NCBI GenBank assembly: GCA_028821605.1
Contig: JAPPFM010000050.1
Span: 62,001-126,000 of the forward strand
Reading direction: 5' to 3'
DNA length: 64,000 bases
From: Candidatus Poribacteria bacterium
GTDB lineage: Bacteria > Poribacteria > WGA-4E > WGA-3G
Numbering within the stretch: the stretch's first letter is position 1; the number at the start of each line of letters is the position of its first letter. The position numbers were made by a program, and so were the translations under genes. Of this stretch, positions 1 to 64,000 are shown one piece after another. The notes beneath the pieces were generated by a model. It had not been told where the DNA came from. It searched no databases and was given only the letters and a program-made list of their open reading frames with translations.

Positions 1-225
1 TTCATTAGCAAAACTGACACCGCCTGTGAGAGCAACCTTTGTTCGATCACTAATACCGTAGCCAACACTTCCTCCCATCCCGCTCAAATTTTGACTTCTA
101 CCAAAACTAAGTCCAACAGCCACCTCTCCTCTCGATAATCCGTATAAATCTGTCTGAGAATACGCCGTAACAGGACACAGAACGAATAAGAAGACTATGC
201 AAGTCCATCTTTTATTTACTTGCAT
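1..225 (-). CDS. exported protein, N-terminal part (runs off window)
   Basis: The first ~75 codons of a minus-strand gene whose 3' part lies outside the window. It opens with a signal peptide: Lys/Arg, then a hydrophobic stretch ending at a probable signal peptidase I site (VTAYSQ). After it comes Gly/Ser-rich sequence of alternating polarity (VAVGLSFGRS, GGSVGYGIS), which suggests beta-strands of an outer-membrane or periplasmic barrel. Two ATGs lie six bases apart (231 and 225). The GAGGAG ribosome site is about 7 nt from the one at 225, which I chose. The family is not recognised. Confidence 0.6.
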   Translation of the reverse strand, partial: MQVNKRWTCIVFLFVLCPVTAYSQTDLYGLSRGEVAVGLSFGRSQNLSGMGGSVGYGISDRTKVALTGGVSFANE

Positions 226-292
226 TCTCATTCTCCTCTTACGGTGGATTCCACAATTAACTTGAGTTTGAAAATAAAAATTGAAGCGTCTT

Positions 293-525
293 GTAGGTTG
301 GGTTGAACGGAGACCTCCTAAAAAATCGCATACAGCATAGTGTTTTCAGAAGAGCAGAGAAACCTGAAATCACCAAAAACCGAGTGAAACCCAACGCACT
401 ATGATACCCACACCGTTTGGCATGTTGGGTTTCGCTACACCTATCTACTCAAATGGTTCATTGAAGAACGGAACACTGTATATAGCGAAAAGGCACTTGT
501 GATTTTACCGCTCAACCTAACCTAC
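293..525. repeat. 233-bp MITE-like element with inverted ends
   Basis: The ends are 14-nt inverted repeats matching at 13 positions (GTAGGTTGGGTTGA at 293-306, and its complement with one change at 512-525). I see no credible gene inside. The interior carries further copies of the words AACCCAAC and TTGGGTTTCG. A collapsed version of the same ends occurs at 62348-62373. It fills most of the 460 bases between the partial gene and the ATPase gene. A non-autonomous element is inferred; no target duplication was established. Confidence 0.5.
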
Positions 526-685
526 GTCCATACGATCAGCATATTCGATCCAAGAACACCTAATCTGTTACAACGTTTCTGCAATAGATCGTGTTTACGT
601 TAAATGACAATAAACAAAATCTATCAAAGGATTTAGAATGAAAACCTTCATCGCGGCTGGAAACTTATGAGTGAGAAGAAAGTAA

Positions 686-2200
686 TTATAGCGATACCTG
701 CTGTAGAAGTTCGGGATTAGCGAAGGCAGTATGGGGCGCGCCATCAAAAATCAATTCGCCATCTTGTAATAGGAGAACGCGGTGTGCGTATTTCAAGGTG
801 AGTTCTGTGTCGTGCGTTGCGAAAATGAGGGTTTTATCCTCTCGCTGGATCTCATCGCAAAGCTCGTCCATTAACTGATGGAGATGCTGCGCATCCTGTC
901 CTGTGGTGGGTTCATCGAGGAGGAATAGGTCAGGATGCAATGAGAAAGTCGCAGCAACAGCAACCCGCTGACGCTGCCCACGCGATAACGAATAGGGTGC
1001 CTCTGGAGCGAAATTACCCAAGTCAAACTGGGTGAGTGTCGTGTTGACTCGCTCTTCAAGAAACTCTGTAGAGAATTTAAGATTTTTTGGACCGAATGCC
1101 ACCTCATCACGAACGGTTCCCGCCTGCAACAGCAAATCGGGATTCTGAAAAACGATACCAACTTTGCCTGCTAACCGATGGAGTTTCACGCGGCTGGGTG
1201 ATTTTCCATCAACAATCATCTCACCTGCCGATGGGCGCAGCAAGCCAGCAATCAGGTGAATCAAGGTTGTTTTTCCAGAACCGTTCGCGCCCATAATCGC
1301 GACGACTTCTCCACGTGGCACCTCACAAGAAATCGAGCGCACTGCATTTTGATCAGTGTTTGGATAACGGAACTGAAGCTCGTGAATGCTGAGGAGAGGG
1401 GCTTGCGATGCGGTTCCTCGATCGCGCGCAAGAGGTATTTCTACGGATGGGTTCCCGCTTTCTGGTATCTGCACACCTAAACGTTGATATAGGGTAGGGT
1501 TCTGAAACGCCTCCGCTTTCGGTAAATCCGAGCAGAGTCGTCCTTCATCCATCAGCCATACACGGTCACACAGCGGGGCAACCTCTTTCGTCCGGTGGGT
1601 TGCCAAGATGACCGTTATGTCCATCTCTCGATTGAGTCGCGCAACAATATCAAGAATGTCCCGCGTCCCCTTGGGATCAAGGTGGCTTGTTGGCTCGTCT
1701 AAGAGCAAGACGTGCGGTCGCATCGCACAGACAGCAGCAAGCGCAACACGCTGTTTCTGACCACCGGAAAGCGAGGCGATCTCCCGCGACGCAAAATCGG
1801 GCAATCCCACCTGTTCTAAGGCAACAGTGATCCGTCTTTTAATTTCTTCGGGGGAAAAACCGAGGTTTTCAAGCCCAAAAGCGATTTCATCTTCAACCAG
1901 TGTGCAAAAGAGTTGATCGTCGGGATTTTGGAAGAGGAGGGCGACCTGTTGGCAGGTGGTAGCGAGCGATTGTGCTGCGATGGCTTTACCGTTAAGACGA
2001 ACCGACCCTGTGAGTGTTCCTACCGAAGCGTGCGGGATTAAGCCGTTCAATGTCCGCAATAACGTAGACTTACCACACCCTGTTGGACCCGTCAGCAGCA
2101 CAAACGTCCCAGCAGGGACGCGTGTTGTAATACCTTGCAGTGTCGGCGTATCACGACTCGGATAGGTAAAACCGAGATTTTCTATCTCAATGGACACCAT
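686..2200 (-). CDS. fused ECF-type ABC transporter ATPase (two ATPase domains)
   Basis: Two complete ABC ATPase domains lie in one chain. The first has Walker A GPTGCGKST, Q-loop LFQNPDDQLF, signature LSGGQKQR and Walker B LLLDEPTSHLD. The second has GANGSGKTT, VFQNPD, LSRGQRQR and LLLDEPTTGQD, so its signature deviates (Arg for Gly). This is the energising unit of an energy-coupling-factor vitamin/metal importer, with EcfA1 and EcfA2 fused as in YkoD-type proteins. The ATG at 2200, just after the upstream stop, gives the usual N-terminus (MVSIEIENL); a TTG at 2224 is the alternative. No EcfT or S-component gene is visible nearby, so the substrate is unknown. Confidence 0.85.
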   Translation of the reverse strand: MVSIEIENLGFTYPSRDTPTLQGITTRVPAGTFVLLTGPTGCGKSTLLRTLNGLIPHASVGTLTGSVRLNGKAIAAQSLATTCQQVALLFQNPDDQLFCTLVEDEIAFGLENLGFSPEEIKRRITVALEQVGLPDFASREIASLSGGQKQRVALAAVCAMRPHVLLLDEPTSHLDPKGTRDILDIVARLNREMDITVILATHRTKEVAPLCDRVWLMDEGRLCSDLPKAEAFQNPTLYQRLGVQIPESGNPSVEIPLARDRGTASQAPLLSIHELQFRYPNTDQNAVRSISCEVPRGEVVAIMGANGSGKTTLIHLIAGLLRPSAGEMIVDGKSPSRVKLHRLAGKVGIVFQNPDLLLQAGTVRDEVAFGPKNLKFSTEFLEERVNTTLTQFDLGNFAPEAPYSLSRGQRQRVAVAATFSLHPDLFLLDEPTTGQDAQHLHQLMDELCDEIQREDKTLIFATHDTELTLKYAHRVLLLQDGELIFDGAPHTAFANPELLQQVSL

Positions 2201-2207
2201 GGTTTGA

Positions 2208-4190
2208 TTAACTAAGCCCTTCAATCTGTACAGGAACAGAACCGAAGAGTTGTTCTAAATGCCGTTTGACAGAGTCATGGAAAGCGTCAAAGGTTTCCTG
2301 GGCGTTTTGCTTGAAATCGTCGTGAAGTTGTTCGTGTTGGGCACGGACACGGGCAAAAAGACTGTGGACATACGCTTGGAGTTCGCCGAGTTTTTCTGTC
2401 TGTGCCTTTGCGAAAGTGCTGACAGCTTCTTTGAAAGCATTGAGCTCCGCGTCAAGGTATTCCTTGAACATGGATTTCTGGAAACCGGCAAGCGCACTGT
2501 GTGCAGCGTATCGAAAATCCTCGTGAATTGAGTCGTATTCCTTCCTCACACGTGTAAAGAGTTTCCGCGAATAGTTCTGAATTTCATTCATACGATTCCC
2601 TTGTGCGTGAGCGAATTGCGAAACCTCTTCCTTAAACGTGTCCATTTCGTGATCCAAGAAATTCCTGAAATCCTCAACAGCAATAGTGTTACGCGTCGTC
2701 TTCTCCAAATGGTAGCCCATGACTGCCAACCGGACCGCTTCAGGGAACATATTCGGATAGTCTTTGAGTGTCTTCACTAAAAACCGTGCGTACTCCAAAC
2801 CCTGTCTGGAGAAAAGTTGTTTCTGGATCGAACGGATAAACGCGTGTAACTCCTCTTTCCGAATGGATCTCACATTGTGTGAAGTCTGAGGCATGTGCTC
2901 AAGTAGGGTTAAACACCGAGCGAAGTAGTTCTTGAGAGTGGGATCATAGAGCGTAGAAACAACCCGCCGATACTCAGAAAGGAGTTCCTCGCGCGGCATT
3001 TCCGGCACGAAATTGAGGCTCATGTCGGTGTTATTTCCGCTGGATTCCACAAGCAACCGATCTTCCTGTTTCAACCGGTGCCAGAGGTCTGTTTCTTTCA
3101 AAGCAGTGAGCAAGCCAGCCATTGCCATCGGTATACCGGCTTCCTGAATAAAATTGATGTGCGAATCAAACTCGGTATCGCCATCAAGTCCGATAATAAA
3201 CCCGCCTGTGACCTCCATTCCTCTGCTTTGTATTTTCCTGATAGCACGCAAGAGATAGCTACCGGCTTCCTCCTCTTTGCTGGTATTCTGTCCTTTGGAG
3301 GTGCTGAGGAGTGCTTCATCATTCGGACTCTCGATGCCGAGGAATACCATGTTAAACCCAGCGTCGCTCATTGCGTCAAGCATTTCAGGAATTTCGACGA
3401 GGTTTACACTCGCTTCGGTATAGAGCGAAAAGGGGAATTGGCGTTCTTCTTGCCACTTTTTGACAGCCGGAAGCAAGCGCATCGCGTCGCGCTTGTTGCC
3501 GATAAAATTATCGTCAACAACAAACATTGCGCCATCCCAACCGAGTTTATAGAGCAGTTCAAACTCGGCAAGCATCTGCTCATTGCTCTTCGTCCGCGGG
3601 ACACGCCCGAACAGCTTGGTAATATCGCAAAACTCGCAATTGAAAGGACATCCACGCGAAAACTGGAGTGCCATCGACCCATACGCGTTGATATCAATGA
3701 GATCATAACGAGGTGGGGGTGTCTTCGTGATATCCGGTTTACGGGTCTCGCGGTAAATCTCTTTTGCGCTGCCGCTCTCAAAATCGGTTAGGAAGTCTTC
3801 AAAGATTTCCTCAACTTCACCAAAGAGGAAATGGTCAATCGTGGCATCAGTCTCCTCTTTGATATTGTCATAGTAGGAGGTGGGATGTGGTCCGCCAGCA
3901 ATTATCGGCACGCCTGCCTGATTACAACGTTCTGCCACTTCATAGAGCGAGTCCTTTTGAACAATCATTGTCGAGGTTAGCACAACATCTGCCCACTGAA
4001 GATGCGCATCTGTCAGCGGTTCAATGTTCATATCAACGACCTTTAAGGCATAATTATCAGGAAACATTCCAGCTATAGTCAATAATCCAAGCGGGGGCAT
4101 TGATGATCTCTTACCAAGAAATTCTAAGGCGTATTTAAAGCCCCAATAAGATGGCGGGAACTTCGGATAAACAAATAAAGCATTTGGCAT
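2208..4190 (-). CDS. B12-binding-domain radical SAM protein (DUF4070 type) with duplicated helical tail
   Basis: Residues ~1-150 form a cobalamin-binding-like fold. The radical SAM cluster motif follows as CPFNCEFC (Cys181, 185, 188), so the enzyme should bind a 4Fe-4S cluster and cleave S-adenosylmethionine. Residues ~350-500 resemble the DUF4070 region of this class. The last ~135 residues are unusual: two tandem copies of a ~65-residue amphipathic helical unit (FKEEVSQFAHAQ / FKEAVSTFAKAQ; LFTRVRKEYDSIHEDF / LFARVRAQHEQLHDDF). Substrate unknown; HpnP-like methylation is possible only by family resemblance. It is probably co-transcribed with the downstream ATPase. Confidence 0.85.
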   Translation of the reverse strand: MPNALFVYPKFPPSYWGFKYALEFLGKRSSMPPLGLLTIAGMFPDNYALKVVDMNIEPLTDAHLQWADVVLTSTMIVQKDSLYEVAERCNQAGVPIIAGGPHPTSYYDNIKEETDATIDHFLFGEVEEIFEDFLTDFESGSAKEIYRETRKPDITKTPPPRYDLIDINAYGSMALQFSRGCPFNCEFCDITKLFGRVPRTKSNEQMLAEFELLYKLGWDGAMFVVDDNFIGNKRDAMRLLPAVKKWQEERQFPFSLYTEASVNLVEIPEMLDAMSDAGFNMVFLGIESPNDEALLSTSKGQNTSKEEEAGSYLLRAIRKIQSRGMEVTGGFIIGLDGDTEFDSHINFIQEAGIPMAMAGLLTALKETDLWHRLKQEDRLLVESSGNNTDMSLNFVPEMPREELLSEYRRVVSTLYDPTLKNYFARCLTLLEHMPQTSHNVRSIRKEELHAFIRSIQKQLFSRQGLEYARFLVKTLKDYPNMFPEAVRLAVMGYHLEKTTRNTIAVEDFRNFLDHEMDTFKEEVSQFAHAQGNRMNEIQNYSRKLFTRVRKEYDSIHEDFRYAAHSALAGFQKSMFKEYLDAELNAFKEAVSTFAKAQTEKLGELQAYVHSLFARVRAQHEQLHDDFKQNAQETFDAFHDSVKRHLEQLFGSVPVQIEGLS

Positions 4191-4284
4191 AATATATCCC
4201 TGTCTCCTTGCAGGCGTAACTTTAATGATTGTGGTACGTGTTGAAATCTTTATGAAAAAATTATAAATTTAACGCTTGTTTAAT

Positions 4285-4313
4285 ATAATACCATATTTAC
4301 AGAATTTTATCAA
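4285..4313 (-). promoter_or_regulatory. sigma70-type promoter for the radical SAM gene
   Basis: On the minus strand TTGATA (4313-4308) and TATTAT (4290-4285) are separated by 17 bp, in the AT-rich divergent spacer. Transcription would begin near 4278 and leave an ~88-nt leader. The rest of the 4191-4556 gap holds only the opposing promoter and AT-rich sequence. Confidence 0.5.
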
Positions 4314-4487
4314 ATTTTTTCTTCTTCACGAGGAACATATCGTTTAAGATCACCATTCAAACATTAATTTTACGGAACTCCTCCATCAGAGGCATATAGT
4401 GCCAATCCGCTGATAAGGGAGATTTAAAGGGTTAACGATCAAAGGTGTATAAGTAATACAAAACTATTACCTACACGAACGGATCGT

Positions 4488-4517
4488 TTGCTTTTAACGC
4501 ATCGCACATGTTAAAAT
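4488..4517 (+). promoter_or_regulatory. possible promoter for the outer-membrane insertase gene
   Basis: TTGCTT (4488-4493) and TAAAAT (4512-4517) are 18 bp apart, about 40 bp upstream of the start codon at 4557. The match is moderate. Confidence 0.35.
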
Positions 4518-4556
4518 ACTTATTTGGTACAGATGCAAGTTTATCGGAGACAATAG

Positions 4557-6479
4557 ATGCCTAACCTTCCACTCCCACGAATCACATTACTTTTTATCTC
4601 CCTACTCCTCTGTTTAACAAGTATATCCCAAATGCTGTCCGGTGCTGAAATCACAGAACAAGACATTACCTCAGAAACGACAACACCTGATAACGAAGGA
4701 GCGGATAAGACAGAGCAGCGTTACCGCATTCATCAACTCCGTTTTAATGGAAACAAACATTTAAACCAGAAAAAGTTGATAAATCTATTCGGATGGGAGG
4801 AAGAAAAAGCCTACACTCGTTTGGAAATTATAGACGGATTTGAACGCATTGTCACGGCATATCGGGAAGCAGGTTTTGTGTTCGCAGAAACGTCTTCTGG
4901 GGTCACGCCGATTTCTGGAATCGGGCAGCTCGACAACGAAACTCATGTATCCATCACTGCAGAAATTGTCGAAGGCAAACAGATCCGCACGGGTACACTT
5001 ACATTCACAGGAAATCAACACTTTTCGGAGACCGAAATTCGTGATGAACTCGGTTTAAGACAGGGGAAACTTTTTACACAGGTCGCATTGGAACGTGGCA
5101 TTGAACGTCTTCAAACCCTTTACAGCGAACACGGATACCCGAAAGTTGAGATTGCTCCTCAAGACTTCCAATTCTCATCAAAAATGGGTACCGTTGACTT
5201 CAAATTGAATATCCGTGAAGGAGCGCAGATGAAGATTGGCGAGGTCAAAGTCAGCGGACTCGAAAAAACAAAGAGCAGGGTAGTCCTTCGGGAAATCCGA
5301 GTGAAACCGGACCAGAATTTCGACCAGCGCGATATCGACACGAGCTATCGTCGTCTACGAAATTTAGGGTATTTCTATCAAGTCAATCCGAATGTATTGG
5401 AAGCGGGTGATACAGAAGACAGGATTAATTTCCATGCGCGGGTAACCGAAGCAAAGACAGGACAGTTGAGCGGTGTCATCGGATACGCACCGCCAGACTC
5501 AGATGCTGACGCTGCACCACAACTTACCGGTGTCTTTGAAGCCCGCGAAACCAACTTGCTCGGGACAGGGAGACAGTTTAACTTCTATTGGAAGTCCGGT
5601 CTGCTCAAGATTCTGCGACTCGGTTATGCAGAACCGTGGATATTCGGTAAACCTTTAACAATCGGTATAGAATATGGACAACTCAAAGAGCAGCGTACAA
5701 ATAGGGAACAATTTACCGCCGAAACAGTCTCCGAAGAGCGGTCGAGTAACTTAAGCGCAACGACGAACTTCGGACGCGTCTTTGAAGGAACCATGACATT
5801 AGGGTATAAACGGATTAACGTGCCAGATTCCGCCCCTCTGCCTCCGACAACAGTCCCCCCACTCGATATCCAGTCCCAGACATCACTCTTTCCTGAACCA
5901 AGTCCTACCACATTAACCGAAACAGACGCGTATAGTGGGACGAAGTATAGCCTCACACTTCGGTTGACACGGGATACCCGCGACTATTTCCTGAATCCAA
6001 CACGTGGACGACGGGACAGCATCGCCTTTGAAGTGTCACGGAGCGATTTTCGGCTTCGGAAGGCGTGGCTTTCCCTGCAGCAATATTTCCCAACATGGAG
6101 GAAACAGACGATTGCCGTTGAACTCCACGGTGCTGCGGCGTGGGGGGTCAACATTCCTCCAACTGAATTTTTCTACCTCGGCGGCGCGACCACGTTACGC
6201 GGGTATGACGAAGATTGGTTCTCTGGCCCGCGGCGTGTATACACGAACCTTGAATATCGATTCCTCGTCGGACCTGATTCACAGATTTTTGTCTTCACAG
6301 ATTTAGGTTCCATCACTTTGATTGAAAAACCGTCTGTCTTCGACAAACTCCGAGTCGGCTACGGATTTGGGGCGCGACTTGAATCAAGAGGCGGCATCTT
6401 ACGCATCAATTATGGTCTCGCCGCAGGAGATTCTCTGCTACGAGGAAAAATCCATGTTAACCTCGGTGCAGCGTTTTAA
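4557..6479 (+). CDS. BamA/TamA-family outer-membrane protein insertase, three POTRA domains
   Basis: A signal peptide covers residues 1-30. Three POTRA-like units follow at ~54-136, 137-215 and 216-292; each starts with a segment such as LRFNGNKHL, LTFTGNQHF or VKVSGLEKT. A D15/Omp85 beta-barrel occupies ~300-640. The diagnostic barrel motif reads LRGYDEDW, and the chain ends in a Phe after alternating hydrophobic residues, as expected for a last barrel strand. BamA usually has five POTRA domains and TamA three, so this 640-residue protein is closer to TamA in layout; a shortened BamA cannot be excluded. GGAGA lies 7 nt before the ATG. Confidence 0.88.
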   Translation: MPNLPLPRITLLFISLLLCLTSISQMLSGAEITEQDITSETTTPDNEGADKTEQRYRIHQLRFNGNKHLNQKKLINLFGWEEEKAYTRLEIIDGFERIVTAYREAGFVFAETSSGVTPISGIGQLDNETHVSITAEIVEGKQIRTGTLTFTGNQHFSETEIRDELGLRQGKLFTQVALERGIERLQTLYSEHGYPKVEIAPQDFQFSSKMGTVDFKLNIREGAQMKIGEVKVSGLEKTKSRVVLREIRVKPDQNFDQRDIDTSYRRLRNLGYFYQVNPNVLEAGDTEDRINFHARVTEAKTGQLSGVIGYAPPDSDADAAPQLTGVFEARETNLLGTGRQFNFYWKSGLLKILRLGYAEPWIFGKPLTIGIEYGQLKEQRTNREQFTAETVSEERSSNLSATTNFGRVFEGTMTLGYKRINVPDSAPLPPTTVPPLDIQSQTSLFPEPSPTTLTETDAYSGTKYSLTLRLTRDTRDYFLNPTRGRRDSIAFEVSRSDFRLRKAWLSLQQYFPTWRKQTIAVELHGAAAWGVNIPPTEFFYLGGATTLRGYDEDWFSGPRRVYTNLEYRFLVGPDSQIFVFTDLGSITLIEKPSVFDKLRVGYGFGARLESRGGILRINYGLAAGDSLLRGKIHVNLGAAF

Positions 6480-6493
6480 CTGTTTCCTCCCCT

Positions 6494-6588
6494 GTAGGAG
6501 GGATTTCCGAATCCCGACCTTCTCCCCGTAGGAGCGATCTCCCGATCGCGACTCTATTCCTATGTAGGTGAGGTTCCCTAACCTCACC
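6494..6588. repeat. three 25-nt hairpin units with covarying stems
   Basis: Three units (6494-6518, 6528-6552, 6564-6588) share a GTAGG head and a loop of Cs. Each has a different perfect 6-bp stem: GGGATT/AATCCC, GCGATC/GATCGC and GAGGTT/AACCTC. Sequence changes on one arm are matched on the other. They lie just after the insertase gene and before the PEPCK promoter. Related units occur at 34059-34132. Confidence 0.7.
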
Positions 6589-6646
6589 AATCATGAGGTC
6601 CAAGCAATTCTGAAATCTATTACAAATCGCCCTACCCTTTTAAAAT

Positions 6647-6675
6647 TTGCCAAGTGGCGAAATATGTTATAAAAT
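6647..6675 (+). promoter_or_regulatory. promoter for PEP carboxykinase gene
   Basis: TTGCCA (6647-6652), a 17-bp spacer and TAAAAT (6670-6675). The start codon at 6724 follows after a short leader with a GGAGG ribosome site. Confidence 0.5.
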
Positions 6676-6723
6676 ATATAGGAGCAGTAATAAACGTAAT
6701 TTAACTAACAATTGGAGGTTTAA

Positions 6724-8517
6724 ATGACCAAAAACAAGAAATTACAGAATTGGGTCGAAGAAGCAGCTGCGCTTTGCCAACCCGATTCTATTTACTGGTG
6801 TGACGGTTCTCAGGAAGAAAACGATCGACTCTGTGAAGAATTAGTCCAGAACGGGACCTTTGTCCGGTTAGATCCAGAGAAACGCCCAGGCAGTTATCTC
6901 GCGCGTTCAAGCCCTGCCGATGTCGCACGCGTTGAAGACAGAACATTTATTTGTGCGAAAACACCCCTTGAAGCAGGACCAACAAACAACTGGCACGATC
7001 CTGATGAGATGAAAGCAACCCTCAAAGGACTTTTCAAGGGTTGTATGAAAGGCAGAACGATGTACGTTGTGCCGTTCAGCATGGGACCACTCGGTTCACC
7101 TATCTCACACATCGGTGTTGAAATCAGCGATTCACCCTATGTCGTTGTCAACATGCGGATTATGACACGCATGGGAAGCGCGGTATTGGATATCTTAGGT
7201 GAAGATGGCGACTTTGTGCCGTGTCTACACTCCGTTGGAATGCCACTTGAATCTGGACAAGATGATGTCGTTTGGCCCTGCGATCCAGATAACAAATACA
7301 TCGTTCACTTTCCTGAAGAACGTTCCATCTGGTCCTACGGTAGCGGCTATGGTGGGAACGCACTGCTTGGAAAAAAATGCTATGCCCTCCGGATCGCTTC
7401 CATTATGGCGAAAAACGACGGATGGATGGCAGAACACATGCTCATTTTGGGTTTAACGAGTCCCGAAGGCGAGAAAACCTATATCGCCGCAGCGTTCCCA
7501 AGTGCCTGTGGTAAGACGAACCTCGCGATGCTAACACCAACAATACCCGGTTGGGAAGCAGAAACCATCGGCGACGACATCGCATGGATGAAGTTCGGTG
7601 AAGACGGACGACTCTACGCAATTAACCCAGAAGCAGGCTTCTTCGGTGTGGCACCCGGCACATCAATGGACACCAACCCGAACGCCATGCACACGCTTGC
7701 CTCAAACTCGATCTTCACAAACGCCGCCCTCACAGAAGACGGCGATGTCTGGTGGGAAGAGATGAGCGAAGACCCACCCGAAACAGCCACAAGTTGGCTC
7801 GGCGAAGAGTGGCATCCCGGTGACGAGAAAACAGCTGCACACCCAAATTCACGCTATACAACCCCAGCCGCACAATGTCCAATCATCGACCCGAACTGGG
7901 AGAACCCGAACGGTGTCCCAATCTCGGCGATTCTCTTCGGTGGACGACGTGCCAACACAGTTCCACTCGTGTTTGAAGCCTTTGATTGGCAACACGGCAC
8001 CTTTATCGGTTCCATTGCCTCCTCCGAACGCACGGCAGCCGCCGCTGGCACCGTTGGTGAACTACGACGTGACCCGATGGCGATGCTCCCGTTCTGTGGT
8101 TATAACATGGGCGACTACTTCACACACTGGTTGGAAATGGGTGAAAATACCGATGCCAGCAAACTCCCGAAGATTTTCTACGTCAACTGGTTCCGTAAGG
8201 ATGCCGACGGCGGATGGCTCTGGCCCGGCTTCGGCGAAAACAGTCGTGTGTTGAAATGGATTGTGGAACGCGTTTCTGGAAAAAGTGAAGCGGTCGAAAC
8301 CCCCATCGGTTATCTACCAGCATCCGGTGCAATTGATACCAGTGGATTGGACGTAACGGACGATCAGATGGAAGAACTCCTGAATGTGGATGTCGAAGAA
8401 TGGCTCAACGAGATTGATTCCATTCGAGAACATTACGCACGCTTTGAGGAAACACTTCCCGAAGCGTTATCCGATGAATTAGCAGCATTAGAAACCCGTT
8501 TGCGTGAGAAGCAATAG
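6724..8517 (+). CDS. pckG: phosphoenolpyruvate carboxykinase (GTP)
   Basis: It converts oxaloacetate and GTP to phosphoenolpyruvate, CO2 and GDP in the cytoplasm, the first committed step of gluconeogenesis. The 597 residues match the usual length. The GTP-specific P-loop is present (FPSACGKTN). So are the active-site segment [11 protein letters not shown], the metal-binding GDDIAWMKF followed by [15 protein letters not shown], and the guanine-binding region [12 protein letters not shown]. The ATP-type enzyme (PckA) has a different P-loop and is excluded. An ATG with a clear GGAGG site fixes the start. It appears monocistronic with its own promoter and a hairpin downstream. Confidence 0.97.
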
Positions 8518-8529
8518 AGTAGCGTAACA

Positions 8530-8572
8530 CGTGTTGTAGAGCTGGGCCATCCTACCTCAGCCCTGCAACACG
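8530..8572 (+). terminator. hairpin after pckG
   Basis: Arms 8530-8544 and 8558-8572 pair over 15 positions, allowing two G-T wobbles, around a 13-nt loop. It lies 12 nt after the pckG stop codon. The following T-run is weak (ATACGTTT), so intrinsic termination is plausible but not certain. Confidence 0.45.
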
Positions 8573-8697
8573 AATACGTTTGCTAAGCGGAACAAAAGCA
8601 GCAAGCCTTCATCTATTTGCTGTTGTTGAAACCACATCGCCATCCAGCAGACGAACACGAAGAGTTGATAGCGGAATTCACAAAGGATGGAATAATT

Positions 8698-8847
8698 ATG
8701 ACCCAACTTCTCGAGAAAGTGCTTACCGAGGTTTATAAATTGCCACCAGAAAAACAGGACATTATTGCTGCTGTGATTCTTGAAGAACTCGAAGATGAAC
8801 GGCTATAGGATAAGGCTTTTGCGGAATCAGAAGATAAGATCGCCTAA
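8698..8847 (+). pseudogene. small antitoxin-like gene cut by a nonsense codon
   Basis: An ATG at 8698 with an AAGGATGG ribosome site opens 36 codons rich in Leu and Glu (MTQLLEKVLTEVYKLPPEKQ...EELEDERL), ending at TAG 8806-8808. The same frame continues as DKAFAESEDKIA before a second stop at 8845. In small proteins of this type a Trp usually stands between the ER-rich segment and the AFAxSxD segment. TAG is one base from TGG, so a Trp-to-stop change is the simplest reading. No toxin gene is adjacent. Family membership is recalled from similar short cyanobacterial and Poribacteria sequences and is not proven. Confidence 0.4.
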
Positions 8848-8988
8848 CCTGCAGGTAAAACGTAGTATACTTAATACGATTCCAATATTTCGTTAACCGG
8901 TCGCGCGTGTCCCGAAACTTCTCAATACGCACCAAGAATAACTTGATTTGACAAAACGCAATCACCATCCATAGCAAGGAGAATATAA

Positions 8989-10176
8989 TTGTCAACCGAA
9001 CCATGTCCTACAAGTCCAGCCGATGAGGCGGACATTATTCACCCTCGTGTTCTACCGTTTATAACTGTTCACCTCGTATGTCTCGCAATTTTCTGGGTAG
9101 ATGTTCAACCGATCGACTGGATTATATGTGGCGCATTGTACGTTATCCGCATGTTCGGGATTACGGCGGGGTTTCATCGTTACTTTTCGCACCGTTCCTT
9201 CAAAACCAGTCGTAGCTTCCAATTCTTTTTAGCATTTCTGGGGCAGAGTTCAGCGCAACGAGGCGTGCTATGGTGGGCAGCGAAACACCGTTATCATCAT
9301 AAATACTCTGACACAGAACATGATGTCCACTCCCCTGTACAACACGGATTCTGGTATTCTCATGTGCTTTGGATTTTCTCCAAACGCGGACGGATAACAG
9401 ATTACAGATTAATTAAGGACTTCCAGAAATATCCAGAACTCGTTTGGCTTGATAAATGGGATAGAGTACCGCCAATCCTATTAGGTGTTCTCGTTTGGGC
9501 GATTGCAGGCTGGTCGGGACTCGTCGTAGGTTTCTTTGTGAGTACAGTACTCCTGTTTCACGGCACATTTACGATTAATTCGCTTTCCCATGTGATAGGC
9601 AAACAACCGTATGTCACCGGCGATGATTCTCGCAACAACTGGCTTCTGGCTATCATTACCTTGGGAGAAGGATGGCATAATAATCATCACCACTTTCCAA
9701 GTGCCACACCCCAGGGCTTTCGTTGGTGGCAAATTGATGTTACCTACTATATTCTGAAAATTTTGTCCATTTTTAGGGTTGTTTGGGACCTTCGATTACC
9801 GCCAGCACATGTAGTGGCGGGTAAACGTAAATTGTCGTTAGCCGCCATCGAAAACACAGCGCAACAACTCGCTTCAAGTTTTTCGATTGAACAAATCGGC
9901 AACACGGTTTTGAAAGCATGGGCACATACACCGAAGTTAGAAGAATTGCGTAACCGTGCTCGTATCAGTCAGGCAGAAGTTGAAGCATTTCTTAAAGAAA
10001 TGAAAATTCTTGAGCTGCCATCAATTGCAGATCTGAAACACCAGGCACAAAAAATGTTCGCCCATATTCCATCGTTAAATCCTATTGTTGAACGAGCAAA
10101 TCAGATCCTCATTCACGCAGTTTCCGTATGGTTAGTTCAGAACGATGTTTACGAAACAGCGGTTGAAGTTTCGTAA
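8989..10176 (+). CDS. membrane fatty acid (acyl-CoA, delta-9 type) desaturase
   Basis: A di-iron membrane desaturase that would place a double bond in acyl chains and so adjust membrane fluidity. The three histidine boxes are present: HRYFSH (residues 63-68), HRYHH (100-104) and HNNHHH (about 224-229). Hydrophobic helices flank them. The last ~110 residues, after the catalytic core, form a mostly helical cytoplasmic extension that is not part of the minimal enzyme. The start is TTG at 8989, supported by an AAGGAGA site 6 nt upstream; no ATG fits as well. A short hairpin overlaps the stop codon. Confidence 0.9.
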   Translation: MSTEPCPTSPADEADIIHPRVLPFITVHLVCLAIFWVDVQPIDWIICGALYVIRMFGITAGFHRYFSHRSFKTSRSFQFFLAFLGQSSAQRGVLWWAAKHRYHHKYSDTEHDVHSPVQHGFWYSHVLWIFSKRGRITDYRLIKDFQKYPELVWLDKWDRVPPILLGVLVWAIAGWSGLVVGFFVSTVLLFHGTFTINSLSHVIGKQPYVTGDDSRNNWLLAIITLGEGWHNNHHHFPSATPQGFRWWQIDVTYYILKILSIFRVVWDLRLPPAHVVAGKRKLSLAAIENTAQQLASSFSIEQIGNTVLKAWAHTPKLEELRNRARISQAEVEAFLKEMKILELPSIADLKHQAQKMFAHIPSLNPIVERANQILIHAVSVWLVQNDVYETAVEVS

Positions 10177-10197
10177 GGCTTGACCCTATCAAGCTTA
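10173..10197 (+). terminator. short hairpin overlapping the desaturase stop
   Basis: GTAAGGCTTGA pairs with TCAAGCTTAC with one bulged base and a short loop. No strong T-run follows, so this is a weak terminator candidate. Confidence 0.3.
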
Positions 10198-10279
10198 CTT
10201 CAGTTCGTAGATAACTGCAATCTTGTTGCCTCAAATCCAATAGTTACACTTTGGGTTTGGGGCATTTTGTTATTAGGGT

Positions 10280-10308
10280 TTGACGCTTCTGGTAAAATAT
10301 GGTATTCT
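10280..10308 (+). promoter_or_regulatory. sigma70-type promoter with long leader, upstream of PhyH gene
   Basis: TTGACG (10280-10285), exactly 17 bp, then TATTCT (10303-10308). Transcription would start near 10315, leaving almost 200 nt of untranslated leader before the ATG at 10512. Nothing else was recognised in the 335-base gap, and the leader matches no riboswitch I know. Confidence 0.5.
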
Positions 10309-10511
10309 TAATTGAATATGCGTTCACCTTAAGAAGTATTTAACCAGAACCCGCAAAGGTTGATCACATCTGCCCATTCTCGTGCTATTAGATACAAAAT
10401 CTGCCCTATTTCGTGCAGTTACTTCTGGGCATTTCACAAAGAACCCAACCAGTGTGGCATTGCCCAGACTGGCACAGGATTTGCTATAAAACCAAATGAA
10501 AGGAGTTCCTA

Positions 10512-11438
10512 ATGGACACCGAACAGAAATATCGTGTTGCACCACCTGGATTCACAGCAGAACAGTGGAAGACATTTAACGAAGACGGTATTATCTTCAT
10601 TGAAGATGCGATCTCCGATGCAGATATCCAGACTTATATTGACGCGATAGACCGCGTCGCGGCGACCAATCCGAAATATAAGCCTGGAGGCTACCTCGGT
10701 ATGCAGAATATCGTCGAACGAGATCTTGTGTTCGCCAACCTAATTGATCACGAGCGGCATGTCGGTTTTGCGTATGACCTATTTGGGGAGCTCCTTAAAC
10801 TCCATATAAGCCAGTTTTTCCTGCGCCCACCCGGAGGCAAGCAGTACAATCAATGGCATCCGGACGGTGCGCGTGCGCTCCCTTATGGAGTATTTTCGCC
10901 CAAACTGCCGTTGCAAATCAAAATCGGATATTGGTTGACCGATCTGCCAAGAGAGAAGATGGGCAATCTCGTCGTGTTGCCGGGGAGCCACCGTCAGCAG
11001 TATATGGACGGTTATGATACGCACAAAAGTATTCCGGGGGAAATGGTCGTCTGTCCGCGTAAAGGGACAATGACAGTGATGCACTCCAGTATCTGGCATC
11101 GCGTTGAACCGAACGAAAGTGCCGTGGTGCGTTATAATATTTTTGTCGCCTACTGCCCGTCCTGGGTTACACCTGCTGACCGTTTTCATTCCACCCCTGA
11201 GTGGTTAGAAACCCTTAACCGCGAGCAACGTATTATCATGCGGAGTTATAGTAACGCGTATCACAACGCCAAACCGCCTGCGTCCGATTTCCCCCTCTTC
11301 CTCGAACGCGACACAGGCGTTGAAGCGGATGTGGATACATATAACGACCACGTACAATTGCACCGTCGTAAACGACAGACGATGCCCGAGCGGCTTGCCC
11401 TTTTAGCGGAAAACAATCAAGGCCAAACTGTTCGTTAG
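10512..11438 (+). CDS. phytanoyl-CoA dioxygenase (PhyH) family protein
   Basis: A non-haem Fe(II)/2-oxoglutarate dioxygenase of the PhyH family. The facial triad is visible as the HxD motif in QWHPDGAR (about residue 115) and the distal His in SSIWHRVEP (about 197), followed by an Arg that would bind 2-oxoglutarate (VVRYN). The length (308) suits the family. Substrate cannot be read from sequence; these enzymes hydroxylate varied small molecules and lipids. AAAGGAGT precedes the ATG. A second, more divergent PhyH gene is at 60323. The small membrane protein gene follows after 8 nt. Confidence 0.88.
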   Translation: MDTEQKYRVAPPGFTAEQWKTFNEDGIIFIEDAISDADIQTYIDAIDRVAATNPKYKPGGYLGMQNIVERDLVFANLIDHERHVGFAYDLFGELLKLHISQFFLRPPGGKQYNQWHPDGARALPYGVFSPKLPLQIKIGYWLTDLPREKMGNLVVLPGSHRQQYMDGYDTHKSIPGEMVVCPRKGTMTVMHSSIWHRVEPNESAVVRYNIFVAYCPSWVTPADRFHSTPEWLETLNREQRIIMRSYSNAYHNAKPPASDFPLFLERDTGVEADVDTYNDHVQLHRRKRQTMPERLALLAENNQGQTVR

Positions 11439-11446
11439 GGATTGCT

Positions 11447-11740
11447 TTGAAAAAATTTAATAAACTGCTGAGACTGATGTCATACGCATCCAGTCTAATA
11501 CTAATCATCGTAGAGTTTATATGTGGTGTCTGGGTTTGCCTGATTCCGATAGGATTTTTTATCTATTTCAATCTCACGGCTTGGCGGACTACAGACGCGA
11601 CACTTCCCACTATAGAACGTCTCAATCAGACGTTCCATGCAACGTTTTGGGAAAACATTCTCGCGTTGGCATTAATAATCGCGGTTCGGAATTTCATGCA
11701 CCGGGCAACCAAATATTCACGCGAAACCGAATCGGAATGA
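11447..11740 (+). CDS. small two-helix membrane protein, function unknown
   Basis: A 97-residue protein with two hydrophobic segments (about residues 14-40 and 68-84) and a charged C-terminus. The first is long and rich in Ile/Val and holds GVWVCLIPIGFFIYF; the second is ILALALIIAVRNF. The start is TTG at 11447 with only a weak TAGGGA site, 8 nt after the PhyH stop, so translation may depend on the upstream gene. I do not recognise the family. Confidence 0.5.
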   Translation: MKKFNKLLRLMSYASSLILIIVEFICGVWVCLIPIGFFIYFNLTAWRTTDATLPTIERLNQTFHATFWENILALALIIAVRNFMHRATKYSRETESE

Positions 11741-11794
11741 TACATACAACTTGACCAGGAGAGTGCCTGGGTCCTCGCCTATCGGGAGTTGAAA

Positions 11795-12925
11795 ATGAAG
11801 ACCTTATTCCTCAAAGACATGCGCTATCGTCAAGCGAGAGTTGTGCTAACGGCACTCGGTATCACTGTGCTGATCTCGCTGATTCTACTATTAGGCGGTA
11901 TCATGAACGGTATGCGTATCCAAGCGCGACAATACGTCGAATCCACCGGTGCCGATGTCTGGATCTCTGCCGAAGGCTCCGGCGGCGCATTTATCGGGTT
12001 CTCCATGGTCGTTGAGGAATACATGGCATTCCTGAATTCAGGACCAGGTTTAGTCCCAGACTCCGCTGCTCCCTTGGTTTTTGCGCAAGCGCGTCCCACC
12101 GTCCGCGGAAAATCCACCAAGGCAATCGTCGTTGGCTACAAGTTAGGGCAACTCGGCGGCCCCAAGAGCACCGTTGAGGGTAGAATGTTCACTCGGAGTA
12201 ACTTTGAAGACTATAGACCCGAGGACCCAGTCCCCTACGAGGTCGTCGTTGACGAGAAAATGGGACTGGAAATCGGAGAACAGATCACCCTTGGGAACGA
12301 AAAAGTGCGAGTTGTCGGAAAGGCGAAAAGCTTAATGTTCGTCTTGGATACACCCCTGCTCTTTATGGATGTCCGTATTGCCCAGAAACTTCTGCTCGGC
12401 AACACCCCACATGTGAACATGATGATCGCCAAAACAAACAAGAGCGAACAACCCGTACAGATTGCCGCCGATTTAGATGCCTTGGAAACCATTGAAGCGC
12501 GCACCTTACAACAGACACTCAGGGACATCATTGCGTATTACGTTGACGAACCGATGAAGGCAGTGCAATTCCTGCGGGTGATGTTGTGGTTAGCGGCAGG
12601 TATTCTCATCGGGATGATTACCTATGTGACGATGCTGGAAAAGACACAAGAGATCGGGGTACTAAAGGCAATCGGAGGTTCAAATGGCTATGTGATGGGA
12701 CTCCTGCTAAAACAGGTTGTTCTGATCTCCGCTGTCGGTGTGTTGCTTGGACTTATGCTGTCCTATGTTTTTGCGGCGGCGGCACCGATCTTTGTTTTGA
12801 TTAATTTCGTCGAATCGATTATTGTCGCGTGTATCAGTTTTGTTGTCTGTTGCGGTAGCGGTTATCTGGCGGCACGCAAAGCGATCGCGGTAGATCCGAT
12901 GATTGCATTCCGAGGAGAAATCTAA
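11795..12925 (+). CDS. ABC transporter permease, MacB/FtsX type
   Basis: One N-terminal transmembrane helix (residues ~15-40) is followed by a ~220-residue periplasmic MacB_PCD-like domain and a C-terminal FtsX domain with three helices (~265-375; LEKTQEIGVLKAIGGS is the typical cytoplasmic coupling segment). Such permeases pump lipoproteins, peptides or other envelope substrates using a LolD-like ATPase. The ATG at 11795 has GGGAG at good distance; a TTG two codons earlier is possible. The stop abuts the ATPase start codon, so both are cotranscribed. Confidence 0.88.
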   Translation: MKTLFLKDMRYRQARVVLTALGITVLISLILLLGGIMNGMRIQARQYVESTGADVWISAEGSGGAFIGFSMVVEEYMAFLNSGPGLVPDSAAPLVFAQARPTVRGKSTKAIVVGYKLGQLGGPKSTVEGRMFTRSNFEDYRPEDPVPYEVVVDEKMGLEIGEQITLGNEKVRVVGKAKSLMFVLDTPLLFMDVRIAQKLLLGNTPHVNMMIAKTNKSEQPVQIAADLDALETIEARTLQQTLRDIIAYYVDEPMKAVQFLRVMLWLAAGILIGMITYVTMLEKTQEIGVLKAIGGSNGYVMGLLLKQVVLISAVGVLLGLMLSYVFAAAAPIFVLINFVESIIVACISFVVCCGSGYLAARKAIAVDPMIAFRGEI

Positions 12926-13600
12926 ATGGCAGCGATAGTAGAAGGCACCGGTTTAACCAAACGTTTCGGCACAGGCGATGCAACCGTCGTCGCTATTGAT
13001 TCCGTTGACATCACGATTGAAGAGAGCGAACTGGTGATGATTATGGGCGACAGTGGCTGCGGGAAGACGACACTCATCAGCCTCCTTGGCTGTATTTTAA
13101 CACCGGATGCCGGTCAAATCCGAATTGATGGCGAACCGATTGATCCCGAAGGGCAAGACATGAGTGTGATCCGCCGCGAGAAGATCGGATTTGTCTTTCA
13201 GCTGTTCCATTTATTACCCTATCTTACGGCACAAGAGAACGTCATGGTCGCCATGGATCTCGCCCGAAAAAATACAGCTGAAGCCGAAAGCCGGGCGACC
13301 GATCTGCTCACACAAGTCGGTTTAAGTGAACGGCTGCACCACCGTCCCGCCCAACTCTCAGGCGGCGAAAAGCAACGCGTCTCCTTCGCGCGAGCACTCG
13401 CCAACCGCCCGAAAATCATCTTCGCCGATGAACCCACTGCGAACTTAGATAGCCGCCAAAGCGATAACCTGATGAAACTGATTCAGGAACTGCGCCAAGA
13501 ACATCAAACCACTATCGCGATTGTGACGCACCATGAAGGCTTAAAAGAGAACGCCGATCGCGTCATCCAGATGAAAGACGGAAGGATTGTCGCTGCATGA
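12926..13600 (+). CDS. ABC transporter ATP-binding protein, LolD/MacB type
   Basis: A 224-residue ATPase with Walker A GDSGCGKTT, Q-loop FVFQLFHLLPYLTA, signature LSGGEKQRVSFARAL, Walker B IIFADEPTANLD and H-loop His in VTHHEG. The FQxFHLLP and ADEPTANLD wording is typical of the LolD/MacB/FtsE group. It should power the permease directly upstream. The start ATG touches the permease stop, and the gene end overlaps the next gene by 4 nt (ATGA), so all three products are translationally coupled. Confidence 0.94.
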   Translation: MAAIVEGTGLTKRFGTGDATVVAIDSVDITIEESELVMIMGDSGCGKTTLISLLGCILTPDAGQIRIDGEPIDPEGQDMSVIRREKIGFVFQLFHLLPYLTAQENVMVAMDLARKNTAEAESRATDLLTQVGLSERLHHRPAQLSGGEKQRVSFARALANRPKIIFADEPTANLDSRQSDNLMKLIQELRQEHQTTIAIVTHHEGLKENADRVIQMKDGRIVAA

Positions 13601-15027
13601 ACAGAAACAACGTCCTCACGCACTATTGGAAAGGCATCTTCGTCTTACTAATTGGAATCTTTATCTTTCCCCTAATCCCACCGTCCTTTGCCCGAGATAA
13701 TACGCAATCCACTCCCCTCGAAGAAGACCAAGCCTTAACTGAAGTCACACAACCGGATTTCCTAACAAGTGGATTATACGGTGGCGGATTAACCTTCATT
13801 GACGGTGATGCTTACATCCGACTTCAACTTCAGCCGGATATACCGCTCGGAAAAATTGGCATTGGATTAGACTTAATTCTACTCTACAACCCTTACGCAG
13901 AGGGAGATGAGCCTCAAATCCTCGCCGAGGATGGCGAAATGTGGGATAACCCAAGCACTTGGTTAAGACTCATCCGTTACGTCCGCTACGCGCACCCTTA
14001 TGACCCTTTCCATTTTCGCTTCGGGGAATTGGATTACCTAACAATCGGACACGGCTCAATCATGTCCGGCTATTCTAACTACGACCGACGAGGGTTACGT
14101 CTGAACCTTAGAAACGCCGAAAACCGTTACGGTATTGAAACCATGATGAACGACATCGGTAATCCCACAATTTTCGGAGGACGTGCATTCCTACGACCGT
14201 TTCAACGCCCTGAAAACAATAACCTTCTGACACGGTTTGAACTTGGCGCAACCTATCTCACGGACATTAATCCAAATTTACGAGAAGAAGGAGAAAAACC
14301 GCTAAGTGCTGTCGGAGTTGACGTAGGATTCCCGATTTTTGAGACGAGCACCTTCCGATTAGACCTCTATGATGACATCGCCCTTCTCAATACGTTAGAA
14401 AATAGCGATTCAAGAACAGAAATCGCCCTTACAGAAGAAAACAGCGTAACGACAGACCTCGCATGGGGAAACGCTGTCGGTCTCGGTTTCTCCTTTACTC
14501 AGACGCTCTTCAAAATAGAATACCGCATCTTTGGAGAAGGCTATATCCCGTCCGTGTTCGATTATACATACCACTCCGCGAAATCTTTATCCCCGGAACC
14601 CAGCATGCCTCAATTTTTGGGATTGGAGACGAACACTGAACCGAGACGTGGATTTTTCACACAATTCATCTGGCATCCGCTGCCACAAATCCATTTCTTA
14701 GGCACGCTTGAAGATTACACCAATAGCGAACCCAAACTCTATATGGGAATTGCTGAATCGGGATTCGTGCCGCGTTTCTCTGTGCGCGCATTCTATACAA
14801 AACGCGATATCGGCGAGGGTGCCGAGACGAACTTCTTTGGGGATCTGTTCGACCTGGATGAAAAATCGGCCTTTAGTGTGGAGGTCCGCTATGAAGTCTT
14901 TCCGCCGGTTGCATCGATTGTTACCCGTGAATACACATTCCGCCGTGTTGAAACAGCGGAGGGGATTTCCCAATTTGAACCGATTCACAAAACTTCGTTT
15001 ATGGTAGGCGTGAGTACGGATTTTTAG
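13597..15027 (+). CDS. putative outer-membrane beta-barrel protein coupled to an ABC exporter
   Basis: A signal peptide (residues ~1-33, cut after SFA) precedes ~440 residues of alternating hydrophobic/polar strands with aromatic girdles. Examples are YIRLQLQPDIPLGKIGIGLDL and a C-terminal strand ending in Phe (SFMVGVSTDF). No plug or POTRA domain was seen. The 4-nt overlap with the ATPase gene suggests that it acts with the exporter, perhaps as its outer-membrane partner or cargo. I do not recognise a named family, and a porin-like role is inferred only from strand pattern. Confidence 0.6.
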   Translation: MNRNNVLTHYWKGIFVLLIGIFIFPLIPPSFARDNTQSTPLEEDQALTEVTQPDFLTSGLYGGGLTFIDGDAYIRLQLQPDIPLGKIGIGLDLILLYNPYAEGDEPQILAEDGEMWDNPSTWLRLIRYVRYAHPYDPFHFRFGELDYLTIGHGSIMSGYSNYDRRGLRLNLRNAENRYGIETMMNDIGNPTIFGGRAFLRPFQRPENNNLLTRFELGATYLTDINPNLREEGEKPLSAVGVDVGFPIFETSTFRLDLYDDIALLNTLENSDSRTEIALTEENSVTTDLAWGNAVGLGFSFTQTLFKIEYRIFGEGYIPSVFDYTYHSAKSLSPEPSMPQFLGLETNTEPRRGFFTQFIWHPLPQIHFLGTLEDYTNSEPKLYMGIAESGFVPRFSVRAFYTKRDIGEGAETNFFGDLFDLDEKSAFSVEVRYEVFPPVASIVTREYTFRRVETAEGISQFEPIHKTSFMVGVSTDF

Positions 15028-15053
15028 CACGATCCCCAACAATCAAAAATACA

Positions 15054-16481
15054 TCAATCCGTTTCGACAGCTAACTGCTTAGCAACAAGTTTGTCAAGGC
15101 TGCGATCTCTCACATTAACTGAAATAACCTTGCCTCCTCGATCCAGGAGAAACATTCTCGGAATACTACGGACACCATACTGTTTTACCAAGGGACCCTC
15201 ATACCGATCGCCGTCAAAAATCTGTCGCCACGGCAACGGATTTTCCTTAATAAATTCGCGCAACACCGTCTCATCTACATCAAGACTTATTCCAATAATG
15301 TCAAAGCCTCTGTTATGATACTTCTCGTATACGTCTTTGAGAGTCGGTATCCTGTCGGTATACCACGTTCTCCAAAAGTCAAGCAAAAGAACTCTACCAC
15401 GGTAGTCAGCGAGTGAAATCGGTTTGCCATCCAAATCAACAGCAGATGAGAAATCAGGCAGGACTTTACCCACCCATGCGAGGGGAGGATCGGCGTTCAC
15501 TCTATAGGCGTGTGCGAGTTCGGAGTTGCCCAATTTTTCGTGGAGGTTAGCTAAGCCGCGCCAAGCATTTCGGTCATCTGGATTTTGCTTTAACCGATCT
15601 TTCAATACCAACTGGAACCTCTGAAAAACTGCTTGAGCTTCTTCAGTATTCCCTAAAACTTCGTGAATTTCAGCCAACATCCTTGTATGCATCCATTCGC
15701 CAGGCACCAGTTTTATCTGTTCTTCAAAAACGAGTTGAATCTTGCCGAGCACGGCAGTCCATCGTTCCCTTAGCGGGTGTTCGTCTTCAAGCCGCTGATA
15801 AAAATCGTTAGGTCTTGATGTTACATACTGGTAATCATAACAAAATCGGTATACCCATTGTGATAAAGCAGGTCTTCCATTGTCCTGCACGTTCCTTTGA
15901 AAAGGAGATGTCTCAGTAGGGGTTTGATGTGCTTGATGTCGCTCAAAGAGTCTTTCGAGTGCGGTGACAGCTTCTTCGTGGAGATAATCAAAACCAGTCT
16001 TTTCAAAAGCCAAATAGCAAACTTCAACGTCATTTGGCAGCAGTACCATTGCTTTCTCAACAACATCCCAGAAACCATCTTGTGGTATGTCCCACGCGGT
16101 TCCCGCAAGGACTATAGCCGCCAACTTTGCAGCTGCTCCATTGTCGGGGTTGCTTTCCAAGACCTGTTGGGCATGCTCATACAAGTCCTCACGCAACGCC
16201 TCAGGAAAACTCCCGACGAACTCGTGCCAAACGAGATTGAGTGGGAGTGACGTTTCTCCATTAACAACGCCTGCATCAATTTTTGCCTTTAGATAGTCAG
16301 ATAGTGCCGCTTGAAACTCGGGCACACTCGCCCAGTAAGTTTCTAATTTGCCCTTATCGTTGTGGTGCAGATTCGAGAACACATCCCAGACATCTCCAAA
16401 ATCCTCTCCCCGCTCAGAAAATGTACAGTTAGGGGGAATCACTCCCAAAACAAACACGATAACCAAAAGTGTTAAATACAC
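15054..16481 (-). CDS. TlpA-like thioredoxin-fold protein with TPR region, lacking CxxC
   Basis: An N-terminal hydrophobic export signal precedes a helical region with TPR-like units (about residues 120-320, e.g. RNAWRGLANLHEKLGNSELA) and a C-terminal TlpA/AhpC-type domain (~330-475; PDFSSAVDLDGKPISLADYRGRVLLLDFWRTW). Where the redox CxxC should stand the sequence reads WYTDR, so thiol-disulphide activity should be lost. The paralogue just upstream keeps WCGPC. The start is GTG at 16481. Compared with the paralogue, the first codons look frame-shifted, so the signal peptide is uncertain. Confidence 0.75.
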   Translation of the reverse strand: MYLTLLVIVFVLGVIPPNCTFSERGEDFGDVWDVFSNLHHNDKGKLETYWASVPEFQAALSDYLKAKIDAGVVNGETSLPLNLVWHEFVGSFPEALREDLYEHAQQVLESNPDNGAAAKLAAIVLAGTAWDIPQDGFWDVVEKAMVLLPNDVEVCYLAFEKTGFDYLHEEAVTALERLFERHQAHQTPTETSPFQRNVQDNGRPALSQWVYRFCYDYQYVTSRPNDFYQRLEDEHPLRERWTAVLGKIQLVFEEQIKLVPGEWMHTRMLAEIHEVLGNTEEAQAVFQRFQLVLKDRLKQNPDDRNAWRGLANLHEKLGNSELAHAYRVNADPPLAWVGKVLPDFSSAVDLDGKPISLADYRGRVLLLDFWRTWYTDRIPTLKDVYEKYHNRGFDIIGISLDVDETVLREFIKENPLPWRQIFDGDRYEGPLVKQYGVRSIPRMFLLDRGGKVISVNVRDRSLDKLVAKQLAVETD

Positions 16482-16556
16482 GCAACCCCCATCATCTGCC
16501 TACCTCCAAGTTCCCCTTATTCAAACCGATAGCAGTTCTCAGCAAATAGACTAAAC

Positions 16557-17960
16557 TTAGTTTATCTTACGCGCTACCTCCGCAGCAACAAGTTCGCCGA
16601 GACGTTTACCTCTCGCGTTAACGGAGATAACCTTACCCTCTCGATCAAGTAAAAATGGTGCTGGAATGCCGCGGACACCATACTTTTGAGCGAGGGCACC
16701 TTTCCATCCTCCACCATCAAAGATTTGTCGCCACGGCAACTGATGCTCCTTGATAAACTCACGCAACACTTTCTCATCCTCATCAAGACTTATCCCGATG
16801 ACCTCAAATCCTTTGTTGTGATATTTCTCATAGACATCCTTGACATTCGGCAGCTCTCCAATACACGGGCCGCACCATACTGCCCAGAAATCAAGCAGAA
16901 CGACTTTGCCACGATAGTCAGCGAGTGAAATCCGTTTACCATCCAAGTCAACAGTAGGTGAGAAATCGGGCAGGACTTGACCCACCCATGCCAAAGTGGG
17001 ATCTTCCCTCACTCTATATTCGTAGGCGAGTTCAGCATTCCCTAACTTTTCGTGGATATTGGCTAATCCGTTTAAAGCTGTCCTATTGTTTGGATCTTGC
17101 TTCAATCGCTTCTCAAAAACCTGTTGTGCCTTCTTGAAAACCGTTTGCACCGCTTCAGAATCCCCTAAGGCTTCGTGGATTTCAGATAACATCCGGACGG
17201 CATCCCAATCGTCGGGTTTTTGCTTTAATCGTTCTTCAAAAACGACTTGAATCTTACCCATCACTGCCGTCCACCGCTCAATCAGTGGATCGTCGTTTTC
17301 AAGATCCTTATAAAACTCATTCGGTCTTGTTGGAACATAGAGGTGATCATAACAAAGACGAGATATCCATTGGTACAAAGTCGGTCCTTCACCTTCGTGA
17401 TGCCGCGCAAATAGTCTTTCAAACGCAAGGACTGCTTCATCACTGTAGAATGAATAATCCATTAAAGCCTTTTCGATCGTCAAATAGCAGACTTCAACAT
17501 CGTTTGGCAGCAACGTCATGGCTTTCTCCGCAAGTGCCCAGAATTCATCAGGTGGTACGACCCAGCTACCTGACAAACCCGCTAGCCCTACTACCAAAAA
17601 CTTTGCTGCTGCTCCATTATCAGGATGGGTCTCCAAAACGTGCGTAGCATACACTCGCAGCTCTTGACGCATCTCTTCAGGAAAACGATCAACATATTCC
17701 ATCAAATCAAGCGGAAGCAAAGTTTTTCCATCAGAAACACCTGCATCAATTTTCGCTTTGAAGTAGGCAATTAATTCCTCCTGAACGTCCGGTTCAATCT
17801 CCCAGTCCAGGCTTGCAAGCCCACGGTTTTCGAGCGTATCGAGGAAAGCATCCCATACGTTCATAGTGTCTTCCTCCTGCTCAGCCGCCCAATTCAAGGC
17901 AATTGCTGTTAGACATAACACAACTACCAAAAGTGTGAAATGTGTCCCTACTTGTTTCAC
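16557..17960 (-). CDS. TlpA-like thiol-disulphide protein with TPR region
   Basis: Signal peptide ending near ALNWAAEQ, then a TPR-like helical region (to about residue 320; RTALNGLANIHEKLGNAELA) and a TlpA-type thioredoxin domain whose active site is intact (DFWAVWCGPCIGELP). It would act in the periplasm as a thiol-disulphide oxidoreductase. The cis-Pro loop reads GIPAPFLLD. The GTG start overlaps the Rieske gene stop by four bases (GTGA), so translation is coupled to that redox protein. The CxxC-less copy lies downstream; the two arose by tandem duplication. Confidence 0.82.
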   Translation of the reverse strand: MKQVGTHFTLLVVVLCLTAIALNWAAEQEEDTMNVWDAFLDTLENRGLASLDWEIEPDVQEELIAYFKAKIDAGVSDGKTLLPLDLMEYVDRFPEEMRQELRVYATHVLETHPDNGAAAKFLVVGLAGLSGSWVVPPDEFWALAEKAMTLLPNDVEVCYLTIEKALMDYSFYSDEAVLAFERLFARHHEGEGPTLYQWISRLCYDHLYVPTRPNEFYKDLENDDPLIERWTAVMGKIQVVFEERLKQKPDDWDAVRMLSEIHEALGDSEAVQTVFKKAQQVFEKRLKQDPNNRTALNGLANIHEKLGNAELAYEYRVREDPTLAWVGQVLPDFSPTVDLDGKRISLADYRGKVVLLDFWAVWCGPCIGELPNVKDVYEKYHNKGFEVIGISLDEDEKVLREFIKEHQLPWRQIFDGGGWKGALAQKYGVRGIPAPFLLDREGKVISVNARGKRLGELVAAEVARKIN

Positions 17961-18268
17961 TGTTTCACCTCAACCTTAATCTCCTCATCTTCGACAATCA
18001 CAGGATACGTCCTGATGCGGAGGCGAGGGTCGGTTTGACATTCACCAGTTTTCGTATTGTATGCGTAGCCATGAACGGGGCACACAACAATGCCGTTTCG
18101 GATCCTTCCCCTACCGAGGGAACCCATGGCATGCGGACAGGTATTGTCCACAGCGCAGAACTCACCATTTTCATTGAGGATAGCGATCCGCCTTCCATTG
18201 ACGGTAAAAGCCTTTCCGCGACCTTCTCGTATTGCTGACGTTTTTGTGACCGTTGTGTAATCTGACAT
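17957..18268 (-). CDS. Rieske-type [2Fe-2S] ferredoxin
   Basis: A 103-residue single-domain Rieske protein. The cluster ligands are CPH (CPHAMGSLGRG) and CPVH (VVCPVHGYAYN), with the usual ~16-residue spacing of ferredoxin components rather than bc1 Rieske proteins. It lacks a signal peptide, so it is cytoplasmic. It would pass electrons to an oxygenase or reductase, but no partner is adjacent. AGGAGT lies 7 nt before the ATG. It sits 4 nt after a permease gene and overlaps the TlpA-like gene downstream. Confidence 0.93.
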   Translation of the reverse strand: MSDYTTVTKTSAIREGRGKAFTVNGRRIAILNENGEFCAVDNTCPHAMGSLGRGRIRNGIVVCPVHGYAYNTKTGECQTDPRLRIRTYPVIVEDEEIKVEVKQ

Positions 18269-18272
18269 GTCT

Positions 18273-19967
18273 TTACTCCTTGACGCCTCCTAAAGTAATC
18301 CCCTGCACAAATTCACGTTGCATCGCTAAAAATAGAATAACAATCGGCATGAGCGACAGGAGCGTTCCCGCCATCAACATGCCGTAATCTTGCCGATAGA
18401 TACCTACAAGATTCGCCAAACCGATTGGTAGCGTGTATTTCACTTCATCCCGTAAAATGATGAGGGGCCAGAGATAGCCATTCCACGACCCCAAAAAGGA
18501 ATAGATGGTCAACGCACCCAGCGCGGGTTTAATAATAGGCAGGACAATCCGGTAATAGATACCGAACTCGGAACAGCCATCAATACGCGCTGCATCCAGC
18601 AGCTCTGACGGGATCGTTACAATGAATTGGCGCATCAGAAAGACACCAAACGCACCGACAGAAAACGGGATGATAATCGCCTTGTAACTATTGAGCCAAC
18701 CGATGTCGTACATCAACCCAAACAAGGGAACCAGCAACACCTGAAAGGGCACCATCATAGAAGCAAGGAGGATACCGAACAGGATTTTCTGACCCCGGAA
18801 CTGATACTTGGCAAAGGCATAACCACCGAGAGAACAGAAAAACAGCGTGAGCAGCGTTGATGCGGTAGCGATAAAAACGCTGTTGACAAAATAACGACCA
18901 TACGGCACCGTCTTCCACAGATTCCGATAGTTTGAGGTGAACTTATCCCACACAATAGAGAGATAAGCCGGTTGATGAAGTGAGAGTTGTAGGAACAATT
19001 GATTCTCCGTACCCGTTTCTATAGTGGATTGAACTGTGTGGTTCGTTTCCACTTGCTGCATTGTAATGTGTGATGATTCCAACTCACCCGGAATGCCGTG
19101 GAGTCGCCACACCGCATCCTTCCACAAAGCACTCTCTAAAACGAAAGGACGTGTCGGTTGATACGTCGTCCTGTTGCCTACAGATACAGCTAAAGAGAGA
19201 CGGTGATACGAAGCATCTCCACGTACAGGCAGGGTTACACGTCGTATCCGATTGATCGGAATAGGTGAAGCAACCGTAGCCGTCATGTAGGTGGTGTTAT
19301 TGTCTTGGAAATCGTAGGATAAACTCGCAGCCGTCTGGGTATCGTCTGATGGACGAATACGTGTGCCTGCTTTTGCTTCCCAGTCCACAACCTCAATCGG
19401 CGTGCGATTGAAATCAAGGTCCTCTATTTGGAGTGTCCCAACCGCGACTTCACGATATACAGAACTCCAGATCGTGTCAACCGCTTCGGGGATAATCGCT
19501 TCCTGCACCGCCGTAACGATGGATGCCGTTGTGCCGTTCCAGACCTCATCTGGTAAACTCGCGACCAATTGTTGCCACAACCCCTCCGTTATTTCGGTCT
19601 GCAATTCTTCGGAGGGCACGTAATTGGAAAGCTGTCCATTTGCTGCGATGTGCGTCTGCGTTTCCTCCCAAATCGCCTGTGTAAGTTCGGGTTGCAACGT
19701 TTCCCACACCGTCTCATCCACAGCTGTTGGTTTTTCAATCTTGGGATACGCATTTTCGACGATGTAAGGCGACGATGCAACACGCGGCGGAAAACTCGGA
19801 AACCATTGAATTGGGACAGCGAAGATTTCGTTGGCGGTCTTAAAAGAGGAGGTCAACAGCCACAACAGAGGTATCATCGTGCAAAAAGCTGCACCTACTA
19901 AAAGGAGATAGCCGACCCCTCTGAAAATTTTTATTTCAACCTGTCGTGTTTTTTTACTCTGGTTCAT
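18273..19967 (-). CDS. MalG-type sugar ABC permease with ~300-residue periplasmic insertion
   Basis: The C-terminal ~215 residues are a standard carbohydrate permease with the EAA loop (SELLDAARIDGCSEFGIYYR) and helices for the MalG/AraQ family. The first helix (about 15-40) and the conserved SSFKTANEIF segment are also present. Between them and the second helix lies an insertion of ~300 residues (about 60-350), helical first, then strand-rich. Family members are usually ~280 residues; this is 564. I chose the ATG at 19967, one base after the MoxR stop, which removes a spurious leader. No MalF-like partner, binding protein or ATPase is nearby. Confidence 0.82.
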   Translation of the reverse strand: MNQSKKTRQVEIKIFRGVGYLLLVGAAFCTMIPLLWLLTSSFKTANEIFAVPIQWFPSFPPRVASSPYIVENAYPKIEKPTAVDETVWETLQPELTQAIWEETQTHIAANGQLSNYVPSEELQTEITEGLWQQLVASLPDEVWNGTTASIVTAVQEAIIPEAVDTIWSSVYREVAVGTLQIEDLDFNRTPIEVVDWEAKAGTRIRPSDDTQTAASLSYDFQDNNTTYMTATVASPIPINRIRRVTLPVRGDASYHRLSLAVSVGNRTTYQPTRPFVLESALWKDAVWRLHGIPGELESSHITMQQVETNHTVQSTIETGTENQLFLQLSLHQPAYLSIVWDKFTSNYRNLWKTVPYGRYFVNSVFIATASTLLTLFFCSLGGYAFAKYQFRGQKILFGILLASMMVPFQVLLVPLFGLMYDIGWLNSYKAIIIPFSVGAFGVFLMRQFIVTIPSELLDAARIDGCSEFGIYYRIVLPIIKPALGALTIYSFLGSWNGYLWPLIILRDEVKYTLPIGLANLVGIYRQDYGMLMAGTLLSLMPIVILFLAMQREFVQGITLGGVKE

Positions 19968-19968
19968 C

Positions 19969-20841
19969 CTATAATCCCAATTCAGACAAGTCCACTGTGC
20001 GGGCACGTTGGACATCATCCTGATATTTGAAGACACAGCCAAGCGTTTCCGCAACGATATCCGCATCCAATTGCGCCTTACCGAGTGCGACGAGCGCGAG
20101 TCCCCAATCCAAGGTTTCCGCAACACCCGGTTTCTTATAGTAATCCCCCTGTCGCCACAGCTGCATCATCTGACAGAGCTGCATCGCAAGGTGTTCTTCA
20201 ATCTGTGGCAGCTTCGCCTGAACGATTGCCAACTCCTTCTCTACAGTCGGATAATCAATCCACTGATAGAGGCAACGCCGTTTGAGTGCCTCATGCACCT
20301 CGCGCGTCCGGTTTGATGTCAGCACAACGTACGGAATATGTTTCGCTTGAATCGTACCAATTTCCGGGATCGTAATCTGGAAATCGGACAAAATCTCCAG
20401 CAGAAACGCCTCGAATTCACTATCACTTCGGTCTACCTCGTCGATGAGTAAGACGGGTGGCACATCGCAGTCGCTTTGGATCGCCTCCAGCAGCGGGCGT
20501 TTCAGTAGGAATGCCTCACTAAACAGGTCGGTGCCGATGCTTTCTTTGTCGCGCCCGCGTGCTTCGTCAATGCGAAGCTGCAAAATTTGCCGTGTGTAAT
20601 TCCATTCGTAGAGTGCGCTGTTTGCATCCAAGCCTTCATAACACTGCAGTCGGATGAGTTTCGCACCTGTTGAATCTGCAAGTACCTTAGCGACTTCAGT
20701 CTTACCGACACCGGGTTCGCCTTCAAGAAAAATGGGTTTTTTGAGATGATGCGCGAGATAGAGAGTCGTTGCTAAACCCCTATCCGTGATATACGCATGT
20801 TTTTCACACGCATTTTGAACGTTTTCGATGGATTTGAACAT
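19969..20841 (-). CDS. MoxR-family AAA+ ATPase
   Basis: A cytoplasmic AAA+ protein of 290 residues with Walker A (GEPGVGKTEVAK, about 38-49), Walker B (VLLIDEVDRSD, ~130), sensor 1 (VVLTSNRTRE) and the EAFLLEIL helix typical of MoxR proteins. MoxR ATPases act as chaperones that assemble or activate metal enzymes, often with a von Willebrand factor A protein. No VWA partner is seen; the following gene is the permease, one base after this stop. The start ATG at 20841 lacks a strong ribosome site. Confidence 0.88.
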   Translation of the reverse strand: MFKSIENVQNACEKHAYITDRGLATTLYLAHHLKKPIFLEGEPGVGKTEVAKVLADSTGAKLIRLQCYEGLDANSALYEWNYTRQILQLRIDEARGRDKESIGTDLFSEAFLLKRPLLEAIQSDCDVPPVLLIDEVDRSDSEFEAFLLEILSDFQITIPEIGTIQAKHIPYVVLTSNRTREVHEALKRRCLYQWIDYPTVEKELAIVQAKLPQIEEHLAMQLCQMMQLWRQGDYYKKPGVAETLDWGLALVALGKAQLDADIVAETLGCVFKYQDDVQRARTVDLSELGL

Positions 20842-20911
20842 TGTATAAAAATTTAATCGGTAGATTCCCCTTGATATTGCACAATTTTGGACGTATTATA
20901 GCAAACTCACG

Positions 20912-21583
20912 TTACTCAAATAGTTGACCTACGGGACAGGCAAACCCTGGCACGACATCCTCACCTGTCAACGTGGCTTCGTGCGTAAGTATCTCAATAT
21001 CGCTTTCAGAACGATACACCGTCACCGATTTGGAGACAGGATCAAGGACCCAAACGAGGCGGGTTCCTGCCTCCAGATAGTCGAACGCCTTGCGGACAAT
21101 ACGGTAGTGAACGTCTGTCGGAGAGATTACTTCAATCGCCAGGTCGGGCGGTATCGGAAACCCTTTGTCTTCGTCGACATCCAGGCGGGCGGTTGAAACG
21201 AACGCAACGTCCGGCTTCATCACACGTTCTCCAACCTGGAATATCGTCTCTGCCGTATACAATTCTCCCAGCCCATTTTCGTAAATATGCGAGTACAGAT
21301 GCCAAATAACCTTGGCACTAATCTTACCGTGTCTCCTCGTCGCTGCGGACATCGGTATTAATTCTCCTTTCGCGTATTCATATCCTGGCACATCGTTCTC
21401 AAGAAATTCCGCTAACGTCATCGTGGTAGGCACTGACTTAGGAACTGTTGGCGGTGACTTCAGGACTAATTTGCCTTCACTGTATTCATATCCTGGCACA
21501 TCGTTCTCAAGAAATTCCGCCAACGTCATCGTGGTAGGGATTGACTCAGGAATTTCTGGCGTGTTTTTGTGAGACTCTTTCAT
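20912..21583 (-). CDS. Uma2-family endonuclease-like protein with duplicated N-terminus
   Basis: Residues ~70-223 match the Uma2 (DUF820) fold, a PD-(D/E)xK nuclease-like family. The core shows KPDVAFV, then PPDLAIEVISPTD, then a Lys (VRKAFDYLEAG). Its role in bacteria is unclear, though such genes are often multiplied. Ahead of the core the segment TMTLAEFLENDVPGYEY appears twice, 36 residues apart, from a 108-bp duplication. GAGGGAG precedes the ATG well. It is separated from moxR by ~70 nt. Confidence 0.85.
   Translation of the reverse strand: MKESHKNTPEIPESIPTTMTLAEFLENDVPGYEYSEGKLVLKSPPTVPKSVPTTMTLAEFLENDVPGYEYAKGELIPMSAATRRHGKISAKVIWHLYSHIYENGLGELYTAETIFQVGERVMKPDVAFVSTARLDVDEDKGFPIPPDLAIEVISPTDVHYRIVRKAFDYLEAGTRLVWVLDPVSKSVTVYRSESDIEILTHEATLTGEDVVPGFACPVGQLFE
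21374..21538. repeat. intragenic direct repeat, 108-bp period
   Basis: 21374-21430 and 21482-21538 are identical at 56 of 57 positions. They encode the two copies of the N-terminal segment in the Uma2 gene. The near identity at synonymous sites implies a recent event. Confidence 0.85.
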
Positions 21584-21615
21584 TTTTTCTCCCTCGTGTG
21601 TTTACAAACAACCTT

Positions 21616-22221
21616 TCAATTTTCCTGCAGGGCGCGTTCATAATCTTCGCGATAATCTATATCCCGAAGCACTCGGTCTGTATCCACTGTGACGTAGTGA
21701 ATATCGTCGCCATACTTTTTGAAGAGCGTCCGCACGCCACCACTTTCTGTACTTAGTTCAAGAATATCCTGTGCATATTTCTGATTAAAGATAACCGGAT
21801 GACCACGCTTATAATTATAACTCGGTAGGGCAATCCCCTTGTCCGTTTGCACATAGGCATCAATAACCTGATCGATTAATGCGGAGGTAATGAAGGGCTG
21901 ATCTACAAGCATGAGCGCAAATGCGTCGCTTGCTTTGAGTGCGCGAACACCTGTCTGCGCGGAGGTTAGCATACCTTCTCGATAGTCAGCGTTAAATACC
22001 GTTCTGATCGGACGTGTCCCCAACTGCTTTTCAATTTCCGCTGCACAATGCCCAAGGACAACGATAACCTCATCGAACTTGGCACCCAGCATACTGTCCA
22101 CCACGGTCTCAACGATCGTACTTTCCCCAAAAGGGAGTAGCTGTTTCGGTTCTCCCATCCGAGTAGAAAGCCCTGCTGCAAGGAGTATTCCCGAGATGAA
22201 GGCGGGCGGCGTATGCGTCAT
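21616..22221 (-). CDS. MobA/MocA-like nucleotidyltransferase
   Basis: A 201-residue GT-A-fold transferase. The N-terminus has the nucleotide-binding signature (LAAGLSTRMGEPKQLLPF), and the metal-binding region is LMLVDQPFI. Close families are molybdenum cofactor cytidylyl- or guanylyltransferases (MocA, MobA, and the CoxI-associated type). Its presence four bases after the acylphosphatase fusion and near moxR fits a molybdoenzyme maturation context, but no molybdoenzyme is in the window. Specificity for CTP or GTP cannot be decided here. Confidence 0.85.
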   Translation of the reverse strand: MTHTPPAFISGILLAAGLSTRMGEPKQLLPFGESTIVETVVDSMLGAKFDEVIVVLGHCAAEIEKQLGTRPIRTVFNADYREGMLTSAQTGVRALKASDAFALMLVDQPFITSALIDQVIDAYVQTDKGIALPSYNYKRGHPVIFNQKYAQDILELSTESGGVRTLFKKYGDDIHYVTVDTDRVLRDIDYREDYERALQEN

Positions 22222-22224
22222 GAT

Positions 22225-23172
22225 TTAATACCGAATGCCGAAACTCTTATATTCTCCAGTAAACGGACGTTCGTCAATTTCAAGCGAATCAACTCTCGCG
22301 TAGCGCGGTCCCTTCTTTAATAAAGCGACTAACGCATCCACTTGCGACTTACCACCCTCTGCGACGACTTCCACAGTGCCGTTTGGTAGATTCTTAGCAT
22401 AGCCGTTAATACCGAGCTGCCTCGCGTTCAGTTGCGTGAAATTGCGGAACCCGACCCCTTGGACCTTTCCAGTAATTATCACAAACAGTTGCATTTTCCG
22501 GTTAACCTCAATCGTGAGAGTGACTGGTGTTCCAAGTTTAGGTAGCAAGGCATCGTTCTTTTTATAGATGTTCTCCTCTGACGATTCAGGGAGCGGATTC
22601 TGGAAAAGAGCACTTGCATCAAATAGCCTCAAGGCAACAAGATCGTTACTCATAAACGCCTGCGGCATCATTGCGTCCTCATCGTCACTATCAAGGTCAG
22701 GCACGACGCGCGAACCGGAATAGATCCAAGCAACATTTTGCAGCGGTTTTTGGGTTTTCACGTTGAAGACGAGTTCTTCAGCACGGACCTTTTTCGTTTC
22801 ACCACCACTCTTCCATTCAGCGTAAATTAGAACCGCAGTGCCCTTTGGTGATGTTGGTTCATCCTTTTCCTCATCATAGCCGGGCGGTTCACCTACCTGA
22901 ACATCAAGTTTGCCGAGCGCATCGTAAATTTCCTTTGCTGTCGCATCGACGACAATAATGCTTTCATATTCCTTGCCGTTGCGTCCACAAACGAGATATT
23001 CAACGGCTCCCTTTAAATGTGAGTCGTATTCACCGAGTGCTTCAGAAATTTTACCCTTTAAGACAAGCTTCTTCTCTTTCTCCACGATTTGGAGATGTCC
23101 ATCTGCCCACGCAATACTCGACAACGCAATAAGACATACACCGATATAGACGATTATTTTCACCTTCTGCAT
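22225..23172 (-). CDS. exported YdjY-like protein fused to acylphosphatase
   Basis: A signal peptide (about 1-23) leads a ~200-residue domain that resembles YdjY-like periplasmic proteins (YLVCGRNGKEYESIIVVDA). The last ~90 residues are a complete acylphosphatase: the phosphate loop with its Arg reads GKVQGVGFRN, and the catalytic Asn lies in INGYAKNLPNGTVEV. Acylphosphatases are normally free cytosolic proteins of ~95 residues; here the domain would be carried to the periplasm. An internal ATG (MQLFVIITG) could also start a free cytosolic form. GGAGG precedes the ATG at 23172. Confidence 0.8.
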   Translation of the reverse strand: MQKVKIIVYIGVCLIALSSIAWADGHLQIVEKEKKLVLKGKISEALGEYDSHLKGAVEYLVCGRNGKEYESIIVVDATAKEIYDALGKLDVQVGEPPGYDEEKDEPTSPKGTAVLIYAEWKSGGETKKVRAEELVFNVKTQKPLQNVAWIYSGSRVVPDLDSDDEDAMMPQAFMSNDLVALRLFDASALFQNPLPESSEENIYKKNDALLPKLGTPVTLTIEVNRKMQLFVIITGKVQGVGFRNFTQLNARQLGINGYAKNLPNGTVEVVAEGGKSQVDALVALLKKGPRYARVDSLEIDERPFTGEYKSFGIRY

Positions 23173-23239
23173 AAGATGCCTCCTTTTTTATACCTGCCAA
23201 TTATCAGACCTGAGATATTCGTGGAATGGGCAGAATTCG

Positions 23240-23297
23240 CCACTGCCACAAAAGCCTCTTAACTGATAACCGATAACCAATAGCCGATAACCATTAA
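23240..23297 (-). repeat. TTATCAGT-type dispersed repeat
   Basis: Read on the minus strand it starts with tandem words GGTTATCGG...GGTTATCAGTTAAGAGG, then TTTTGTGGCAG. The same order of words is found at 32397-32440 (GTTGTCAGTTAAAGAG, then CTTGTGGCAG). It ends at the stop codon of the DUF481 gene. Confidence 0.6.
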
Positions 23298-24103
23298 AAA
23301 GTATACCGCAATCCGTTAAAAATTTCTACATCATGTTTTCGGATACCGGTAGGAGGTTCACTGTCGTATCGGAGGTTCACTCGGAGCGGAAAGGCTAACT
23401 TCGTTGTTAGCCTGAACGTGACACTCCCTTCAAAAAGAATACGGTAATCTTGAAAACGTCGAGCATGGACCTGATAATAGCCCGTAGCACTCGTCGTAAT
23501 GCGTTCATCTAACTTTCCGGTCCAATTGATATAGTTGGTTGAGCGAACGATATGAGTTGTGGTTTCGCCGCGCTTTGCGTCATTGATACGTTCATGCTCC
23601 CACATCGCACCAATACCGAGATAGACATTAAATCTGGAGTCCCGTGGATGCGAAGCGAACCTAACGCCACCGCCTGCTAAATTTCGGTCATTTAGTAGAA
23701 TGGATTCATTGAACTGTTTCTGAACAAAGGACTCAACAAGAACATGCTGTGTGAGGTTTCGGATAACTCTCGCATGCGCCATACCTTTGTTCACAAAAAA
23801 CACATCATCTTTTCTCCCCTGCTGGAGCCCTCCAAAGATAAAGCCGTGATAGATTTTTGTGAGATAATCTGAACGAAATCGGGTGCGTGTCGTGAGCAGA
23901 TCTGAATTGCCAGAGCGGTAGGTTAAATCCAAGTTAATGCTGTTATACCAACCGGATTTCAACTGCATCTGCTTCATCGTTTCACCTGTGAAGATATTCA
24001 CCTGTGCTGCGATCGGCGGACAATAGATAATAAGCAAAACAAAACAGATGCTGACAGTTCGTCTGTATCTGCCCTGACTGGAGACATTGTTAGCAAAATT
24101 CAT
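23294..24103 (-). CDS. DUF481-type outer-membrane protein
   Basis: A signal peptide (cut near PPIAAQ) precedes ~240 residues that match the DUF481 (YdiY-like) beta-barrel pattern: WYNSINLDLTYRSGNSDLLTTR at the start, GGGVRF mid-way, and a last strand ending RYTF. Such proteins form small barrels of unknown role. A frame reading further upstream to 24349 is open but runs antisense into the nucleoside hydrolase, so I start at ATG 24103; no good ribosome site was seen. It diverges from the hydrolase gene over 58 bp. Confidence 0.82.
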   Translation of the reverse strand: MNFANNVSSQGRYRRTVSICFVLLIIYCPPIAAQVNIFTGETMKQMQLKSGWYNSINLDLTYRSGNSDLLTTRTRFRSDYLTKIYHGFIFGGLQQGRKDDVFFVNKGMAHARVIRNLTQHVLVESFVQKQFNESILLNDRNLAGGGVRFASHPRDSRFNVYLGIGAMWEHERINDAKRGETTTHIVRSTNYINWTGKLDERITTSATGYYQVHARRFQDYRILFEGSVTFRLTTKLAFPLRVNLRYDSEPPTGIRKHDVEIFNGLRYTF

Positions 24104-24161
24104 TGAATAAAATCGTTCTGTTTTGGTAAAATCAATAAAACACACAATAGAAAGGCAGAAA

Positions 24162-25124
24162 ATGCAACATATCCTTATTGACACAGATCCGGGTGTAGAT
24201 GATGCACTCGCAATTCTTTTCGCACTGCGCTCACCTGAATTACACATAGAAGCAATAACAACTGTCTGCGGAAACGTCCCCGTCCCACAAGCGACACAAA
24301 ATCTGCTCACAATTCTCGGTGTCCTTGACCCGGACGAATTCCCACGCATCGCTCAAGGTGAAGCACAACCGCTTGTCAAACCCCTCGTGACGGCAGCACA
24401 TGTTCACGGTGAAGATGGTTTAGGCAACGTCAACCAACTGCGAAACATCGATGGCAGTCCACGCTACGCGCAGTCAAACACCGCTATCTCTCCAGAATCG
24501 GGGGTTGACCTTATCCTTGAGATGGCAGCGTCCTATCCAGATGAACTCATCATTGTTGCCCTCGGCCCCCTGACGAATATCGCGAAGGCAATCCGCAAAG
24601 ACCCAGCGAAGATGCAGCGACTTCAGCAAATTATCGTGATGGGCGGTGCGTTTGAGGAATACGGTAATGTCACAACAACGGCAGAATTCAACATTTTTGT
24701 TGACCCGCATGCAGCCCACGAAGTTTTCCAATTCAACGTGCCTATTCATATTGTCCCGCTTGATGCGACGCACCAAGTTGTCTTAACCGGTGAACGGCTG
24801 CACGCCGAAATTGAGGATAGAGAGGATACGGTTTCGCACTTCCTCTGGGATACTACACAAGCCTGCATGGAATTTTACCGCCGACGCGTTGGATTCTGGG
24901 GATTCCATATCCACGACGCACTCCCAATCGGGATACTTACACGTCCAGACTATTTTGAAAGCGTTGATGCGAACGTACAAGTCGAAACCACAGGTAATTT
25001 AACAAACGGCATGACAGTTGCCGATCTGCGTCCTGAACGCCAACGTTCCGATCCAAACGCACAGGTCTGCATTAAGGTAGCGGTGGAGGCGTTTCTGGAT
25101 CACTTTTTCGACCGGCTTCAGTGA
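24162..25124 (+). CDS. inosine/uridine-preferring nucleoside hydrolase
   Basis: It hydrolyses ribonucleosides to ribose and a free base. The calcium-binding N-terminal signature is intact (IDTDPGVDDALAI), with later Asp and Asn/His ligands (VMGGAF, EFNIFVDPHAA; HIHDALPIG). The 320-residue length is typical. I chose the ATG at 24162 because the protein then begins just before the signature (MQHILIDTDPG); AAAGGCAG lies upstream. Its 3' end overlaps the convergent beta-helix gene by 53 bp. Confidence 0.93.
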   Translation: MQHILIDTDPGVDDALAILFALRSPELHIEAITTVCGNVPVPQATQNLLTILGVLDPDEFPRIAQGEAQPLVKPLVTAAHVHGEDGLGNVNQLRNIDGSPRYAQSNTAISPESGVDLILEMAASYPDELIIVALGPLTNIAKAIRKDPAKMQRLQQIIVMGGAFEEYGNVTTTAEFNIFVDPHAAHEVFQFNVPIHIVPLDATHQVVLTGERLHAEIEDREDTVSHFLWDTTQACMEFYRRRVGFWGFHIHDALPIGILTRPDYFESVDANVQVETTGNLTNGMTVADLRPERQRSDPNAQVCIKVAVEAFLDHFFDRLQ

Positions 25125-26400
25125 AACACGGAAAACCTACAGTGAATTTCGGAAACCCGCAACCTACATTGAAAGTATTGCCTTGAAATAGAACATGTGG
25201 ATTGGTTTCGCCACGGATCATCACCGCACGCCCATCGCTTTGGAAGCCATTGTTATAGAAACGGATATTACGAATTTCTTCACTCCTACAATCAACTGCA
25301 GCGGCACCCCCATCAGCAGATTGTCTTGTGAAGACTGTATTTTCACGAAAGGTTGTATCAGTGATGCCACCGCTTGCCCCAGTAGACCAGAGATGAATAC
25401 CGCCGTAACGGTTCCGTCTGCCATCGTTCACACTCACGTTGTGGTGGAGAACGTTACCGTAAAATGCGCGGGCACCGCTGAATTGCGCTAACAGATACCC
25501 GGGTCCGTCATTGTCGTGCGAATAGTTATACCGAACAATTGAATTCCGCACACCGCCGTCCAGGTCAAACCCACCGCCATCTTTGCTGCTACCGGTGCGA
25601 TTGTGATGGGATTCGTTGAACTGAAAGACAACACGATCCGCATCCCATGCCCAGATCCCAACAGGTCCACCGCCTTCATAATCGTTCAATCCGCCGTTCT
25701 CGTAGGCACGGCAGTGTTCAATCAGCGCATCCTCAACCTGCGCTAAAACAATGCCGTTCCCTGAATGACTCCCTTTTCCGGGGATGCCGACGTTTCTGTA
25801 AACACTACACTTGCCGATATAAAAATCAGCATGCGCATAACCTTCGCGCTCCGGATTCCAAGCCCCGATACAACTGATCCCCGCATCGCCGTTGTCATGA
25901 CTTGTGGTGTGTGTAATCCTGACATCGCGAAACCCGCTCCAACTCCGATCTTTTGGCTCCGCTTTGAGACAGATCCCGGGGTCCTTGAAACCGCTGACAT
26001 CTATACAATGGATCCGAATATCTGCCAACTTAACGCCTTCAAGCAGCGTATTGACAAACAAAATGCCGGAACCGGCATTCTTTGACGCGCCAGCACCGAC
26101 AAAATTGAGTCCTATAAGATGGACACCTCCCATATTCCTCACGAGGAAACCGGTGCCGTCCCTTGCGTCAATAGTTGCTCTACCCGACCCGTAGGAACCG
26201 AAGGTTAGCGGTTTGTCTTCTAAAGGCGCACCTTCACCCATCAGACAGAGATTTCCAACGAAGGTTTGATTGGCGTGAAACCGGACCGAATCACCTGGCA
26301 ATAACTGCGTGGCGTTTACCCGTTCAATACTTCGCCACGGGGACGCTTTAGATGTACCGACATTAGAATCATCACCGAGCAAACTCACGTAATAATCCAT
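25072..26400 (-). CDS. right-handed parallel beta-helix protein (pectate-lyase-like fold)
   Basis: A 442-residue protein whose body (about 70-410) is built of ~25-residue turns with Asn/Gly ladders (SGILFVNTLLEGV, GISCIGAW, NGIVLAQVEDALIEHCRAYENGG, FYNNGFQSDGRAV). This is the beta-helix pattern found in polysaccharide lyases and related proteins. The start DYYVSLLGDDSNVGTSKASPW is the usual DUF1565-like entry of such folds. No signal peptide is visible, which is odd for a polysaccharide-active enzyme. The last ~17 residues are antisense to the hydrolase gene. Confidence 0.8.
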   Translation of the reverse strand: MDYYVSLLGDDSNVGTSKASPWRSIERVNATQLLPGDSVRFHANQTFVGNLCLMGEGAPLEDKPLTFGSYGSGRATIDARDGTGFLVRNMGGVHLIGLNFVGAGASKNAGSGILFVNTLLEGVKLADIRIHCIDVSGFKDPGICLKAEPKDRSWSGFRDVRITHTTSHDNGDAGISCIGAWNPEREGYAHADFYIGKCSVYRNVGIPGKGSHSGNGIVLAQVEDALIEHCRAYENGGLNDYEGGGPVGIWAWDADRVVFQFNESHHNRTGSSKDGGGFDLDGGVRNSIVRYNYSHDNDGPGYLLAQFSGARAFYGNVLHHNVSVNDGRRNRYGGIHLWSTGASGGITDTTFRENTVFTRQSADGGAAAVDCRSEEIRNIRFYNNGFQSDGRAVMIRGETNPHVLFQGNTFNVGCGFPKFTVGFPCFTEAGRKSDPETPPPLP

Positions 26401-26403
26401 CTT

Positions 26404-26952
26404 TTAAAATACGTTCACGCCACCAAGCGGATGGTTCGGAATATAGCGGAGGTCGTTGTAGGGGTCGCGCTGGAGCATCATCGGCACCTCCAATTTAGGG
26501 AGTTTCAACTCAGCGAATTTAAGGCGTTGCTCAGGCGTAAGTTCCGCAGCGATTTCCTCAATCAAGTCTTTAATCTCGTCAATAAAGATTTCACGCTGCT
26601 TAAGAAATTTCCGTGCCTCGTCCCTAAATTCATTCAGTTCGCGCCGTGTTCGCGAATCCGTGAATCCGCCCTCGTATCGGTTATACCGTCGTTCCGTCAT
26701 GCCAGCACGAAAAACCTGATAATCCACCTCTAACTGCTTCTTCTCAAAATCGTAATCTTCAACAATGTCGCGGATCAGTTTCAATTTCGGATGAACTACC
26801 TGCTGCTGTGCCGTTGTGAGTTGCAAGGCAGCGGAACTTTTAGAAACATCAATCAGCTTGAGTCCACCGCAGGCTTGCAAAAAGCCGCAGAGGAGCAAAA
26901 TGAGGAACGGGATGGAAGAATGGAAGACAGGAAGGATGGAGGGAGGAGGCAC
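26404..26952 (-). CDS. putative lipoprotein with helical charged domain
   Basis: A lipobox stands at LLLCGFLQACGG, so the mature protein would be anchored through Cys. The rest (~150 residues) is highly charged and helical (LTTAQQQVVHPKLKLIRDIVEDYDFEKKQLEVD; ELTPEQRLKFAELKL), resembling small periplasmic Spy/CpxP-like proteins only in general character. The only plausible start near the signal peptide is GTG at 26952, inside a purine-rich repeat. A longer open frame to 27162 looks like read-through of repeat sequence. Stop lies 3 nt before the beta-helix start. Confidence 0.55.
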   Translation of the reverse strand: MPPPSILPVFHSSIPFLILLLCGFLQACGGLKLIDVSKSSAALQLTTAQQQVVHPKLKLIRDIVEDYDFEKKQLEVDYQVFRAGMTERRYNRYEGGFTDSRTRRELNEFRDEARKFLKQREIFIDEIKDLIEEIAAELTPEQRLKFAELKLPKLEVPMMLQRDPYNDLRYIPNHPLGGVNVF

Positions 26953-27048
26953 CCCCGACGCTTCCAACCTTCCACGCAAGAATCTTCCAACCCTCCAGTC
27001 AAATCCCTCCAATCCCGCAGGTAAACGAAGGAATCCTGTGTAAGTCCT
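26910..27048. repeat. GGAAG-rich repeat tract
   Basis: A purine-rich tract (GGAAGAATGGAAGACAGGAAGG-like words, 26910-26960, and related GGAAG/CTTCC words to ~27010) ends in TGTGTAAGTCCT (27037-27048). The same combination, in the opposite orientation with TTCC words and a TGCGTAAGTCCT end, is at 48946-49061. It holds the lipoprotein start region and reaches the M32 stop codon. Confidence 0.5.
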
Positions 27049-28552
27049 ACAAGTCATACAATTCACCATATTTTGTTCGGAGGTATACCATATAAGGTTC
27101 AATCGAGAGAGGACTTCCGGTCGCACGTTCAACAATTTCCGGTGCCGTATACTTCGACCCATGTTGGTAAAGGTTCGCCTTTAACCAATCATGGAGTGTA
27201 CTGAATTCACCATTTTCAATCTCAGATGGAATTTCAGGATGCGCTTTGCTTGCAGCCGAGAAGAACTGTGCACCCAATATATTACCCAGCGTATAGCCTT
27301 GAAATGAACCACCAATCAACCCAAAATACCAATGTACATCTTGTAAAACACCGTCTTTGTCGTCCGGTGGCGCGATACCGAAGTCCGCTTCAAATCGCTC
27401 ACGCCACGCATCCGGTAAATCTCGAATCTCTAAGTTGCCTTCTAAGAGGTCCAACTCGAAATCGAAACGCAACATAACGTGTAGATTGTAGGTGACTTCG
27501 TCCGCATTTGTCCGAATGAGGGAACGCTCGACTTTATTGATCGCTCGGTGAAATGTATCTAAGGAGACAGAACCGAGCTGCTCAGGAAAAACACCTTGAA
27601 GTTGCGGATAGAAGTGTTGCCAAAATCCTCGGCTGCGTCCGACGATATTCTCCCAAAGTCTCGATTGACTCTCATGCACCCCCGATGAGGTACCACCAGC
27701 AAGCGGCGTGCCTTCTAAGTCCATGCGGATCCCCTGTTCATACAAGGCGTGTCCGGTTTCGTGCAGTGTGCTGAATAATGCATCGCCGAGGAAATCTTCT
27801 TTTGTACGGGTCGTGATTCTCACGTCACCGAGCGAGAACTTGGTCATAAAGGGGTGGTGCGTCTTGTCCTGCCGACCCCGATTCAGGTCATAGCCGAACT
27901 TCTGGGCAACCTCTAAACCGAACGCCAGTTGTTTCTCTTCAGGAAAGTATTGGTGCAAACACGAATCGTCGGCGAGAGCTTGCGACGTGATAGCAGACAC
28001 AATCGGAACAAGTTCTTGACGCAGCTCCGCAAAGACGCGCCGCACATCCGTCGCCTTCATGCCGTAATCGCTGTATTCAATGAGCGGATCTGCGATGTGT
28101 TCATATCCCGGAAAGAAATCAGCAGCCTGTCGGCTATACGCCAATGTTTTCTCCAGATACGGACGTACCCGCGCAAAGTCATTTGCCGGACGTGCTTCAG
28201 TCCACACCTGATAGGATTCCGATGTATGGTTCGTTACCTCTGCCATGAATTCAGCGGGGATTTTCGTCGCATCTTCGTAGTCTCTACGCGTGACACGGAG
28301 GAAACTCCCATCGTCAGAATCATAAGCGAGACTTTTTTCGTAAGGTTCCAAAGCGTCAAGCAGCCTTCCAATTTCCGGGTCTGTAAATTTTTCGTGCGAT
28401 AACCGGCGCAGCGTAGCACTTTGACGGGCACGAGCAGCGGCTCCACCGGGTGGCATGTAGGTAGATTGGTCCCAATAGAGCAGTCCAGCGGCGGACGATA
28501 TATCATTCGCCTCAAGCAGGCGGGCTTTGAGTTCTTGAAATTTGGATTGCAC
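27047..28552 (-). CDS. M32 family metallocarboxypeptidase (Taq carboxypeptidase type)
   Basis: A cytoplasmic zinc carboxypeptidase that trims C-terminal residues from peptides. The zinc site is HETGH (residues 264-268), with the downstream family motif HESQSRLWEN supplying the third ligand and its neighbours. The length, ~500 residues, is that of the family. Two starts are possible: ATG 28579 with no ribosome site, and GTG 28552 preceded by GGGGAG at 5 nt; I prefer the GTG. The stop codon falls inside the end of a dispersed repeat. Confidence 0.92.
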   Translation of the reverse strand: MQSKFQELKARLLEANDISSAAGLLYWDQSTYMPPGGAAARARQSATLRRLSHEKFTDPEIGRLLDALEPYEKSLAYDSDDGSFLRVTRRDYEDATKIPAEFMAEVTNHTSESYQVWTEARPANDFARVRPYLEKTLAYSRQAADFFPGYEHIADPLIEYSDYGMKATDVRRVFAELRQELVPIVSAITSQALADDSCLHQYFPEEKQLAFGLEVAQKFGYDLNRGRQDKTHHPFMTKFSLGDVRITTRTKEDFLGDALFSTLHETGHALYEQGIRMDLEGTPLAGGTSSGVHESQSRLWENIVGRSRGFWQHFYPQLQGVFPEQLGSVSLDTFHRAINKVERSLIRTNADEVTYNLHVMLRFDFELDLLEGNLEIRDLPDAWRERFEADFGIAPPDDKDGVLQDVHWYFGLIGGSFQGYTLGNILGAQFFSAASKAHPEIPSEIENGEFSTLHDWLKANLYQHGSKYTAPEIVERATGSPLSIEPYMVYLRTKYGELYDL

Positions 28553-28995
28553 AATATCTCCCCTATTCTGTTGCGTCATAGTATATTTGGTAGGTGTATT
28601 TCCTGATAAAATCCGTTCCACAATTCTATCACAACCGATTCTAAAAATCAATGGTGAATTATTAAAAGCAAAACGTCCGATCCACTTTATGAACGCGGGG
28701 GTTAAAAAACCACAAAAATCAAACACCACAGAAAACCACAGAATTTTCGGATCTCTTAAAATTGCCCGAAAACCTAAGCTACCAAAGGGTTAGAAGGTGA
28801 TTTTGAAAAATTTCATGGCGGTTAAATCGGTCAAATTTCTGTGGTGAATTTGGGGGGTAATCCCGGACCTGAAGGCGATAGAAGGCAAAGGTATTAGCAA
28901 CTTTGAAAGACAAATAAGACTGATATGTGAATTATAAATATACTATATGTTAACTTACACAATGCGTATAGATATGAAAATTATTCAACTGATAC

Positions 28996-29024
28996 GGGAC
29001 TTATGCAATTTGCTGATAAGTCCC
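28996..29024. promoter_or_regulatory. perfect inverted repeat upstream of pstS
   Basis: GGGACTTAT (28996-29004) and ATAAGTCCC (29016-29024) form a 9-bp palindrome with an 11-nt centre. It could be an operator or an RNA hairpin. The whole 28553-29210 gap has no gene I can support; it is AT-rich with these repeats. Confidence 0.35.
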
Positions 29025-29040
29025 TATGGTCCGCACGCTG

Positions 29041-29097
29041 CTGGCGAGGTGTCTTTGCTTGGGTGTTTCTGCAGATTTCCTCTAGAAACCTCGCCAG
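29041..29097. repeat. inverted repeat CTGGCGAGGT
   Basis: CTGGCGAGGT (29041-29050) and ACCTCGCCAG (29088-29097) flank 37 nt. The same arm sequence builds the tight hairpin at 44190-44210, so this belongs to a dispersed family. Confidence 0.5.
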
Positions 29098-29115
29098 TAC
29101 ATATCTTCCGAACAT

Positions 29116-29178
29116 TTGATAGTGAATTGATAAAATTCCGAATTTTGTCTTATTTTCGTAACAATTGAATGCTATAAT
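29116..29178 (+). promoter_or_regulatory. probable pst promoter region
   Basis: A perfect TATAAT stands at 29173-29178, 33 bp before the pstS start. No good -35 hexamer is found at normal distance, as expected for an activator-dependent promoter. TTGATA occurs at 29116 and again at 29127, an 11-bp direct-repeat period like that of Pho boxes, but further from the -10 than usual. Phosphate control is an inference. Confidence 0.4.
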
Positions 29179-29210
29179 TTAAGTTAGAATTCAGTAGGAG
29201 AGGTAGATTG

Positions 29211-30131
29211 ATGCGAATAAACGGTCGGATCGGTTATATGACGCTATGCCTTCTTGTCGTTTTAGTATGCGGCTTCCTCATGAATGGTTGTTCACCTAAG
29301 GATGATGCAAGCGTTGCCAAGGCAGAAGGGACACAATTCACCATCAAAAATAAAGGCTCGGATACGATGGTGAATTTGGCACAAGCGTGGGCAGAAAAAT
29401 ACACGGGGGTCAGTAGCACAGCATCCGTAGAGGTGTCAGGTGGTGGTTCCGGTACAGGTGTTGCTGCACTCATCAATGGTACGGTAGACATCGCGAACTG
29501 TAGTCGCCAAATCAAACCAGAAGAGTTAGAACTCGCGACACAAAACACCGGTAAAGTCCCACAGGAATTCATTGTAGGCTACGATGCCCTCGCAGTCTAT
29601 GTTCATCAAGATACCCCCATCGACAAAATTACGATTACGCAACTCGCCGAAATTTATGGCGAGAACGGCACAATAACCAAGTGGAGCGACCTCGGTATCT
29701 CGCATAGCGACTGCCCAAGCGACAAAATTATCCGTATCAGTCGCCAATCTAATTCGGGCACTTACTTCTATTTCCGAGAGGCACTTCTCGGCAAAAGCCG
29801 TGATTTTGGCATCGGTTCCTTGGATCTACACGGCTCTAAAGATGTTGTAGAAGTTGTTGGAAGGACCCCATGTGCGATCGGCTACAGCGGAATGGGGTAT
29901 GCAACCTCCCATGTAAAAATGTTAGAGGTTGCCGCCGATTCGGATTCGCCTTACTATCCGCCGAACCTTGAAAATGTCCTTGCCAAAACCTACCCTATCG
30001 CGCGTCCTCTGTACATGTATTCCCTCGGTGAACCGGCAGGAGAAATAAAAATGTATCTCGACTGGATTTTGTCAGCAGAAGGACAAAAGATCGTTGAGAA
30101 ACTCGGCTTTGTCCCGTTAGAAAGTAAGTAA
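29211..30131 (+). CDS. pstS: phosphate ABC transporter substrate-binding lipoprotein
   Basis: The periplasmic phosphate receptor of the Pst importer. A lipoprotein signal with lipobox FLMNGC is followed by the PBP-like domain with phosphate-contacting segments: IKNKGSDTMVNLAQAW, GGGSGTGVAAL, ISRQSNSGTYFYF. I use the ATG at 29211, 7 nt after AGGAGAGG, rather than the TTG directly before it. It is the first gene of a plus-strand run reaching phoU, with pstC 8 nt downstream. Confidence 0.95.
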   Translation: MRINGRIGYMTLCLLVVLVCGFLMNGCSPKDDASVAKAEGTQFTIKNKGSDTMVNLAQAWAEKYTGVSSTASVEVSGGGSGTGVAALINGTVDIANCSRQIKPEELELATQNTGKVPQEFIVGYDALAVYVHQDTPIDKITITQLAEIYGENGTITKWSDLGISHSDCPSDKIIRISRQSNSGTYFYFREALLGKSRDFGIGSLDLHGSKDVVEVVGRTPCAIGYSGMGYATSHVKMLEVAADSDSPYYPPNLENVLAKTYPIARPLYMYSLGEPAGEIKMYLDWILSAEGQKIVEKLGFVPLESK

Positions 30132-30139
30132 CAACAAAT

Positions 30140-31048
30140 ATGAATATCCTACGCAAAAAAAGCAGGGCGAATCTGCCGTTTTCCGAGACCGCGATTGAAT
30201 TGTTTATCCGCCTATGTGGCATTAGCTCAATCATTTTTGTATTCGGTATTTTCTTCTTCGTGTTCCGGGAGGGAGCCGGTTTCCTTTTCAACGGTTTAGA
30301 TCTCGGACAGTTTCTAACAAGCGTAGAGTGGCAACCAACCTCACTAAACAATAAACGATATGGTGCCTTCGCTTTGATTGTTGGGACCTTTAGCGTCACC
30401 GTCTTAGCGATGTGTATCGCTGTTCCATTTGGACTTGGGGCGGCAATCTTTGTATCGGAGTTCTGTAGCCCAAAACTGAGAGAAGCCTTCAAGATCATCA
30501 TCGAATTGCTCGCCGCTATCCCTTCTGTTGTATGGGGATTCATCGGACTGACTTTGATGAATCAGTTGATTATCACAGTGTTCAACGCTCCGATTGGTTT
30601 AACAATGCTCAATGGTGGCATCATGTTGGCATTAATGAGTGTGCCTATCATCGTCTCTATAGCAGAAGACGCGCTAAAAGCCGTACCAGATTCCTATCGT
30701 GAAGCGGCGGAAGCCCTCGGTGCGACCCGATGGCAGGTGGTTTACCGTGTCCTTTTACCCGCAGCGAAAAACGGATTACTCGCAGCGGTGCTGCTCGGTG
30801 CTGCACGCTCTATCGGTGAAACGATGGCGGTGCTTATGGCAACCGGACACTCCGTGAACATTCCGTCAGGACCCCTCTCTTGGATTCGCACGCTTACAGC
30901 AACAATCGCCGCCGAATTAGGCGAAGTCGCGAGAGGCGATGAACACTATCAAGTCCTCTTTATCATCGGTATTCTGCTTTTCACTATCACGTTTGTGGTG
31001 AATCTCATTGCCGACTTAGTGATTAAAGGTATCCGTCAAGAGCAGTGA
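30140..31048 (+). CDS. pstC: phosphate ABC transporter permease PstC
   Basis: An inner-membrane permease of 302 residues with six predicted helices. The EAA loop reads YREAAEALGATRWQVVYRVL. The RSIGET motif, whose Arg and Glu are known to matter for phosphate transport in E. coli PstC, is intact. It should pair with PstA. Start ATG at 30140, 8 nt after pstS. A 427-nt insertion-like segment separates it from pstA. Confidence 0.94.
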   Translation: MNILRKKSRANLPFSETAIELFIRLCGISSIIFVFGIFFFVFREGAGFLFNGLDLGQFLTSVEWQPTSLNNKRYGAFALIVGTFSVTVLAMCIAVPFGLGAAIFVSEFCSPKLREAFKIIIELLAAIPSVVWGFIGLTLMNQLIITVFNAPIGLTMLNGGIMLALMSVPIIVSIAEDALKAVPDSYREAAEALGATRWQVVYRVLLPAAKNGLLAAVLLGAARSIGETMAVLMATGHSVNIPSGPLSWIRTLTATIAAELGEVARGDEHYQVLFIIGILLFTITFVVNLIADLVIKGIRQEQ

Positions 31049-31049
31049 T

Positions 31050-31433
31050 AGACCCCGCCCTAAAGGATGGGACTTCTGCAATCATTTACAGAAGCATTCG
31101 TGCGATCAACGACCACTGCTTTCTATGAAAGACTCATGCAGCCTACTGCAACAGACGCTACCCCGACTGCGACACCGAAGTGTCCTTACGAAACTTGTTT
31201 TGAGACGTATATTTCAAATGGGATTCAGCATTACCTGTCTTTCCCTACTAACGTCTGTAAGCTACGACTTTCTGGCTACGACATCAGAGCTTTACACTAT
31301 AGGAAGTCTAACCATGAGGCGAGTAACAGCCCTCTATAGCAACCTTACACTCTGATATTATTATAGCAGATTTAATCAGTTATATGAAGAAAAAAGCGTC
31401 TACATCTCCAAACTAAAGCATGGAGTTTTGACG
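31050..31433. mobile_element. IS200/IS605-like remnant without transposase
   Basis: The interval between pstC and pstA starts with CCCCGCCCTAAAGGATGGGA and ends with CTCCAAACTAAAGCATGGAG. Both are imperfect hairpins with the TAAAG centre common at ends of IS200/IS605 elements. A CTTCTG/CAGAAG repeat follows the first. Open frames inside (e.g. 31067-31339) look like chance or decayed sequence with no TnpA or TnpB motif. On the minus strand the first end would be the right end. I read this as a non-autonomous or decayed element. Confidence 0.45.
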
Positions 31434-31475
31434 CTGAGGAAGTTGATAATATTAATTTAAGGATAACACGGAAAC

Positions 31476-32393
31476 ATGAACACCGATATGCAGGCATCAC
31501 CACAAACAATGTTCACAGAGACAGCAATTGATAAACAGAAGCGGCGGATAGAGAATGTAATGCGAATCTTCTTCCTCGTGATGACGAGCCTGATGATTCT
31601 TCCACTGCTTCTCATCATCGGTTACCTCTTCTATAAGGCACTGCCGGTCCTCTCCCTCGATTTTCTATTTACGAATCCGAAGGACAATATGCGAGCGGGC
31701 GGACTCTGGGCACCGTTCCTTGGCACAATCTATTTAGTGGTGGTTTCTCTGTTAGTGTCGGCACCCATCGGTGTGTTCGCAGCGGTGTATCTCAACGAGT
31801 ACGCCCGTGAGAATTGGTTCACACGTATTACAAATTTAGCCGTTGTAAACCTTGCAGGTGTGCCGAGCATCGTCCATGCCCTGTTCGGTGTTGGAGCATT
31901 TGTACTCTTTGCGGGTTTAGGCGAATCCATCTTAGCAGCTTCGCTCACATTGGCAATCATGACGCTTCCGGTAATTATTGCCAGCACAACGGAAGCCCTC
32001 AAAGCCGTACCTATGTCTTTCCGAGAGGCATGTTGGAACCTTGGGGCAACCCGATGGCAGACGATTCGTCGCATCGTTATTCCAAACTCCATTAGCGGCA
32101 TTTTGACGGGTGTTATATTACAAGTATCGCGCGCAGCAGGCGAAACAGCACCTATTATGTTCACGGGTGCTGTCTTTTATAAAACTATTGTAGAAGGAAA
32201 CCTTTTTGCCTATAATATAACAGAACAGTGTATGGCACTATCCCTGCACCTCTTTACAATCTCAACACAGGTTCCGGATGTCACAGAAGGCGTTCCGTAT
32301 GGGACCGCAGTTGTTCTTGTAGGTAGTGTCTTACTCGTCAATGCAGTATCAATTGCGCTAAGGGTGTATTTCCGAACTCGGAAGAAGTGGTAG
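31476..32393 (+). CDS. pstA: phosphate ABC transporter permease PstA
   Basis: A 305-residue inner-membrane permease. The EAA loop is FREACWNLGATRWQTIRRIV, and the RAAGETAP motif is complete. The C-terminal region (TQVPDVTEGVPYGTAVVLVGSVLL) is standard. It forms the translocation pathway with PstC. AAGGA lies ~11 nt before the ATG. It is followed by a dispersed repeat and then a potassium channel gene rather than directly by pstB. Confidence 0.94.
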   Translation: MNTDMQASPQTMFTETAIDKQKRRIENVMRIFFLVMTSLMILPLLLIIGYLFYKALPVLSLDFLFTNPKDNMRAGGLWAPFLGTIYLVVVSLLVSAPIGVFAAVYLNEYARENWFTRITNLAVVNLAGVPSIVHALFGVGAFVLFAGLGESILAASLTLAIMTLPVIIASTTEALKAVPMSFREACWNLGATRWQTIRRIVIPNSISGILTGVILQVSRAAGETAPIMFTGAVFYKTIVEGNLFAYNITEQCMALSLHLFTISTQVPDVTEGVPYGTAVVLVGSVLLVNAVSIALRVYFRTRKKW

Positions 32394-32396
32394 AGT

Positions 32397-32489
32397 GGTT
32401 ATCAGTTATCAGTTGTCAGTTAAAGAGACTTGTGGCAGGCAGCGTAATGATAACGGACCACAATACCCCTAACTAATGACTGACAATTC
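32397..32489. repeat. TTATCAGT-type repeat with inverted right arm
   Basis: The left arm has GTTATCAGTTATCAGTTGTC then AGTTAAAGAGACTTGTGGCAG. The right arm (32467-32489) reads CCTAACTAATGACTGACAATT, roughly complementary to the left. The ATG in this right arm is the first possible start of the next gene. Compare 23240-23297 and 36600-36682. Confidence 0.6.
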
Positions 32490-33249
32490 TAAAAACATGA
32501 ATAAAGACAGATTAAGAGCGATTATTGAAGGGAATATCTGCAGCGGTCTCATCCAGTTTCTGATTCTTGCTTCCGCTGTCGTTTTTGTGGTGGAATCTGA
32601 TAGTGAAGACCCACACGCACTTCACTTCATTATTGTGGATGGGATGTTTTTTGTCCTATTTTCGATAGAATACATCTTGCGCGTCTACATTGAGCCGAGA
32701 AAACGGGATTTCATCTTCAGCTTCTATGGCATAATAGACTTACTCGCTATTTTACCGTCCCTGTTTCTGCTGCCGGGGTTCCGTGTCCTTCGGATACTAC
32801 GGTTTCTGCGAGTTTTCAGAATCTTTAAGGCGACCCGATTTATCCTTGCAGTTGATCGGCTTACTGAAGCGTTAAACGAAATCCGGCGAGAACTCTTGGC
32901 ACTGGTCTTCCTGTCATTAATGTTAGTCTATCTCGCTGCGTGTGGTATCCACTACTTTGAAAGAGCAGTACAACCAGAAGATTTCGGCTCCATCTTCGAT
33001 TCGATGTGGTGGGCTATCGTGACACTAACAACAGTCGGTTATGGAGACGTCTATCCGATAACACCAGGTGGAAAACTTTTCACCGCTCTCGTTACGCTTG
33101 TGGGGGTGGGGTTGATCGCAATCCCATCCGGATTGTTAGCATCGGTTTTGACGGAATCACGGGTGGAACGCGAACAAATAGAGGAAAGAGAAAAAGGCAC
33201 AGAAAATCAATCCATGGAAGGCAATGACGACACGCATGCAAACGGATAG
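32476..33249 (+). CDS. voltage-gated potassium channel (Kv type)
   Basis: Six helices are predicted. The fourth is a voltage sensor with Arg at every third position (103, 106, 109, 112, 115). The pore helix and selectivity filter read TLTTVGYGD (filter at 186-191), which specifies K+. The C-terminal ~35 residues form a charged coil. The ATG at 32476 lies inside a repeat arm, so the first residues (MTDNS) derive from repeat DNA; ATG 32497 is an alternative. The 3' end overlaps the next ATPase gene by 26 bp. Confidence 0.92.
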   Translation: MTDNSKNMNKDRLRAIIEGNICSGLIQFLILASAVVFVVESDSEDPHALHFIIVDGMFFVLFSIEYILRVYIEPRKRDFIFSFYGIIDLLAILPSLFLLPGFRVLRILRFLRVFRIFKATRFILAVDRLTEALNEIRRELLALVFLSLMLVYLAACGIHYFERAVQPEDFGSIFDSMWWAIVTLTTVGYGDVYPITPGGKLFTALVTLVGVGLIAIPSGLLASVLTESRVEREQIEEREKGTENQSMEGNDDTHANG

Positions 33250-34021
33250 CCGCAACGGCTCACAAAACACGCCTGTAATTGAGATTACCGACCTGAAGGT
33301 GCGCTATGGCGACAGTCCCGCCCTGAACGGTATCTCATTTGATGTCTACCAAAACGAGATTCTCGGTATCATCGGTCCCGCGCAATCCGGTAAGACGACA
33401 CTTCTGAAGGTTATCAACAGGACCCTTGAATTTACACCCGATACAACCGTGGAAGGCTCCGTAAAACTGGATGGCGTAGACATCAGGACAATTGGCGATG
33501 TATATGGGTTACGCCGACGTATCGGTATGGTGCTCCCTTTGCCAGTTGGGTTGCCACTTTCCATATATGATAACGTTGCCTTCGCACCTCGGACAGCAGG
33601 AATCCGCGCGAAATCGGAACTGGATGAAATCGTTGAGCGATGTCTGCAGCAAGCGGCACTCTGGGACGAAGTAAAAGACCGATTAAACTCACTCGGCACC
33701 AAATTATCGGGTGGACAACAACAACGTTTGACAATCGCTCGTGCCCTTTCGCATCAACCGGAGATTCTCTGTCTCGACGAATTCTCAATCGCTGTTGATC
33801 CTGTTACAACGATGCGTATTGAAGAGGTGCTAAAAACGTTACAGTCAGAAATGACGATATTACTCGTCACGAACTTAGTGCAACAGGCGAAACGCTTGGC
33901 GAACCGCACTGCCTTTTTTCTCAACGGTGATCTCATTGAGATTGACACAACGGATGTAATTTTTTCCGAAAATCCTGCGAATCAAGCTACTTATGACTAC
34001 GTAAATGGGACGTTTGGGTAA
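33224..34021 (+). CDS. PstB-like ATPase with altered Q-loop and H-loop (paralogue 1)
   Basis: A 265-residue PstB-family domain. Walker A (GPAQSGKT, 51-58), signature LSGGQ (161-165) and the Walker B Asp-Glu (185-186) are present. The Q-loop Gln is replaced (MVLPLP instead of MVFQKP, Pro105). The H-loop His is Asn217 (VTNLVQQ for VTHNMQQ). The DEPCSALD motif has become DEFSIAVD. Its own ATP site should therefore be weak, while its signature can serve a partner's site. It overlaps the channel gene, so it is in the pst operon. Confidence 0.88.
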   Translation: MTTRMQTDSRNGSQNTPVIEITDLKVRYGDSPALNGISFDVYQNEILGIIGPAQSGKTTLLKVINRTLEFTPDTTVEGSVKLDGVDIRTIGDVYGLRRRIGMVLPLPVGLPLSIYDNVAFAPRTAGIRAKSELDEIVERCLQQAALWDEVKDRLNSLGTKLSGGQQQRLTIARALSHQPEILCLDEFSIAVDPVTTMRIEEVLKTLQSEMTILLVTNLVQQAKRLANRTAFFLNGDLIEIDTTDVIFSENPANQATYDYVNGTFG

Positions 34022-34022
34022 A

Positions 34023-34132
34023 TTGGCTATCAGCAGTCAGCAGTCGGCAATCAGAATAGTAGGGACGAGGCCCCTTGTCCACACGGGTTGGGAAACCTAA
34101 TCGCTTACGGGTTGGGAAACCCAACCCCTACG
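34023..34132. repeat. cluster of short intergenic repeats
   Basis: ATCAG/GTCAG words (34027-34055) come first. Then come a GTAGG hairpin unit (34059-34080, stem GGACGAGG with CCTTGTCC, one wobble), a degenerate unit (34084-34104) and an inverted unit GGGTTGGG-AAA-CCCAACCC (34109-34127) ending in CTACG. These match the hairpin family at 6494-6588. Confidence 0.6.
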
Positions 34133-34142
34133 TGAAAAAAAT

Positions 34143-34907
34143 ATGAATTATAGTATTGAAACTGAAAATCTCAGCCTCTGGTATGGTGATTTTCAGGCAC
34201 TCATTGATGTCAACGCAAAAATACCCGACGGCCAGATAACGTCGCTTATTGGTCCTTCTGGATGTGGGAAAACAACGTTACTTCGCTGCTTTAACCGTGT
34301 CAATGAACGCTACGGTAACGTTACAACAAAGGGAAAAATCGAGATTCTGGGAAAAAATATCTACGATGCCGATGTTTCCTTGCCGGAACTTCGGAAAGCT
34401 GTCGGTATGGTCTTTCAGAGGCCGAACCCGTTACCGATTTCGGTTTACGAAAATATCCTATTCGGATTGCGTATTCACTCGCCACTGCGGAGTATGACAC
34501 GAACAGAATCGGATCAGATTGTTGAGGAAGCACTAACATCCGTTTTTCTCTGGGAGGACTTGAAAGATAACCTGAAGGTGCGAGCGACATCCCTCCAACT
34601 TGAACAGCAGCAGAAACTCTGTATCGCCCGTCTGTTACCCCTGAAGCCGAAAATTATTCTGATGGATGAACCCTGCTCAGCGTTAGATGCAAAAGGCACG
34701 GGTGCCGTTGAAGAATTAATGGAAATCCTCGCAGGAACGTATACATTTCTAATCGTGACACATAACATGGCACAGGCGCGGCGCGTCAGTAAAGAGTGTA
34801 TCTTTATGTTCCTTGGCGAACTCATCGAACATAGAGAAACGCAGGCACTGTTTGAAGACCCACAACACGAGAAAACCGAGGATTATGTGCAGATGCGATA
34901 CGGTTAA
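34143..34907 (+). CDS. PstB-like ATPase lacking the signature motif (paralogue 2)
   Basis: A 254-residue PstB-family ATPase. Walker A GPSGCGKT (37-44), Q-loop Gln92 (MVFQRP), Walker B with Asp175-Glu176 (MDEPCSALD) and H-loop His207 (VTHNMAQ) are all intact. The LSGGQ signature is replaced by LQLEQ (151-155). Its ATP site could be catalytic only if a partner subunit supplies a signature, which paralogues 1 and 3 still do. No strong ribosome site was found before the ATG. Confidence 0.88.
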   Translation: MNYSIETENLSLWYGDFQALIDVNAKIPDGQITSLIGPSGCGKTTLLRCFNRVNERYGNVTTKGKIEILGKNIYDADVSLPELRKAVGMVFQRPNPLPISVYENILFGLRIHSPLRSMTRTESDQIVEEALTSVFLWEDLKDNLKVRATSLQLEQQQKLCIARLLPLKPKIILMDEPCSALDAKGTGAVEELMEILAGTYTFLIVTHNMAQARRVSKECIFMFLGELIEHRETQALFEDPQHEKTEDYVQMRYG

Positions 34908-34948
34908 CTGGCAGCCAATACACTGCGCGCGAATAAGATAGCCATATC

Positions 34949-35773
34949 ATGAATTCCTTGATGATGCGTCCAGAACTCAGAAAAAAAATTGTTTTGCTGA
35001 GCATTACTGTTATAATAGAGATTGTCGCGCTCATTTTCTTTTGGAATGTCCTGAAAAAAGCAGATGTAACGAATATACAAACGTCGCCAGCATCGGTTAC
35101 TGCAGACGGACTGCCGAACCTACTCGGCGATCTCAATCTGATTCTACCCATCAGTTTTTTGGCTATTTTGCTTGGGATCGCGTGCGCCTTTTACGTAGAA
35201 GAATGGCTTTCAGCGACAAATTGGGTTCGGCGTTTCATCGAAAGTCAGGTCGCCCTTTTGACTGGCATCCCTTCACTTTTGTATGGTCTTTTGGCAGTCG
35301 CTGTTTTCTTCGGCTATGCTAGCGTTTTCAAAGCGACTCTTCAGAATGCGGAAGGATCCGCTTTAGCAGGAACACCCTTTCAGCGTAACACCGCCCTATT
35401 TTACACGGAGACGTTAATCTTCATTTTGACCGTAATGCCAGTTGCAATCAAGACGACGCAGAAAGCACTCCGATCAGTGGAAACACCAATCCGTGAATCC
35501 GCTTACACGTTAGGTGCCACCCAATGGCAAGTCCTAACGAAACAGATCGTGCGACGTGCTTTTCCACGGATCCTTGCGGGAGGATGTAGAGCGATGGCTC
35601 GTGCATTCGCCGCTGCTGCATTGCTTGTCGCCATTCAGGCATGGAGTTATACAACGGAACTCAGAGGGTTTCCCGACAGATTCATTCTATTTTTAGGAGG
35701 CACCCTGCTATTGAGTAACGCCTCCAGTTTCCTTATTGAAGTATACGTTCCGGGTTCAACACAACACAATTGA
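34949..35773 (+). CDS. extra PstA/PstC-like permease lacking the GET motif
   Basis: A 274-residue permease related to PstC/PstA. Helices, the GIPSLLYGL segment and the EAA loop (IRESAYTLGATQWQVLTKQI) are kept. Where PstC reads RSIGET and PstA RAAGET, this protein reads RAFAAA (218-223): the Arg remains but Gly-Glu-Thr is gone. Phosphate movement through it is therefore doubtful. It lies between PstB-like paralogues 2 and 3, and only one such extra permease is present, so it may dimerise with itself or replace a partner. Confidence 0.8.
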   Translation: MNSLMMRPELRKKIVLLSITVIIEIVALIFFWNVLKKADVTNIQTSPASVTADGLPNLLGDLNLILPISFLAILLGIACAFYVEEWLSATNWVRRFIESQVALLTGIPSLLYGLLAVAVFFGYASVFKATLQNAEGSALAGTPFQRNTALFYTETLIFILTVMPVAIKTTQKALRSVETPIRESAYTLGATQWQVLTKQIVRRAFPRILAGGCRAMARAFAAAALLVAIQAWSYTTELRGFPDRFILFLGGTLLLSNASSFLIEVYVPGSTQHN

Positions 35774-35814
35774 CCTTTATGAGATAAACGGAGAGGCAAT
35801 CCCAACCTCCGACG

Positions 35815-36594
35815 GTGCCAGCGATGCAAACTGAAGGCAAACAACCTATCTTGAGCATCCGTGACCTAAATGTGTGGTTCGGCAATAAACAGATTCTGAA
35901 CTCTCTCTCCTTTGAGGTTCAGCAGGGACAGGTGACTGCGCTTATTGGACCTGCCAACTGTGGTAAGAGTACGCTTGTCCGATGTATCAACCGCTTAAAC
36001 GACTTTACACCGAATTTCAAGTTCACCGGCGAAATACTTTTTAAGGGCAGCGATATGTACGCTGAAAAAACGGATGTCGCTGCTATTCGGAAACAGATTG
36101 GGATGGTGTTCCGAAAACCGATGCCATTCCAGTGCTCTATCTATGAAAATGTAGCATACGGAGCTCAGATTTCAGGCGTAAATCGTGGCTCACAACTGGA
36201 TGCCATCGTTCAGAAAAACCTCCAAAAAACAGGCCTCTGGGACGATGTTGAACCTATTCTGGACGAAACACCAGAACAACTCTCTACAGGACAGCAGCAA
36301 CTTCTCTGTATCGCGCGCGCTTTAGCTGTTGAACCAGAAATTCTAATATTCGATGAACCGTGTGGTGAACTCGATCCGCTTGAGACGGTCAAAGTTGAGA
36401 CACTCGTACGAAATCTGACAGAAAACTGCACGCCTATCTTTGTTACGAATAAAAGAAGGCAAGCCGCTCGCGTCTCTGACACCGCAGGATTTCTCTATTT
36501 CGGCGAATTAATTGAATTTGGAATGACGGAAAGGATTTTTACAAATCCACAGGACACCAAAACAGAACAGTATGTGACAGGAAGATTAGGTTAA
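35815..36594 (+). CDS. PstB-like ATPase with altered Q-loop and H-loop (paralogue 3)
   Basis: A 259-residue PstB-family ATPase. Walker A GPANCGKS (45-52) and the Walker B Asp180-Glu181 are intact. The signature is LSTGQ (156-160), a mild change. The Q-loop Gln is Arg100 (MVFRKP), the H-loop His is Asn212 (VTNKRRQAARV), and the D-loop reads GELD. Its lesion pattern parallels paralogue 1. The GTG at 35815 or the ATG at 35824 starts it; neither has a clear ribosome site. Confidence 0.87.
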   Translation: MPAMQTEGKQPILSIRDLNVWFGNKQILNSLSFEVQQGQVTALIGPANCGKSTLVRCINRLNDFTPNFKFTGEILFKGSDMYAEKTDVAAIRKQIGMVFRKPMPFQCSIYENVAYGAQISGVNRGSQLDAIVQKNLQKTGLWDDVEPILDETPEQLSTGQQQLLCIARALAVEPEILIFDEPCGELDPLETVKVETLVRNLTENCTPIFVTNKRRQAARVSDTAGFLYFGELIEFGMTERIFTNPQDTKTEQYVTGRLG

Positions 36595-36599
36595 AATAA

Positions 36600-36682
36600 T
36601 TGTCAGTCTTCGGTTTTCAGTTTTCAGTAGGAAGAGGTTTCTGTGGCTTCCACGGCCCCCTCTTTAACCGATAACTGATGAC
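36600..36682. repeat. TTATCAGT-type repeat upstream of phoU
   Basis: Left words TTGTCAGT, GGTTTTCAG, AAGAGG and TTTCTGTGG; right arm CCTCTTTAACCGATAACTGATGAC in inverted sense. The ATG inside the right arm is the first in-frame start of phoU. Confidence 0.55.
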
Positions 36683-37331
36683 TTCTCCTATGTTAGAACA
36701 CGAAATCACGGGACTTCAGCATAAACTTTTAGAAATGGCAGGGCTTGCGGAACAGATGCTGCGCCAAGCCGTTGAATCTGTCTTAACGCGAGATAAAGCA
36801 TTGGCGCAACTCGTTGTTGATACAGATGATAAGATTGATTTGCTTGAAAACGAGATCGAATCGTCGTGCATCCAACTAATCGCGCTCCATCAACCGGTCG
36901 CGACAGAGCTTCGATTTCTAACAACAGCGATGAAGGTTAACCACAACATTGAAAGAATAGCGGATAAAAGCGTTGCTATCGCTAAACGGAGCATCGAGTT
37001 GTCAGAACATCCACCGGTCAAACCTTTCGTAGATTTGCCGTATGCGGCACAAGTGATTCAGTCGATGGTAAAGGACGTGCTGGATGCGTTCGTCAATCGA
37101 GACGCTGAATATGCGCTAAGGATTCGAGAACGGGACAGCGAAGTTGATGAAATCTATGAAAGAATGCTGAATGAACTGCTGACCATTTTGAGTGAACACC
37201 CTAAACTTATCCAACCGGGTATCAGCCTCCTACTGCTCTTCCGGCATTTGGAACGGATAGGTGACCTCGCTGCACATATCGGTGAAGAGGTCTATTACCT
37301 CGTCAAGGGCGATGTCATCCGACACTCTTAA
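36678..37331 (+). CDS. phoU: phosphate transport regulator PhoU
   Basis: A 217-residue all-helical protein made of two PhoU three-helix units, with the metal-binding Glu/Asp patterns (ETEIES-like: DTDDKIDLLENEIE in the first; RERDSEVDEIYERML in the second). PhoU links the Pst transporter to the PhoR/PhoB response and damps uptake. The ATG at 36678 is inside a repeat; ATG 36690 (MLEHEITGL) gives the usual N-terminus. No phoR/phoB pair is in the window. Confidence 0.92.
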   Translation: MTSPMLEHEITGLQHKLLEMAGLAEQMLRQAVESVLTRDKALAQLVVDTDDKIDLLENEIESSCIQLIALHQPVATELRFLTTAMKVNHNIERIADKSVAIAKRSIELSEHPPVKPFVDLPYAAQVIQSMVKDVLDAFVNRDAEYALRIRERDSEVDEIYERMLNELLTILSEHPKLIQPGISLLLLFRHLERIGDLAAHIGEEVYYLVKGDVIRHS

Positions 37332-37354
37332 ACCACCAATAGGACATTCCGGTG

Positions 37355-38578
37355 TCAAGATTCCTGTTCAGTTTCCGCTGGCGGATCAAAATGGACATCC
37401 AGTTGTGGGAATGCGATTGTAATATCATGTTCTTTAAATTTATGCCAGATTATGAAATGGAGATCACTGGCGACATCGAAACGCTGAAAAGAATCTGGAA
37501 TCCATGCCAATAACTCAAAATCTAAGGATGAATTCCCAAAAGCAATAAAGCGAACGAAAGGAGAAGTAACGTTGCTGATGTTCGGAATTGGTTCTTTGAT
37601 CACGCCGAGATGCTCATCTGCGGCATCAAGTAGCACTTGCTTGACGAGATCCACATCTGAACCGTACGACACCCCCACCGGAATACGAAGCCGGTACAGA
37701 TTGTTCGCGTGCGTGAGGTTATGAACCGCTTCCGAAATCAGTTGAGAATTCGGAACGATAAGCTCCTTCTCATCAAGCGAAACGATGACTGTCGAGCGGA
37801 GATTAATGCTACTGACTCTGCCAAATATATTAACATCCATAATCTCAACGAGATCCCCAATTTTGATAGGGCGTTCAAAAATCAGAATAAACCCTGAAAT
37901 CACGTTTGAGGCGATATTCTGTAAGCCGAAACCGATACCGATACTCAAACCACCAAAAATTATCGCTAAACTTGTGAAACTCACGCCGATAGTGCTGAGA
38001 CTGACAACAACACCGATAATGATTAGGCTGAAGTGAAGAAAACGGAGTAAGATAAATTGGGTATGTTCCGCAATTTGAAACGCTTGTAGCACCTGTCGCC
38101 GTAGCACCCACTGCACATATTTAGACAGGATAAACATTCCAAAGACAATTACGAACCCATAAAAAAGCCTCGCCAAGGTCAATTTACGTACATCTTCACG
38201 GGCTTCAGTAGGTGATCCTTCCCCATCAACCTCAGTTTCAGTGGCACTCTGGGAAGGGTGAAACAGATCCGTGAGGGGGTAAGCAAAAAGCTTGCCGAGG
38301 AATCCTGTGCTAATTCCCGCAAACTGGAATGCCAAACCAATTCCAAAAACCAGAACAATAAGGAACAGAATCGCGAGTAATCGATTACTGAGGGTTTCTG
38401 GCATCCTGAACCTATTGAAAAGCCGACGAAACCAGCGGCGTAGAAAGCCTCCGATTATTAACGCTGCCGCCAAAGTCCCAATCAATAAAACGATTTGGGT
38501 AACCTGTACAGGTTCTTCACCCAAAGTGATGACACGCGTTTGAAGTAAATCAAGAAATTGTTGAATCAACTCATCCAT
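37355..38578 (-). CDS. MscS-family mechanosensitive channel (407 aa)
   Basis: A small-conductance mechanosensitive channel that opens under membrane tension and releases osmolytes. About four to five helices precede the conserved pore-lining helix and beta domain (GFGLQNIASNVISGFILIFE, then RPIKIGDLVEI and SLDEKELIVPNSQL). The long N-terminal membrane part places it nearer YbdG/YnaI-type than minimal MscS. It is the last of three adjacent MscS genes and convergent with phoU. Confidence 0.9.
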   Translation of the reverse strand: MDELIQQFLDLLQTRVITLGEEPVQVTQIVLLIGTLAAALIIGGFLRRWFRRLFNRFRMPETLSNRLLAILFLIVLVFGIGLAFQFAGISTGFLGKLFAYPLTDLFHPSQSATETEVDGEGSPTEAREDVRKLTLARLFYGFVIVFGMFILSKYVQWVLRRQVLQAFQIAEHTQFILLRFLHFSLIIIGVVVSLSTIGVSFTSLAIIFGGLSIGIGFGLQNIASNVISGFILIFERPIKIGDLVEIMDVNIFGRVSSINLRSTVIVSLDEKELIVPNSQLISEAVHNLTHANNLYRLRIPVGVSYGSDVDLVKQVLLDAADEHLGVIKEPIPNISNVTSPFVRFIAFGNSSLDFELLAWIPDSFQRFDVASDLHFIIWHKFKEHDITIAFPQLDVHFDPPAETEQES

Positions 38579-38596
38579 CTGATGCTATCCTACTCG

Positions 38597-39478
38597 CTAA
38601 CGCGCTGTATAAAGGTATTGTGGCGGGAGTAATTGTTCGTCTTTTGGTGTTAGCAGTGCCTCCCTTTTCACGTAGGCAAACTCAATTTGTCCCTCATGCA
38701 TAAACGCCTTAGAAATCCGTTCGACGATTAACGTTGAAGTACTTTGCCGGTTCACAGCACGGACACGATACCTAAGTTTAGCAACTATGCCAGACGGAAT
38801 GAACTCAAATCGCACATAAGGCGATTCACCTGTTTCCTCACATATTTCGGTTGTCACTTCTGTCGCCTGTTCACACATAATTTGCTCGGCACGCGTTATA
38901 TCCGAACGATATGTCAACCGAATGATGACCTCATCGAGAATGTATTTCTCGTCTCGTGTATAGTTAATCACATTCCATCGAAAAAGATGTTGGTTCGGAA
39001 TCAGGACGCTGCGTCCAGATTTCTCTTCTCCGCCAATCGTTCCGCCGACCTGATCCAATTGTGTATACATGATCGAGATGTTTCGCACATCACCAATAGT
39101 TACACCCAAAATAACGCGATCTCCAATCTGATAAGGTTTCTTCAGAATAATCAATAACCATGCGGCTAAGTTCATGATCGGGTTTCGGATACCCCACCCC
39201 ATCAGTGTCATAATAAAGGCTAATGACAGTCCTATGATCCCAAAGACATCGGAAAACATAAAGATGACGAGAACACCTATCGAAAACATGAAGGTGTACC
39301 GCCACGCAAAAAAGAACCGGTTTGCATTCTCCGGTTTGTAGGCGCGCGCTTCTGTAAACTTGCGCATCTGTGATGTCAAGCGGAGATAGACGATGATGGC
39401 ACCGATCACAACCAGCCCCATCCACACCACAGAAATATACTTGAAATTCAGGAGTGCTTCCCAGACTTCCAAAAACAT
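38597..39478 (-). CDS. MscS-like channel (293 aa, paralogue A)
   Basis: Helices at ~15-35, 65-80 and 85-115 lead into the MscS core (GWGIRNPIMNLAAWLLIILKKPYQIGDRV), followed by the beta domain with QLDQVGGTIGGEEKSGRSVLIPN. That last segment, with a Gly-Arg loop, is shared only with the next gene, so these two are recent relatives and differ from the 407-residue channel. It begins two bases after the upstream gene ends, so they are cotranscribed. Confidence 0.87.
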   Translation of the reverse strand: MFLEVWEALLNFKYISVVWMGLVVIGAIIVYLRLTSQMRKFTEARAYKPENANRFFFAWRYTFMFSIGVLVIFMFSDVFGIIGLSLAFIMTLMGWGIRNPIMNLAAWLLIILKKPYQIGDRVILGVTIGDVRNISIMYTQLDQVGGTIGGEEKSGRSVLIPNQHLFRWNVINYTRDEKYILDEVIIRLTYRSDITRAEQIMCEQATEVTTEICEETGESPYVRFEFIPSGIVAKLRYRVRAVNRQSTSTLIVERISKAFMHEGQIEFAYVKREALLTPKDEQLLPPQYLYTAR

Positions 39479-39480
39479 AA

Positions 39481-40377
39481 TTAACTCTCATAGGAATCCG
39501 TTGGTAATGCGGGCTGGTCTTTCCATGAGTAAATGACTTCCGAATGCGCATAGCAGAATTCAACCGTCTTACTCTCAGAGAAGCCATGGAAAATAATCTT
39601 GACGATGTCACTGAGGCTTTTCGCACGGTCCACCGGACGCGTCTTGTAGCGTAACCGCATCATTACACCTGCATCAAACAACTCCGCACGGATAAACGGT
39701 TCTTCGCCAATCTCGTTGATGACATCCGCTGTAACCACCTTTGCTGCATCAACCAGAATCCGCTCTGCTTCTTCCCAATTCGATTCAAAGGTAATCCGAA
39801 CAGGCACTTCAACCAAAATATACTCTTCCTCCAAAGTATAGTTCGTAATCGTTTGTCCAAACAGAATCGCATTTGGAATGAGGATACCGCGCCCGGAACG
39901 TTCTTCACTGGACACTGTTCCACCGACTTGATTGAGAATAACGTGCGTTAAAGTAATGTCCACGACATCACCTGTGATGCCAGCGATAATAACACGATCG
40001 CCAATCTTAAAGGGACGTTTCAGGATGAGCATTAACCACGCTGCAATCCCTGTGACAGGTGCCTGCAAGGACCAGCCCAAAACCATACCGAGAAATCCCG
40101 CCGAAATACCGAGCGTTTTGAGAGAACCACTCAGACTAATAATACCGAAGATCGCAATAATAGCCGTCCAGATATAGCCCCACACCGCCATGAAATTTTG
40201 GGCATTTGTTTCCAATTGGGCGTGCTGGTAAACATATCGCTTGACGAAATACCCCAAAATCGCCTTGAGAATGAGTAGCGTAGCAATCGTGATAACACTT
40301 AGCAGAATGCCTTTAAACGGTGAATTGATAATAGCGTTTATGAAATCACCTAAACGATCAATGAATTCCAGAAACAT
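39481..40377 (-). CDS. MscS-like channel (298 aa, paralogue B)
   Basis: Same layout as its downstream neighbour: three helices, then GWSLQAPVTGIAAWLMLILK and RPFKIGDRVII, then NQVGGTVSSEERSGRGILIPN. A GGGGATGGA ribosome site precedes the ATG at 40377, so it probably leads this pair. Two paralogues with matching interfaces could form mixed heptamers; that is inference. Confidence 0.87.
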   Translation of the reverse strand: MFLEFIDRLGDFINAIINSPFKGILLSVITIATLLILKAILGYFVKRYVYQHAQLETNAQNFMAVWGYIWTAIIAIFGIISLSGSLKTLGISAGFLGMVLGWSLQAPVTGIAAWLMLILKRPFKIGDRVIIAGITGDVVDITLTHVILNQVGGTVSSEERSGRGILIPNAILFGQTITNYTLEEEYILVEVPVRITFESNWEEAERILVDAAKVVTADVINEIGEEPFIRAELFDAGVMMRLRYKTRPVDRAKSLSDIVKIIFHGFSESKTVEFCYAHSEVIYSWKDQPALPTDSYES

Positions 40378-40426
40378 TCCATCCCCTTTTTCTTAGTGTC
40401 TGTTTGGAAAAATCAAGATATCCGCA

Positions 40427-42700
40427 CTAATCAATCGATATTTGCTCGATTGCATGAACAAACAGGACATCGTTCGCGTCTGCATAGGAGCGCAAAGTTT
40501 GACTTAATTTTTCAGAACCGAGGTCTTCGCCTGTCAAGCCTGCGATGACCAGATCCGTCTGAGAGGATCGGTGCTCTACCTCCTGCTCTAAAGCCTTTTG
40601 GCTGCTGTAAGACACGGAGGTGACGTTATGCATTGAAATCGGCAGTCGTCCCTCTTTCATTAGGGTCGAGAGTCTGTCCGCTTCACGCTCAGCATCCGTA
40701 GCCTCGGAACAAGCGAAAAGCCGAATTTCAGCACGTCTCCAATCAGGATGTCCCACAATAATATACGCGAGCAGCAGCATCATTGGCGCGTTCTTCAAAT
40801 TGTCCTCTGTCACCCAAACATCAATCGTAGAACGATATCCAAAGCGGTACCCTGTTGACCGAAGCACAAGGACATTAAACAGCGAATTCGCAACGAGGCG
40901 TATTCCTTCCTGGACCTCTTCAATTTCGTCAGGGTTATCTCGATCGAATTCAAGGAGAACACAATTATTTGGTAAACCAGAAATTCCCGGCATTTGTAGT
41001 ATTTGCGACAGCGCAAGTTTAAACGTCGGGCAAATTACGGAATCGACGAAGATACCGGCTCTGCTAACCTCTGTCCTTTTAATCAACTCGTCAACATGGA
41101 TACGCGCTTGGAGTTCGCTGGAAAACGAGTAGTCCCCGTGGAACAGGCGAATGAAGTGCCCGAACCCGTGCCTGTGGCAGATCCAGCGAAGCAAATCGAA
41201 ATGCCCGAGTCGCCGTTCACCGAATCGTGTTACTGCGACAATCGACGGACGCCACCCACCCTCAGACGAGATAACGCGGCTCTTTTGTAGGGTAATCTGA
41301 AGCCATCGGGTTAGTTGGAACATCGTCCCTTGGAAGATCGCAGTCAAGTCACGTTGTCCCCTATGACTTCGACGGAGACCGAGGTAAGTGACCGCCATAA
41401 GCCCAATTGAAATGAACGCATATAGCGCGCTGATTTGGAACATCATCAAACCGCACATCACAGTACCTAACAGGGATAAGTACCAACGAGAATGGAAAGT
41501 AGGACGATAGGACGGATTACTCGCAAAGTGCTCAAGGAACGATACTGCACACAGCGCACCGTAGGTTACCATGAAGAACATCGTCAAAATCTGGGCGATA
41601 AAGTCCAACTCACCAATCGCCACGAATACGATCGCAATTATCCCAGATACAGAGGTCGCATACACGGGTTCTTGTGTTTCTCCTATACCCTTTTCCATAA
41701 GACGGTTCAACTTAGGGATAGGTAGCACATTGTCACGGGCAAGCATCTGCAATGTTCTGGGAGCTACCATAATTGAGCCGAGCGCAGAGGAGAATGCGGC
41801 TGCACCCAATCCGACGTAGATTGCAGGACTCCAGAGGGAGATCTTCGCCATGATAAACTCGTCCGCGTCGAGTGCTTCAGGGGTGGCACTCTGTCCTAAT
41901 TTGATAGCAACAAGCACATATATAACCATGCCAGCGAACGTTGCGCCGATCGTACCGAGGGGTATACTTCTTTGAGGGTTTCTTAGATCGCCGGACAATC
42001 CCAAACCCGCAATCATACCGGTGAAAGCGGGAAAACACGTCGCGAAAACTGTGCCAAAACTATCAGGGACCTCAATACGCGCCGTAAGGTTCAACCCTTC
42101 AGGTTGGATTGATTCGGGGCCTTTGCCGAAAAGAAATGAGATGATTGACACCGCTAAGATTCCACAGACAACCCATAAGACCCGAACACCGACACCAGCC
42201 CCCTTCGTGAGCATAAGCACAAGAAGCAAAACAGTAAAAGGTAGACTTATCCAACGGGGATCAGGGGTCAACACATACGTCGTTGCAACCCAATCATAGA
42301 TAGGTTGAAAAGATTGCGCAAACGCGACGATATAGAAAGCGACCGAAATCGCTTGGGAGATATACAGCGCAATTCCGATAGAGCCTCCGATACTCTCGCC
42401 GAAGGAACGGCTGACAATATAGTAGGCACCACCGCCCGCGACACGACGGTTCGTCGCAATCTCGGAAACTGCCAGAACTGTGGGAACAGTCACGAGATGA
42501 CCGAGTGCGATAATCATCAGGCTCCCCCACAGCCCAACGTGTGCCACAGCGTAGCCGAATCGTAAGAAGAGAATTGCCCCGAGAATCGTACTAATCGAGG
42601 CGAGAAACACAGGTGCAGTGCCGAAGCCGTGTCCGTGTTGGGGTCCCGGAACACCGCTGCCAAATCTGGATTCAGATCGTTCTCCTGAGCTTGAGAGCAT
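40427..42700 (-). CDS. SLC12-like cation-chloride cotransporter / APC-superfamily permease
   Basis: Twelve helices of the APC fold (about residues 30-480) with the family's first-helix motif (FLASISTILGAILFLRFG) and GGGAYYIVSRSFG. A ~270-residue cytoplasmic C-terminus (from about 490) resembles the regulatory domain of SLC12 Na/K/Cl cotransporters. It would move Cl- or amino acids with cations. I start at ATG 42700 (MLSSSGERS), which has AAAGGA upstream, instead of 42769. Its position beside K+, Mg2+ and MscS channels supports an ion role. Confidence 0.82.
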   Translation of the reverse strand: MLSSSGERSESRFGSGVPGPQHGHGFGTAPVFLASISTILGAILFLRFGYAVAHVGLWGSLMIIALGHLVTVPTVLAVSEIATNRRVAGGGAYYIVSRSFGESIGGSIGIALYISQAISVAFYIVAFAQSFQPIYDWVATTYVLTPDPRWISLPFTVLLLVLMLTKGAGVGVRVLWVVCGILAVSIISFLFGKGPESIQPEGLNLTARIEVPDSFGTVFATCFPAFTGMIAGLGLSGDLRNPQRSIPLGTIGATFAGMVIYVLVAIKLGQSATPEALDADEFIMAKISLWSPAIYVGLGAAAFSSALGSIMVAPRTLQMLARDNVLPIPKLNRLMEKGIGETQEPVYATSVSGIIAIVFVAIGELDFIAQILTMFFMVTYGALCAVSFLEHFASNPSYRPTFHSRWYLSLLGTVMCGLMMFQISALYAFISIGLMAVTYLGLRRSHRGQRDLTAIFQGTMFQLTRWLQITLQKSRVISSEGGWRPSIVAVTRFGERRLGHFDLLRWICHRHGFGHFIRLFHGDYSFSSELQARIHVDELIKRTEVSRAGIFVDSVICPTFKLALSQILQMPGISGLPNNCVLLEFDRDNPDEIEEVQEGIRLVANSLFNVLVLRSTGYRFGYRSTIDVWVTEDNLKNAPMMLLLAYIIVGHPDWRRAEIRLFACSEATDAEREADRLSTLMKEGRLPISMHNVTSVSYSSQKALEQEVEHRSSQTDLVIAGLTGEDLGSEKLSQTLRSYADANDVLFVHAIEQISID

Positions 42701-42781
42701 CGTCGGTTTCCTTTCGTTTAAAAGATTGAAATAAAACAGGTAGCCGTACGGTGTTGAAATTTCAAGCAAGGCATTACATTC

Positions 42782-43534
42782 TTACAAAGTCACACGTAAT
42801 ATGGATAAGTATTTGTAATGCCAATTCTCTGTCAATGGTTCACTATTATATGTCATAGAGCCGCTTAAGCGCAAGCTTAATCGCGTGGACAGGGTGAAAG
42901 TGATAGCAGGTTCTGCGGAAAATTTGAAGTTTTTGAAACCGATTTGCGGTGTAAATTTTAATACTGTATTGAGCCTCCGCCATCCGACAGATGAAAACGC
43001 CAACCACCGAAACGTCGTGGGATCGAATCTCGTTAGCACAAGGTCTTTATGGGGTTGGATATTTTCAAGGAAAGCACCGATACCACCAGATACGCGGAGC
43101 GTTCCGCTTTCATAAATCGCAGGTCGGATATAACTGCCAATTTGGGATGTAAGGGCACTGCCTTTGGTAATATCACGTTCTAAATCTGTAAACGCCTCAA
43201 TACCGAAGGTGCCTATGCGAAAACCGCCCTGTACGTGTGCCTTGGCGATTTCAGAAAGCACTTCTCCTTCACCCGAAGCGCGTGAACCAAAAACACCCGC
43301 CCACCCGTTAATGCTACGAAGCGGTACGACAAGCGTTAGGCTGAGTGTCTGTGAAGCTCCGTCGCCATTTACACCGATATCCAATGTTTTTGCATCATGC
43401 GGTAAATCTGCAAACTGTGCATACGCAGGTATTGCCAGCAGAATCAAACCGACGACTCCGATGAAAATCAGGGACAATCTTTTCACTCTGGTGCTGTTAA
43501 AGTAGATTAACAGCACCTCTATTATTCTTTCCAT
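42782..43534 (-). CDS. exported beta-barrel protein, DUF481-like
   Basis: Signal peptide ending AIPAYAQ, then ~210 residues of alternating strands with a C-terminal segment (LRLSGSMTYNSEPLTENW, ending RVTL) very like the end of the DUF481 protein at 23294. It may be a small outer-membrane barrel. An AGGAGG site stands 3-4 nt before ATG 43534; GTG 43486 is an alternative. It precedes the cotransporter gene closely. Confidence 0.6.
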   Translation of the reverse strand: MERIIEVLLIYFNSTRVKRLSLIFIGVVGLILLAIPAYAQFADLPHDAKTLDIGVNGDGASQTLSLTLVVPLRSINGWAGVFGSRASGEGEVLSEIAKAHVQGGFRIGTFGIEAFTDLERDITKGSALTSQIGSYIRPAIYESGTLRVSGGIGAFLENIQPHKDLVLTRFDPTTFRWLAFSSVGWRRLNTVLKFTPQIGFKNFKFSAEPAITFTLSTRLSLRLSGSMTYNSEPLTENWHYKYLSILRVTL

Positions 43535-43627
43535 TTTCCTCCTAAATGTGGAACGGTTATGGTGAAAAGAGTTTTAGGTATTTAATTTTTATCAGTGCTT
43601 TTAGTCTCTTGTGTGCTATCACACTGA

Positions 43628-44137
43628 CTAATCCCGAGTGTGCCTGTACAAAAGTGTGATTAAATATATCTCTATAGGAGCACCAATGAGACAACCCGCT
43701 AATGCCCAATTATACTGAAGTTTTTTTGTCTTGACCTTGTAGGCATCATAGTAGAAAGCAACATATTGCGGGGACTTACCGAGAACGCGGGCGGTAGGCA
43801 TAAAAGGTTGGTAGCGCTGCGAGAAAATAGGACCGACCAATGGAAAAAAACATCCCGTACTAAACCACAAAGTTCTATTAAGATGCGCCGCTGCGTCTTT
43901 TTCAGCATCAGCTACGGCTTGCTCTGCGACAGACTTCAGGGCATCCGGTGTAACGGGCGAATCCTCGACTTCAACAATCTCGTAGCGTTTTGTTTCAATA
44001 ACGTCGTACTTTTTCGGACGACCATTGACTTCGGCGGTGATCCGCTCATTTTCTGCACAAAAACCTGACATATACGATCCAAAGATGAAAGTAATGATCA
44101 AAAGTCCCAATAGATTGAAACGTAAATTTATTTTCAC
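43628..44137 (-). CDS. membrane protein of unknown function
   Basis: A 169-residue protein. An N-terminal hydrophobic segment (LLGLLIITFIFGSYMSGF) ends near a signal-peptidase-like site (FCAENE). A charged region with EVEDSPVTPDALKSVAEQAVADAEKDAAAHLN follows, then two hydrophobic stretches near the C-terminus (TLWFSTGCFFPLVGPIF; ALAGCLIGAPIEIYLITLL). A GTG at 44137 with GGGAG at 7 nt is the best start. The family is not recognised. Confidence 0.55.
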   Translation of the reverse strand: MKINLRFNLLGLLIITFIFGSYMSGFCAENERITAEVNGRPKKYDVIETKRYEIVEVEDSPVTPDALKSVAEQAVADAEKDAAAHLNRTLWFSTGCFFPLVGPIFSQRYQPFMPTARVLGKSPQYVAFYYDAYKVKTKKLQYNWALAGCLIGAPIEIYLITLLYRHTRD

Positions 44138-44189
44138 TATTTTCTCCCTTTTATAGTAAAAATCACAATTGTCTATACACTGACAAAGG

Positions 44190-44210
44190 GGCGAGGTTAC
44201 AAACCTCGCC
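44190..44210. repeat. tight hairpin GGCGAGGTT-ACA-AACCTCGCC
   Basis: A perfect 9-bp stem with a 3-nt loop, upstream of the preceding minus-strand gene. The arm matches the inverted repeat at 29041-29097, so it is a dispersed element rather than a gene-specific terminator. Confidence 0.55.
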
Positions 44211-44334
44211 AGCGGCGGTGAAGGACTATTGCTCCGGCAGTCCATTGAAATGTCTATTTATTTTTTGGTTTCACTATAATATGCGCGCTATCAATAGATT
44301 TTATTAACTTCAGCGCGCAAAAAACGCATAAGTG

Positions 44335-45048
44335 TTAATTCAGTTTTTGGTAGATATGTCCGGTGGAGGTGGCCGTCCAAAAAAGGACTAATAATTCACC
44401 GTCCCACGTATAAGTACTCACAATCGGTTCGGTACTTCCATCAGAGAACCAATAGATGGTCCCTTTTCTCTCATCAAAGGGTTCAATCAATTTATACGAA
44501 CCGAAGAAAAATGTATTGTTACTTTGGTATTCTCTGGTAAATGTTGCTGTTGTTAGCCGCATTGATCCGAAGGCTTCACTTGTTTCACCGGCTAATTGGG
44601 TTCGGACGAGTTCATAAATGCCACTGAGTGCCTCAGCGACTCTGTATGATTTTGAAAAGACGATAATTGTGGCAGACTTTGAAACAGTCTCTTCACCCTT
44701 ATCTCTGACAGATACATGAACCGTAATCGTTTGGTCCGGTGCGATTTCCGAATCGCGGAGTTCAGGAGCTATCCACTGAACCTCTGCTCCGTCTTCTCCA
44801 GTCAATGTTCCGGCAGATACTTCCCATGTGTAAGTTAATTCGTCGTTCTCAGGATCGGAAACACCGACTTTAAGTTCAACGCTTTCCCCATAGCGCACCT
44901 CTTTTGGGACAGTGAACGTATTAATTTCGGGTGGATCGTTTGTCCAACTTTCATACTCGTCGCAACTACTGAATATCAGGAGCGAAGAGGTTACTAAAAA
45001 AAACGCTCCGAACCGTAGCGCGTAAAGCATAGGATTTAAAATTTTCAC
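44335..45048 (-). CDS. putative lipoprotein with Ig-like domain
   Basis: A lipoprotein signal with lipobox LIFSSC is followed by a PKD/Ig-like fold (about 45-135: PPEINTFTVPKEVRYGESVELKVGVSDPENDELTYTWEV), whose DPENDxLTYxW wording is typical of Ig-like domains. The C-terminal ~100 residues are strand-rich with many Thr and aromatic residues, perhaps a lipocalin-like small domain. GTG 45048 with AAGGAG at 7 nt is the preferred start. Surface exposure is inferred. Confidence 0.65.
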   Translation of the reverse strand: MKILNPMLYALRFGAFFLVTSSLLIFSSCDEYESWTNDPPEINTFTVPKEVRYGESVELKVGVSDPENDELTYTWEVSAGTLTGEDGAEVQWIAPELRDSEIAPDQTITVHVSVRDKGEETVSKSATIIVFSKSYRVAEALSGIYELVRTQLAGETSEAFGSMRLTTATFTREYQSNNTFFFGSYKLIEPFDERKGTIYWFSDGSTEPIVSTYTWDGELLVLFWTATSTGHIYQKLN

Positions 45049-45119
45049 AACACAACTCCTTTTTAACAATTAGCAAAAAGATACTAACACAACACCGCTG
45101 TAGCACCCTATCTAAAAAG

Positions 45120-46196
45120 TCAGAGCCACTTTCTGAACTTGAAGAAGACAAACATGCAGATGCCAATACCTAACATAATTAACAGAACAACAGGATATCC
45201 CCATTGTGTTTCAAGTTCAGGCATAAACTTGAAATTCATTCCATAAATACCGGCGATGAAAGTTAAGGGAATAAAGAACGTCGCGACGATAGTCAACACC
45301 TTCATCACTTCATTCATCCTATGGCTAACTGCCGAAGTATAGACATCAAACAGCCCTGAAACAGCTGATCGGATCATCTCTAACATTTGGATCACCTGAA
45401 TTAGATTGTCATGAACGTCGCGAAAGTACAGATGTGTGTTTTCATCAAGTAGGGGAATTTCCTCATGTAGAATCTCGTCAATAACGTCCCGCAGCGGGAG
45501 AATCGGTCTACGCAGAAGCAGAAGTTCCTTTCTTAAAACATTGATTTTTGTGAGAACTTCCGGCGTAGCGTTCGTGATAGCTTCTTCTTCCAGCGATTCA
45601 ACCCGCTCGCCAATCTTATCTAAGACTATGAAGTAATTGTCAACAATAACATCCATTAATGTATAGGCAAGGTAGTCGGACTGCCTTCGTCGAATCCTGC
45701 CTTGCGCATTTCGGAGTCTATCTTGGATAGATGTGAAGATTTCGCTATAGTTTTCTTGGAGGGACAAGACAAAATTAGGACCGATGATAAAGCTAATCTG
45801 TTTTCTGGAGACCGTTGCGGATGCGGTGTTATAGTCAAGACTTTTAAGAAGAATAAAGACGTAGTCTTCACGAATCTCTATCTTGGGAAGTTGGGTTGGA
45901 TTCATCAAATCCTCAAGCAAAAGAGGATCAACACCAAAACACGCCCCAATCTCTTCAATGATAGGTATCTCATGAATCCCCTCAATCTGAATCCATGTTA
46001 CAGTCTCAGTATCTATGAAAGGTACGCACGCTTCAATTGTTTGAACTTCCTCTTCCTGAAGGCGTATTTCATCGTAATCAATGATAGTAATCCGAACAGG
46101 TTCCGTTGGCTCTTCGCCAAGATAAACAAGGGTTCCGGGGGGCTGCCCCACCTTTTGATCATATTTTTTAAATAGGTTGAATAATGGAATTCTCAA
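45120..46196 (-). CDS. corA: magnesium/cobalt transporter CorA
   Basis: A 358-residue CorA-family channel. A large cytoplasmic funnel domain (1-~295) precedes two C-terminal helices, the first ending in the strictly conserved GMN (IYGMNFKFMPEL), the selectivity motif for hydrated Mg2+. The C-terminal helix ends in basic residues (FKFRKWL), as usual. The start is TTG 46196 with AAGGTG upstream and a strong promoter. It belongs to the group of ion-transport genes in this part of the window. Confidence 0.93.
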   Translation of the reverse strand: MRIPLFNLFKKYDQKVGQPPGTLVYLGEEPTEPVRITIIDYDEIRLQEEEVQTIEACVPFIDTETVTWIQIEGIHEIPIIEEIGACFGVDPLLLEDLMNPTQLPKIEIREDYVFILLKSLDYNTASATVSRKQISFIIGPNFVLSLQENYSEIFTSIQDRLRNAQGRIRRRQSDYLAYTLMDVIVDNYFIVLDKIGERVESLEEEAITNATPEVLTKINVLRKELLLLRRPILPLRDVIDEILHEEIPLLDENTHLYFRDVHDNLIQVIQMLEMIRSAVSGLFDVYTSAVSHRMNEVMKVLTIVATFFIPLTFIAGIYGMNFKFMPELETQWGYPVVLLIMLGIGICMFVFFKFRKWL

Positions 46197-46269
46197 CTCA
46201 GCACCTTTGAATAAGTTAAGTTAACATCGTGATCCAAGAAATGAAATCACCCAAGTAAACAACGGATAT

Positions 46270-46298
46270 ATATTATACAACAGAAACCGCTTTGTCAA
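46270..46298 (-). promoter_or_regulatory. strong sigma70-type promoter for corA
   Basis: Minus strand: consensus TTGACA (46298-46293), 17 bp, then TAATAT (46275-46270), overlapping a TATAAT at 46277-46272. Transcription would start near 46263. Confidence 0.6.
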
Positions 46299-46384
46299 AT
46301 TAAATTAGAGACGCTGCGACACACTTTCCAGCCATTAGCGGTATATAGAAGCCGCCCCCAGAGCTCCTAAAAAAGTGCCTTAAT

Positions 46385-46413
46385 TTGCTAAAAAAACACA
46401 TCTATGCTAATAT
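46385..46413 (+). promoter_or_regulatory. promoter for the oxidoreductase-MFS pair
   Basis: TTGCTA (46385-46390), 17 bp, TAATAT (46408-46413), divergent from corA. The leader is ~30 nt with a GAGGGG ribosome site before ATG 46450. Confidence 0.5.
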
Positions 46414-46449
46414 ACCACATCACACATTTTTACCAAAGAGGGGAAAATC

Positions 46450-47637
46450 ATGGCGGTTCAAATTGCAATTATCGGATGCGGTGGGATGGCAAACGGACAT
46501 CTCAACGCTTATCTCACAATACATCAAACAGAACCCGGAAAAGTGGAACTCGTCGCGATGTGCGACGAAGTCAAAGAACGCGCAGACGACTTCGCAAACC
46601 GAGTTAAAGATGTGACAGGTAAAAAGCCAGTGGTGTTCGATGATACCGACGTAATGCTCGCAACGGCGGACTTAGACGGGGCAGACATCTGCACCTCGCA
46701 CGCGCACCATCATATCAACGCGATAAAGTGCCTCAACAACGGTGTCAACGTCATGGTAGAAAAACCGATGGGCGTTACCGTCAAAGCGAGCCACGCGATT
46801 ATCGCTGCAGCGAAAGCCAATAACAAAATCGCTGCAACCGCCGAAAATATTCGTCGGATGCCGAGTCGACGGACAGCGGAATGGTTGATGAACGAAAAAC
46901 AGATGCTCGGAGATTTACGGATGTTTGCTGCACAACACGCCAGCTACCGCGCACCAGATCCGCAAAGCCAGTGGCATTGGCGACTCGACCTAACGCTCGG
47001 TGGCGGCGGTATGGTGATGGATTCCGGGGCGCACTATTGTGATACCATCCGCTACCTCTTTGGTGATCCAGGCACCGTGTACGGACGCGTCTGCCAATTT
47101 GAGGATTTGCAAGTTACCAAGGCAGGGGAACTCGTCAAGAACGAACAAGAGGATACTTGGGTAGCAACCATCAACTTCAAAAGCGGTGTTATCGGACTCT
47201 GGACTTGTACATGGGCAGCCGTTGGACACGGCTTCCATCATGTCGTTTACCACGGCAGCGAGGGCTGCCTGCTCGATGATGGCGACATCTTCCACGGTCC
47301 CTTCGATGGCGCGGAAGTCATCCTCAAAGATGGAACCCGCCATAGCATGGAAAGCCTTATTCAGGAATATATGGCAAGTCTCTCAGACGAAGAGGCAGCG
47401 CGGCTTTTCCCACACAACTTTACCGACGGTGTAGTGCTCGAATGCTACGATTTCGTAGACGCAATAGAGAACAACCGTCCACCGGAACTCGATGCTGAGG
47501 TTGGGCTACGTGCGAAATCCATTTGTGAAGCGATATATGAATCTAATGCATGTGGGCAAGCGGTAGATTACGAGGAGGTCGTAGCAGGAAATATTGAAGT
47601 TTACCAGAAACCGATCAACGAACGATGGGGTCTGTAA
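46450..47637 (+). CDS. Gfo/Idh/MocA family NAD(P)-dependent oxidoreductase
   Basis: A Rossmann domain at the N-terminus (IAIIGCGGMANGHL, residues 4-17) and the sugar-binding signature loop with EKPMG (about 107-111) are typical of the family. A C-terminal alpha/beta domain of ~270 residues follows, containing GGGMVMDSGAHYCDTIRYLFG, which includes a Asp-x3-His type catalytic pair. It should oxidise or reduce a sugar, inositol or related polyol. A MFS gene begins one base later, so the pair may be a uptake-and-use operon. Substrate unknown. Confidence 0.92.
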   Translation: MAVQIAIIGCGGMANGHLNAYLTIHQTEPGKVELVAMCDEVKERADDFANRVKDVTGKKPVVFDDTDVMLATADLDGADICTSHAHHHINAIKCLNNGVNVMVEKPMGVTVKASHAIIAAAKANNKIAATAENIRRMPSRRTAEWLMNEKQMLGDLRMFAAQHASYRAPDPQSQWHWRLDLTLGGGGMVMDSGAHYCDTIRYLFGDPGTVYGRVCQFEDLQVTKAGELVKNEQEDTWVATINFKSGVIGLWTCTWAAVGHGFHHVVYHGSEGCLLDDGDIFHGPFDGAEVILKDGTRHSMESLIQEYMASLSDEEAARLFPHNFTDGVVLECYDFVDAIENNRPPELDAEVGLRAKSICEAIYESNACGQAVDYEEVVAGNIEVYQKPINERWGL

Positions 47638-48924
47638 TTGTCTAAACAGGAACGCACCCCAACAAAGCCAGCGGAACAACAATGGGAGATCGGACAATCG
47701 GTAGGCTATCTTCAACTCATGCGACAGAATCCCAACTTCCGCTGGCTCTGGGGTGGACAGGTGGTCAGCCTGCTTGGAGATTGGTTTAACCTTATCGCTT
47801 CTGCGATATTGATTGCCGAGTTGACGGGTTCTGGTCTCGCGTTAGGCATTCTGTTTACAATCCGAATGCTGGCACCATTTGCCGTCGCGCCACTCGCCGG
47901 GATATGTGCCGACCGCTACAACCGAAAACATCTGTTAATCATCACCGATCTCGTGCGTGCCGTTGTCGTTCTCGGGTTTCTCTATGTCCGAGACGCGAGC
48001 GACATCTGGTTACTTTATGCCCTCACGGTGCTTCTGTTCGGCGTAAGCGGTTTCTTCAGTCCCGCCCGGAGCGCGATCCTCCCAGATATTACCTCCCCAC
48101 AAGAACTCGGCACGGCTAACACACTCGGTGCCGCGACGTGGTCGGTCATGCTCGCTGTCGGTGCCGCCATCGGTGGCTTAACAACGGGACTTTTTGGGAG
48201 TCAGACAGCCTTCGTTATTGACGGATTCACTTTTGCTATTTCAGGGGCACTCCTGCTTAAGATTAGACTGCCGCGAACATCGTCCGAAACGTCAGGAACG
48301 CCCGGACGTGCAAAGTTAACCGCGTTGCGCTATATGCTGCAGCATCCCGACATCCTCTTCATAGCACTGCACAAGGCAGCGATATCCCTTCTCATGTCTA
48401 CCGGCGTTCAGATCATACTGGTTGAAATCGCCAAAAATTATTTCGTTATCGGGGTCGGTGGCGCGCTCAGTTTAGGAGCGATGTACTGTATGAACGGCAT
48501 CGGCAGTGGCATCGGACCGATTTTTGCTCGGCGTTGGACCGGGGACCGAGACAAACCGCTCAGGATAAGCATTAGTTGGGGCTACGTGATCGCCTCAATC
48601 GGAATAGCGATTACCGCTACCCTTTTTAACTTTGGCGTTGTGCTTTTCGGTGGTCTTGTCAGGAGCATCGGCGGTGGAATTGCATGGGTATTTTCAACGC
48701 AATTGCTGCTCCAACGCGCCCCGAACGAGATTCGAGGGCGCATCTTCGGCACCGAGTTTGCCCTTTTCACACTCATGGGTGGTGCCAGCGCACTGATCAC
48801 TGGTGCGTTGTTAGATCGGTTTCAACTACAGGATATCTTATGGGGAATGGCAGCATTAAACGTTATTCCGGCACTGCTGTGGTGGCTGTGGCAGAGACAT
48901 CACAGTCGGGTAGAACAGAAATAG
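47638..48924 (+). CDS. MFS transporter (MFS_3 / enterobactin-exporter-like)
   Basis: Twelve helices are predicted over 428 residues. The loop between helices 2 and 3 has the MFS motif (GICADRYNRKHLLI), and FFSPARSAILPDI is characteristic of the MFS_3 branch. Start codon TTG at 47638 immediately follows the upstream TAA, so translation is probably coupled. Direction and substrate are not known; proteins of this branch are often exporters. Confidence 0.88.
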   Translation: MSKQERTPTKPAEQQWEIGQSVGYLQLMRQNPNFRWLWGGQVVSLLGDWFNLIASAILIAELTGSGLALGILFTIRMLAPFAVAPLAGICADRYNRKHLLIITDLVRAVVVLGFLYVRDASDIWLLYALTVLLFGVSGFFSPARSAILPDITSPQELGTANTLGAATWSVMLAVGAAIGGLTTGLFGSQTAFVIDGFTFAISGALLLKIRLPRTSSETSGTPGRAKLTALRYMLQHPDILFIALHKAAISLLMSTGVQIILVEIAKNYFVIGVGGALSLGAMYCMNGIGSGIGPIFARRWTGDRDKPLRISISWGYVIASIGIAITATLFNFGVVLFGGLVRSIGGGIAWVFSTQLLLQRAPNEIRGRIFGTEFALFTLMGGASALITGALLDRFQLQDILWGMAALNVIPALLWWLWQRHHSRVEQK

Positions 48925-48945
48925 ATAGCTATACCTAAAAGGAAT

Positions 48946-49061
48946 AGGGCTTACGCAAAATTCTTTCCTTTCTTTATAGAATCGGAAGATTGGGGTCCCA
49001 TCCTTCCATTCTTCCTGTCTTCCATCCTTTCCTCCAAATATTCGCTCTCTGCGTAAGTCCT
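48946..49061. repeat. 116-bp MITE-like element with TTCC-rich centre
   Basis: Inverted ends AGGGCTTACGCA (48946-48957) and TGCGTAAGTCCT (49050-49061) match at 11 of 12. The centre is TTCC-rich (48995-49030). The same end and a GGAAG-rich tract occur at 26910-27048. Confidence 0.55.
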
Positions 49062-49072
49062 CATTAAAAAAT

Positions 49073-49663
49073 CTATTCTTTCCACCTCTGAATAAGCTTC
49101 GTATCTATGCCGAACTGATCCAAGATTTTTGTGACAATGAAGTTGAGTAGATCGTCCACATTTTTTGGGTAGTGATAGAACCCCGGCATCGCTGGCAACA
49201 CACAAACCCCCATACGCGACAATTTGAGCATGTTTTCCAAATGAATTGAACTTAAGGGCGTTTCGCGCGGGACAAGCACGAGTTTGCGATTCTCCTTAAT
49301 ACATACATCCGCAGCACGTTGGATAAGGTTGCGAGACATACCCCCGGCAATGGAAGCAACGCTACCCATACTACAAGGTGCTACAATCATCCCCTCAGTT
49401 CGGAAAGAACCGCTGGCAATCGGCGCGGCGATGTCTGATTCGTGGTGGTAAACAACGCGCGGTGAAGAGATACCGATGAGTGACTCCAATTTGAAATCGT
49501 CGAGGTCAACTTCAATCTGAAGTTCCTCCGATAAGGCGCGCGCTCCAGATGAAGAAATCGTTAGATGGACCTCGATATCCTCGTGCTTTGTGAGCACCTC
49601 AAGCAGACGGACACCATATACCCCCGCACTCGCGCCGGTTATTCCTACAATCAATCGTTTCAA
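49073..49663 (-). CDS. ubiX: flavin prenyltransferase UbiX
   Basis: It attaches a dimethylallyl group to FMN to make prenylated FMN, the cofactor of UbiD-type decarboxylases. The 196 residues carry the family N-terminus (VGITGASAGVYGVRLLEVL) and the conserved APCSMGSVASIAGG and LVPRETPLSSIHLENMLKL segments, including the Arg-Glu-x-Pro motif. No ubiD partner is in the window. A promoter lies ~65 nt upstream. Confidence 0.93.
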   Translation of the reverse strand: MKRLIVGITGASAGVYGVRLLEVLTKHEDIEVHLTISSSGARALSEELQIEVDLDDFKLESLIGISSPRVVYHHESDIAAPIASGSFRTEGMIVAPCSMGSVASIAGGMSRNLIQRAADVCIKENRKLVLVPRETPLSSIHLENMLKLSRMGVCVLPAMPGFYHYPKNVDDLLNFIVTKILDQFGIDTKLIQRWKE

Positions 49664-49732
49664 TTTATTAAACTCTCCTTGAGAAAATCATGCTCAAACC
49701 GCAAACGGTGTATGCGCTTGCAAAGTATACCT

Positions 49733-49760
49733 ATTATATCCATTTCTGATAAAAGTTCAA
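49733..49760 (-). promoter_or_regulatory. promoter for ubiX
   Basis: Minus strand: TTGAAC (49760-49755), 16 bp, perfect TATAAT (49738-49733). The 49664-49971 gap otherwise holds the repeat at 49871. Confidence 0.5.
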
Positions 49761-49870
49761 GGACAAATCATCGTAACAGAACCATTCAGTAATAAAATAG
49801 GAGTAAGTGACAAAAGTTGATATAGGGCTGGATGTTCAGAAGGGCGGTGTGTTTGTGTGTTCGGGGTTTG

Positions 49871-49960
49871 TTGTCAGAATCGCGGATTTTCGCGGAGGAC
49901 ACGGATGACGCGGATTGGCACTCTGTAACATCAAGTGATCTGCTAAGCGGACGGTGTTTT
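49871..49960 (+). repeat. CGGAT-rich repeat, copy 1
   Basis: GTCAGAATCGCGGATTTTCGCGG-type sequence followed by ACACGGATGACGCGGATTGG and a further ~45 nt shared with copy 2 (51571-51657), including CTGCTAAGCGGACGGT. The similarity continues into the 3' ends of the two TPR genes, showing a segmental duplication. Confidence 0.75.
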
Positions 49961-49971
49961 CATTGCCATGC

Positions 49972-50769
49972 CTACGAGGGCGTTAGTAGTGCGGCGATGT
50001 CTTCCGGTAGTTTGACATTATGTTTCTGCTCAAAGTCGGCAACGTTTTCGTATTCCTTGCGAAACTGTTCAACGATGATATTTTCCTGCTTGTCTTTGGC
50101 AGTCGTAAGATCTCCTCTGGCTTTTTCCCATTTTTGCAAGCGGACAAACACCATACCGCGATTGTAGTATGCTTCAACCAAAGCTGGTTTAAGTTGTATT
50201 GCCGCGTTATAGTCTTCAATTGCTCGTTGATACTCGCCTTTTTGCGAATAAGCGTTACCCCGATTGTTATAGGGATGGACAAGGTTTGGTCTCAGTTCTA
50301 TTGCCTTGGTGTAGTCTTTGATGGCGCGATCAAACTCGTCTCTTTCGTGGTAGACAATACCGCGATTGTAATAGCCGTAAGCAAAGTTCGGATCTAGCGT
50401 TATGGCTGTGTTATAGTCTTCAATGGCGCGATCTGTCTCACCTTTGAGTTTATAAACTATCCCACGGTTATTATATGCCACTGGCAAACCGGGATCCAAT
50501 CTTATGGCTGTGTTACAATCTGTGATGGCGCGATCGTAATCACCTTTGATACGGTATGCGCTACCACGATTGCTGTATGCCTCGGCATAGTTTTCCTGGC
50601 GTCTAATCGCTGTGTTGAAGTCTTCAATGGCGCGATCAATTTCACCTATATTGCCATAAGCAACTCCACGGTAGTTATAGGGCCTGGCAAAACTGGGTCT
50701 TTCTATAATTAGTTTGGTAAAACGTTCGATAGCACTATCGTTAGGATCCTGTACAACTTCGGTCTTCAT
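49972..50769 (-). CDS. TPR repeat protein paired with FRG gene
   Basis: Six to seven 34-residue TPR units (about 15-240), each with the pattern AYxNRGxxYxxKGExDRAIEDYNxAI. The last ~50 residues form a distinct module (WEKARGDLTTAKD... VADFEQKHNVKLPEDIAALL) that is also found at the end of the fused FRG-TPR gene. TPRs mediate protein contacts. GGAGG lies 7 nt before the ATG, 34 nt after the FRG gene, so both are likely cotranscribed and act together. Confidence 0.88.
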   Translation of the reverse strand: MKTEVVQDPNDSAIERFTKLIIERPSFARPYNYRGVAYGNIGEIDRAIEDFNTAIRRQENYAEAYSNRGSAYRIKGDYDRAITDCNTAIRLDPGLPVAYNNRGIVYKLKGETDRAIEDYNTAITLDPNFAYGYYNRGIVYHERDEFDRAIKDYTKAIELRPNLVHPYNNRGNAYSQKGEYQRAIEDYNAAIQLKPALVEAYYNRGMVFVRLQKWEKARGDLTTAKDKQENIIVEQFRKEYENVADFEQKHNVKLPEDIAALLTPS

Positions 50770-50803
50770 GTTTATGCCTCCATTATGTTTGGCATTGAGC
50801 GTA

Positions 50804-51487
50804 TCAAGCCTTGAAAGTATCTTCGATCAGTTCCATTTCGGCTTGATAAATTTCTATAGCGGTTTTCTGATAGCTGCCCTGGTCTCTAATAAATCCATGG
50901 AGATCGTTGTAGACGTTTCGAGTTGAGATACCGTGCTGTTTTTGCAGGTAGTCTAATATCGGTTCTTTGAGCAATCCAGGAATATCAATTACATTGTATT
51001 GTTTTGGGTCAAGATAACCGTTAGGCGGTCGAACAAAGACACTTTTTTGCGCTATGATGCGATTTTGAGGATTTCGAGGTTCTTTGATCTGATATTTTTT
51101 GTTTATTTTTTCAGTTCTTTCTAATAGGATAATCCTGCCGGGTTTTCCAAGTGAATCAGCGCATTCAAAGAAAAGGGCTATGTGGTTGTCGGTTGTAAAG
51201 TCTATAAGGTTGGTATGGCCGCCGTAGTGTTGAAGTTCCGTCAAGATTTCAAAGTTGTCTTCTTCGTGGGTATAGCCTTTAGCCAATTCCAGCATCCGCG
51301 CTTGGATGGCTTCTATATCAAATTCCTCCGTCCCAATTTCTTTTTGGCACTCACGCCACAAGCTTGAGGAAACTTGCTCATAGTGTTCAGGTTCACCACG
51401 ATAGATGAAGTCGCCATCGGCAGTTGTTTCTGCGATCCTGCCGATTATCTCCAAAATCCTGTTGAGTTCGGTTCTTTGTGCGTTCAA
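50804..51487 (-). CDS. FRG domain protein
   Basis: A 227-residue protein with the FRG domain (named after its Phe-Arg-Gly motif; here DFIYRGEPEHYEQVSSSLWR), the LTELQHYGGHTNLIDFTTD segment and NRIIAQKSVFV. The domain is widespread near mobile and defence genes; its biochemical activity is not established as far as I know. The start is TTG 51487, with GGAGA 7 nt upstream. It and the TPR gene downstream correspond to the two halves of the fused gene at 51675-52922. Confidence 0.88.
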   Translation of the reverse strand: MNAQRTELNRILEIIGRIAETTADGDFIYRGEPEHYEQVSSSLWRECQKEIGTEEFDIEAIQARMLELAKGYTHEEDNFEILTELQHYGGHTNLIDFTTDNHIALFFECADSLGKPGRIILLERTEKINKKYQIKEPRNPQNRIIAQKSVFVRPPNGYLDPKQYNVIDIPGLLKEPILDYLQKQHGISTRNVYNDLHGFIRDQGSYQKTAIEIYQAEMELIEDTFKA

Positions 51488-51570
51488 ACACTGTTCTCCA
51501 CAATATAGATTCTCCCTGATGTTAAATCATACTATGTTCACGCTCGTTTGTCAATTTCAATTTTGCGGAA

Positions 51571-51657
51571 CTGTCTGAATCTCGGATTTTCTCGGATGAC
51601 ACGGATGACGCGGATAGGCACTCTGTAATATCAAGTTATCTGCTAAGCGGACGGTTT
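51571..51657 (+). repeat. CGGAT-rich repeat, copy 2
   Basis: Begins GTCTGAATCTCGGATTTTCTCGG and runs through ACACGGATGACGCGGATAGG to AAGCGGACGGT. It is near identical in order to copy 1 and lies between the two FRG/TPR modules. Confidence 0.75.
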
Positions 51658-51674
51658 TTCTTTTTCTGCTATGC

Positions 51675-52922
51675 CTACGAGGAAGTTAGCATTTCGGCGA
51701 TGTCTTCTGGTAGTTTAACGTTATGCCTCTGCTCAAAGTCTGCAACGCCTGCATAAGCGTTATGAAACAGGGCAATGATATCCACTCCCATGTTTCTGGC
51801 AATCGTCAAGTCCGATCTGGCTTTTTCCCACTCCTGTGCTTGCAGTAGTGCTATACTGCGATCGTTATAAAACAGAACATTATCCGATTTGATCTGTATA
51901 GCTTGGTCATGGTCTTCAATGGCGCGGTCAATCTCGCCTTTATTCCTGTAAGCAATACCACGATAGTTATACGCATCGGCAAAATCGGGATTCAGTTGTA
52001 TGCTTTAGTTATAATTTTCAATAGCGGAATCAAGTTCGCCTTTTTCGGCGTAAGCAAGGCCGCGACTGTAATAGGCTATGGAAACAATAGAGATGTCCGT
52101 TGAATCTAACTGTATAACTTCAGTGTAGTACGCAATCGCATCATTCGGATTGTCATTCTGGTGAGCTTCAATACCTCGCTGTAGATAGTCTTGAGGGTCG
52201 GGTTCAATGTACGGTTCATCGTGGGCATGTAGACGAGCAAACCCATCAAAATCAGGATAAATATTGGCTTCGGTGATACCTGATATTTTATCCAGAGATA
52301 TTAGAATATCTTGTTTGCTATTTTTATCAATGACACATTCAGCCTCGGCTTCAATTTGGGTGCCACTAAATACAAAGACAGACTGTTGGGCAATGATACG
52401 ATTATTTTGAAGTTTAGGTTGCCATTGATATAGCAAATATCTATCGTTTTCATCTGGCGTGAGAAAATAATCAATATCTTTTGTGATTAAATCGGGGTTA
52501 ACCGTTTTTAGTCGGACCATATCGTCATGCCGGACAGCATAGACTTTTCCATTTGCTCCGCCTCTTGGACCCTGCTGACAAGCAAACCAGAGAGCGACTA
52601 ACGCACTCCGTGAAAAATCTATCAAGCAGGTGGCTGCGCCGAAGTGCTGGAGTTCTGCGAGGAGTTCCAGATCAGAAAGTTGTTGGGCATCTCTTTGATC
52701 ATGTCCCAGGCTTCGTGCTTTTCCTATCAAATCTTTGTTGATTTTGAGTAATTTATTGGGATTATTTCTGTCAGTTTCTGACAGGCGGCGGTAAGCAGAT
52801 GCCTCTATTTTGTAACTTTCTGTTGAAACACCGCGGAACAGGTATTGTCCATCGCTAAATTGTGCCGCCCATTCTATAAACTCGTTTATGGTTTTAGCAG
52901 TGATGTTAGTTTTATCTTCCAA
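51675..52922 (-). pseudogene. FRG-TPR fusion gene interrupted by one in-frame TAA
   Basis: From TTG 52922 the frame encodes an FRG domain (residues ~1-240; QYLFRGVSTESYKIEASAYRR, LAELQHFGAATCLIDFSRS, NRIIAQQSVFVF) and then TPR units, ending at TAA 52007-52005 after ENYN. The same frame runs on without another stop to TAG 51677-51675, encoding 109 more residues: two TPR units and the VADFEQRHNVKLPEDIAEML module. Only one codon interrupts a 415-residue protein. Either it is a fresh nonsense mutation, or the stop is read through, or the 305-residue form is functional. Confidence 0.75.
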
Positions 52923-53040
52923 AGTGATTATTTATTCCTATTTGAGTTTGCTTTTCTTTAAATTTAGATAAAACGGGTCAGTAGATTCAGATCAATATCC
53001 CACTAAAACAGCGGTGCATCTTGAGTTTTCAAAAGGAGGG

Positions 53041-54249
53041 TTATTCAGAAAGTTGACAGGTGCCATTAACTTCAAAAATATAAGGAGGCACGTTCATAGC
53101 CCGTTTGTGTCGACGCCCTTTAAATTTGACTTCTGCTTGATTGGGATTCAAAAGTTTCAAATTAAATTGAAGTATCTCCTCAACTGTATTTGAGAGTTTC
53201 AGGTAAAGAATAGACATTAAACGGGCGCATTTCTCAAATTGGCTTGGTCTATTTCCGATAGATCGGTATAAGAGTGGAATAGGTGATGAAGAAACTTGAA
53301 ATCCATTCCCACCACGGACAAACATTTCCAATGAAGCTTCGTTGAACAAACCAGCGGGCCCTGTTCGGCTCTGGAAATCTGGTGGGAGTTCGCCTAATTT
53401 CTCATCAAGCAGGATACGCCTTGCACGCATTTCAGCCATCTTGTCCGGTGAAAGACTGCCAAATGTCATTTCGCCAAGAGGATTTCCATTTTGTCTGTGT
53501 CTTTCTTCGCTGAAAACGGCTTTCCAAACGATTTGAGAACCGGATGCGGTTTCTACAATTTCCTGTGGTTTTACCCACGCGGCATCTTCTCTGAGCGCAA
53601 GTGCAATATGAGTATCGCTTGCAAATGCATCATTGATATGTCTTCTTAATGTACGGAGAAAAGCAGTTTCTTCGGGGGATTCTGGAAGCAATTCAAGCGA
53701 AATTTCTGTTGAATCCCAACTTGCCTTTTGAACCGGAATGAAATACGACTTTCCATCTTCAGAAACTAACAAGACATATTCGGTTGTATCTTTCTCAACG
53801 ATTTTGGAAGTCATTCGATCCGTTGCAGCGGTTTTTGGGGTTGTGCCCGATAACTTCATTACTAAAGCTTCATAGACTTCTTCAATAGTTATTGAACGTA
53901 AATCAAGATATCCGACTGTGGGAGGAATTCCTGGAATCTCTGTATCGTCAAGACGGACAGGGAGAATGTACTCGCGGTTTTCCTGAAATGCCCTGGCTTG
54001 AGCAAGTTGGCGTTCATGGGTTGTCCACAACTTTTGTTCGTAGTATTTAGACAAGAACATGACACAATAGCGAGCTTGGTCTTTGTAAACCGATGACAAG
54101 TAGTCATACAGGTTTTTGCCCCACAGATTTGCTAACTCATTCTCATCGTAAAAGCACGAATAGCCGTTCATTTTAAGAAGATCTGCTAACTCTTTGGCAT
54201 ACTTTCTATCTTCTCCTGCAAATGATAATACCACATCGTATTCTTGCAT
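53041..54249 (-). CDS. TIR domain protein with unknown C-terminal domain
   Basis: Residues 1-135 are a TIR domain of the bacterial LSFAGEDR group (YDVVLSFAGEDRKYAKELA; FYDENELANLWGK; LWTTHERQLAQARAF). Glu79 in THERQ sits at the NADase catalytic position of TIR proteins. The remaining ~260 residues form an unrecognised alpha/beta region with a RARRILLDEKLGELPPDF segment. Bacterial TIR proteins often deplete NAD+ or make signal nucleotides upon phage infection; this role is inferred. GAGGT precedes the ATG. Confidence 0.88.
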   Translation of the reverse strand: MQEYDVVLSFAGEDRKYAKELADLLKMNGYSCFYDENELANLWGKNLYDYLSSVYKDQARYCVMFLSKYYEQKLWTTHERQLAQARAFQENREYILPVRLDDTEIPGIPPTVGYLDLRSITIEEVYEALVMKLSGTTPKTAATDRMTSKIVEKDTTEYVLLVSEDGKSYFIPVQKASWDSTEISLELLPESPEETAFLRTLRRHINDAFASDTHIALALREDAAWVKPQEIVETASGSQIVWKAVFSEERHRQNGNPLGEMTFGSLSPDKMAEMRARRILLDEKLGELPPDFQSRTGPAGLFNEASLEMFVRGGNGFQVSSSPIPLLYRSIGNRPSQFEKCARLMSILYLKLSNTVEEILQFNLKLLNPNQAEVKFKGRRHKRAMNVPPYIFEVNGTCQLSE

Positions 54250-54402
54250 TTTTGGTACCTCTTAAAGCCTTAGCAAGTTGAGTCTTCCATGCAATCAGCG
54301 ACTTAGACACTCTATTCTGTTTATCCTTCTACAGTGTCACTCCTCCGTATTAAATCATATTATGTGATCGTTTGTCAATCTCAATTTTTCAGGATAGAAA
54401 CG

Positions 54403-55368
54403 TTATCTATTAAGTATTTCCGCTACACTCTCAGCCCACAGTTTTACATCTGCTAAGTCATACAGTGGCATTCCAATGGGTATTTGTTCGGGGAACTTAT
54501 CCGAGATAATTAGATGTGCAATAAGCGGATTAGGAATTGGGACAGGTAATTCAGTAGAAATACCTACATTCTGAAAAGGTTGAACAAACTGCTGGCGTCC
54601 TCGGGCCGCGCCAACTTCATACGGGATCCATGGTGAATCGAAACTTTCTGGGCCAATTATACTTAATAGTGCAGATGCAACATCTAATCCTCGTTCAATA
54701 TGATTTGCGATACGATCTGCAATCTCGAATTCATTGGCTACTTGGTTTAGAAACTCTCTTTCTTCATCAAACCAAATGTTAAGACCAGACGTTTCATTGA
54801 GTATATGTGCACATTCTTTAGCATATTGCACGTCAGGCATTACCGGTCTAAAAGAGATAAATACTATCTTTGATTCAGGAGAGATCAAAGATTGGTCTGA
54901 TCTACCGGGTTTTGTCCAAGACAGCACAACTTTATCAGAACTGCTGCCGAAGGTTGATAATTTTTTTACTAACAAGTCATAAATTCTTTCAATATCAATA
55001 TTATTTAATCGATAATCTATATATTTAATTATCATTGGAAGTTCTGAAATCCTTGTATCGTCAAGGTGAATCGGAAGTATATACTCATATTTTTCCCGAA
55101 GCGTCCTTTCTAAAGCACTTTGGAGTTCGTGGTTCGCCCAACGGCTCCGTACATAGTTTTCAGACACGAACACAACACAATAGCGCGACTCATCTCTATA
55201 AACCGACAAAAAATAGTTATAGAGATTTTTACCCCAAAGTTGCGCTTCCTCGTTTTCGTCGTAAAAGACCGAGTATCCATTTGTTTCAAGACGTTTTGCT
55301 AACTTCCGAGCAAGTTCTCGATCTTCTCCGGCAAACGATAACGCTACATCATATTTGTATTCTTTCAT
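54403..55368 (-). CDS. double-TIR protein
   Basis: The N-terminal TIR (1-140) is a close relative of the neighbour's (YDVALSFAGEDRELARKLA; SRWANHELQSALER, putative catalytic Glu81). A second, divergent TIR-like domain spans ~165-321 (KIVFISFRPVMPDVQYAKECA; LNIWFDEEREF; SPWIPYEVGAARGR, Glu251 at the equivalent place). Two TIR units in one soluble chain are unusual. I start at ATG 55368, which has AGGATGG 6 nt upstream and gives the same N-terminus as the neighbour; TTG 55386 is longer. Confidence 0.83.
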   Translation of the reverse strand: MKEYKYDVALSFAGEDRELARKLAKRLETNGYSVFYDENEEAQLWGKNLYNYFLSVYRDESRYCVVFVSENYVRSRWANHELQSALERTLREKYEYILPIHLDDTRISELPMIIKYIDYRLNNIDIERIYDLLVKKLSTFGSSSDKVVLSWTKPGRSDQSLISPESKIVFISFRPVMPDVQYAKECAHILNETSGLNIWFDEEREFLNQVANEFEIADRIANHIERGLDVASALLSIIGPESFDSPWIPYEVGAARGRQQFVQPFQNVGISTELPVPIPNPLIAHLIISDKFPEQIPIGMPLYDLADVKLWAESVAEILNR

Positions 55369-55400
55369 TTTTTCCATCCTATTCAACTGGAACGCGCATG

Positions 55401-55448
55401 CTAAAAAATCCGCGAAATCCGTGTAATCCGCCTAATCTGCGATTCAGA
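55401..55448 (-). repeat. CGGAT-rich repeat, copy 3
   Basis: Minus-strand reading: GTCTGAATCGCAGATTAGG, then CGGATTACACGGATTTCGCGG. It contains the stop codon of the restriction-modification gene (the TGA in GTCTGAATC) and is inverted relative to copy 4 at the other side of that gene. Confidence 0.75.
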
Positions 55449-58400
55449 CACTCCCCTCCACAATCGCAATCTCATCTTCCGTTAAATTATACAATTCATA
55501 CACCAGTTTATCAATCTCATCTTCAAGGGCGAAAGTGTCTACGTCAGGGTCGGCGCGCTTAGTGGTTAGAATTTGATTGGCAAGCTCAATAATCGGTAAT
55601 TGTTGATCAGGAGTGATTCTTGGGACAGGGATTTTACCTACATAGTAATTATCAAAATCCATCGTTCTAACTGCACAGCAAAAGATAAACTTGTAAGCAT
55701 ACCAGTTAATGAGTGTTGAATTAAAAAGAGCAGCAATAAATGCAGGATCGAAATTTGAATCTGTAATCACTGTGTTTTCTACTGTATCAACGCCTAATAT
55801 ATCGCCATTTTTATCAACCACTGAAGTAATTTTGATATGTGGTTTTGGATTCTGAATATGGGCTACTAATCTCTGAGAAATTACTTTCGATTGAAGCAGA
55901 AATTGAATCTTTTCATTAGTCATATCCAAGTCAGCGCGATTTATATATCCTTTGACTCCGTTAACTTGATACCTTTTCACTTCTTTTCCTCCGATCACTT
56001 GTGTATCTCCATGTGTCCTCAAATTCTTTTGTATTGACAATCCTCGTTTTGTCTCAGAAATATTCCTGAGATAGGTCTCAATACCTTCAATTTTTGAACC
56101 TAATGTAATTTCCTTTTTGGACACATCACATATCCAAGCTTGGAATTTTGTAGGATATTTTTTATCGATACGAGTGGTTCGCGTAAAAAGGTTATTTAAA
56201 AACTTTCGCCCAACATAGAAACTATCAGAACAACGGGAATTCCAAATAAAAACAACCTGTTCCAATTTGACCTTTTCAAATGCTTTTTCAACATCTATCA
56301 AGATTGTTGTATTTTCTAAAATAGAAAATCTTAAATCCGACCATCTCTCAGAAAACAGTAATGATTTGGGAACTATAAAAGCAACTACACCATCTTTAGT
56401 ATCGGTTTTAATCAAATGGTTTTTGGCATAATCTATAAATAGAGCTGCACTATTTGAGTTTTTTGTGTCTTTGATGTTAACTTTTATCTTTTTCAAGTCA
56501 CTGGATTCTATTTTAGCACCGTAAGGTGGATTCCCAATCACTATATCAAACCCATCCGTAACTCCAAACATCCGTTCCGGTTCAAACCAATCTGCTTTTG
56601 CGTTCTGATCGTACGGTTTCCATTGTGCGATTTTTCGGGTGTCTTCAAAACTGGCATCAAACTTTTCTTTATGTTTTTCGTATGCTTTCTGTTCCTTTTC
56701 CCGCAACTGTTCACGTTGTTTAGGGTTGGGAAGTGGCGCGATCTTTGATTCTATTTCTGTTTGTCGATTTTCTATCCATTCTGTTCGCTGTCGCTCCAAT
56801 TCGTTCTCCAATTGTCCGCGGCACTTTTTTTCCTGCTTTTCAAGGTCGCGTTTTTGTGTGCGATTGTTTGCGAGGAAAAACTTCTCACGAATCGCGTCAA
56901 TTTCTTTCAACAATTGCTGTACGGTATCATCTTGGAACAACCCCTCTGTTTCGGAAATATCTAAGCCTATAAGCGTGTTTGCTGCGACAAAACGCGTCTC
57001 TAAATTTGGCAACGGTTTGATACCGAAATTCTGCGCGTCTCTGTCCGGTTCCTGCTCAATGGCAAGCGAAATAAAAAAGCGGAGTTTTGCGATTTGACAG
57101 GCAATCGGTTGAATATCCACACCGAAGATGCTGTTTTGAATCAGATATAATTTTCGTCCGAAGTCTGAATCGCGGTAACGTTCAAAAGTTTGACTAATTT
57201 CTTTAAGTTCATCATCGCGTTTCTGTTGGTTTTGGGTGTTAAAAGCCTCTTTCGCGCGTTTTCCTGCGATTTCTTTTTGTAATCCTTCCCACCGGGTGTT
57301 GTCAGAATCAAGTCGTCTGAGGGCAAGCGTCAACTTGTGTAGCATTCCCATCGGAAATGCCCCGGAACCAACTGCTGGGTCCAATATCTTGAGTTCAGAA
57401 ATTGTTTTGACAATAGCATCTGTTTCGCGGTCGTCAAACCATTCGCTTGCATCGTCAAATATCTGGGCGTAATCAAGGAGATAGCGGAGCCGTTCCTCCC
57501 ACAATTGCATGTCGCTATCGGTTGGACTGCACTTTTGGGAGAGCGTAGCGACTAAGGCCTCATTTATCATATAGTCTACAATCGCGCGTGGGGTATAATA
57601 GGAACCTGTCTCTTTGCGTACGGTTCTACCAGTTTCTGGATTGAGAGTAGCAAGCAGATGTTCAAACACTCTGCCGAGCAGCTCGGGGTCCAACGCCACT
57701 TCCTGCTCTATGGGTGTGTTCTCCTCGACAGTGAATTTGTAATGCTCAAGTAGGGGGATGAGTCCTCGCTGTGCATCAAAAAAGAGGCGGTTGGGAATGG
57801 ATAACTTGTGGTATTGATTATCGGAGAAGCAGTCTATTCGGTAACTCTCTTTGCCCGTCCCTTCCCAGCTATCGAGGCAATCGAACAAGCCGCCGTTGAT
57901 GAAGGGTGTTTTGCCGAATAGCTCCAATAGTTTATCGGGGTCGCGCATCTGATCTTTATAACGATAGCGTGAGAAATCACGATTGGTGGCGTAGCCAACG
58001 GTGCTGAACTTTCGCTTGTCTATTTCGGTGTTGAGTGTGGCGAAAAAGAGGTTTTGTAGCACGGCGCGATAGTAGGCATCGCCGTTATCAAAGTCATCCT
58101 CTTTGAGTAGGTCTTGGATCTGTGCTTTGTTGAATAACGCATCTGTCACCAATCGTTTTTCCTTGATAAACCAGATAAAGAGCAGGCGAGTGATGAGGCG
58201 TATTATATGCTCCTCCGGTTGTAAGGTGCGGTTTTCGTCTGTCGGGAACGTTGCTGTCTCTATTGCCCATTCATACCACGCGAAGAGTTTTCGATAGAAC
58301 TGTTTGTTGAGTTCTTCGGTGTCCAGTTTGGCAAGCCATGCTGATAGTAGACCGTCGAAGTTTTTCGGTTTTTGTTTTTCATCTATCCACTTGACGCATT

Positions 58401-58977
58401 CTTCAAGTGAGAGTTCGGAGAGGATGTCGAGATGTGCGCGGTGCGGGTTGTTCAGGCGGATGTCTTTGATGAGGGTGACTTGTCCGAGTACATCGCGGTC
58501 CTCGTTCGTTTTGTCTGGACGGCGATCGGCAAATGCGACCGTCAGACGATTCCCTGCGCGAAATAGGATCACAGTGGGTGCGAACAGACGTTTGTTAATT
58601 TCTCGTGTGAATTCGGCGTATTTGGTGCGTGAGTAGGTGTCATCTTTTAGTTCAACTGCACAGAACAGGAAACTTTTTATGTTTCCTTTGTTGAAAGCCT
58701 CTGACTCGAAGAGTCTTTGCTGAATATCGTCAGTGATTTCATCACTTGTGAACTGGAACACAAGTTTCACAGATTCGGCGTGTTTGCGGAATTCTTGTTC
58801 GGTCTTGGTGTTCGGATTGCGCGGTGGAAATTCCTGAAAAAAGTCGTGGACGGTGCCGATGAGTTCAAGCGTGCGTTCACTGCGGTAGCCTATCGTTGCT
58901 AAGAGATCTTTCGATTTTTCTAAGAAATCACCGGTGGGGATTGCTGATAGTACGGATTTGATTGCTTGTTTGTTCAT
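55444..58977 (-). CDS. type IIG-like restriction-modification protein (Eco57I/PglX-like methylase)
   Basis: A 1177-residue protein. The adenine-methylase core shows GSYYTPRAIVDYMI, motif I LDPAVGSGAFPMGML (about 525-540) and motif IV IVIGNPPYGAK (about 810). The C-terminal ~250 residues resemble a TaqI-like target-recognition domain (FNSTLINWYAYKF; VGKIPVPRI). The N-terminal ~200 residues (FCAVELKDDTY, PTVILFRAGNRLTVAFADRR) could hold a nuclease-like fold with an ELK triplet, but I cannot confirm a full PD-(D/E)xK site. Alternatives: BREX PglX or a methylase-only protein; no other BREX genes are present. Confidence 0.87.
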   Translation of the reverse strand: MNKQAIKSVLSAIPTGDFLEKSKDLLATIGYRSERTLELIGTVHDFFQEFPPRNPNTKTEQEFRKHAESVKLVFQFTSDEITDDIQQRLFESEAFNKGNIKSFLFCAVELKDDTYSRTKYAEFTREINKRLFAPTVILFRAGNRLTVAFADRRPDKTNEDRDVLGQVTLIKDIRLNNPHRAHLDILSELSLEECVKWIDEKQKPKNFDGLLSAWLAKLDTEELNKQFYRKLFAWYEWAIETATFPTDENRTLQPEEHIIRLITRLLFIWFIKEKRLVTDALFNKAQIQDLLKEDDFDNGDAYYRAVLQNLFFATLNTEIDKRKFSTVGYATNRDFSRYRYKDQMRDPDKLLELFGKTPFINGGLFDCLDSWEGTGKESYRIDCFSDNQYHKLSIPNRLFFDAQRGLIPLLEHYKFTVEENTPIEQEVALDPELLGRVFEHLLATLNPETGRTVRKETGSYYTPRAIVDYMINEALVATLSQKCSPTDSDMQLWEERLRYLLDYAQIFDDASEWFDDRETDAIVKTISELKILDPAVGSGAFPMGMLHKLTLALRRLDSDNTRWEGLQKEIAGKRAKEAFNTQNQQKRDDELKEISQTFERYRDSDFGRKLYLIQNSIFGVDIQPIACQIAKLRFFISLAIEQEPDRDAQNFGIKPLPNLETRFVAANTLIGLDISETEGLFQDDTVQQLLKEIDAIREKFFLANNRTQKRDLEKQEKKCRGQLENELERQRTEWIENRQTEIESKIAPLPNPKQREQLREKEQKAYEKHKEKFDASFEDTRKIAQWKPYDQNAKADWFEPERMFGVTDGFDIVIGNPPYGAKIESSDLKKIKVNIKDTKNSNSAALFIDYAKNHLIKTDTKDGVVAFIVPKSLLFSERWSDLRFSILENTTILIDVEKAFEKVKLEQVVFIWNSRCSDSFYVGRKFLNNLFTRTTRIDKKYPTKFQAWICDVSKKEITLGSKIEGIETYLRNISETKRGLSIQKNLRTHGDTQVIGGKEVKRYQVNGVKGYINRADLDMTNEKIQFLLQSKVISQRLVAHIQNPKPHIKITSVVDKNGDILGVDTVENTVITDSNFDPAFIAALFNSTLINWYAYKFIFCCAVRTMDFDNYYVGKIPVPRITPDQQLPIIELANQILTTKRADPDVDTFALEDEIDKLVYELYNLTEDEIAIVEGSV

Positions 58978-59010
58978 GGTCTGTTTTTGTGTGAGCTGGA
59001 CGATTGTATG

Positions 59011-59060
59011 TTGTCTGAATCGCGGATTAGCGCGGATTTACCGGATTTCGCGGATTATTC
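59011..59060 (+). repeat. CGGAT-rich repeat, copy 4
   Basis: TTGTCTGAATCGCGGATTAG, then CGCGGATTTACCGGATTTCGCGG. It forms inverted flanks of the restriction-modification gene with copy 3 and closes the island. Confidence 0.75.
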
Positions 59061-59136
59061 ATCTTGTTCATAATTACCCTTCCTCTGTTGAAACCTGGTA
59101 TTCATCAAGTTTCGGATTGGAGGCTGCTAATCTCCT

Positions 59137-59165
59137 TTGAAATATAATACCATGCTCCATTATAA
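59137..59165 (+). promoter_or_regulatory. promoter for the three-gene catabolic operon
   Basis: TTGAAA (59137-59142), 17 bp, TTATAA (59160-59165), ~100 bp before ATG 59266. Confidence 0.4.
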
Positions 59166-59265
59166 AAATCAAGATTGTCGTGAATCGTAACCTGAATGCT
59201 TGACAGAAAAATGCACAAAGGGTAAATTAAGCGTAGAAATCCATAGTCTACACCATGAGGAAACT

Positions 59266-60309
59266 ATGAACATCACTGACTTAGACACACCCGCCCTTGT
59301 TGCAGATCTGGATGTGCTTGAACGGAACATCAACGGGATGGCAACACACTGCGATCAACTCGGTATTCCACTGCGCGTTCATACCAAAACGCATAAGGTG
59401 CCTGAAATCGCTAAATTACAGGTCGCCGCCGGTTCCCAAGGTATCACCTGTCAGAAGTTAGGCGAGGCAGAGGCGATGGTGGATGCCGGCGTTGACAATA
59501 TCCTCATTCCGTATAACATCGTCGGGAAACCGAAACTGAAACGGTTGACAGCACTCACTAAACGCGCCAAGGTTATCGTCGCACTCGATTCAGCGGAGAC
59601 CGCAACTGGTATCTCTCAGCAAGCAATTGCTGATAGTTGTGTTGTGCCTGTTATCGTGGAACTCGATACCGGCAGTGGACGCTGCGGTGTGCAGTCCCCC
59701 CAAAAAGCACAACATCTCGCACAGCAGATTATGAAAATGCAAGGCATCGACTTCCAAGGTGTGATGACGTATCCGAGCAACATCCGAGCGAAGCCGTTTA
59801 TCGAAGAAACGCTTGACCTGCTCTCAGGCGATGGGATTCCTATAAACATTATTAGTGGTGGTGGCACAGGTTCGGAGGCAGCATCGAAAGAACTCGGCTG
59901 CACGGAAACCCGGAGTGGTTCTTATGTCTACGAAGGGATGACCCGAATCGGGAGTTCAGAAATGCTAACGCCCGAAAGGTGTGTCCTACGGGTCATCGCA
60001 ACCGTTGTCAGCACGCCGACACCTGAGCGGATTATTATTGATGGCGGGATGAAGACTTTCGCCAGTTATCCACCAACTCCCTACGGACACATTATTGAAT
60101 ATCCGGCCGCGAAGATTTATGGAATGTCGGTCGAACATGGACACGTCGATGTCAGTGAATGCTCACACCGATTTAAGGTCGGAGAACAACTTTCAGTCAT
60201 CCCGCTACACCAAGGGATGACAAGCAATCTCCACGATGAACTGGTAGGTGTGAGAGATAATAAAGTTGAGGCAGTCTGGAAAATCGCGGGCAGGGGCCGC
60301 GTAAAATAA
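59266..60309 (+). CDS. PLP-dependent D-threonine aldolase / DSD-family enzyme
   Basis: A fold-type III (alanine-racemase-like) PLP enzyme of ~347 residues. The PLP lysine lies in LRVHTKTHKVPEIAKLQ near the N-terminus, and a C-terminal His/Asp metal site is expected around GHVDVSEC (SVEHGHVDVSECSHRF). Members cleave D-threonine or dehydrate D-serine and related D-3-hydroxy amino acids. GAGG lies 5 nt before ATG 59266; a longer frame from 59200 lacks a site. It is the first gene of a tight operon with a dioxygenase and an amidohydrolase. Confidence 0.88.
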   Translation: MNITDLDTPALVADLDVLERNINGMATHCDQLGIPLRVHTKTHKVPEIAKLQVAAGSQGITCQKLGEAEAMVDAGVDNILIPYNIVGKPKLKRLTALTKRAKVIVALDSAETATGISQQAIADSCVVPVIVELDTGSGRCGVQSPQKAQHLAQQIMKMQGIDFQGVMTYPSNIRAKPFIEETLDLLSGDGIPINIISGGGTGSEAASKELGCTETRSGSYVYEGMTRIGSSEMLTPERCVLRVIATVVSTPTPERIIIDGGMKTFASYPPTPYGHIIEYPAAKIYGMSVEHGHVDVSECSHRFKVGEQLSVIPLHQGMTSNLHDELVGVRDNKVEAVWKIAGRGRVK

Positions 60310-60322
60310 CAGGAGGGAAATC

Positions 60323-61039
60323 ATGATTCTACCAACACCGGCAGAAAAGAAACAGTGGGAAGAAGAAGGGTATCTCGTCTTTGAAAACGCAATTCAAGGG
60401 GAAGACCTCAAGCGACTTCAAACCGCTTTCGACCATTGGGCAGATGCGTCCAAAGAAGAATGGCTGGATAGAGTCGAAGCAGGGGAATCTGTTGCAACCT
60501 TCTATGATATCCCAAATCCGCTTGAAAAGGACCCTATCTTCATTGATATTATCGACTATCCGAGTTACTACGGCGCGTTGATGGCGTTCACAGACCACGA
60601 TCTGATTCTATTGGGTCCTCAGGTTCGGACGGTGGCACCGTGGCCCGTGAGCTATACCGGATGGCATCCCGATGTGGGATATGACAATCCACTCCACATC
60701 AAGGTACAAATCTACGTCAACGATGTCGAACCGGGAGGTGGGGAATTCGGCTTTGTGCCGGGTAGTCATAAAAGGGGTTCTGGTCCGTACACGCGCCCGA
60801 TGCGGCAAGAAAGTATGACCGGGCACAAAACTTTCCCCGGTAAGGCAGGCACAGCGATTATGTTCAATTCGTGTGGCTGGCACGTTTCGATGGACAACCA
60901 TTCCGATGTGCCGCGTAAATCCATTATCCTGATTTACGAAAAACGAACACCCGGACGCATTGGAGCGCAACAGTATGCATCTATCTCGGAATACTGCCGG
61001 ACCCCGGAACGCCGCAAACTGTTTAGTTTGGACGGCTAA
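60323..61039 (+). CDS. phytanoyl-CoA dioxygenase (PhyH) family protein
   Basis: A 238-residue Fe(II)/2-oxoglutarate dioxygenase. The HxD pair lies in TGWHPDVGY (about 114-116), the distal His in CGWHVSMDNHSD (about 193). The PGGGEFGFVPGSHKRGSG loop is standard. Shorter than the copy at 10512 and only distantly similar. It starts 13 nt after the aldolase-like gene with GGAGGG upstream. In this operon it may hydroxylate a small carbon source before the other two enzymes act; inference only. Confidence 0.9.
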   Translation: MILPTPAEKKQWEEEGYLVFENAIQGEDLKRLQTAFDHWADASKEEWLDRVEAGESVATFYDIPNPLEKDPIFIDIIDYPSYYGALMAFTDHDLILLGPQVRTVAPWPVSYTGWHPDVGYDNPLHIKVQIYVNDVEPGGGEFGFVPGSHKRGSGPYTRPMRQESMTGHKTFPGKAGTAIMFNSCGWHVSMDNHSDVPRKSIILIYEKRTPGRIGAQQYASISEYCRTPERRKLFSLDG

Positions 61040-61057
61040 TCAAAGGAGGTTATTATA

Positions 61058-61951
61058 ATGCCACGAATCGATGCACATCTGCACGTATTCACAAAAGCCT
61101 CCTCCGAGTTTCCGCGGGAGACATCAGACGTTTGGCCCGCAGAACGCGAAGAACCGGTCGAAAAACTGTTAGGCGAAATGGAGAAACACCAGATCGATCA
61201 GGCAGTCCTTGTCCAGATGGCTGGCGCGAGTATAGAGAACCATCGTTACCTGCTACGCTGTCTCAAAGCGTATCCAAACCGATTTTTGGGGATCGGATTG
61301 GTCCCAGAGGGACATCCGAATCCTACTGACCACATGGCAGAACTCACAGATAACACCGGGATTATCGGATTCCGATTTTCTACGTTTGGGGGCCCGCGTG
61401 ATATTTTTGCGAAGATGGATGTCCGCGAATTCGGGGCGTACCCGATCTGGAAGTGCGCTGCCGAACGCGATTACGTCCTATGGCTCTATCCGAACGCCAT
61501 CAACGCACACCTCCTGCCATACCTGATACAAGAATTCCCACAGGTTCGTGTTGTGCTAAATCATCTGGCTGTGTGCCCCGGAAAAGGCAAATTTAGCTGG
61601 GACGAATTCGGGAGACCTCAGATACAGGTGACAGGTTACAATCTCACTATGCACACCACCTATCGACTTGCGCGCTTTGAGAATGTTAATGTGCATCTCT
61701 CCGGTCAGTATGCCTTTAGCAGTGAAGAATTCCCCTATAAAGATTTGGCGGGATGGCACCGAGGTCTTTTGAGCGGCTTTGGAGCAAAGCGATTGATGTG
61801 GGCAACCGATTTTCCATGGATATTGGAAGAACCGGGTTATGGGAAACTGACTACCGTTATAGAAGAATTACTACCAGATCTATCTGAAGCGGAACTGGCA
61901 GACATCATGGGCGGAAATGCGAAACGGATTTTACGGTTTCCCGACCTATGA
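61058..61951 (+). CDS. amidohydrolase (TIM-barrel, Amidohydro_2 family)
   Basis: A 297-residue metal-dependent hydrolase of the COG3618/2-pyrone-4,6-dicarboxylate-lactonase type. The first metal motif is IDAHLHVF (4-11). Barrel landmarks follow: GFRFSTFGG, VVLNHLAV (His) and LMWATDFPW (terminal Asp). These enzymes hydrolyse lactones or decarboxylate aromatic acids. An AGGAGG site stands 8 nt before the ATG. Its last 47 bases overlap the convergent HicB gene. Confidence 0.9.
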   Translation: MPRIDAHLHVFTKASSEFPRETSDVWPAEREEPVEKLLGEMEKHQIDQAVLVQMAGASIENHRYLLRCLKAYPNRFLGIGLVPEGHPNPTDHMAELTDNTGIIGFRFSTFGGPRDIFAKMDVREFGAYPIWKCAAERDYVLWLYPNAINAHLLPYLIQEFPQVRVVLNHLAVCPGKGKFSWDEFGRPQIQVTGYNLTMHTTYRLARFENVNVHLSGQYAFSSEEFPYKDLAGWHRGLLSGFGAKRLMWATDFPWILEEPGYGKLTTVIEELLPDLSEAELADIMGGNAKRILRFPDL

Positions 61952-62147
61952 AGCACTGAATTTCTTCAGGCAAAGACCGTTGTTGGTGATTGTAAAGTTC
62001 AACAATAGCATAAAACGCATCACTAATGACCTCTTTAATCTCGTCTAAAGAGTCGCATTCTGTAATCAATTCGGGTAATTCTTGGCAAGTTATTGTGAAT
62101 CCACCTTCTGGTTGTTCTTCCAGAATGAGTGTTAGTTTACATCTCAT
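61905..62147 (-). CDS. HicB-like antitoxin, orphan
   Basis: An 80-residue HicB-type domain (LTLILEEQPEGGFTITCQELPELITECDSLDEIKEVISDAF) with the partial RNase-H-like strand-helix order of the family and a short tail. HicB normally neutralises the mRNA interferase HicA encoded beside it, but no HicA-like gene is visible on either side. AGGAGG lies 7 nt before ATG 62147. It has its own promoter. The 3' end lies antisense to the amidohydrolase end. Confidence 0.8.
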   Translation of the reverse strand: MRCKLTLILEEQPEGGFTITCQELPELITECDSLDEIKEVISDAFYAIVELYNHQQRSLPEEIQCFIGRETVKSVSHFRP

Positions 62148-62212
62148 AGTGGGCCTCCTATTCACAGAACTGTTCATTACTTTTTTAATCTCCTTTTTAA
62201 GTAGGTCTATAA

Positions 62213-62241
62213 AGTGTACAACTTTTTCTAAACTTTGCCAA
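62213..62241 (-). promoter_or_regulatory. promoter for the HicB-like gene
   Basis: Minus strand: TTGGCA (62241-62236), 17 bp, TACACT (62218-62213), 66 bp before the start codon. Confidence 0.55.
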
Positions 62242-62347
62242 CCTTTTATAGTAATTTTGACTTTAGGGTATAATTCCCTATGAAACTCAATTTAGCCAAT
62301 TCCGAAACTACTTATTGCGAAATTGTTTTCTATGTTCCAGTTTTTCG

Positions 62348-62373
62348 TAGGTTCCCGTTCAACCCAACCTACA
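62348..62373. repeat. short inverted repeat GTAGGTT...AACCTAC
   Basis: GTAGGTTCCCGTTCAACCC, then AACCTAC: 7-bp inverted ends around 12 nt, with CGTTCAACCCAACCTAC exactly complementary to the left end of the 293-525 element. Confidence 0.55.
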
Positions 62374-62394
62374 CCGAAACTTACAGAGAACAGT

Positions 62395-62781
62395 TCAAAA
62401 TCCAGTTTTGGCTTGAAAAGCGAAGGCACTCTCGATCTGCTCAAGTTTTAACAACTCAAGTTGAGGGGACAGGTGAATGGCAATAACATCAAAACGGCAG
62501 GGCGCGTCTAAGAGATTCTGAGCTTGCAGATATGCCAAAGCAACCTTGGAGATTTGTCGCTGTTTTTGGATGGTTACAGCCTCTTGCGGCAAGCCGAATC
62601 TGAGGCTCCGCCGCGTTTTCACTTCCACAAAAACGATAAATTCGCCATCTCGTACGATGATATCTATCTCGCCGCGTCCCGCGCGATAGTTCTGCGCAAG
62701 GATTTTACACCCACGCGCCTTGAGATGTTCCGCTGCCAACGATTCACCAATCTTTGCGATGTTCAAACGTGAACGATCCAT
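62395..62781 (-). CDS. yraN: YraN/UPF0102 family nuclease-like protein
   Basis: A 128-residue member of the UPF0102 family, related in fold to Holliday-junction resolvase-type endonucleases. The core motif GEIDIIVRDGEFIVFVEVKTR has the E-x-D...E-V-K catalytic pattern, and the N-terminal GESLAAEHLKARGCKILAQNYR is diagnostic. Function in the cell is not firmly known. A GGAAG purine run precedes the ATG. The gene usually sits beside rnhB in other bacteria, which is not seen here. Confidence 0.93.
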   Translation of the reverse strand: MDRSRLNIAKIGESLAAEHLKARGCKILAQNYRAGRGEIDIIVRDGEFIVFVEVKTRRSLRFGLPQEAVTIQKQRQISKVALAYLQAQNLLDAPCRFDVIAIHLSPQLELLKLEQIESAFAFQAKTGF

Positions 62782-62838
62782 TTATGTCTTCCATTCCTCC
62801 TCTCTGCCCATAAGTGTCTATAGAGATATGAAACACCA

Positions 62839-63807
62839 CTATTCTTTCTTTTTTAGAGTTCCCCATAGGGTTAACCACTTTTGTTTCGGAGAAATAGACA
62901 AGGGTTTTGGGGACCAAGCCGGTGTCAGAGCCAGTTGTAAGTCTTCAACAACAGGAACACCCCCATTACCATCGGCATTCATCACGTATATACCGTAAAG
63001 TTTCTGCCATTCTGATGAATAAGCAATCTGTGTGCCATCTGGCGACCACGTCGGATGTTGGTCACGGGATTTGCTATTCGTCAGATTCCTCTCATCTGTG
63101 CCATCTATATTTATGATATACACATCAAAGATTTTGTTGCGGTAAGACGCAAATGCAATCTGTGTGCCATCTGGCGACCACGCGGGTTGTGTGTCCCAAA
63201 ACAGCGAGTCAGTGACGCGTGTTACGTTGGTCCCATCAGTATTCATAATAAAGATGTCCGATCCAGAGATACGAGTGGATTCAAATGCAAATTGTTTCCC
63301 ACCTGGCGACCACGCGGGTTGGCTGTCTACACCTGGATGGTTGGTGATCCGTATTTGGTTCGTACCGTCGGTGTTCATCACATAAATTTCTACGTTCCCA
63401 TCCCGCTCTGATGTGAAGGCGATCTGTTTCCCATCTGGTGACCACGCGGGAACACCGTGATCAGCCGGATGTTGGGTTAGCTGAATCGGTTTTCCTCCGC
63501 CTACGGTCATTACATAGATTTGAAAGAAGAATCCCTCTCGTTCAGATACGAAAGCGACCTGTTTTCCATCCGGAGACCAAGTCGGTTCCGCGTCATACGA
63601 CTCGTGGTGGGTAAGCTGTTTAACATTTTTTCCATCAGGAGTCATCGCATAAATTTCTGGATTTTTAAGACTGCCAGACATAAAGACGATTTGAGCCTCA
63701 GCACACCGTGTTACACTTGCCAATACTAAGGCACTCAAAAATATAAAAACAATGAATCCTTTTTGCAGATTATTCCGTAAATTCAATAATCCCAATAGGA
63801 TTCTCAT
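62839..63807 (-). CDS. exported TolB-like WD40/PD40 beta-propeller protein
   Basis: A signal peptide (residues ~17-38, ending CAEAQ) precedes six blade repeats of ~42 residues with the PD40 signature: WSPDGKQVAFVSERE, WSPDGKQIAFTSERD, WSPGGKQFAFESTR, WSPDGTQIAFASYR, WSPDGTQIAYSSEW. Each is preceded by an IYVMNTDGTN-type strand. TolB proteins connect to Pal in the envelope, but no tol genes are nearby, so this is probably one of many propeller paralogues. ATG 63807 follows AAGGGGCGG; a longer frame to 63933 lacks a site. Confidence 0.85.
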   Translation of the reverse strand: MRILLGLLNLRNNLQKGFIVFIFLSALVLASVTRCAEAQIVFMSGSLKNPEIYAMTPDGKNVKQLTHHESYDAEPTWSPDGKQVAFVSEREGFFFQIYVMTVGGGKPIQLTQHPADHGVPAWSPDGKQIAFTSERDGNVEIYVMNTDGTNQIRITNHPGVDSQPAWSPGGKQFAFESTRISGSDIFIMNTDGTNVTRVTDSLFWDTQPAWSPDGTQIAFASYRNKIFDVYIINIDGTDERNLTNSKSRDQHPTWSPDGTQIAYSSEWQKLYGIYVMNADGNGGVPVVEDLQLALTPAWSPKPLSISPKQKWLTLWGTLKKKE

Positions 63808-63967
63808 TTTTCCGCCCCTTCGCAAAGCGCGGAAGCAACCCGTTTTAATAATTGAAATTTCATCGTGTCTCATTATATTTAATCGCGTCCAACAGCGCAT
63901 CTGTGTAAATTGGTTAAACAATGCCGATTGCATAATTCTACTCCTTTTCTGTTAACGTAGTGTTTAT

Positions 63968-64000
63968 CTATTCTTCTTCAAGCGAGATTTGAAAGAGCCC
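63968..64000 (-). CDS. possible C-terminal tail of a gene beyond the window
   Basis: The last 33 bases, read on the minus strand, encode GLFQISLEEE and then TAG at 63970-63968. This could be the end of an upstream minus-strand gene cotranscribed with the propeller protein. The evidence is only an open frame, so confidence is low. Confidence 0.25.
   Translation of the reverse strand, partial: GLFQISLEEE

What the first reader, a model, noticed from the sequence alone, without database searches (positions are those of the whole stretch)
34949..35773. Extra PstA-like permease without the Gly-Glu-Thr transport motif
PstC has RSIGET and PstA RAAGET in this locus, while the third permease has RAFAAA at the aligned position with the EAA loop still good. 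In E. coli the Arg and Glu of this motif are needed for phosphate movement. A permease that can still bind an ATPase but probably cannot carry phosphate suggests a sensor or a different ion substrate, in line with the altered ATPases on both sides.
Basis: partly seen in the sequence, partly recalled or inferred. Interest (0 to 1): 0.68.

Follow-up and report, generated by a model that had tools for sequence, protein, structure and literature searches.

The report
Non-transporting PstA paralogue beside phosphate importer
In a family of Poribacteria, the only recognised phosphate-import operon carries a third permease and third ATPase that have lost the parts needed to move phosphate but are still kept by selection, which suggests that transport and phosphate sensing, normally done by one machine, have been split between two.

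Summary
The third permease ("X", 34949-35773) has RAFAAA where PstC has RSIGET and PstA has RAAGET. No Glu occurs at this position in any of 56 orthologues from four genera of one Poribacteria family, while PstA and PstC keep GET. The EAA coupling loop is kept, and a periplasmic segment after the motif is shortened by about 24 residues. X is under purifying selection (dN/dS about 0.2). Trees place X, B3 and PhoU with canonical pstA-pstB-phoU operons of related families, so the trio is a captured, altered cassette. The flanking ATPases have systematically changed motifs. B1 has LSGGQ but lost the Q-loop Gln and H-loop His. B2 has all other motifs but LQLEQ in place of LSGGQ. Only a B1-B2 heterodimer gives one complete ATP site, and sister genera have just PstSCA-B1-B2. 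B3 is altered at four motifs. No other PstB, Pit or Na/Pi importer was found in the genome. Best reading: PstSCA-B1B2 imports phosphate with one competent ATP site, and X-B3 is a non-transporting module kept for PhoU signalling. Origin and motif loss are strongly supported; the signalling role is inferred. A different ion substrate is unlikely.

The parts
34949..35773 (+). X: PstA-derived permease without GET motif (274 aa)
   Evidence: in all four genera of the family, 56 sequences aligned; dN/dS 0.12-0.40
35600..35617 (+). RAFAAA, the position of R-x-x-G-E-T in PstA/PstC
   Evidence: alignment with E. coli PstA R220-IAGET
35474..35548 (+). EAA coupling loop of X (residues 176-200), retained; most conserved region of X
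   Evidence: region identity 0.62 against 0.28 in the shortened periplasmic segment
29208..30131 (+). pstS (PtsS_2-type phosphate-binding protein)
   Evidence: TIGR02136 222 bits, above cut-off
30140..31048 (+). pstC with RSIGET
   Evidence: TIGR02138 272.9 bits, above cut-off
31476..32393 (+). pstA with RAAGET
   Evidence: TIGR00974 258.7 bits, above cut-off
32476..33249 (+). K+ channel (Ion_trans, TVGYGD filter) inside the operon
   Evidence: kept in every family-f1 locus that covers this stretch
33224..34021 (+). B1: PstB homologue; LSGGQ intact (33704-33718), Q-loop Gln->Pro (33536-33538), H-loop His->Asn (33872-33874)
   Evidence: LSGGQ and the two substitutions in all 62 aligned sequences
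34143..34907 (+). B2: PstB homologue; Walker A/B, Q- and H-loops intact, signature LSGGQ->LQLEQ (34593-34607)
   Evidence: LQLEQ in all 63 aligned sequences
35815..36594 (+). B3: PstB homologue altered in Q-loop (36112-36114), signature LSTGQ (36280-36294), D-loop GELD (36364-36375), H-loop Asn (36448-36450)
   Evidence: sister to canonical PstB, 98/97
36678..37331 (+). phoU, the only PhoU gene found in the genome
   Evidence: TIGR02135 201 bits; single gene in G000; groups with canonical-operon PhoU

Best explanation
X is a non-transporting paralogue of PstA. Together with B3 and PhoU it descends from a second, canonical pstA-pstB-phoU operon whose pstS and pstC were lost (supported by trees and gene order). 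Phosphate itself is imported by PstS-PstC-PstA driven by a B1-B2 heterodimer in which one composite ATP site is complete (B2 Walker A/B, Q- and H-loops plus B1 LSGGQ) and the other is degenerate (motif pattern shown; dimer inferred). X keeps the loop that couples to an ATPase but has lost the polar motif needed for phosphate passage and part of the periplasmic segment. Coupled to B3, which can probably bind but not efficiently hydrolyse ATP, and perhaps paired with PstC or itself, it forms a slow or static ABC module that holds PhoU and reports phosphate or energy state to the Pho sensor (inferred). Transport and signalling, normally one PstSCAB machine, would thus be split between two sets of subunits.
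For: Motif loss fixed in 56/56 X while PstA/PstC keep GET. EAA loop conserved; about 24 residues fewer after the motif than in canonical PstA. Purifying selection on X. Nine-gene order kept in every complete same-genus locus and in the other genera of the family. Trees: X with canonical PstA 100/97, B3 with canonical PstB 98/97, PhoU with canonical PhoU 92/96. B1/B2 complementary motifs in 62 and 63 sequences from three families; sister genera have PstSCA-B1-B2 only. No other PstB, Pit or Na/Pi importer in the genome. X-B3 (0.56), B3-PhoU (0.62) and X-PhoU (0.40) rates covary after removing the shared signal, against X-B2 -0.13 and B3-PstA -0.07. Literature: motif mutants lose transport but keep signalling (PMC5775613). 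Best fold match of an X model is E. coli PstA, 9k3s_A, Z 14.1.
Against: No biochemical data for any of these proteins, and no protein contact between X, B3 and PhoU was tested. Covariation may reflect shared origin and adjacency. A PhoR-like kinase was found (286 bits, below its cut-off), but nothing links it to this operon. The X model is low confidence (mean pLDDT 56). X has the highest dN/dS of the nine genes in nearly every pair, so its constraint is weaker. The window's X keeps the Arg that matters in E. coli PstA. The long X branch could distort its place in the tree.
Confidence: 0.55

Rival explanations
1. X is an inhibitory or tuning subunit: it competes with PstA for PstC and B1/B2 and makes non-productive importers, lowering phosphate influx, without a dedicated PhoU signalling role.
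For: Coupling loop retained while the motif is lost; weak PstC-X rate covariation 0.27; same operon as PstC/PstA/B1/B2.
Against: X covaries most with B3 and PhoU, not B2 (-0.13) or PstA (0.14); B3 would have no reason to be kept with it.
Confidence: 0.2
2. X is a permease for a different ion, energised by B3.
For: Fold and EAA loop retained; the periplasmic loop before the coupling region is longer in the window's genus.
Against: No second binding protein or partner permease in the operon; the segment after the motif is shortened and variable; the motif is hydrophobic; B3 is altered at four ATPase motifs.
Confidence: 0.07
3. X and B3 are decaying relics of a lost canonical operon with no present function.
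For: Faster evolution and motif loss in both; pstS and pstC of the ancestral cassette are gone.
Against: Open frames in the 56 X sequences collected over four genera and dN/dS about 0.2, far below 1; B3 keeps Walker A and the catalytic Glu nearly everywhere.
Confidence: 0.1

Closest known systems
PstSCAB-PhoU of E. coli (cryo-EM 9k3s/9k3x/9k3y)
   Same: PstS, PstC, PstA, PhoU; X folds most like PstA; uncoupling of transport from signalling by motif mutations is known there (PMC5775613)
   Different: One PstA and one canonical PstB homodimer do both jobs; no non-transporting paralogue, no degenerate ATPases
Tandem pstB1/pstB2 of Firmicutes (E. faecalis PMC12096839; B. subtilis PstBA/PstBB PMC11466899)
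   Same: Two adjacent PstB genes in one pst operon with non-equivalent roles
   Different: Both E. faecalis proteins keep Walker A, LSGGQ and the H-loop; here the motif losses are complementary
Heterodimeric ABC exporters with one degenerate site (TM287/288, BmrCD, TAP, MsRv1273c/72c) and RbsA/NupO fused ATPases
   Same: One complete and one degenerate composite ATP site
   Different: Those are exporters, or importers with fused NBDs and other lesions (Walker residues); here it is a phosphate importer with separate subunits
Transporter homologues that act as sensors, e.g. UhpC next to UhpT (from own knowledge)
   Same: Paralogue of a transporter kept next to it and used as sensor
   Different: Different superfamily; the sensor role is shown there and only inferred here

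Membership tests
PstA (TIGR00974 equivalog) | Score above the curated cut-off of 193.45 bits | tested here: not met
   X scores 98.5 bits; the window's PstA 258.7
PstA (TIGR00974 equivalog) | R-x-x-G-E-T-A-P motif | tested here: not met
   No Glu at the motif column in any of 56 X
PstA (TIGR00974 equivalog) | EAA coupling loop and BPD_transp_1 fold | tested here: met
PstA (TIGR00974 equivalog) | Periplasmic segment and last helix after the motif (about 81 residues) | tested here: not met
   57 residues median in X against 81 in canonical PstA
PstA (TIGR00974 equivalog) | Common descent with PstA | tested here: met
   X sister to canonical Poribacteria PstA, 100/97; long branch noted
PstA (TIGR00974 equivalog) | Transports phosphate with PstC | not testable with these tools
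   needs uptake assays
Asymmetric heterodimeric ABC ATPase pair | Exactly one composite site with all consensus motifs | tested here: met
   B2 Walker/Q/H plus B1 LSGGQ complete; B1 Walker with Pro/Asn plus B2 LQLEQ not
Asymmetric heterodimeric ABC ATPase pair | The two subunits form a heterodimer | not testable with these tools
PstB (TIGR00972 equivalog) for B1, B2, B3 | Score above the curated cut-off of 343.2 bits | tested here: not met
   278.8, 311.8 and 315.6 bits; no match in the genome reaches it, 13 of 14 control genomes do

The most novel reading that the evidence does not exclude
X-B3 is a bacterial non-transporting ABC regulator that, like sulphonylurea receptors on Kir6 channels, gates the K+ channel encoded in the same operon and ties K+ flux to phosphate or ATP status, with PhoU as a further partner. 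The channel is present in every family-f1 locus covering that stretch and absent from the simpler PstSCA-B1-B2 operons of the sister genera, so it is found with X-B3.
Probability: 0.05. Interest if true: 0.9.

Novelty: new variant of a known kind. Interest (0 to 1): 0.62.

Why it matters
How Pst and PhoU report phosphate, by transport activity, by conformation or by internal phosphate, is a long-standing question. Here evolution appears to have repeated the E. coli motif mutations that block transport but leave signalling, and kept the altered copy beside a working importer, giving a natural separation of the two functions. The importer would also be an unusual binding-protein-dependent importer with one competent ATP site built from two separate, complementary ATPases.

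Tried and rejected
The 37-40% hits to X in other families are ordinary PstA of canonical operons. The fourth PstB-like hit in the genome is an amino-acid ABC ATPase, not PstB. AlphaFold from X orthologues alone was poor (pLDDT 52); adding PstA/PstC paralogues gave 56, with blocks of 70-76 in the core, enough only for a fold-level match. Viral contigs gave almost no PstA relatives. A signature-pattern search in another phylum was not accepted by the tool. Plasmid PstBs are at most about 50% identical to B1 or B2, so no orthologues there; their motifs were not read. Promoter and terminator scans no better than shuffles. No paper found that describes this locus. Decaying pseudogene rejected on dN/dS and intact frames. 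Different-ion permease judged unlikely.

Full report
The window lies in a 6.0-Mb draft genome whose nearest named relatives are MAGs titled Candidatus Poribacteria. All genes of the locus are on the + strand: pstS, pstC, pstA, a K+ channel, B1, B2, X, B3, phoU.

X (34949-35773) has RAFAAA at residues 218-223, aligned with R220-IAGET of E. coli PstA and with RAAGET and RSIGET of the window's PstA and PstC. The nine-gene order is the same in all same-genus loci that are not cut by a contig end (33 of 34 fetched) and in the three other genera of the family wherever the contig covers it. In L044 B3 and in L128 PhoU are split over two frames, which may be assembly errors. In 56 X sequences there is never a Glu at the motif; Gly is Ala in 52, the Pro of GETAP is Leu in 54, and Arg is kept in 44. 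The EAA loop is kept (R 56/56, E 54/56, G 56/56), as are the Pro-Ser and Gly of IPSxxYG. The stretch after the motif is 57 residues in X (median) against 81 in canonical PstA, and the remaining loop is among the least conserved parts of X (0.28 pairwise identity), while the coupling loop is the most conserved (0.62).

X is not a pseudogene: dN/dS is 0.12-0.40 in 14 close pairs, usually about 0.2, against 0.03-0.12 for PstC and PstA. Open frames were found in all the X sequences collected.

The ATPases changed in a pattern. B1 keeps Walker A, Walker B and LSGGQ but has Pro for the Q-loop Gln and Asn for the H-loop His in all 62 sequences. B2 keeps Walker A, Q-loop, Walker B, D-loop and H-loop His but has LQLEQ for LSGGQ in all 63. 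B3 has a changed Q-loop in most, LSxGQ-type signatures, GELD or xQLD D-loops and Asn for His in all 55 aligned (B3 of L044 was left out as it is split). Among pairs of the three only B1-B2 gives a complete composite site, formed by B2 Walker/Q/H and B1 LSGGQ. That follows from the general architecture of ABC dimers; the dimer itself was not tested.

Comparison with relatives gives the history. Genera g3 and g5 of two sister families have PstS-PstC-PstA-B1-B2 with no channel, X or B3 beside them; g5 has instead a PhoU fused to a phosphatase-like domain upstream of pstS. Other Poribacteria have a canonical pstS-pstC-pstA-pstB-phoU operon and no B1/B2. No genome of the 83 in the class was seen with both. 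In trees X groups with the canonical PstA (100/97), B3 with the canonical PstB (98/97) and PhoU with the canonical PhoU (92/96), and their order pstA-pstB-phoU is kept. X-B3-PhoU is therefore best read as a captured cassette. The X branch is long, so its placement rests also on B3, PhoU and gene order.

This locus appears to be the genome's only phosphate importer of a known kind: no other PstB (the next best TIGR00972 hit sits beside an amino-acid-type permease), no Pit (PF01384) and no Na/Pi cotransporter (PF02690) was found in a 98% complete assembly. So PstSCA presumably works with B1 and B2, as it must in g3 and g5, where no third PstB reached the threshold.

For the role of X there is indirect evidence. 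In E. coli, changing Arg220 of PstA or Arg237 and the motif Glu of PstC to Gln blocks transport while signalling persists (summarised in PMC5775613, which numbers the Glu 240; in the K-12 sequence it is 241). The same paper proposes that the conformation of the transporter, set by PstB motif mutations, is what PhoR and PhoU read. Evolutionary distances of X, B3 and PhoU covary after the shared signal is removed: X-B3 0.56, B3-PhoU 0.62, X-PhoU 0.40 (Mantel p about 0.0005 each), while X-B2 is -0.13 and B3-PstA -0.07. Shared origin and adjacency could contribute. Each family-f1 genome searched has matches for one PhoU gene only, in this operon. I therefore favour a non-transporting X-B3 module kept for PhoU signalling, at about 0.55 overall; the loss of the motif and the cassette origin are each much more certain than the role.

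A structural model of X (mean pLDDT 56) matches E. coli PstA best among solved chains (Foldseek E 4.5e-06; VIA-align Z 14.1 over 192 residues at 5.5 A), narrowly ahead of other type I importer permeases. It supports the fold only, and the alignment behind it included PstA and PstC paralogues. The novelty statement is limited to this phylum, the plasmid collection and the open-access papers searched.

Noticed in passing
window 32476-33249: A K+ channel with an S4-like arginine-rich stretch and a TVGYGD filter sits inside the pst operon and overlaps B1 by 26 nt; in genus g20 a second, pore-only K+ channel of about 120 aa often follows it (e.g. L129 5930-6310).
   Followed up: partly
L127 (PstC), also L052, L056 and most g20 loci: PstC carries an N-terminal extension of roughly 100-130 aa; in L127 it matches DUF805 (PF05656, E 4e-18). 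Absent from the window's PstC.
   Followed up: partly
L133 2163-3293: In genus g5 a PhoU fused to a low-molecular-weight phosphatase-like domain (PF01895 + PF01451) precedes pstS.
   Followed up: partly
window 37355-40377 (-): Three consecutive MscS-type mechanosensitive channel genes, followed by a 780-aa amino-acid permease/SLC12-like transporter (40427-42769), next to the pst operon.
   Followed up: no
window 31049-31475: A 427-nt gap between pstC and pstA in an otherwise tightly packed operon, with a 90-aa ORF (31067-31339) of unknown meaning; L034 has only about 30 nt there.
   Followed up: no
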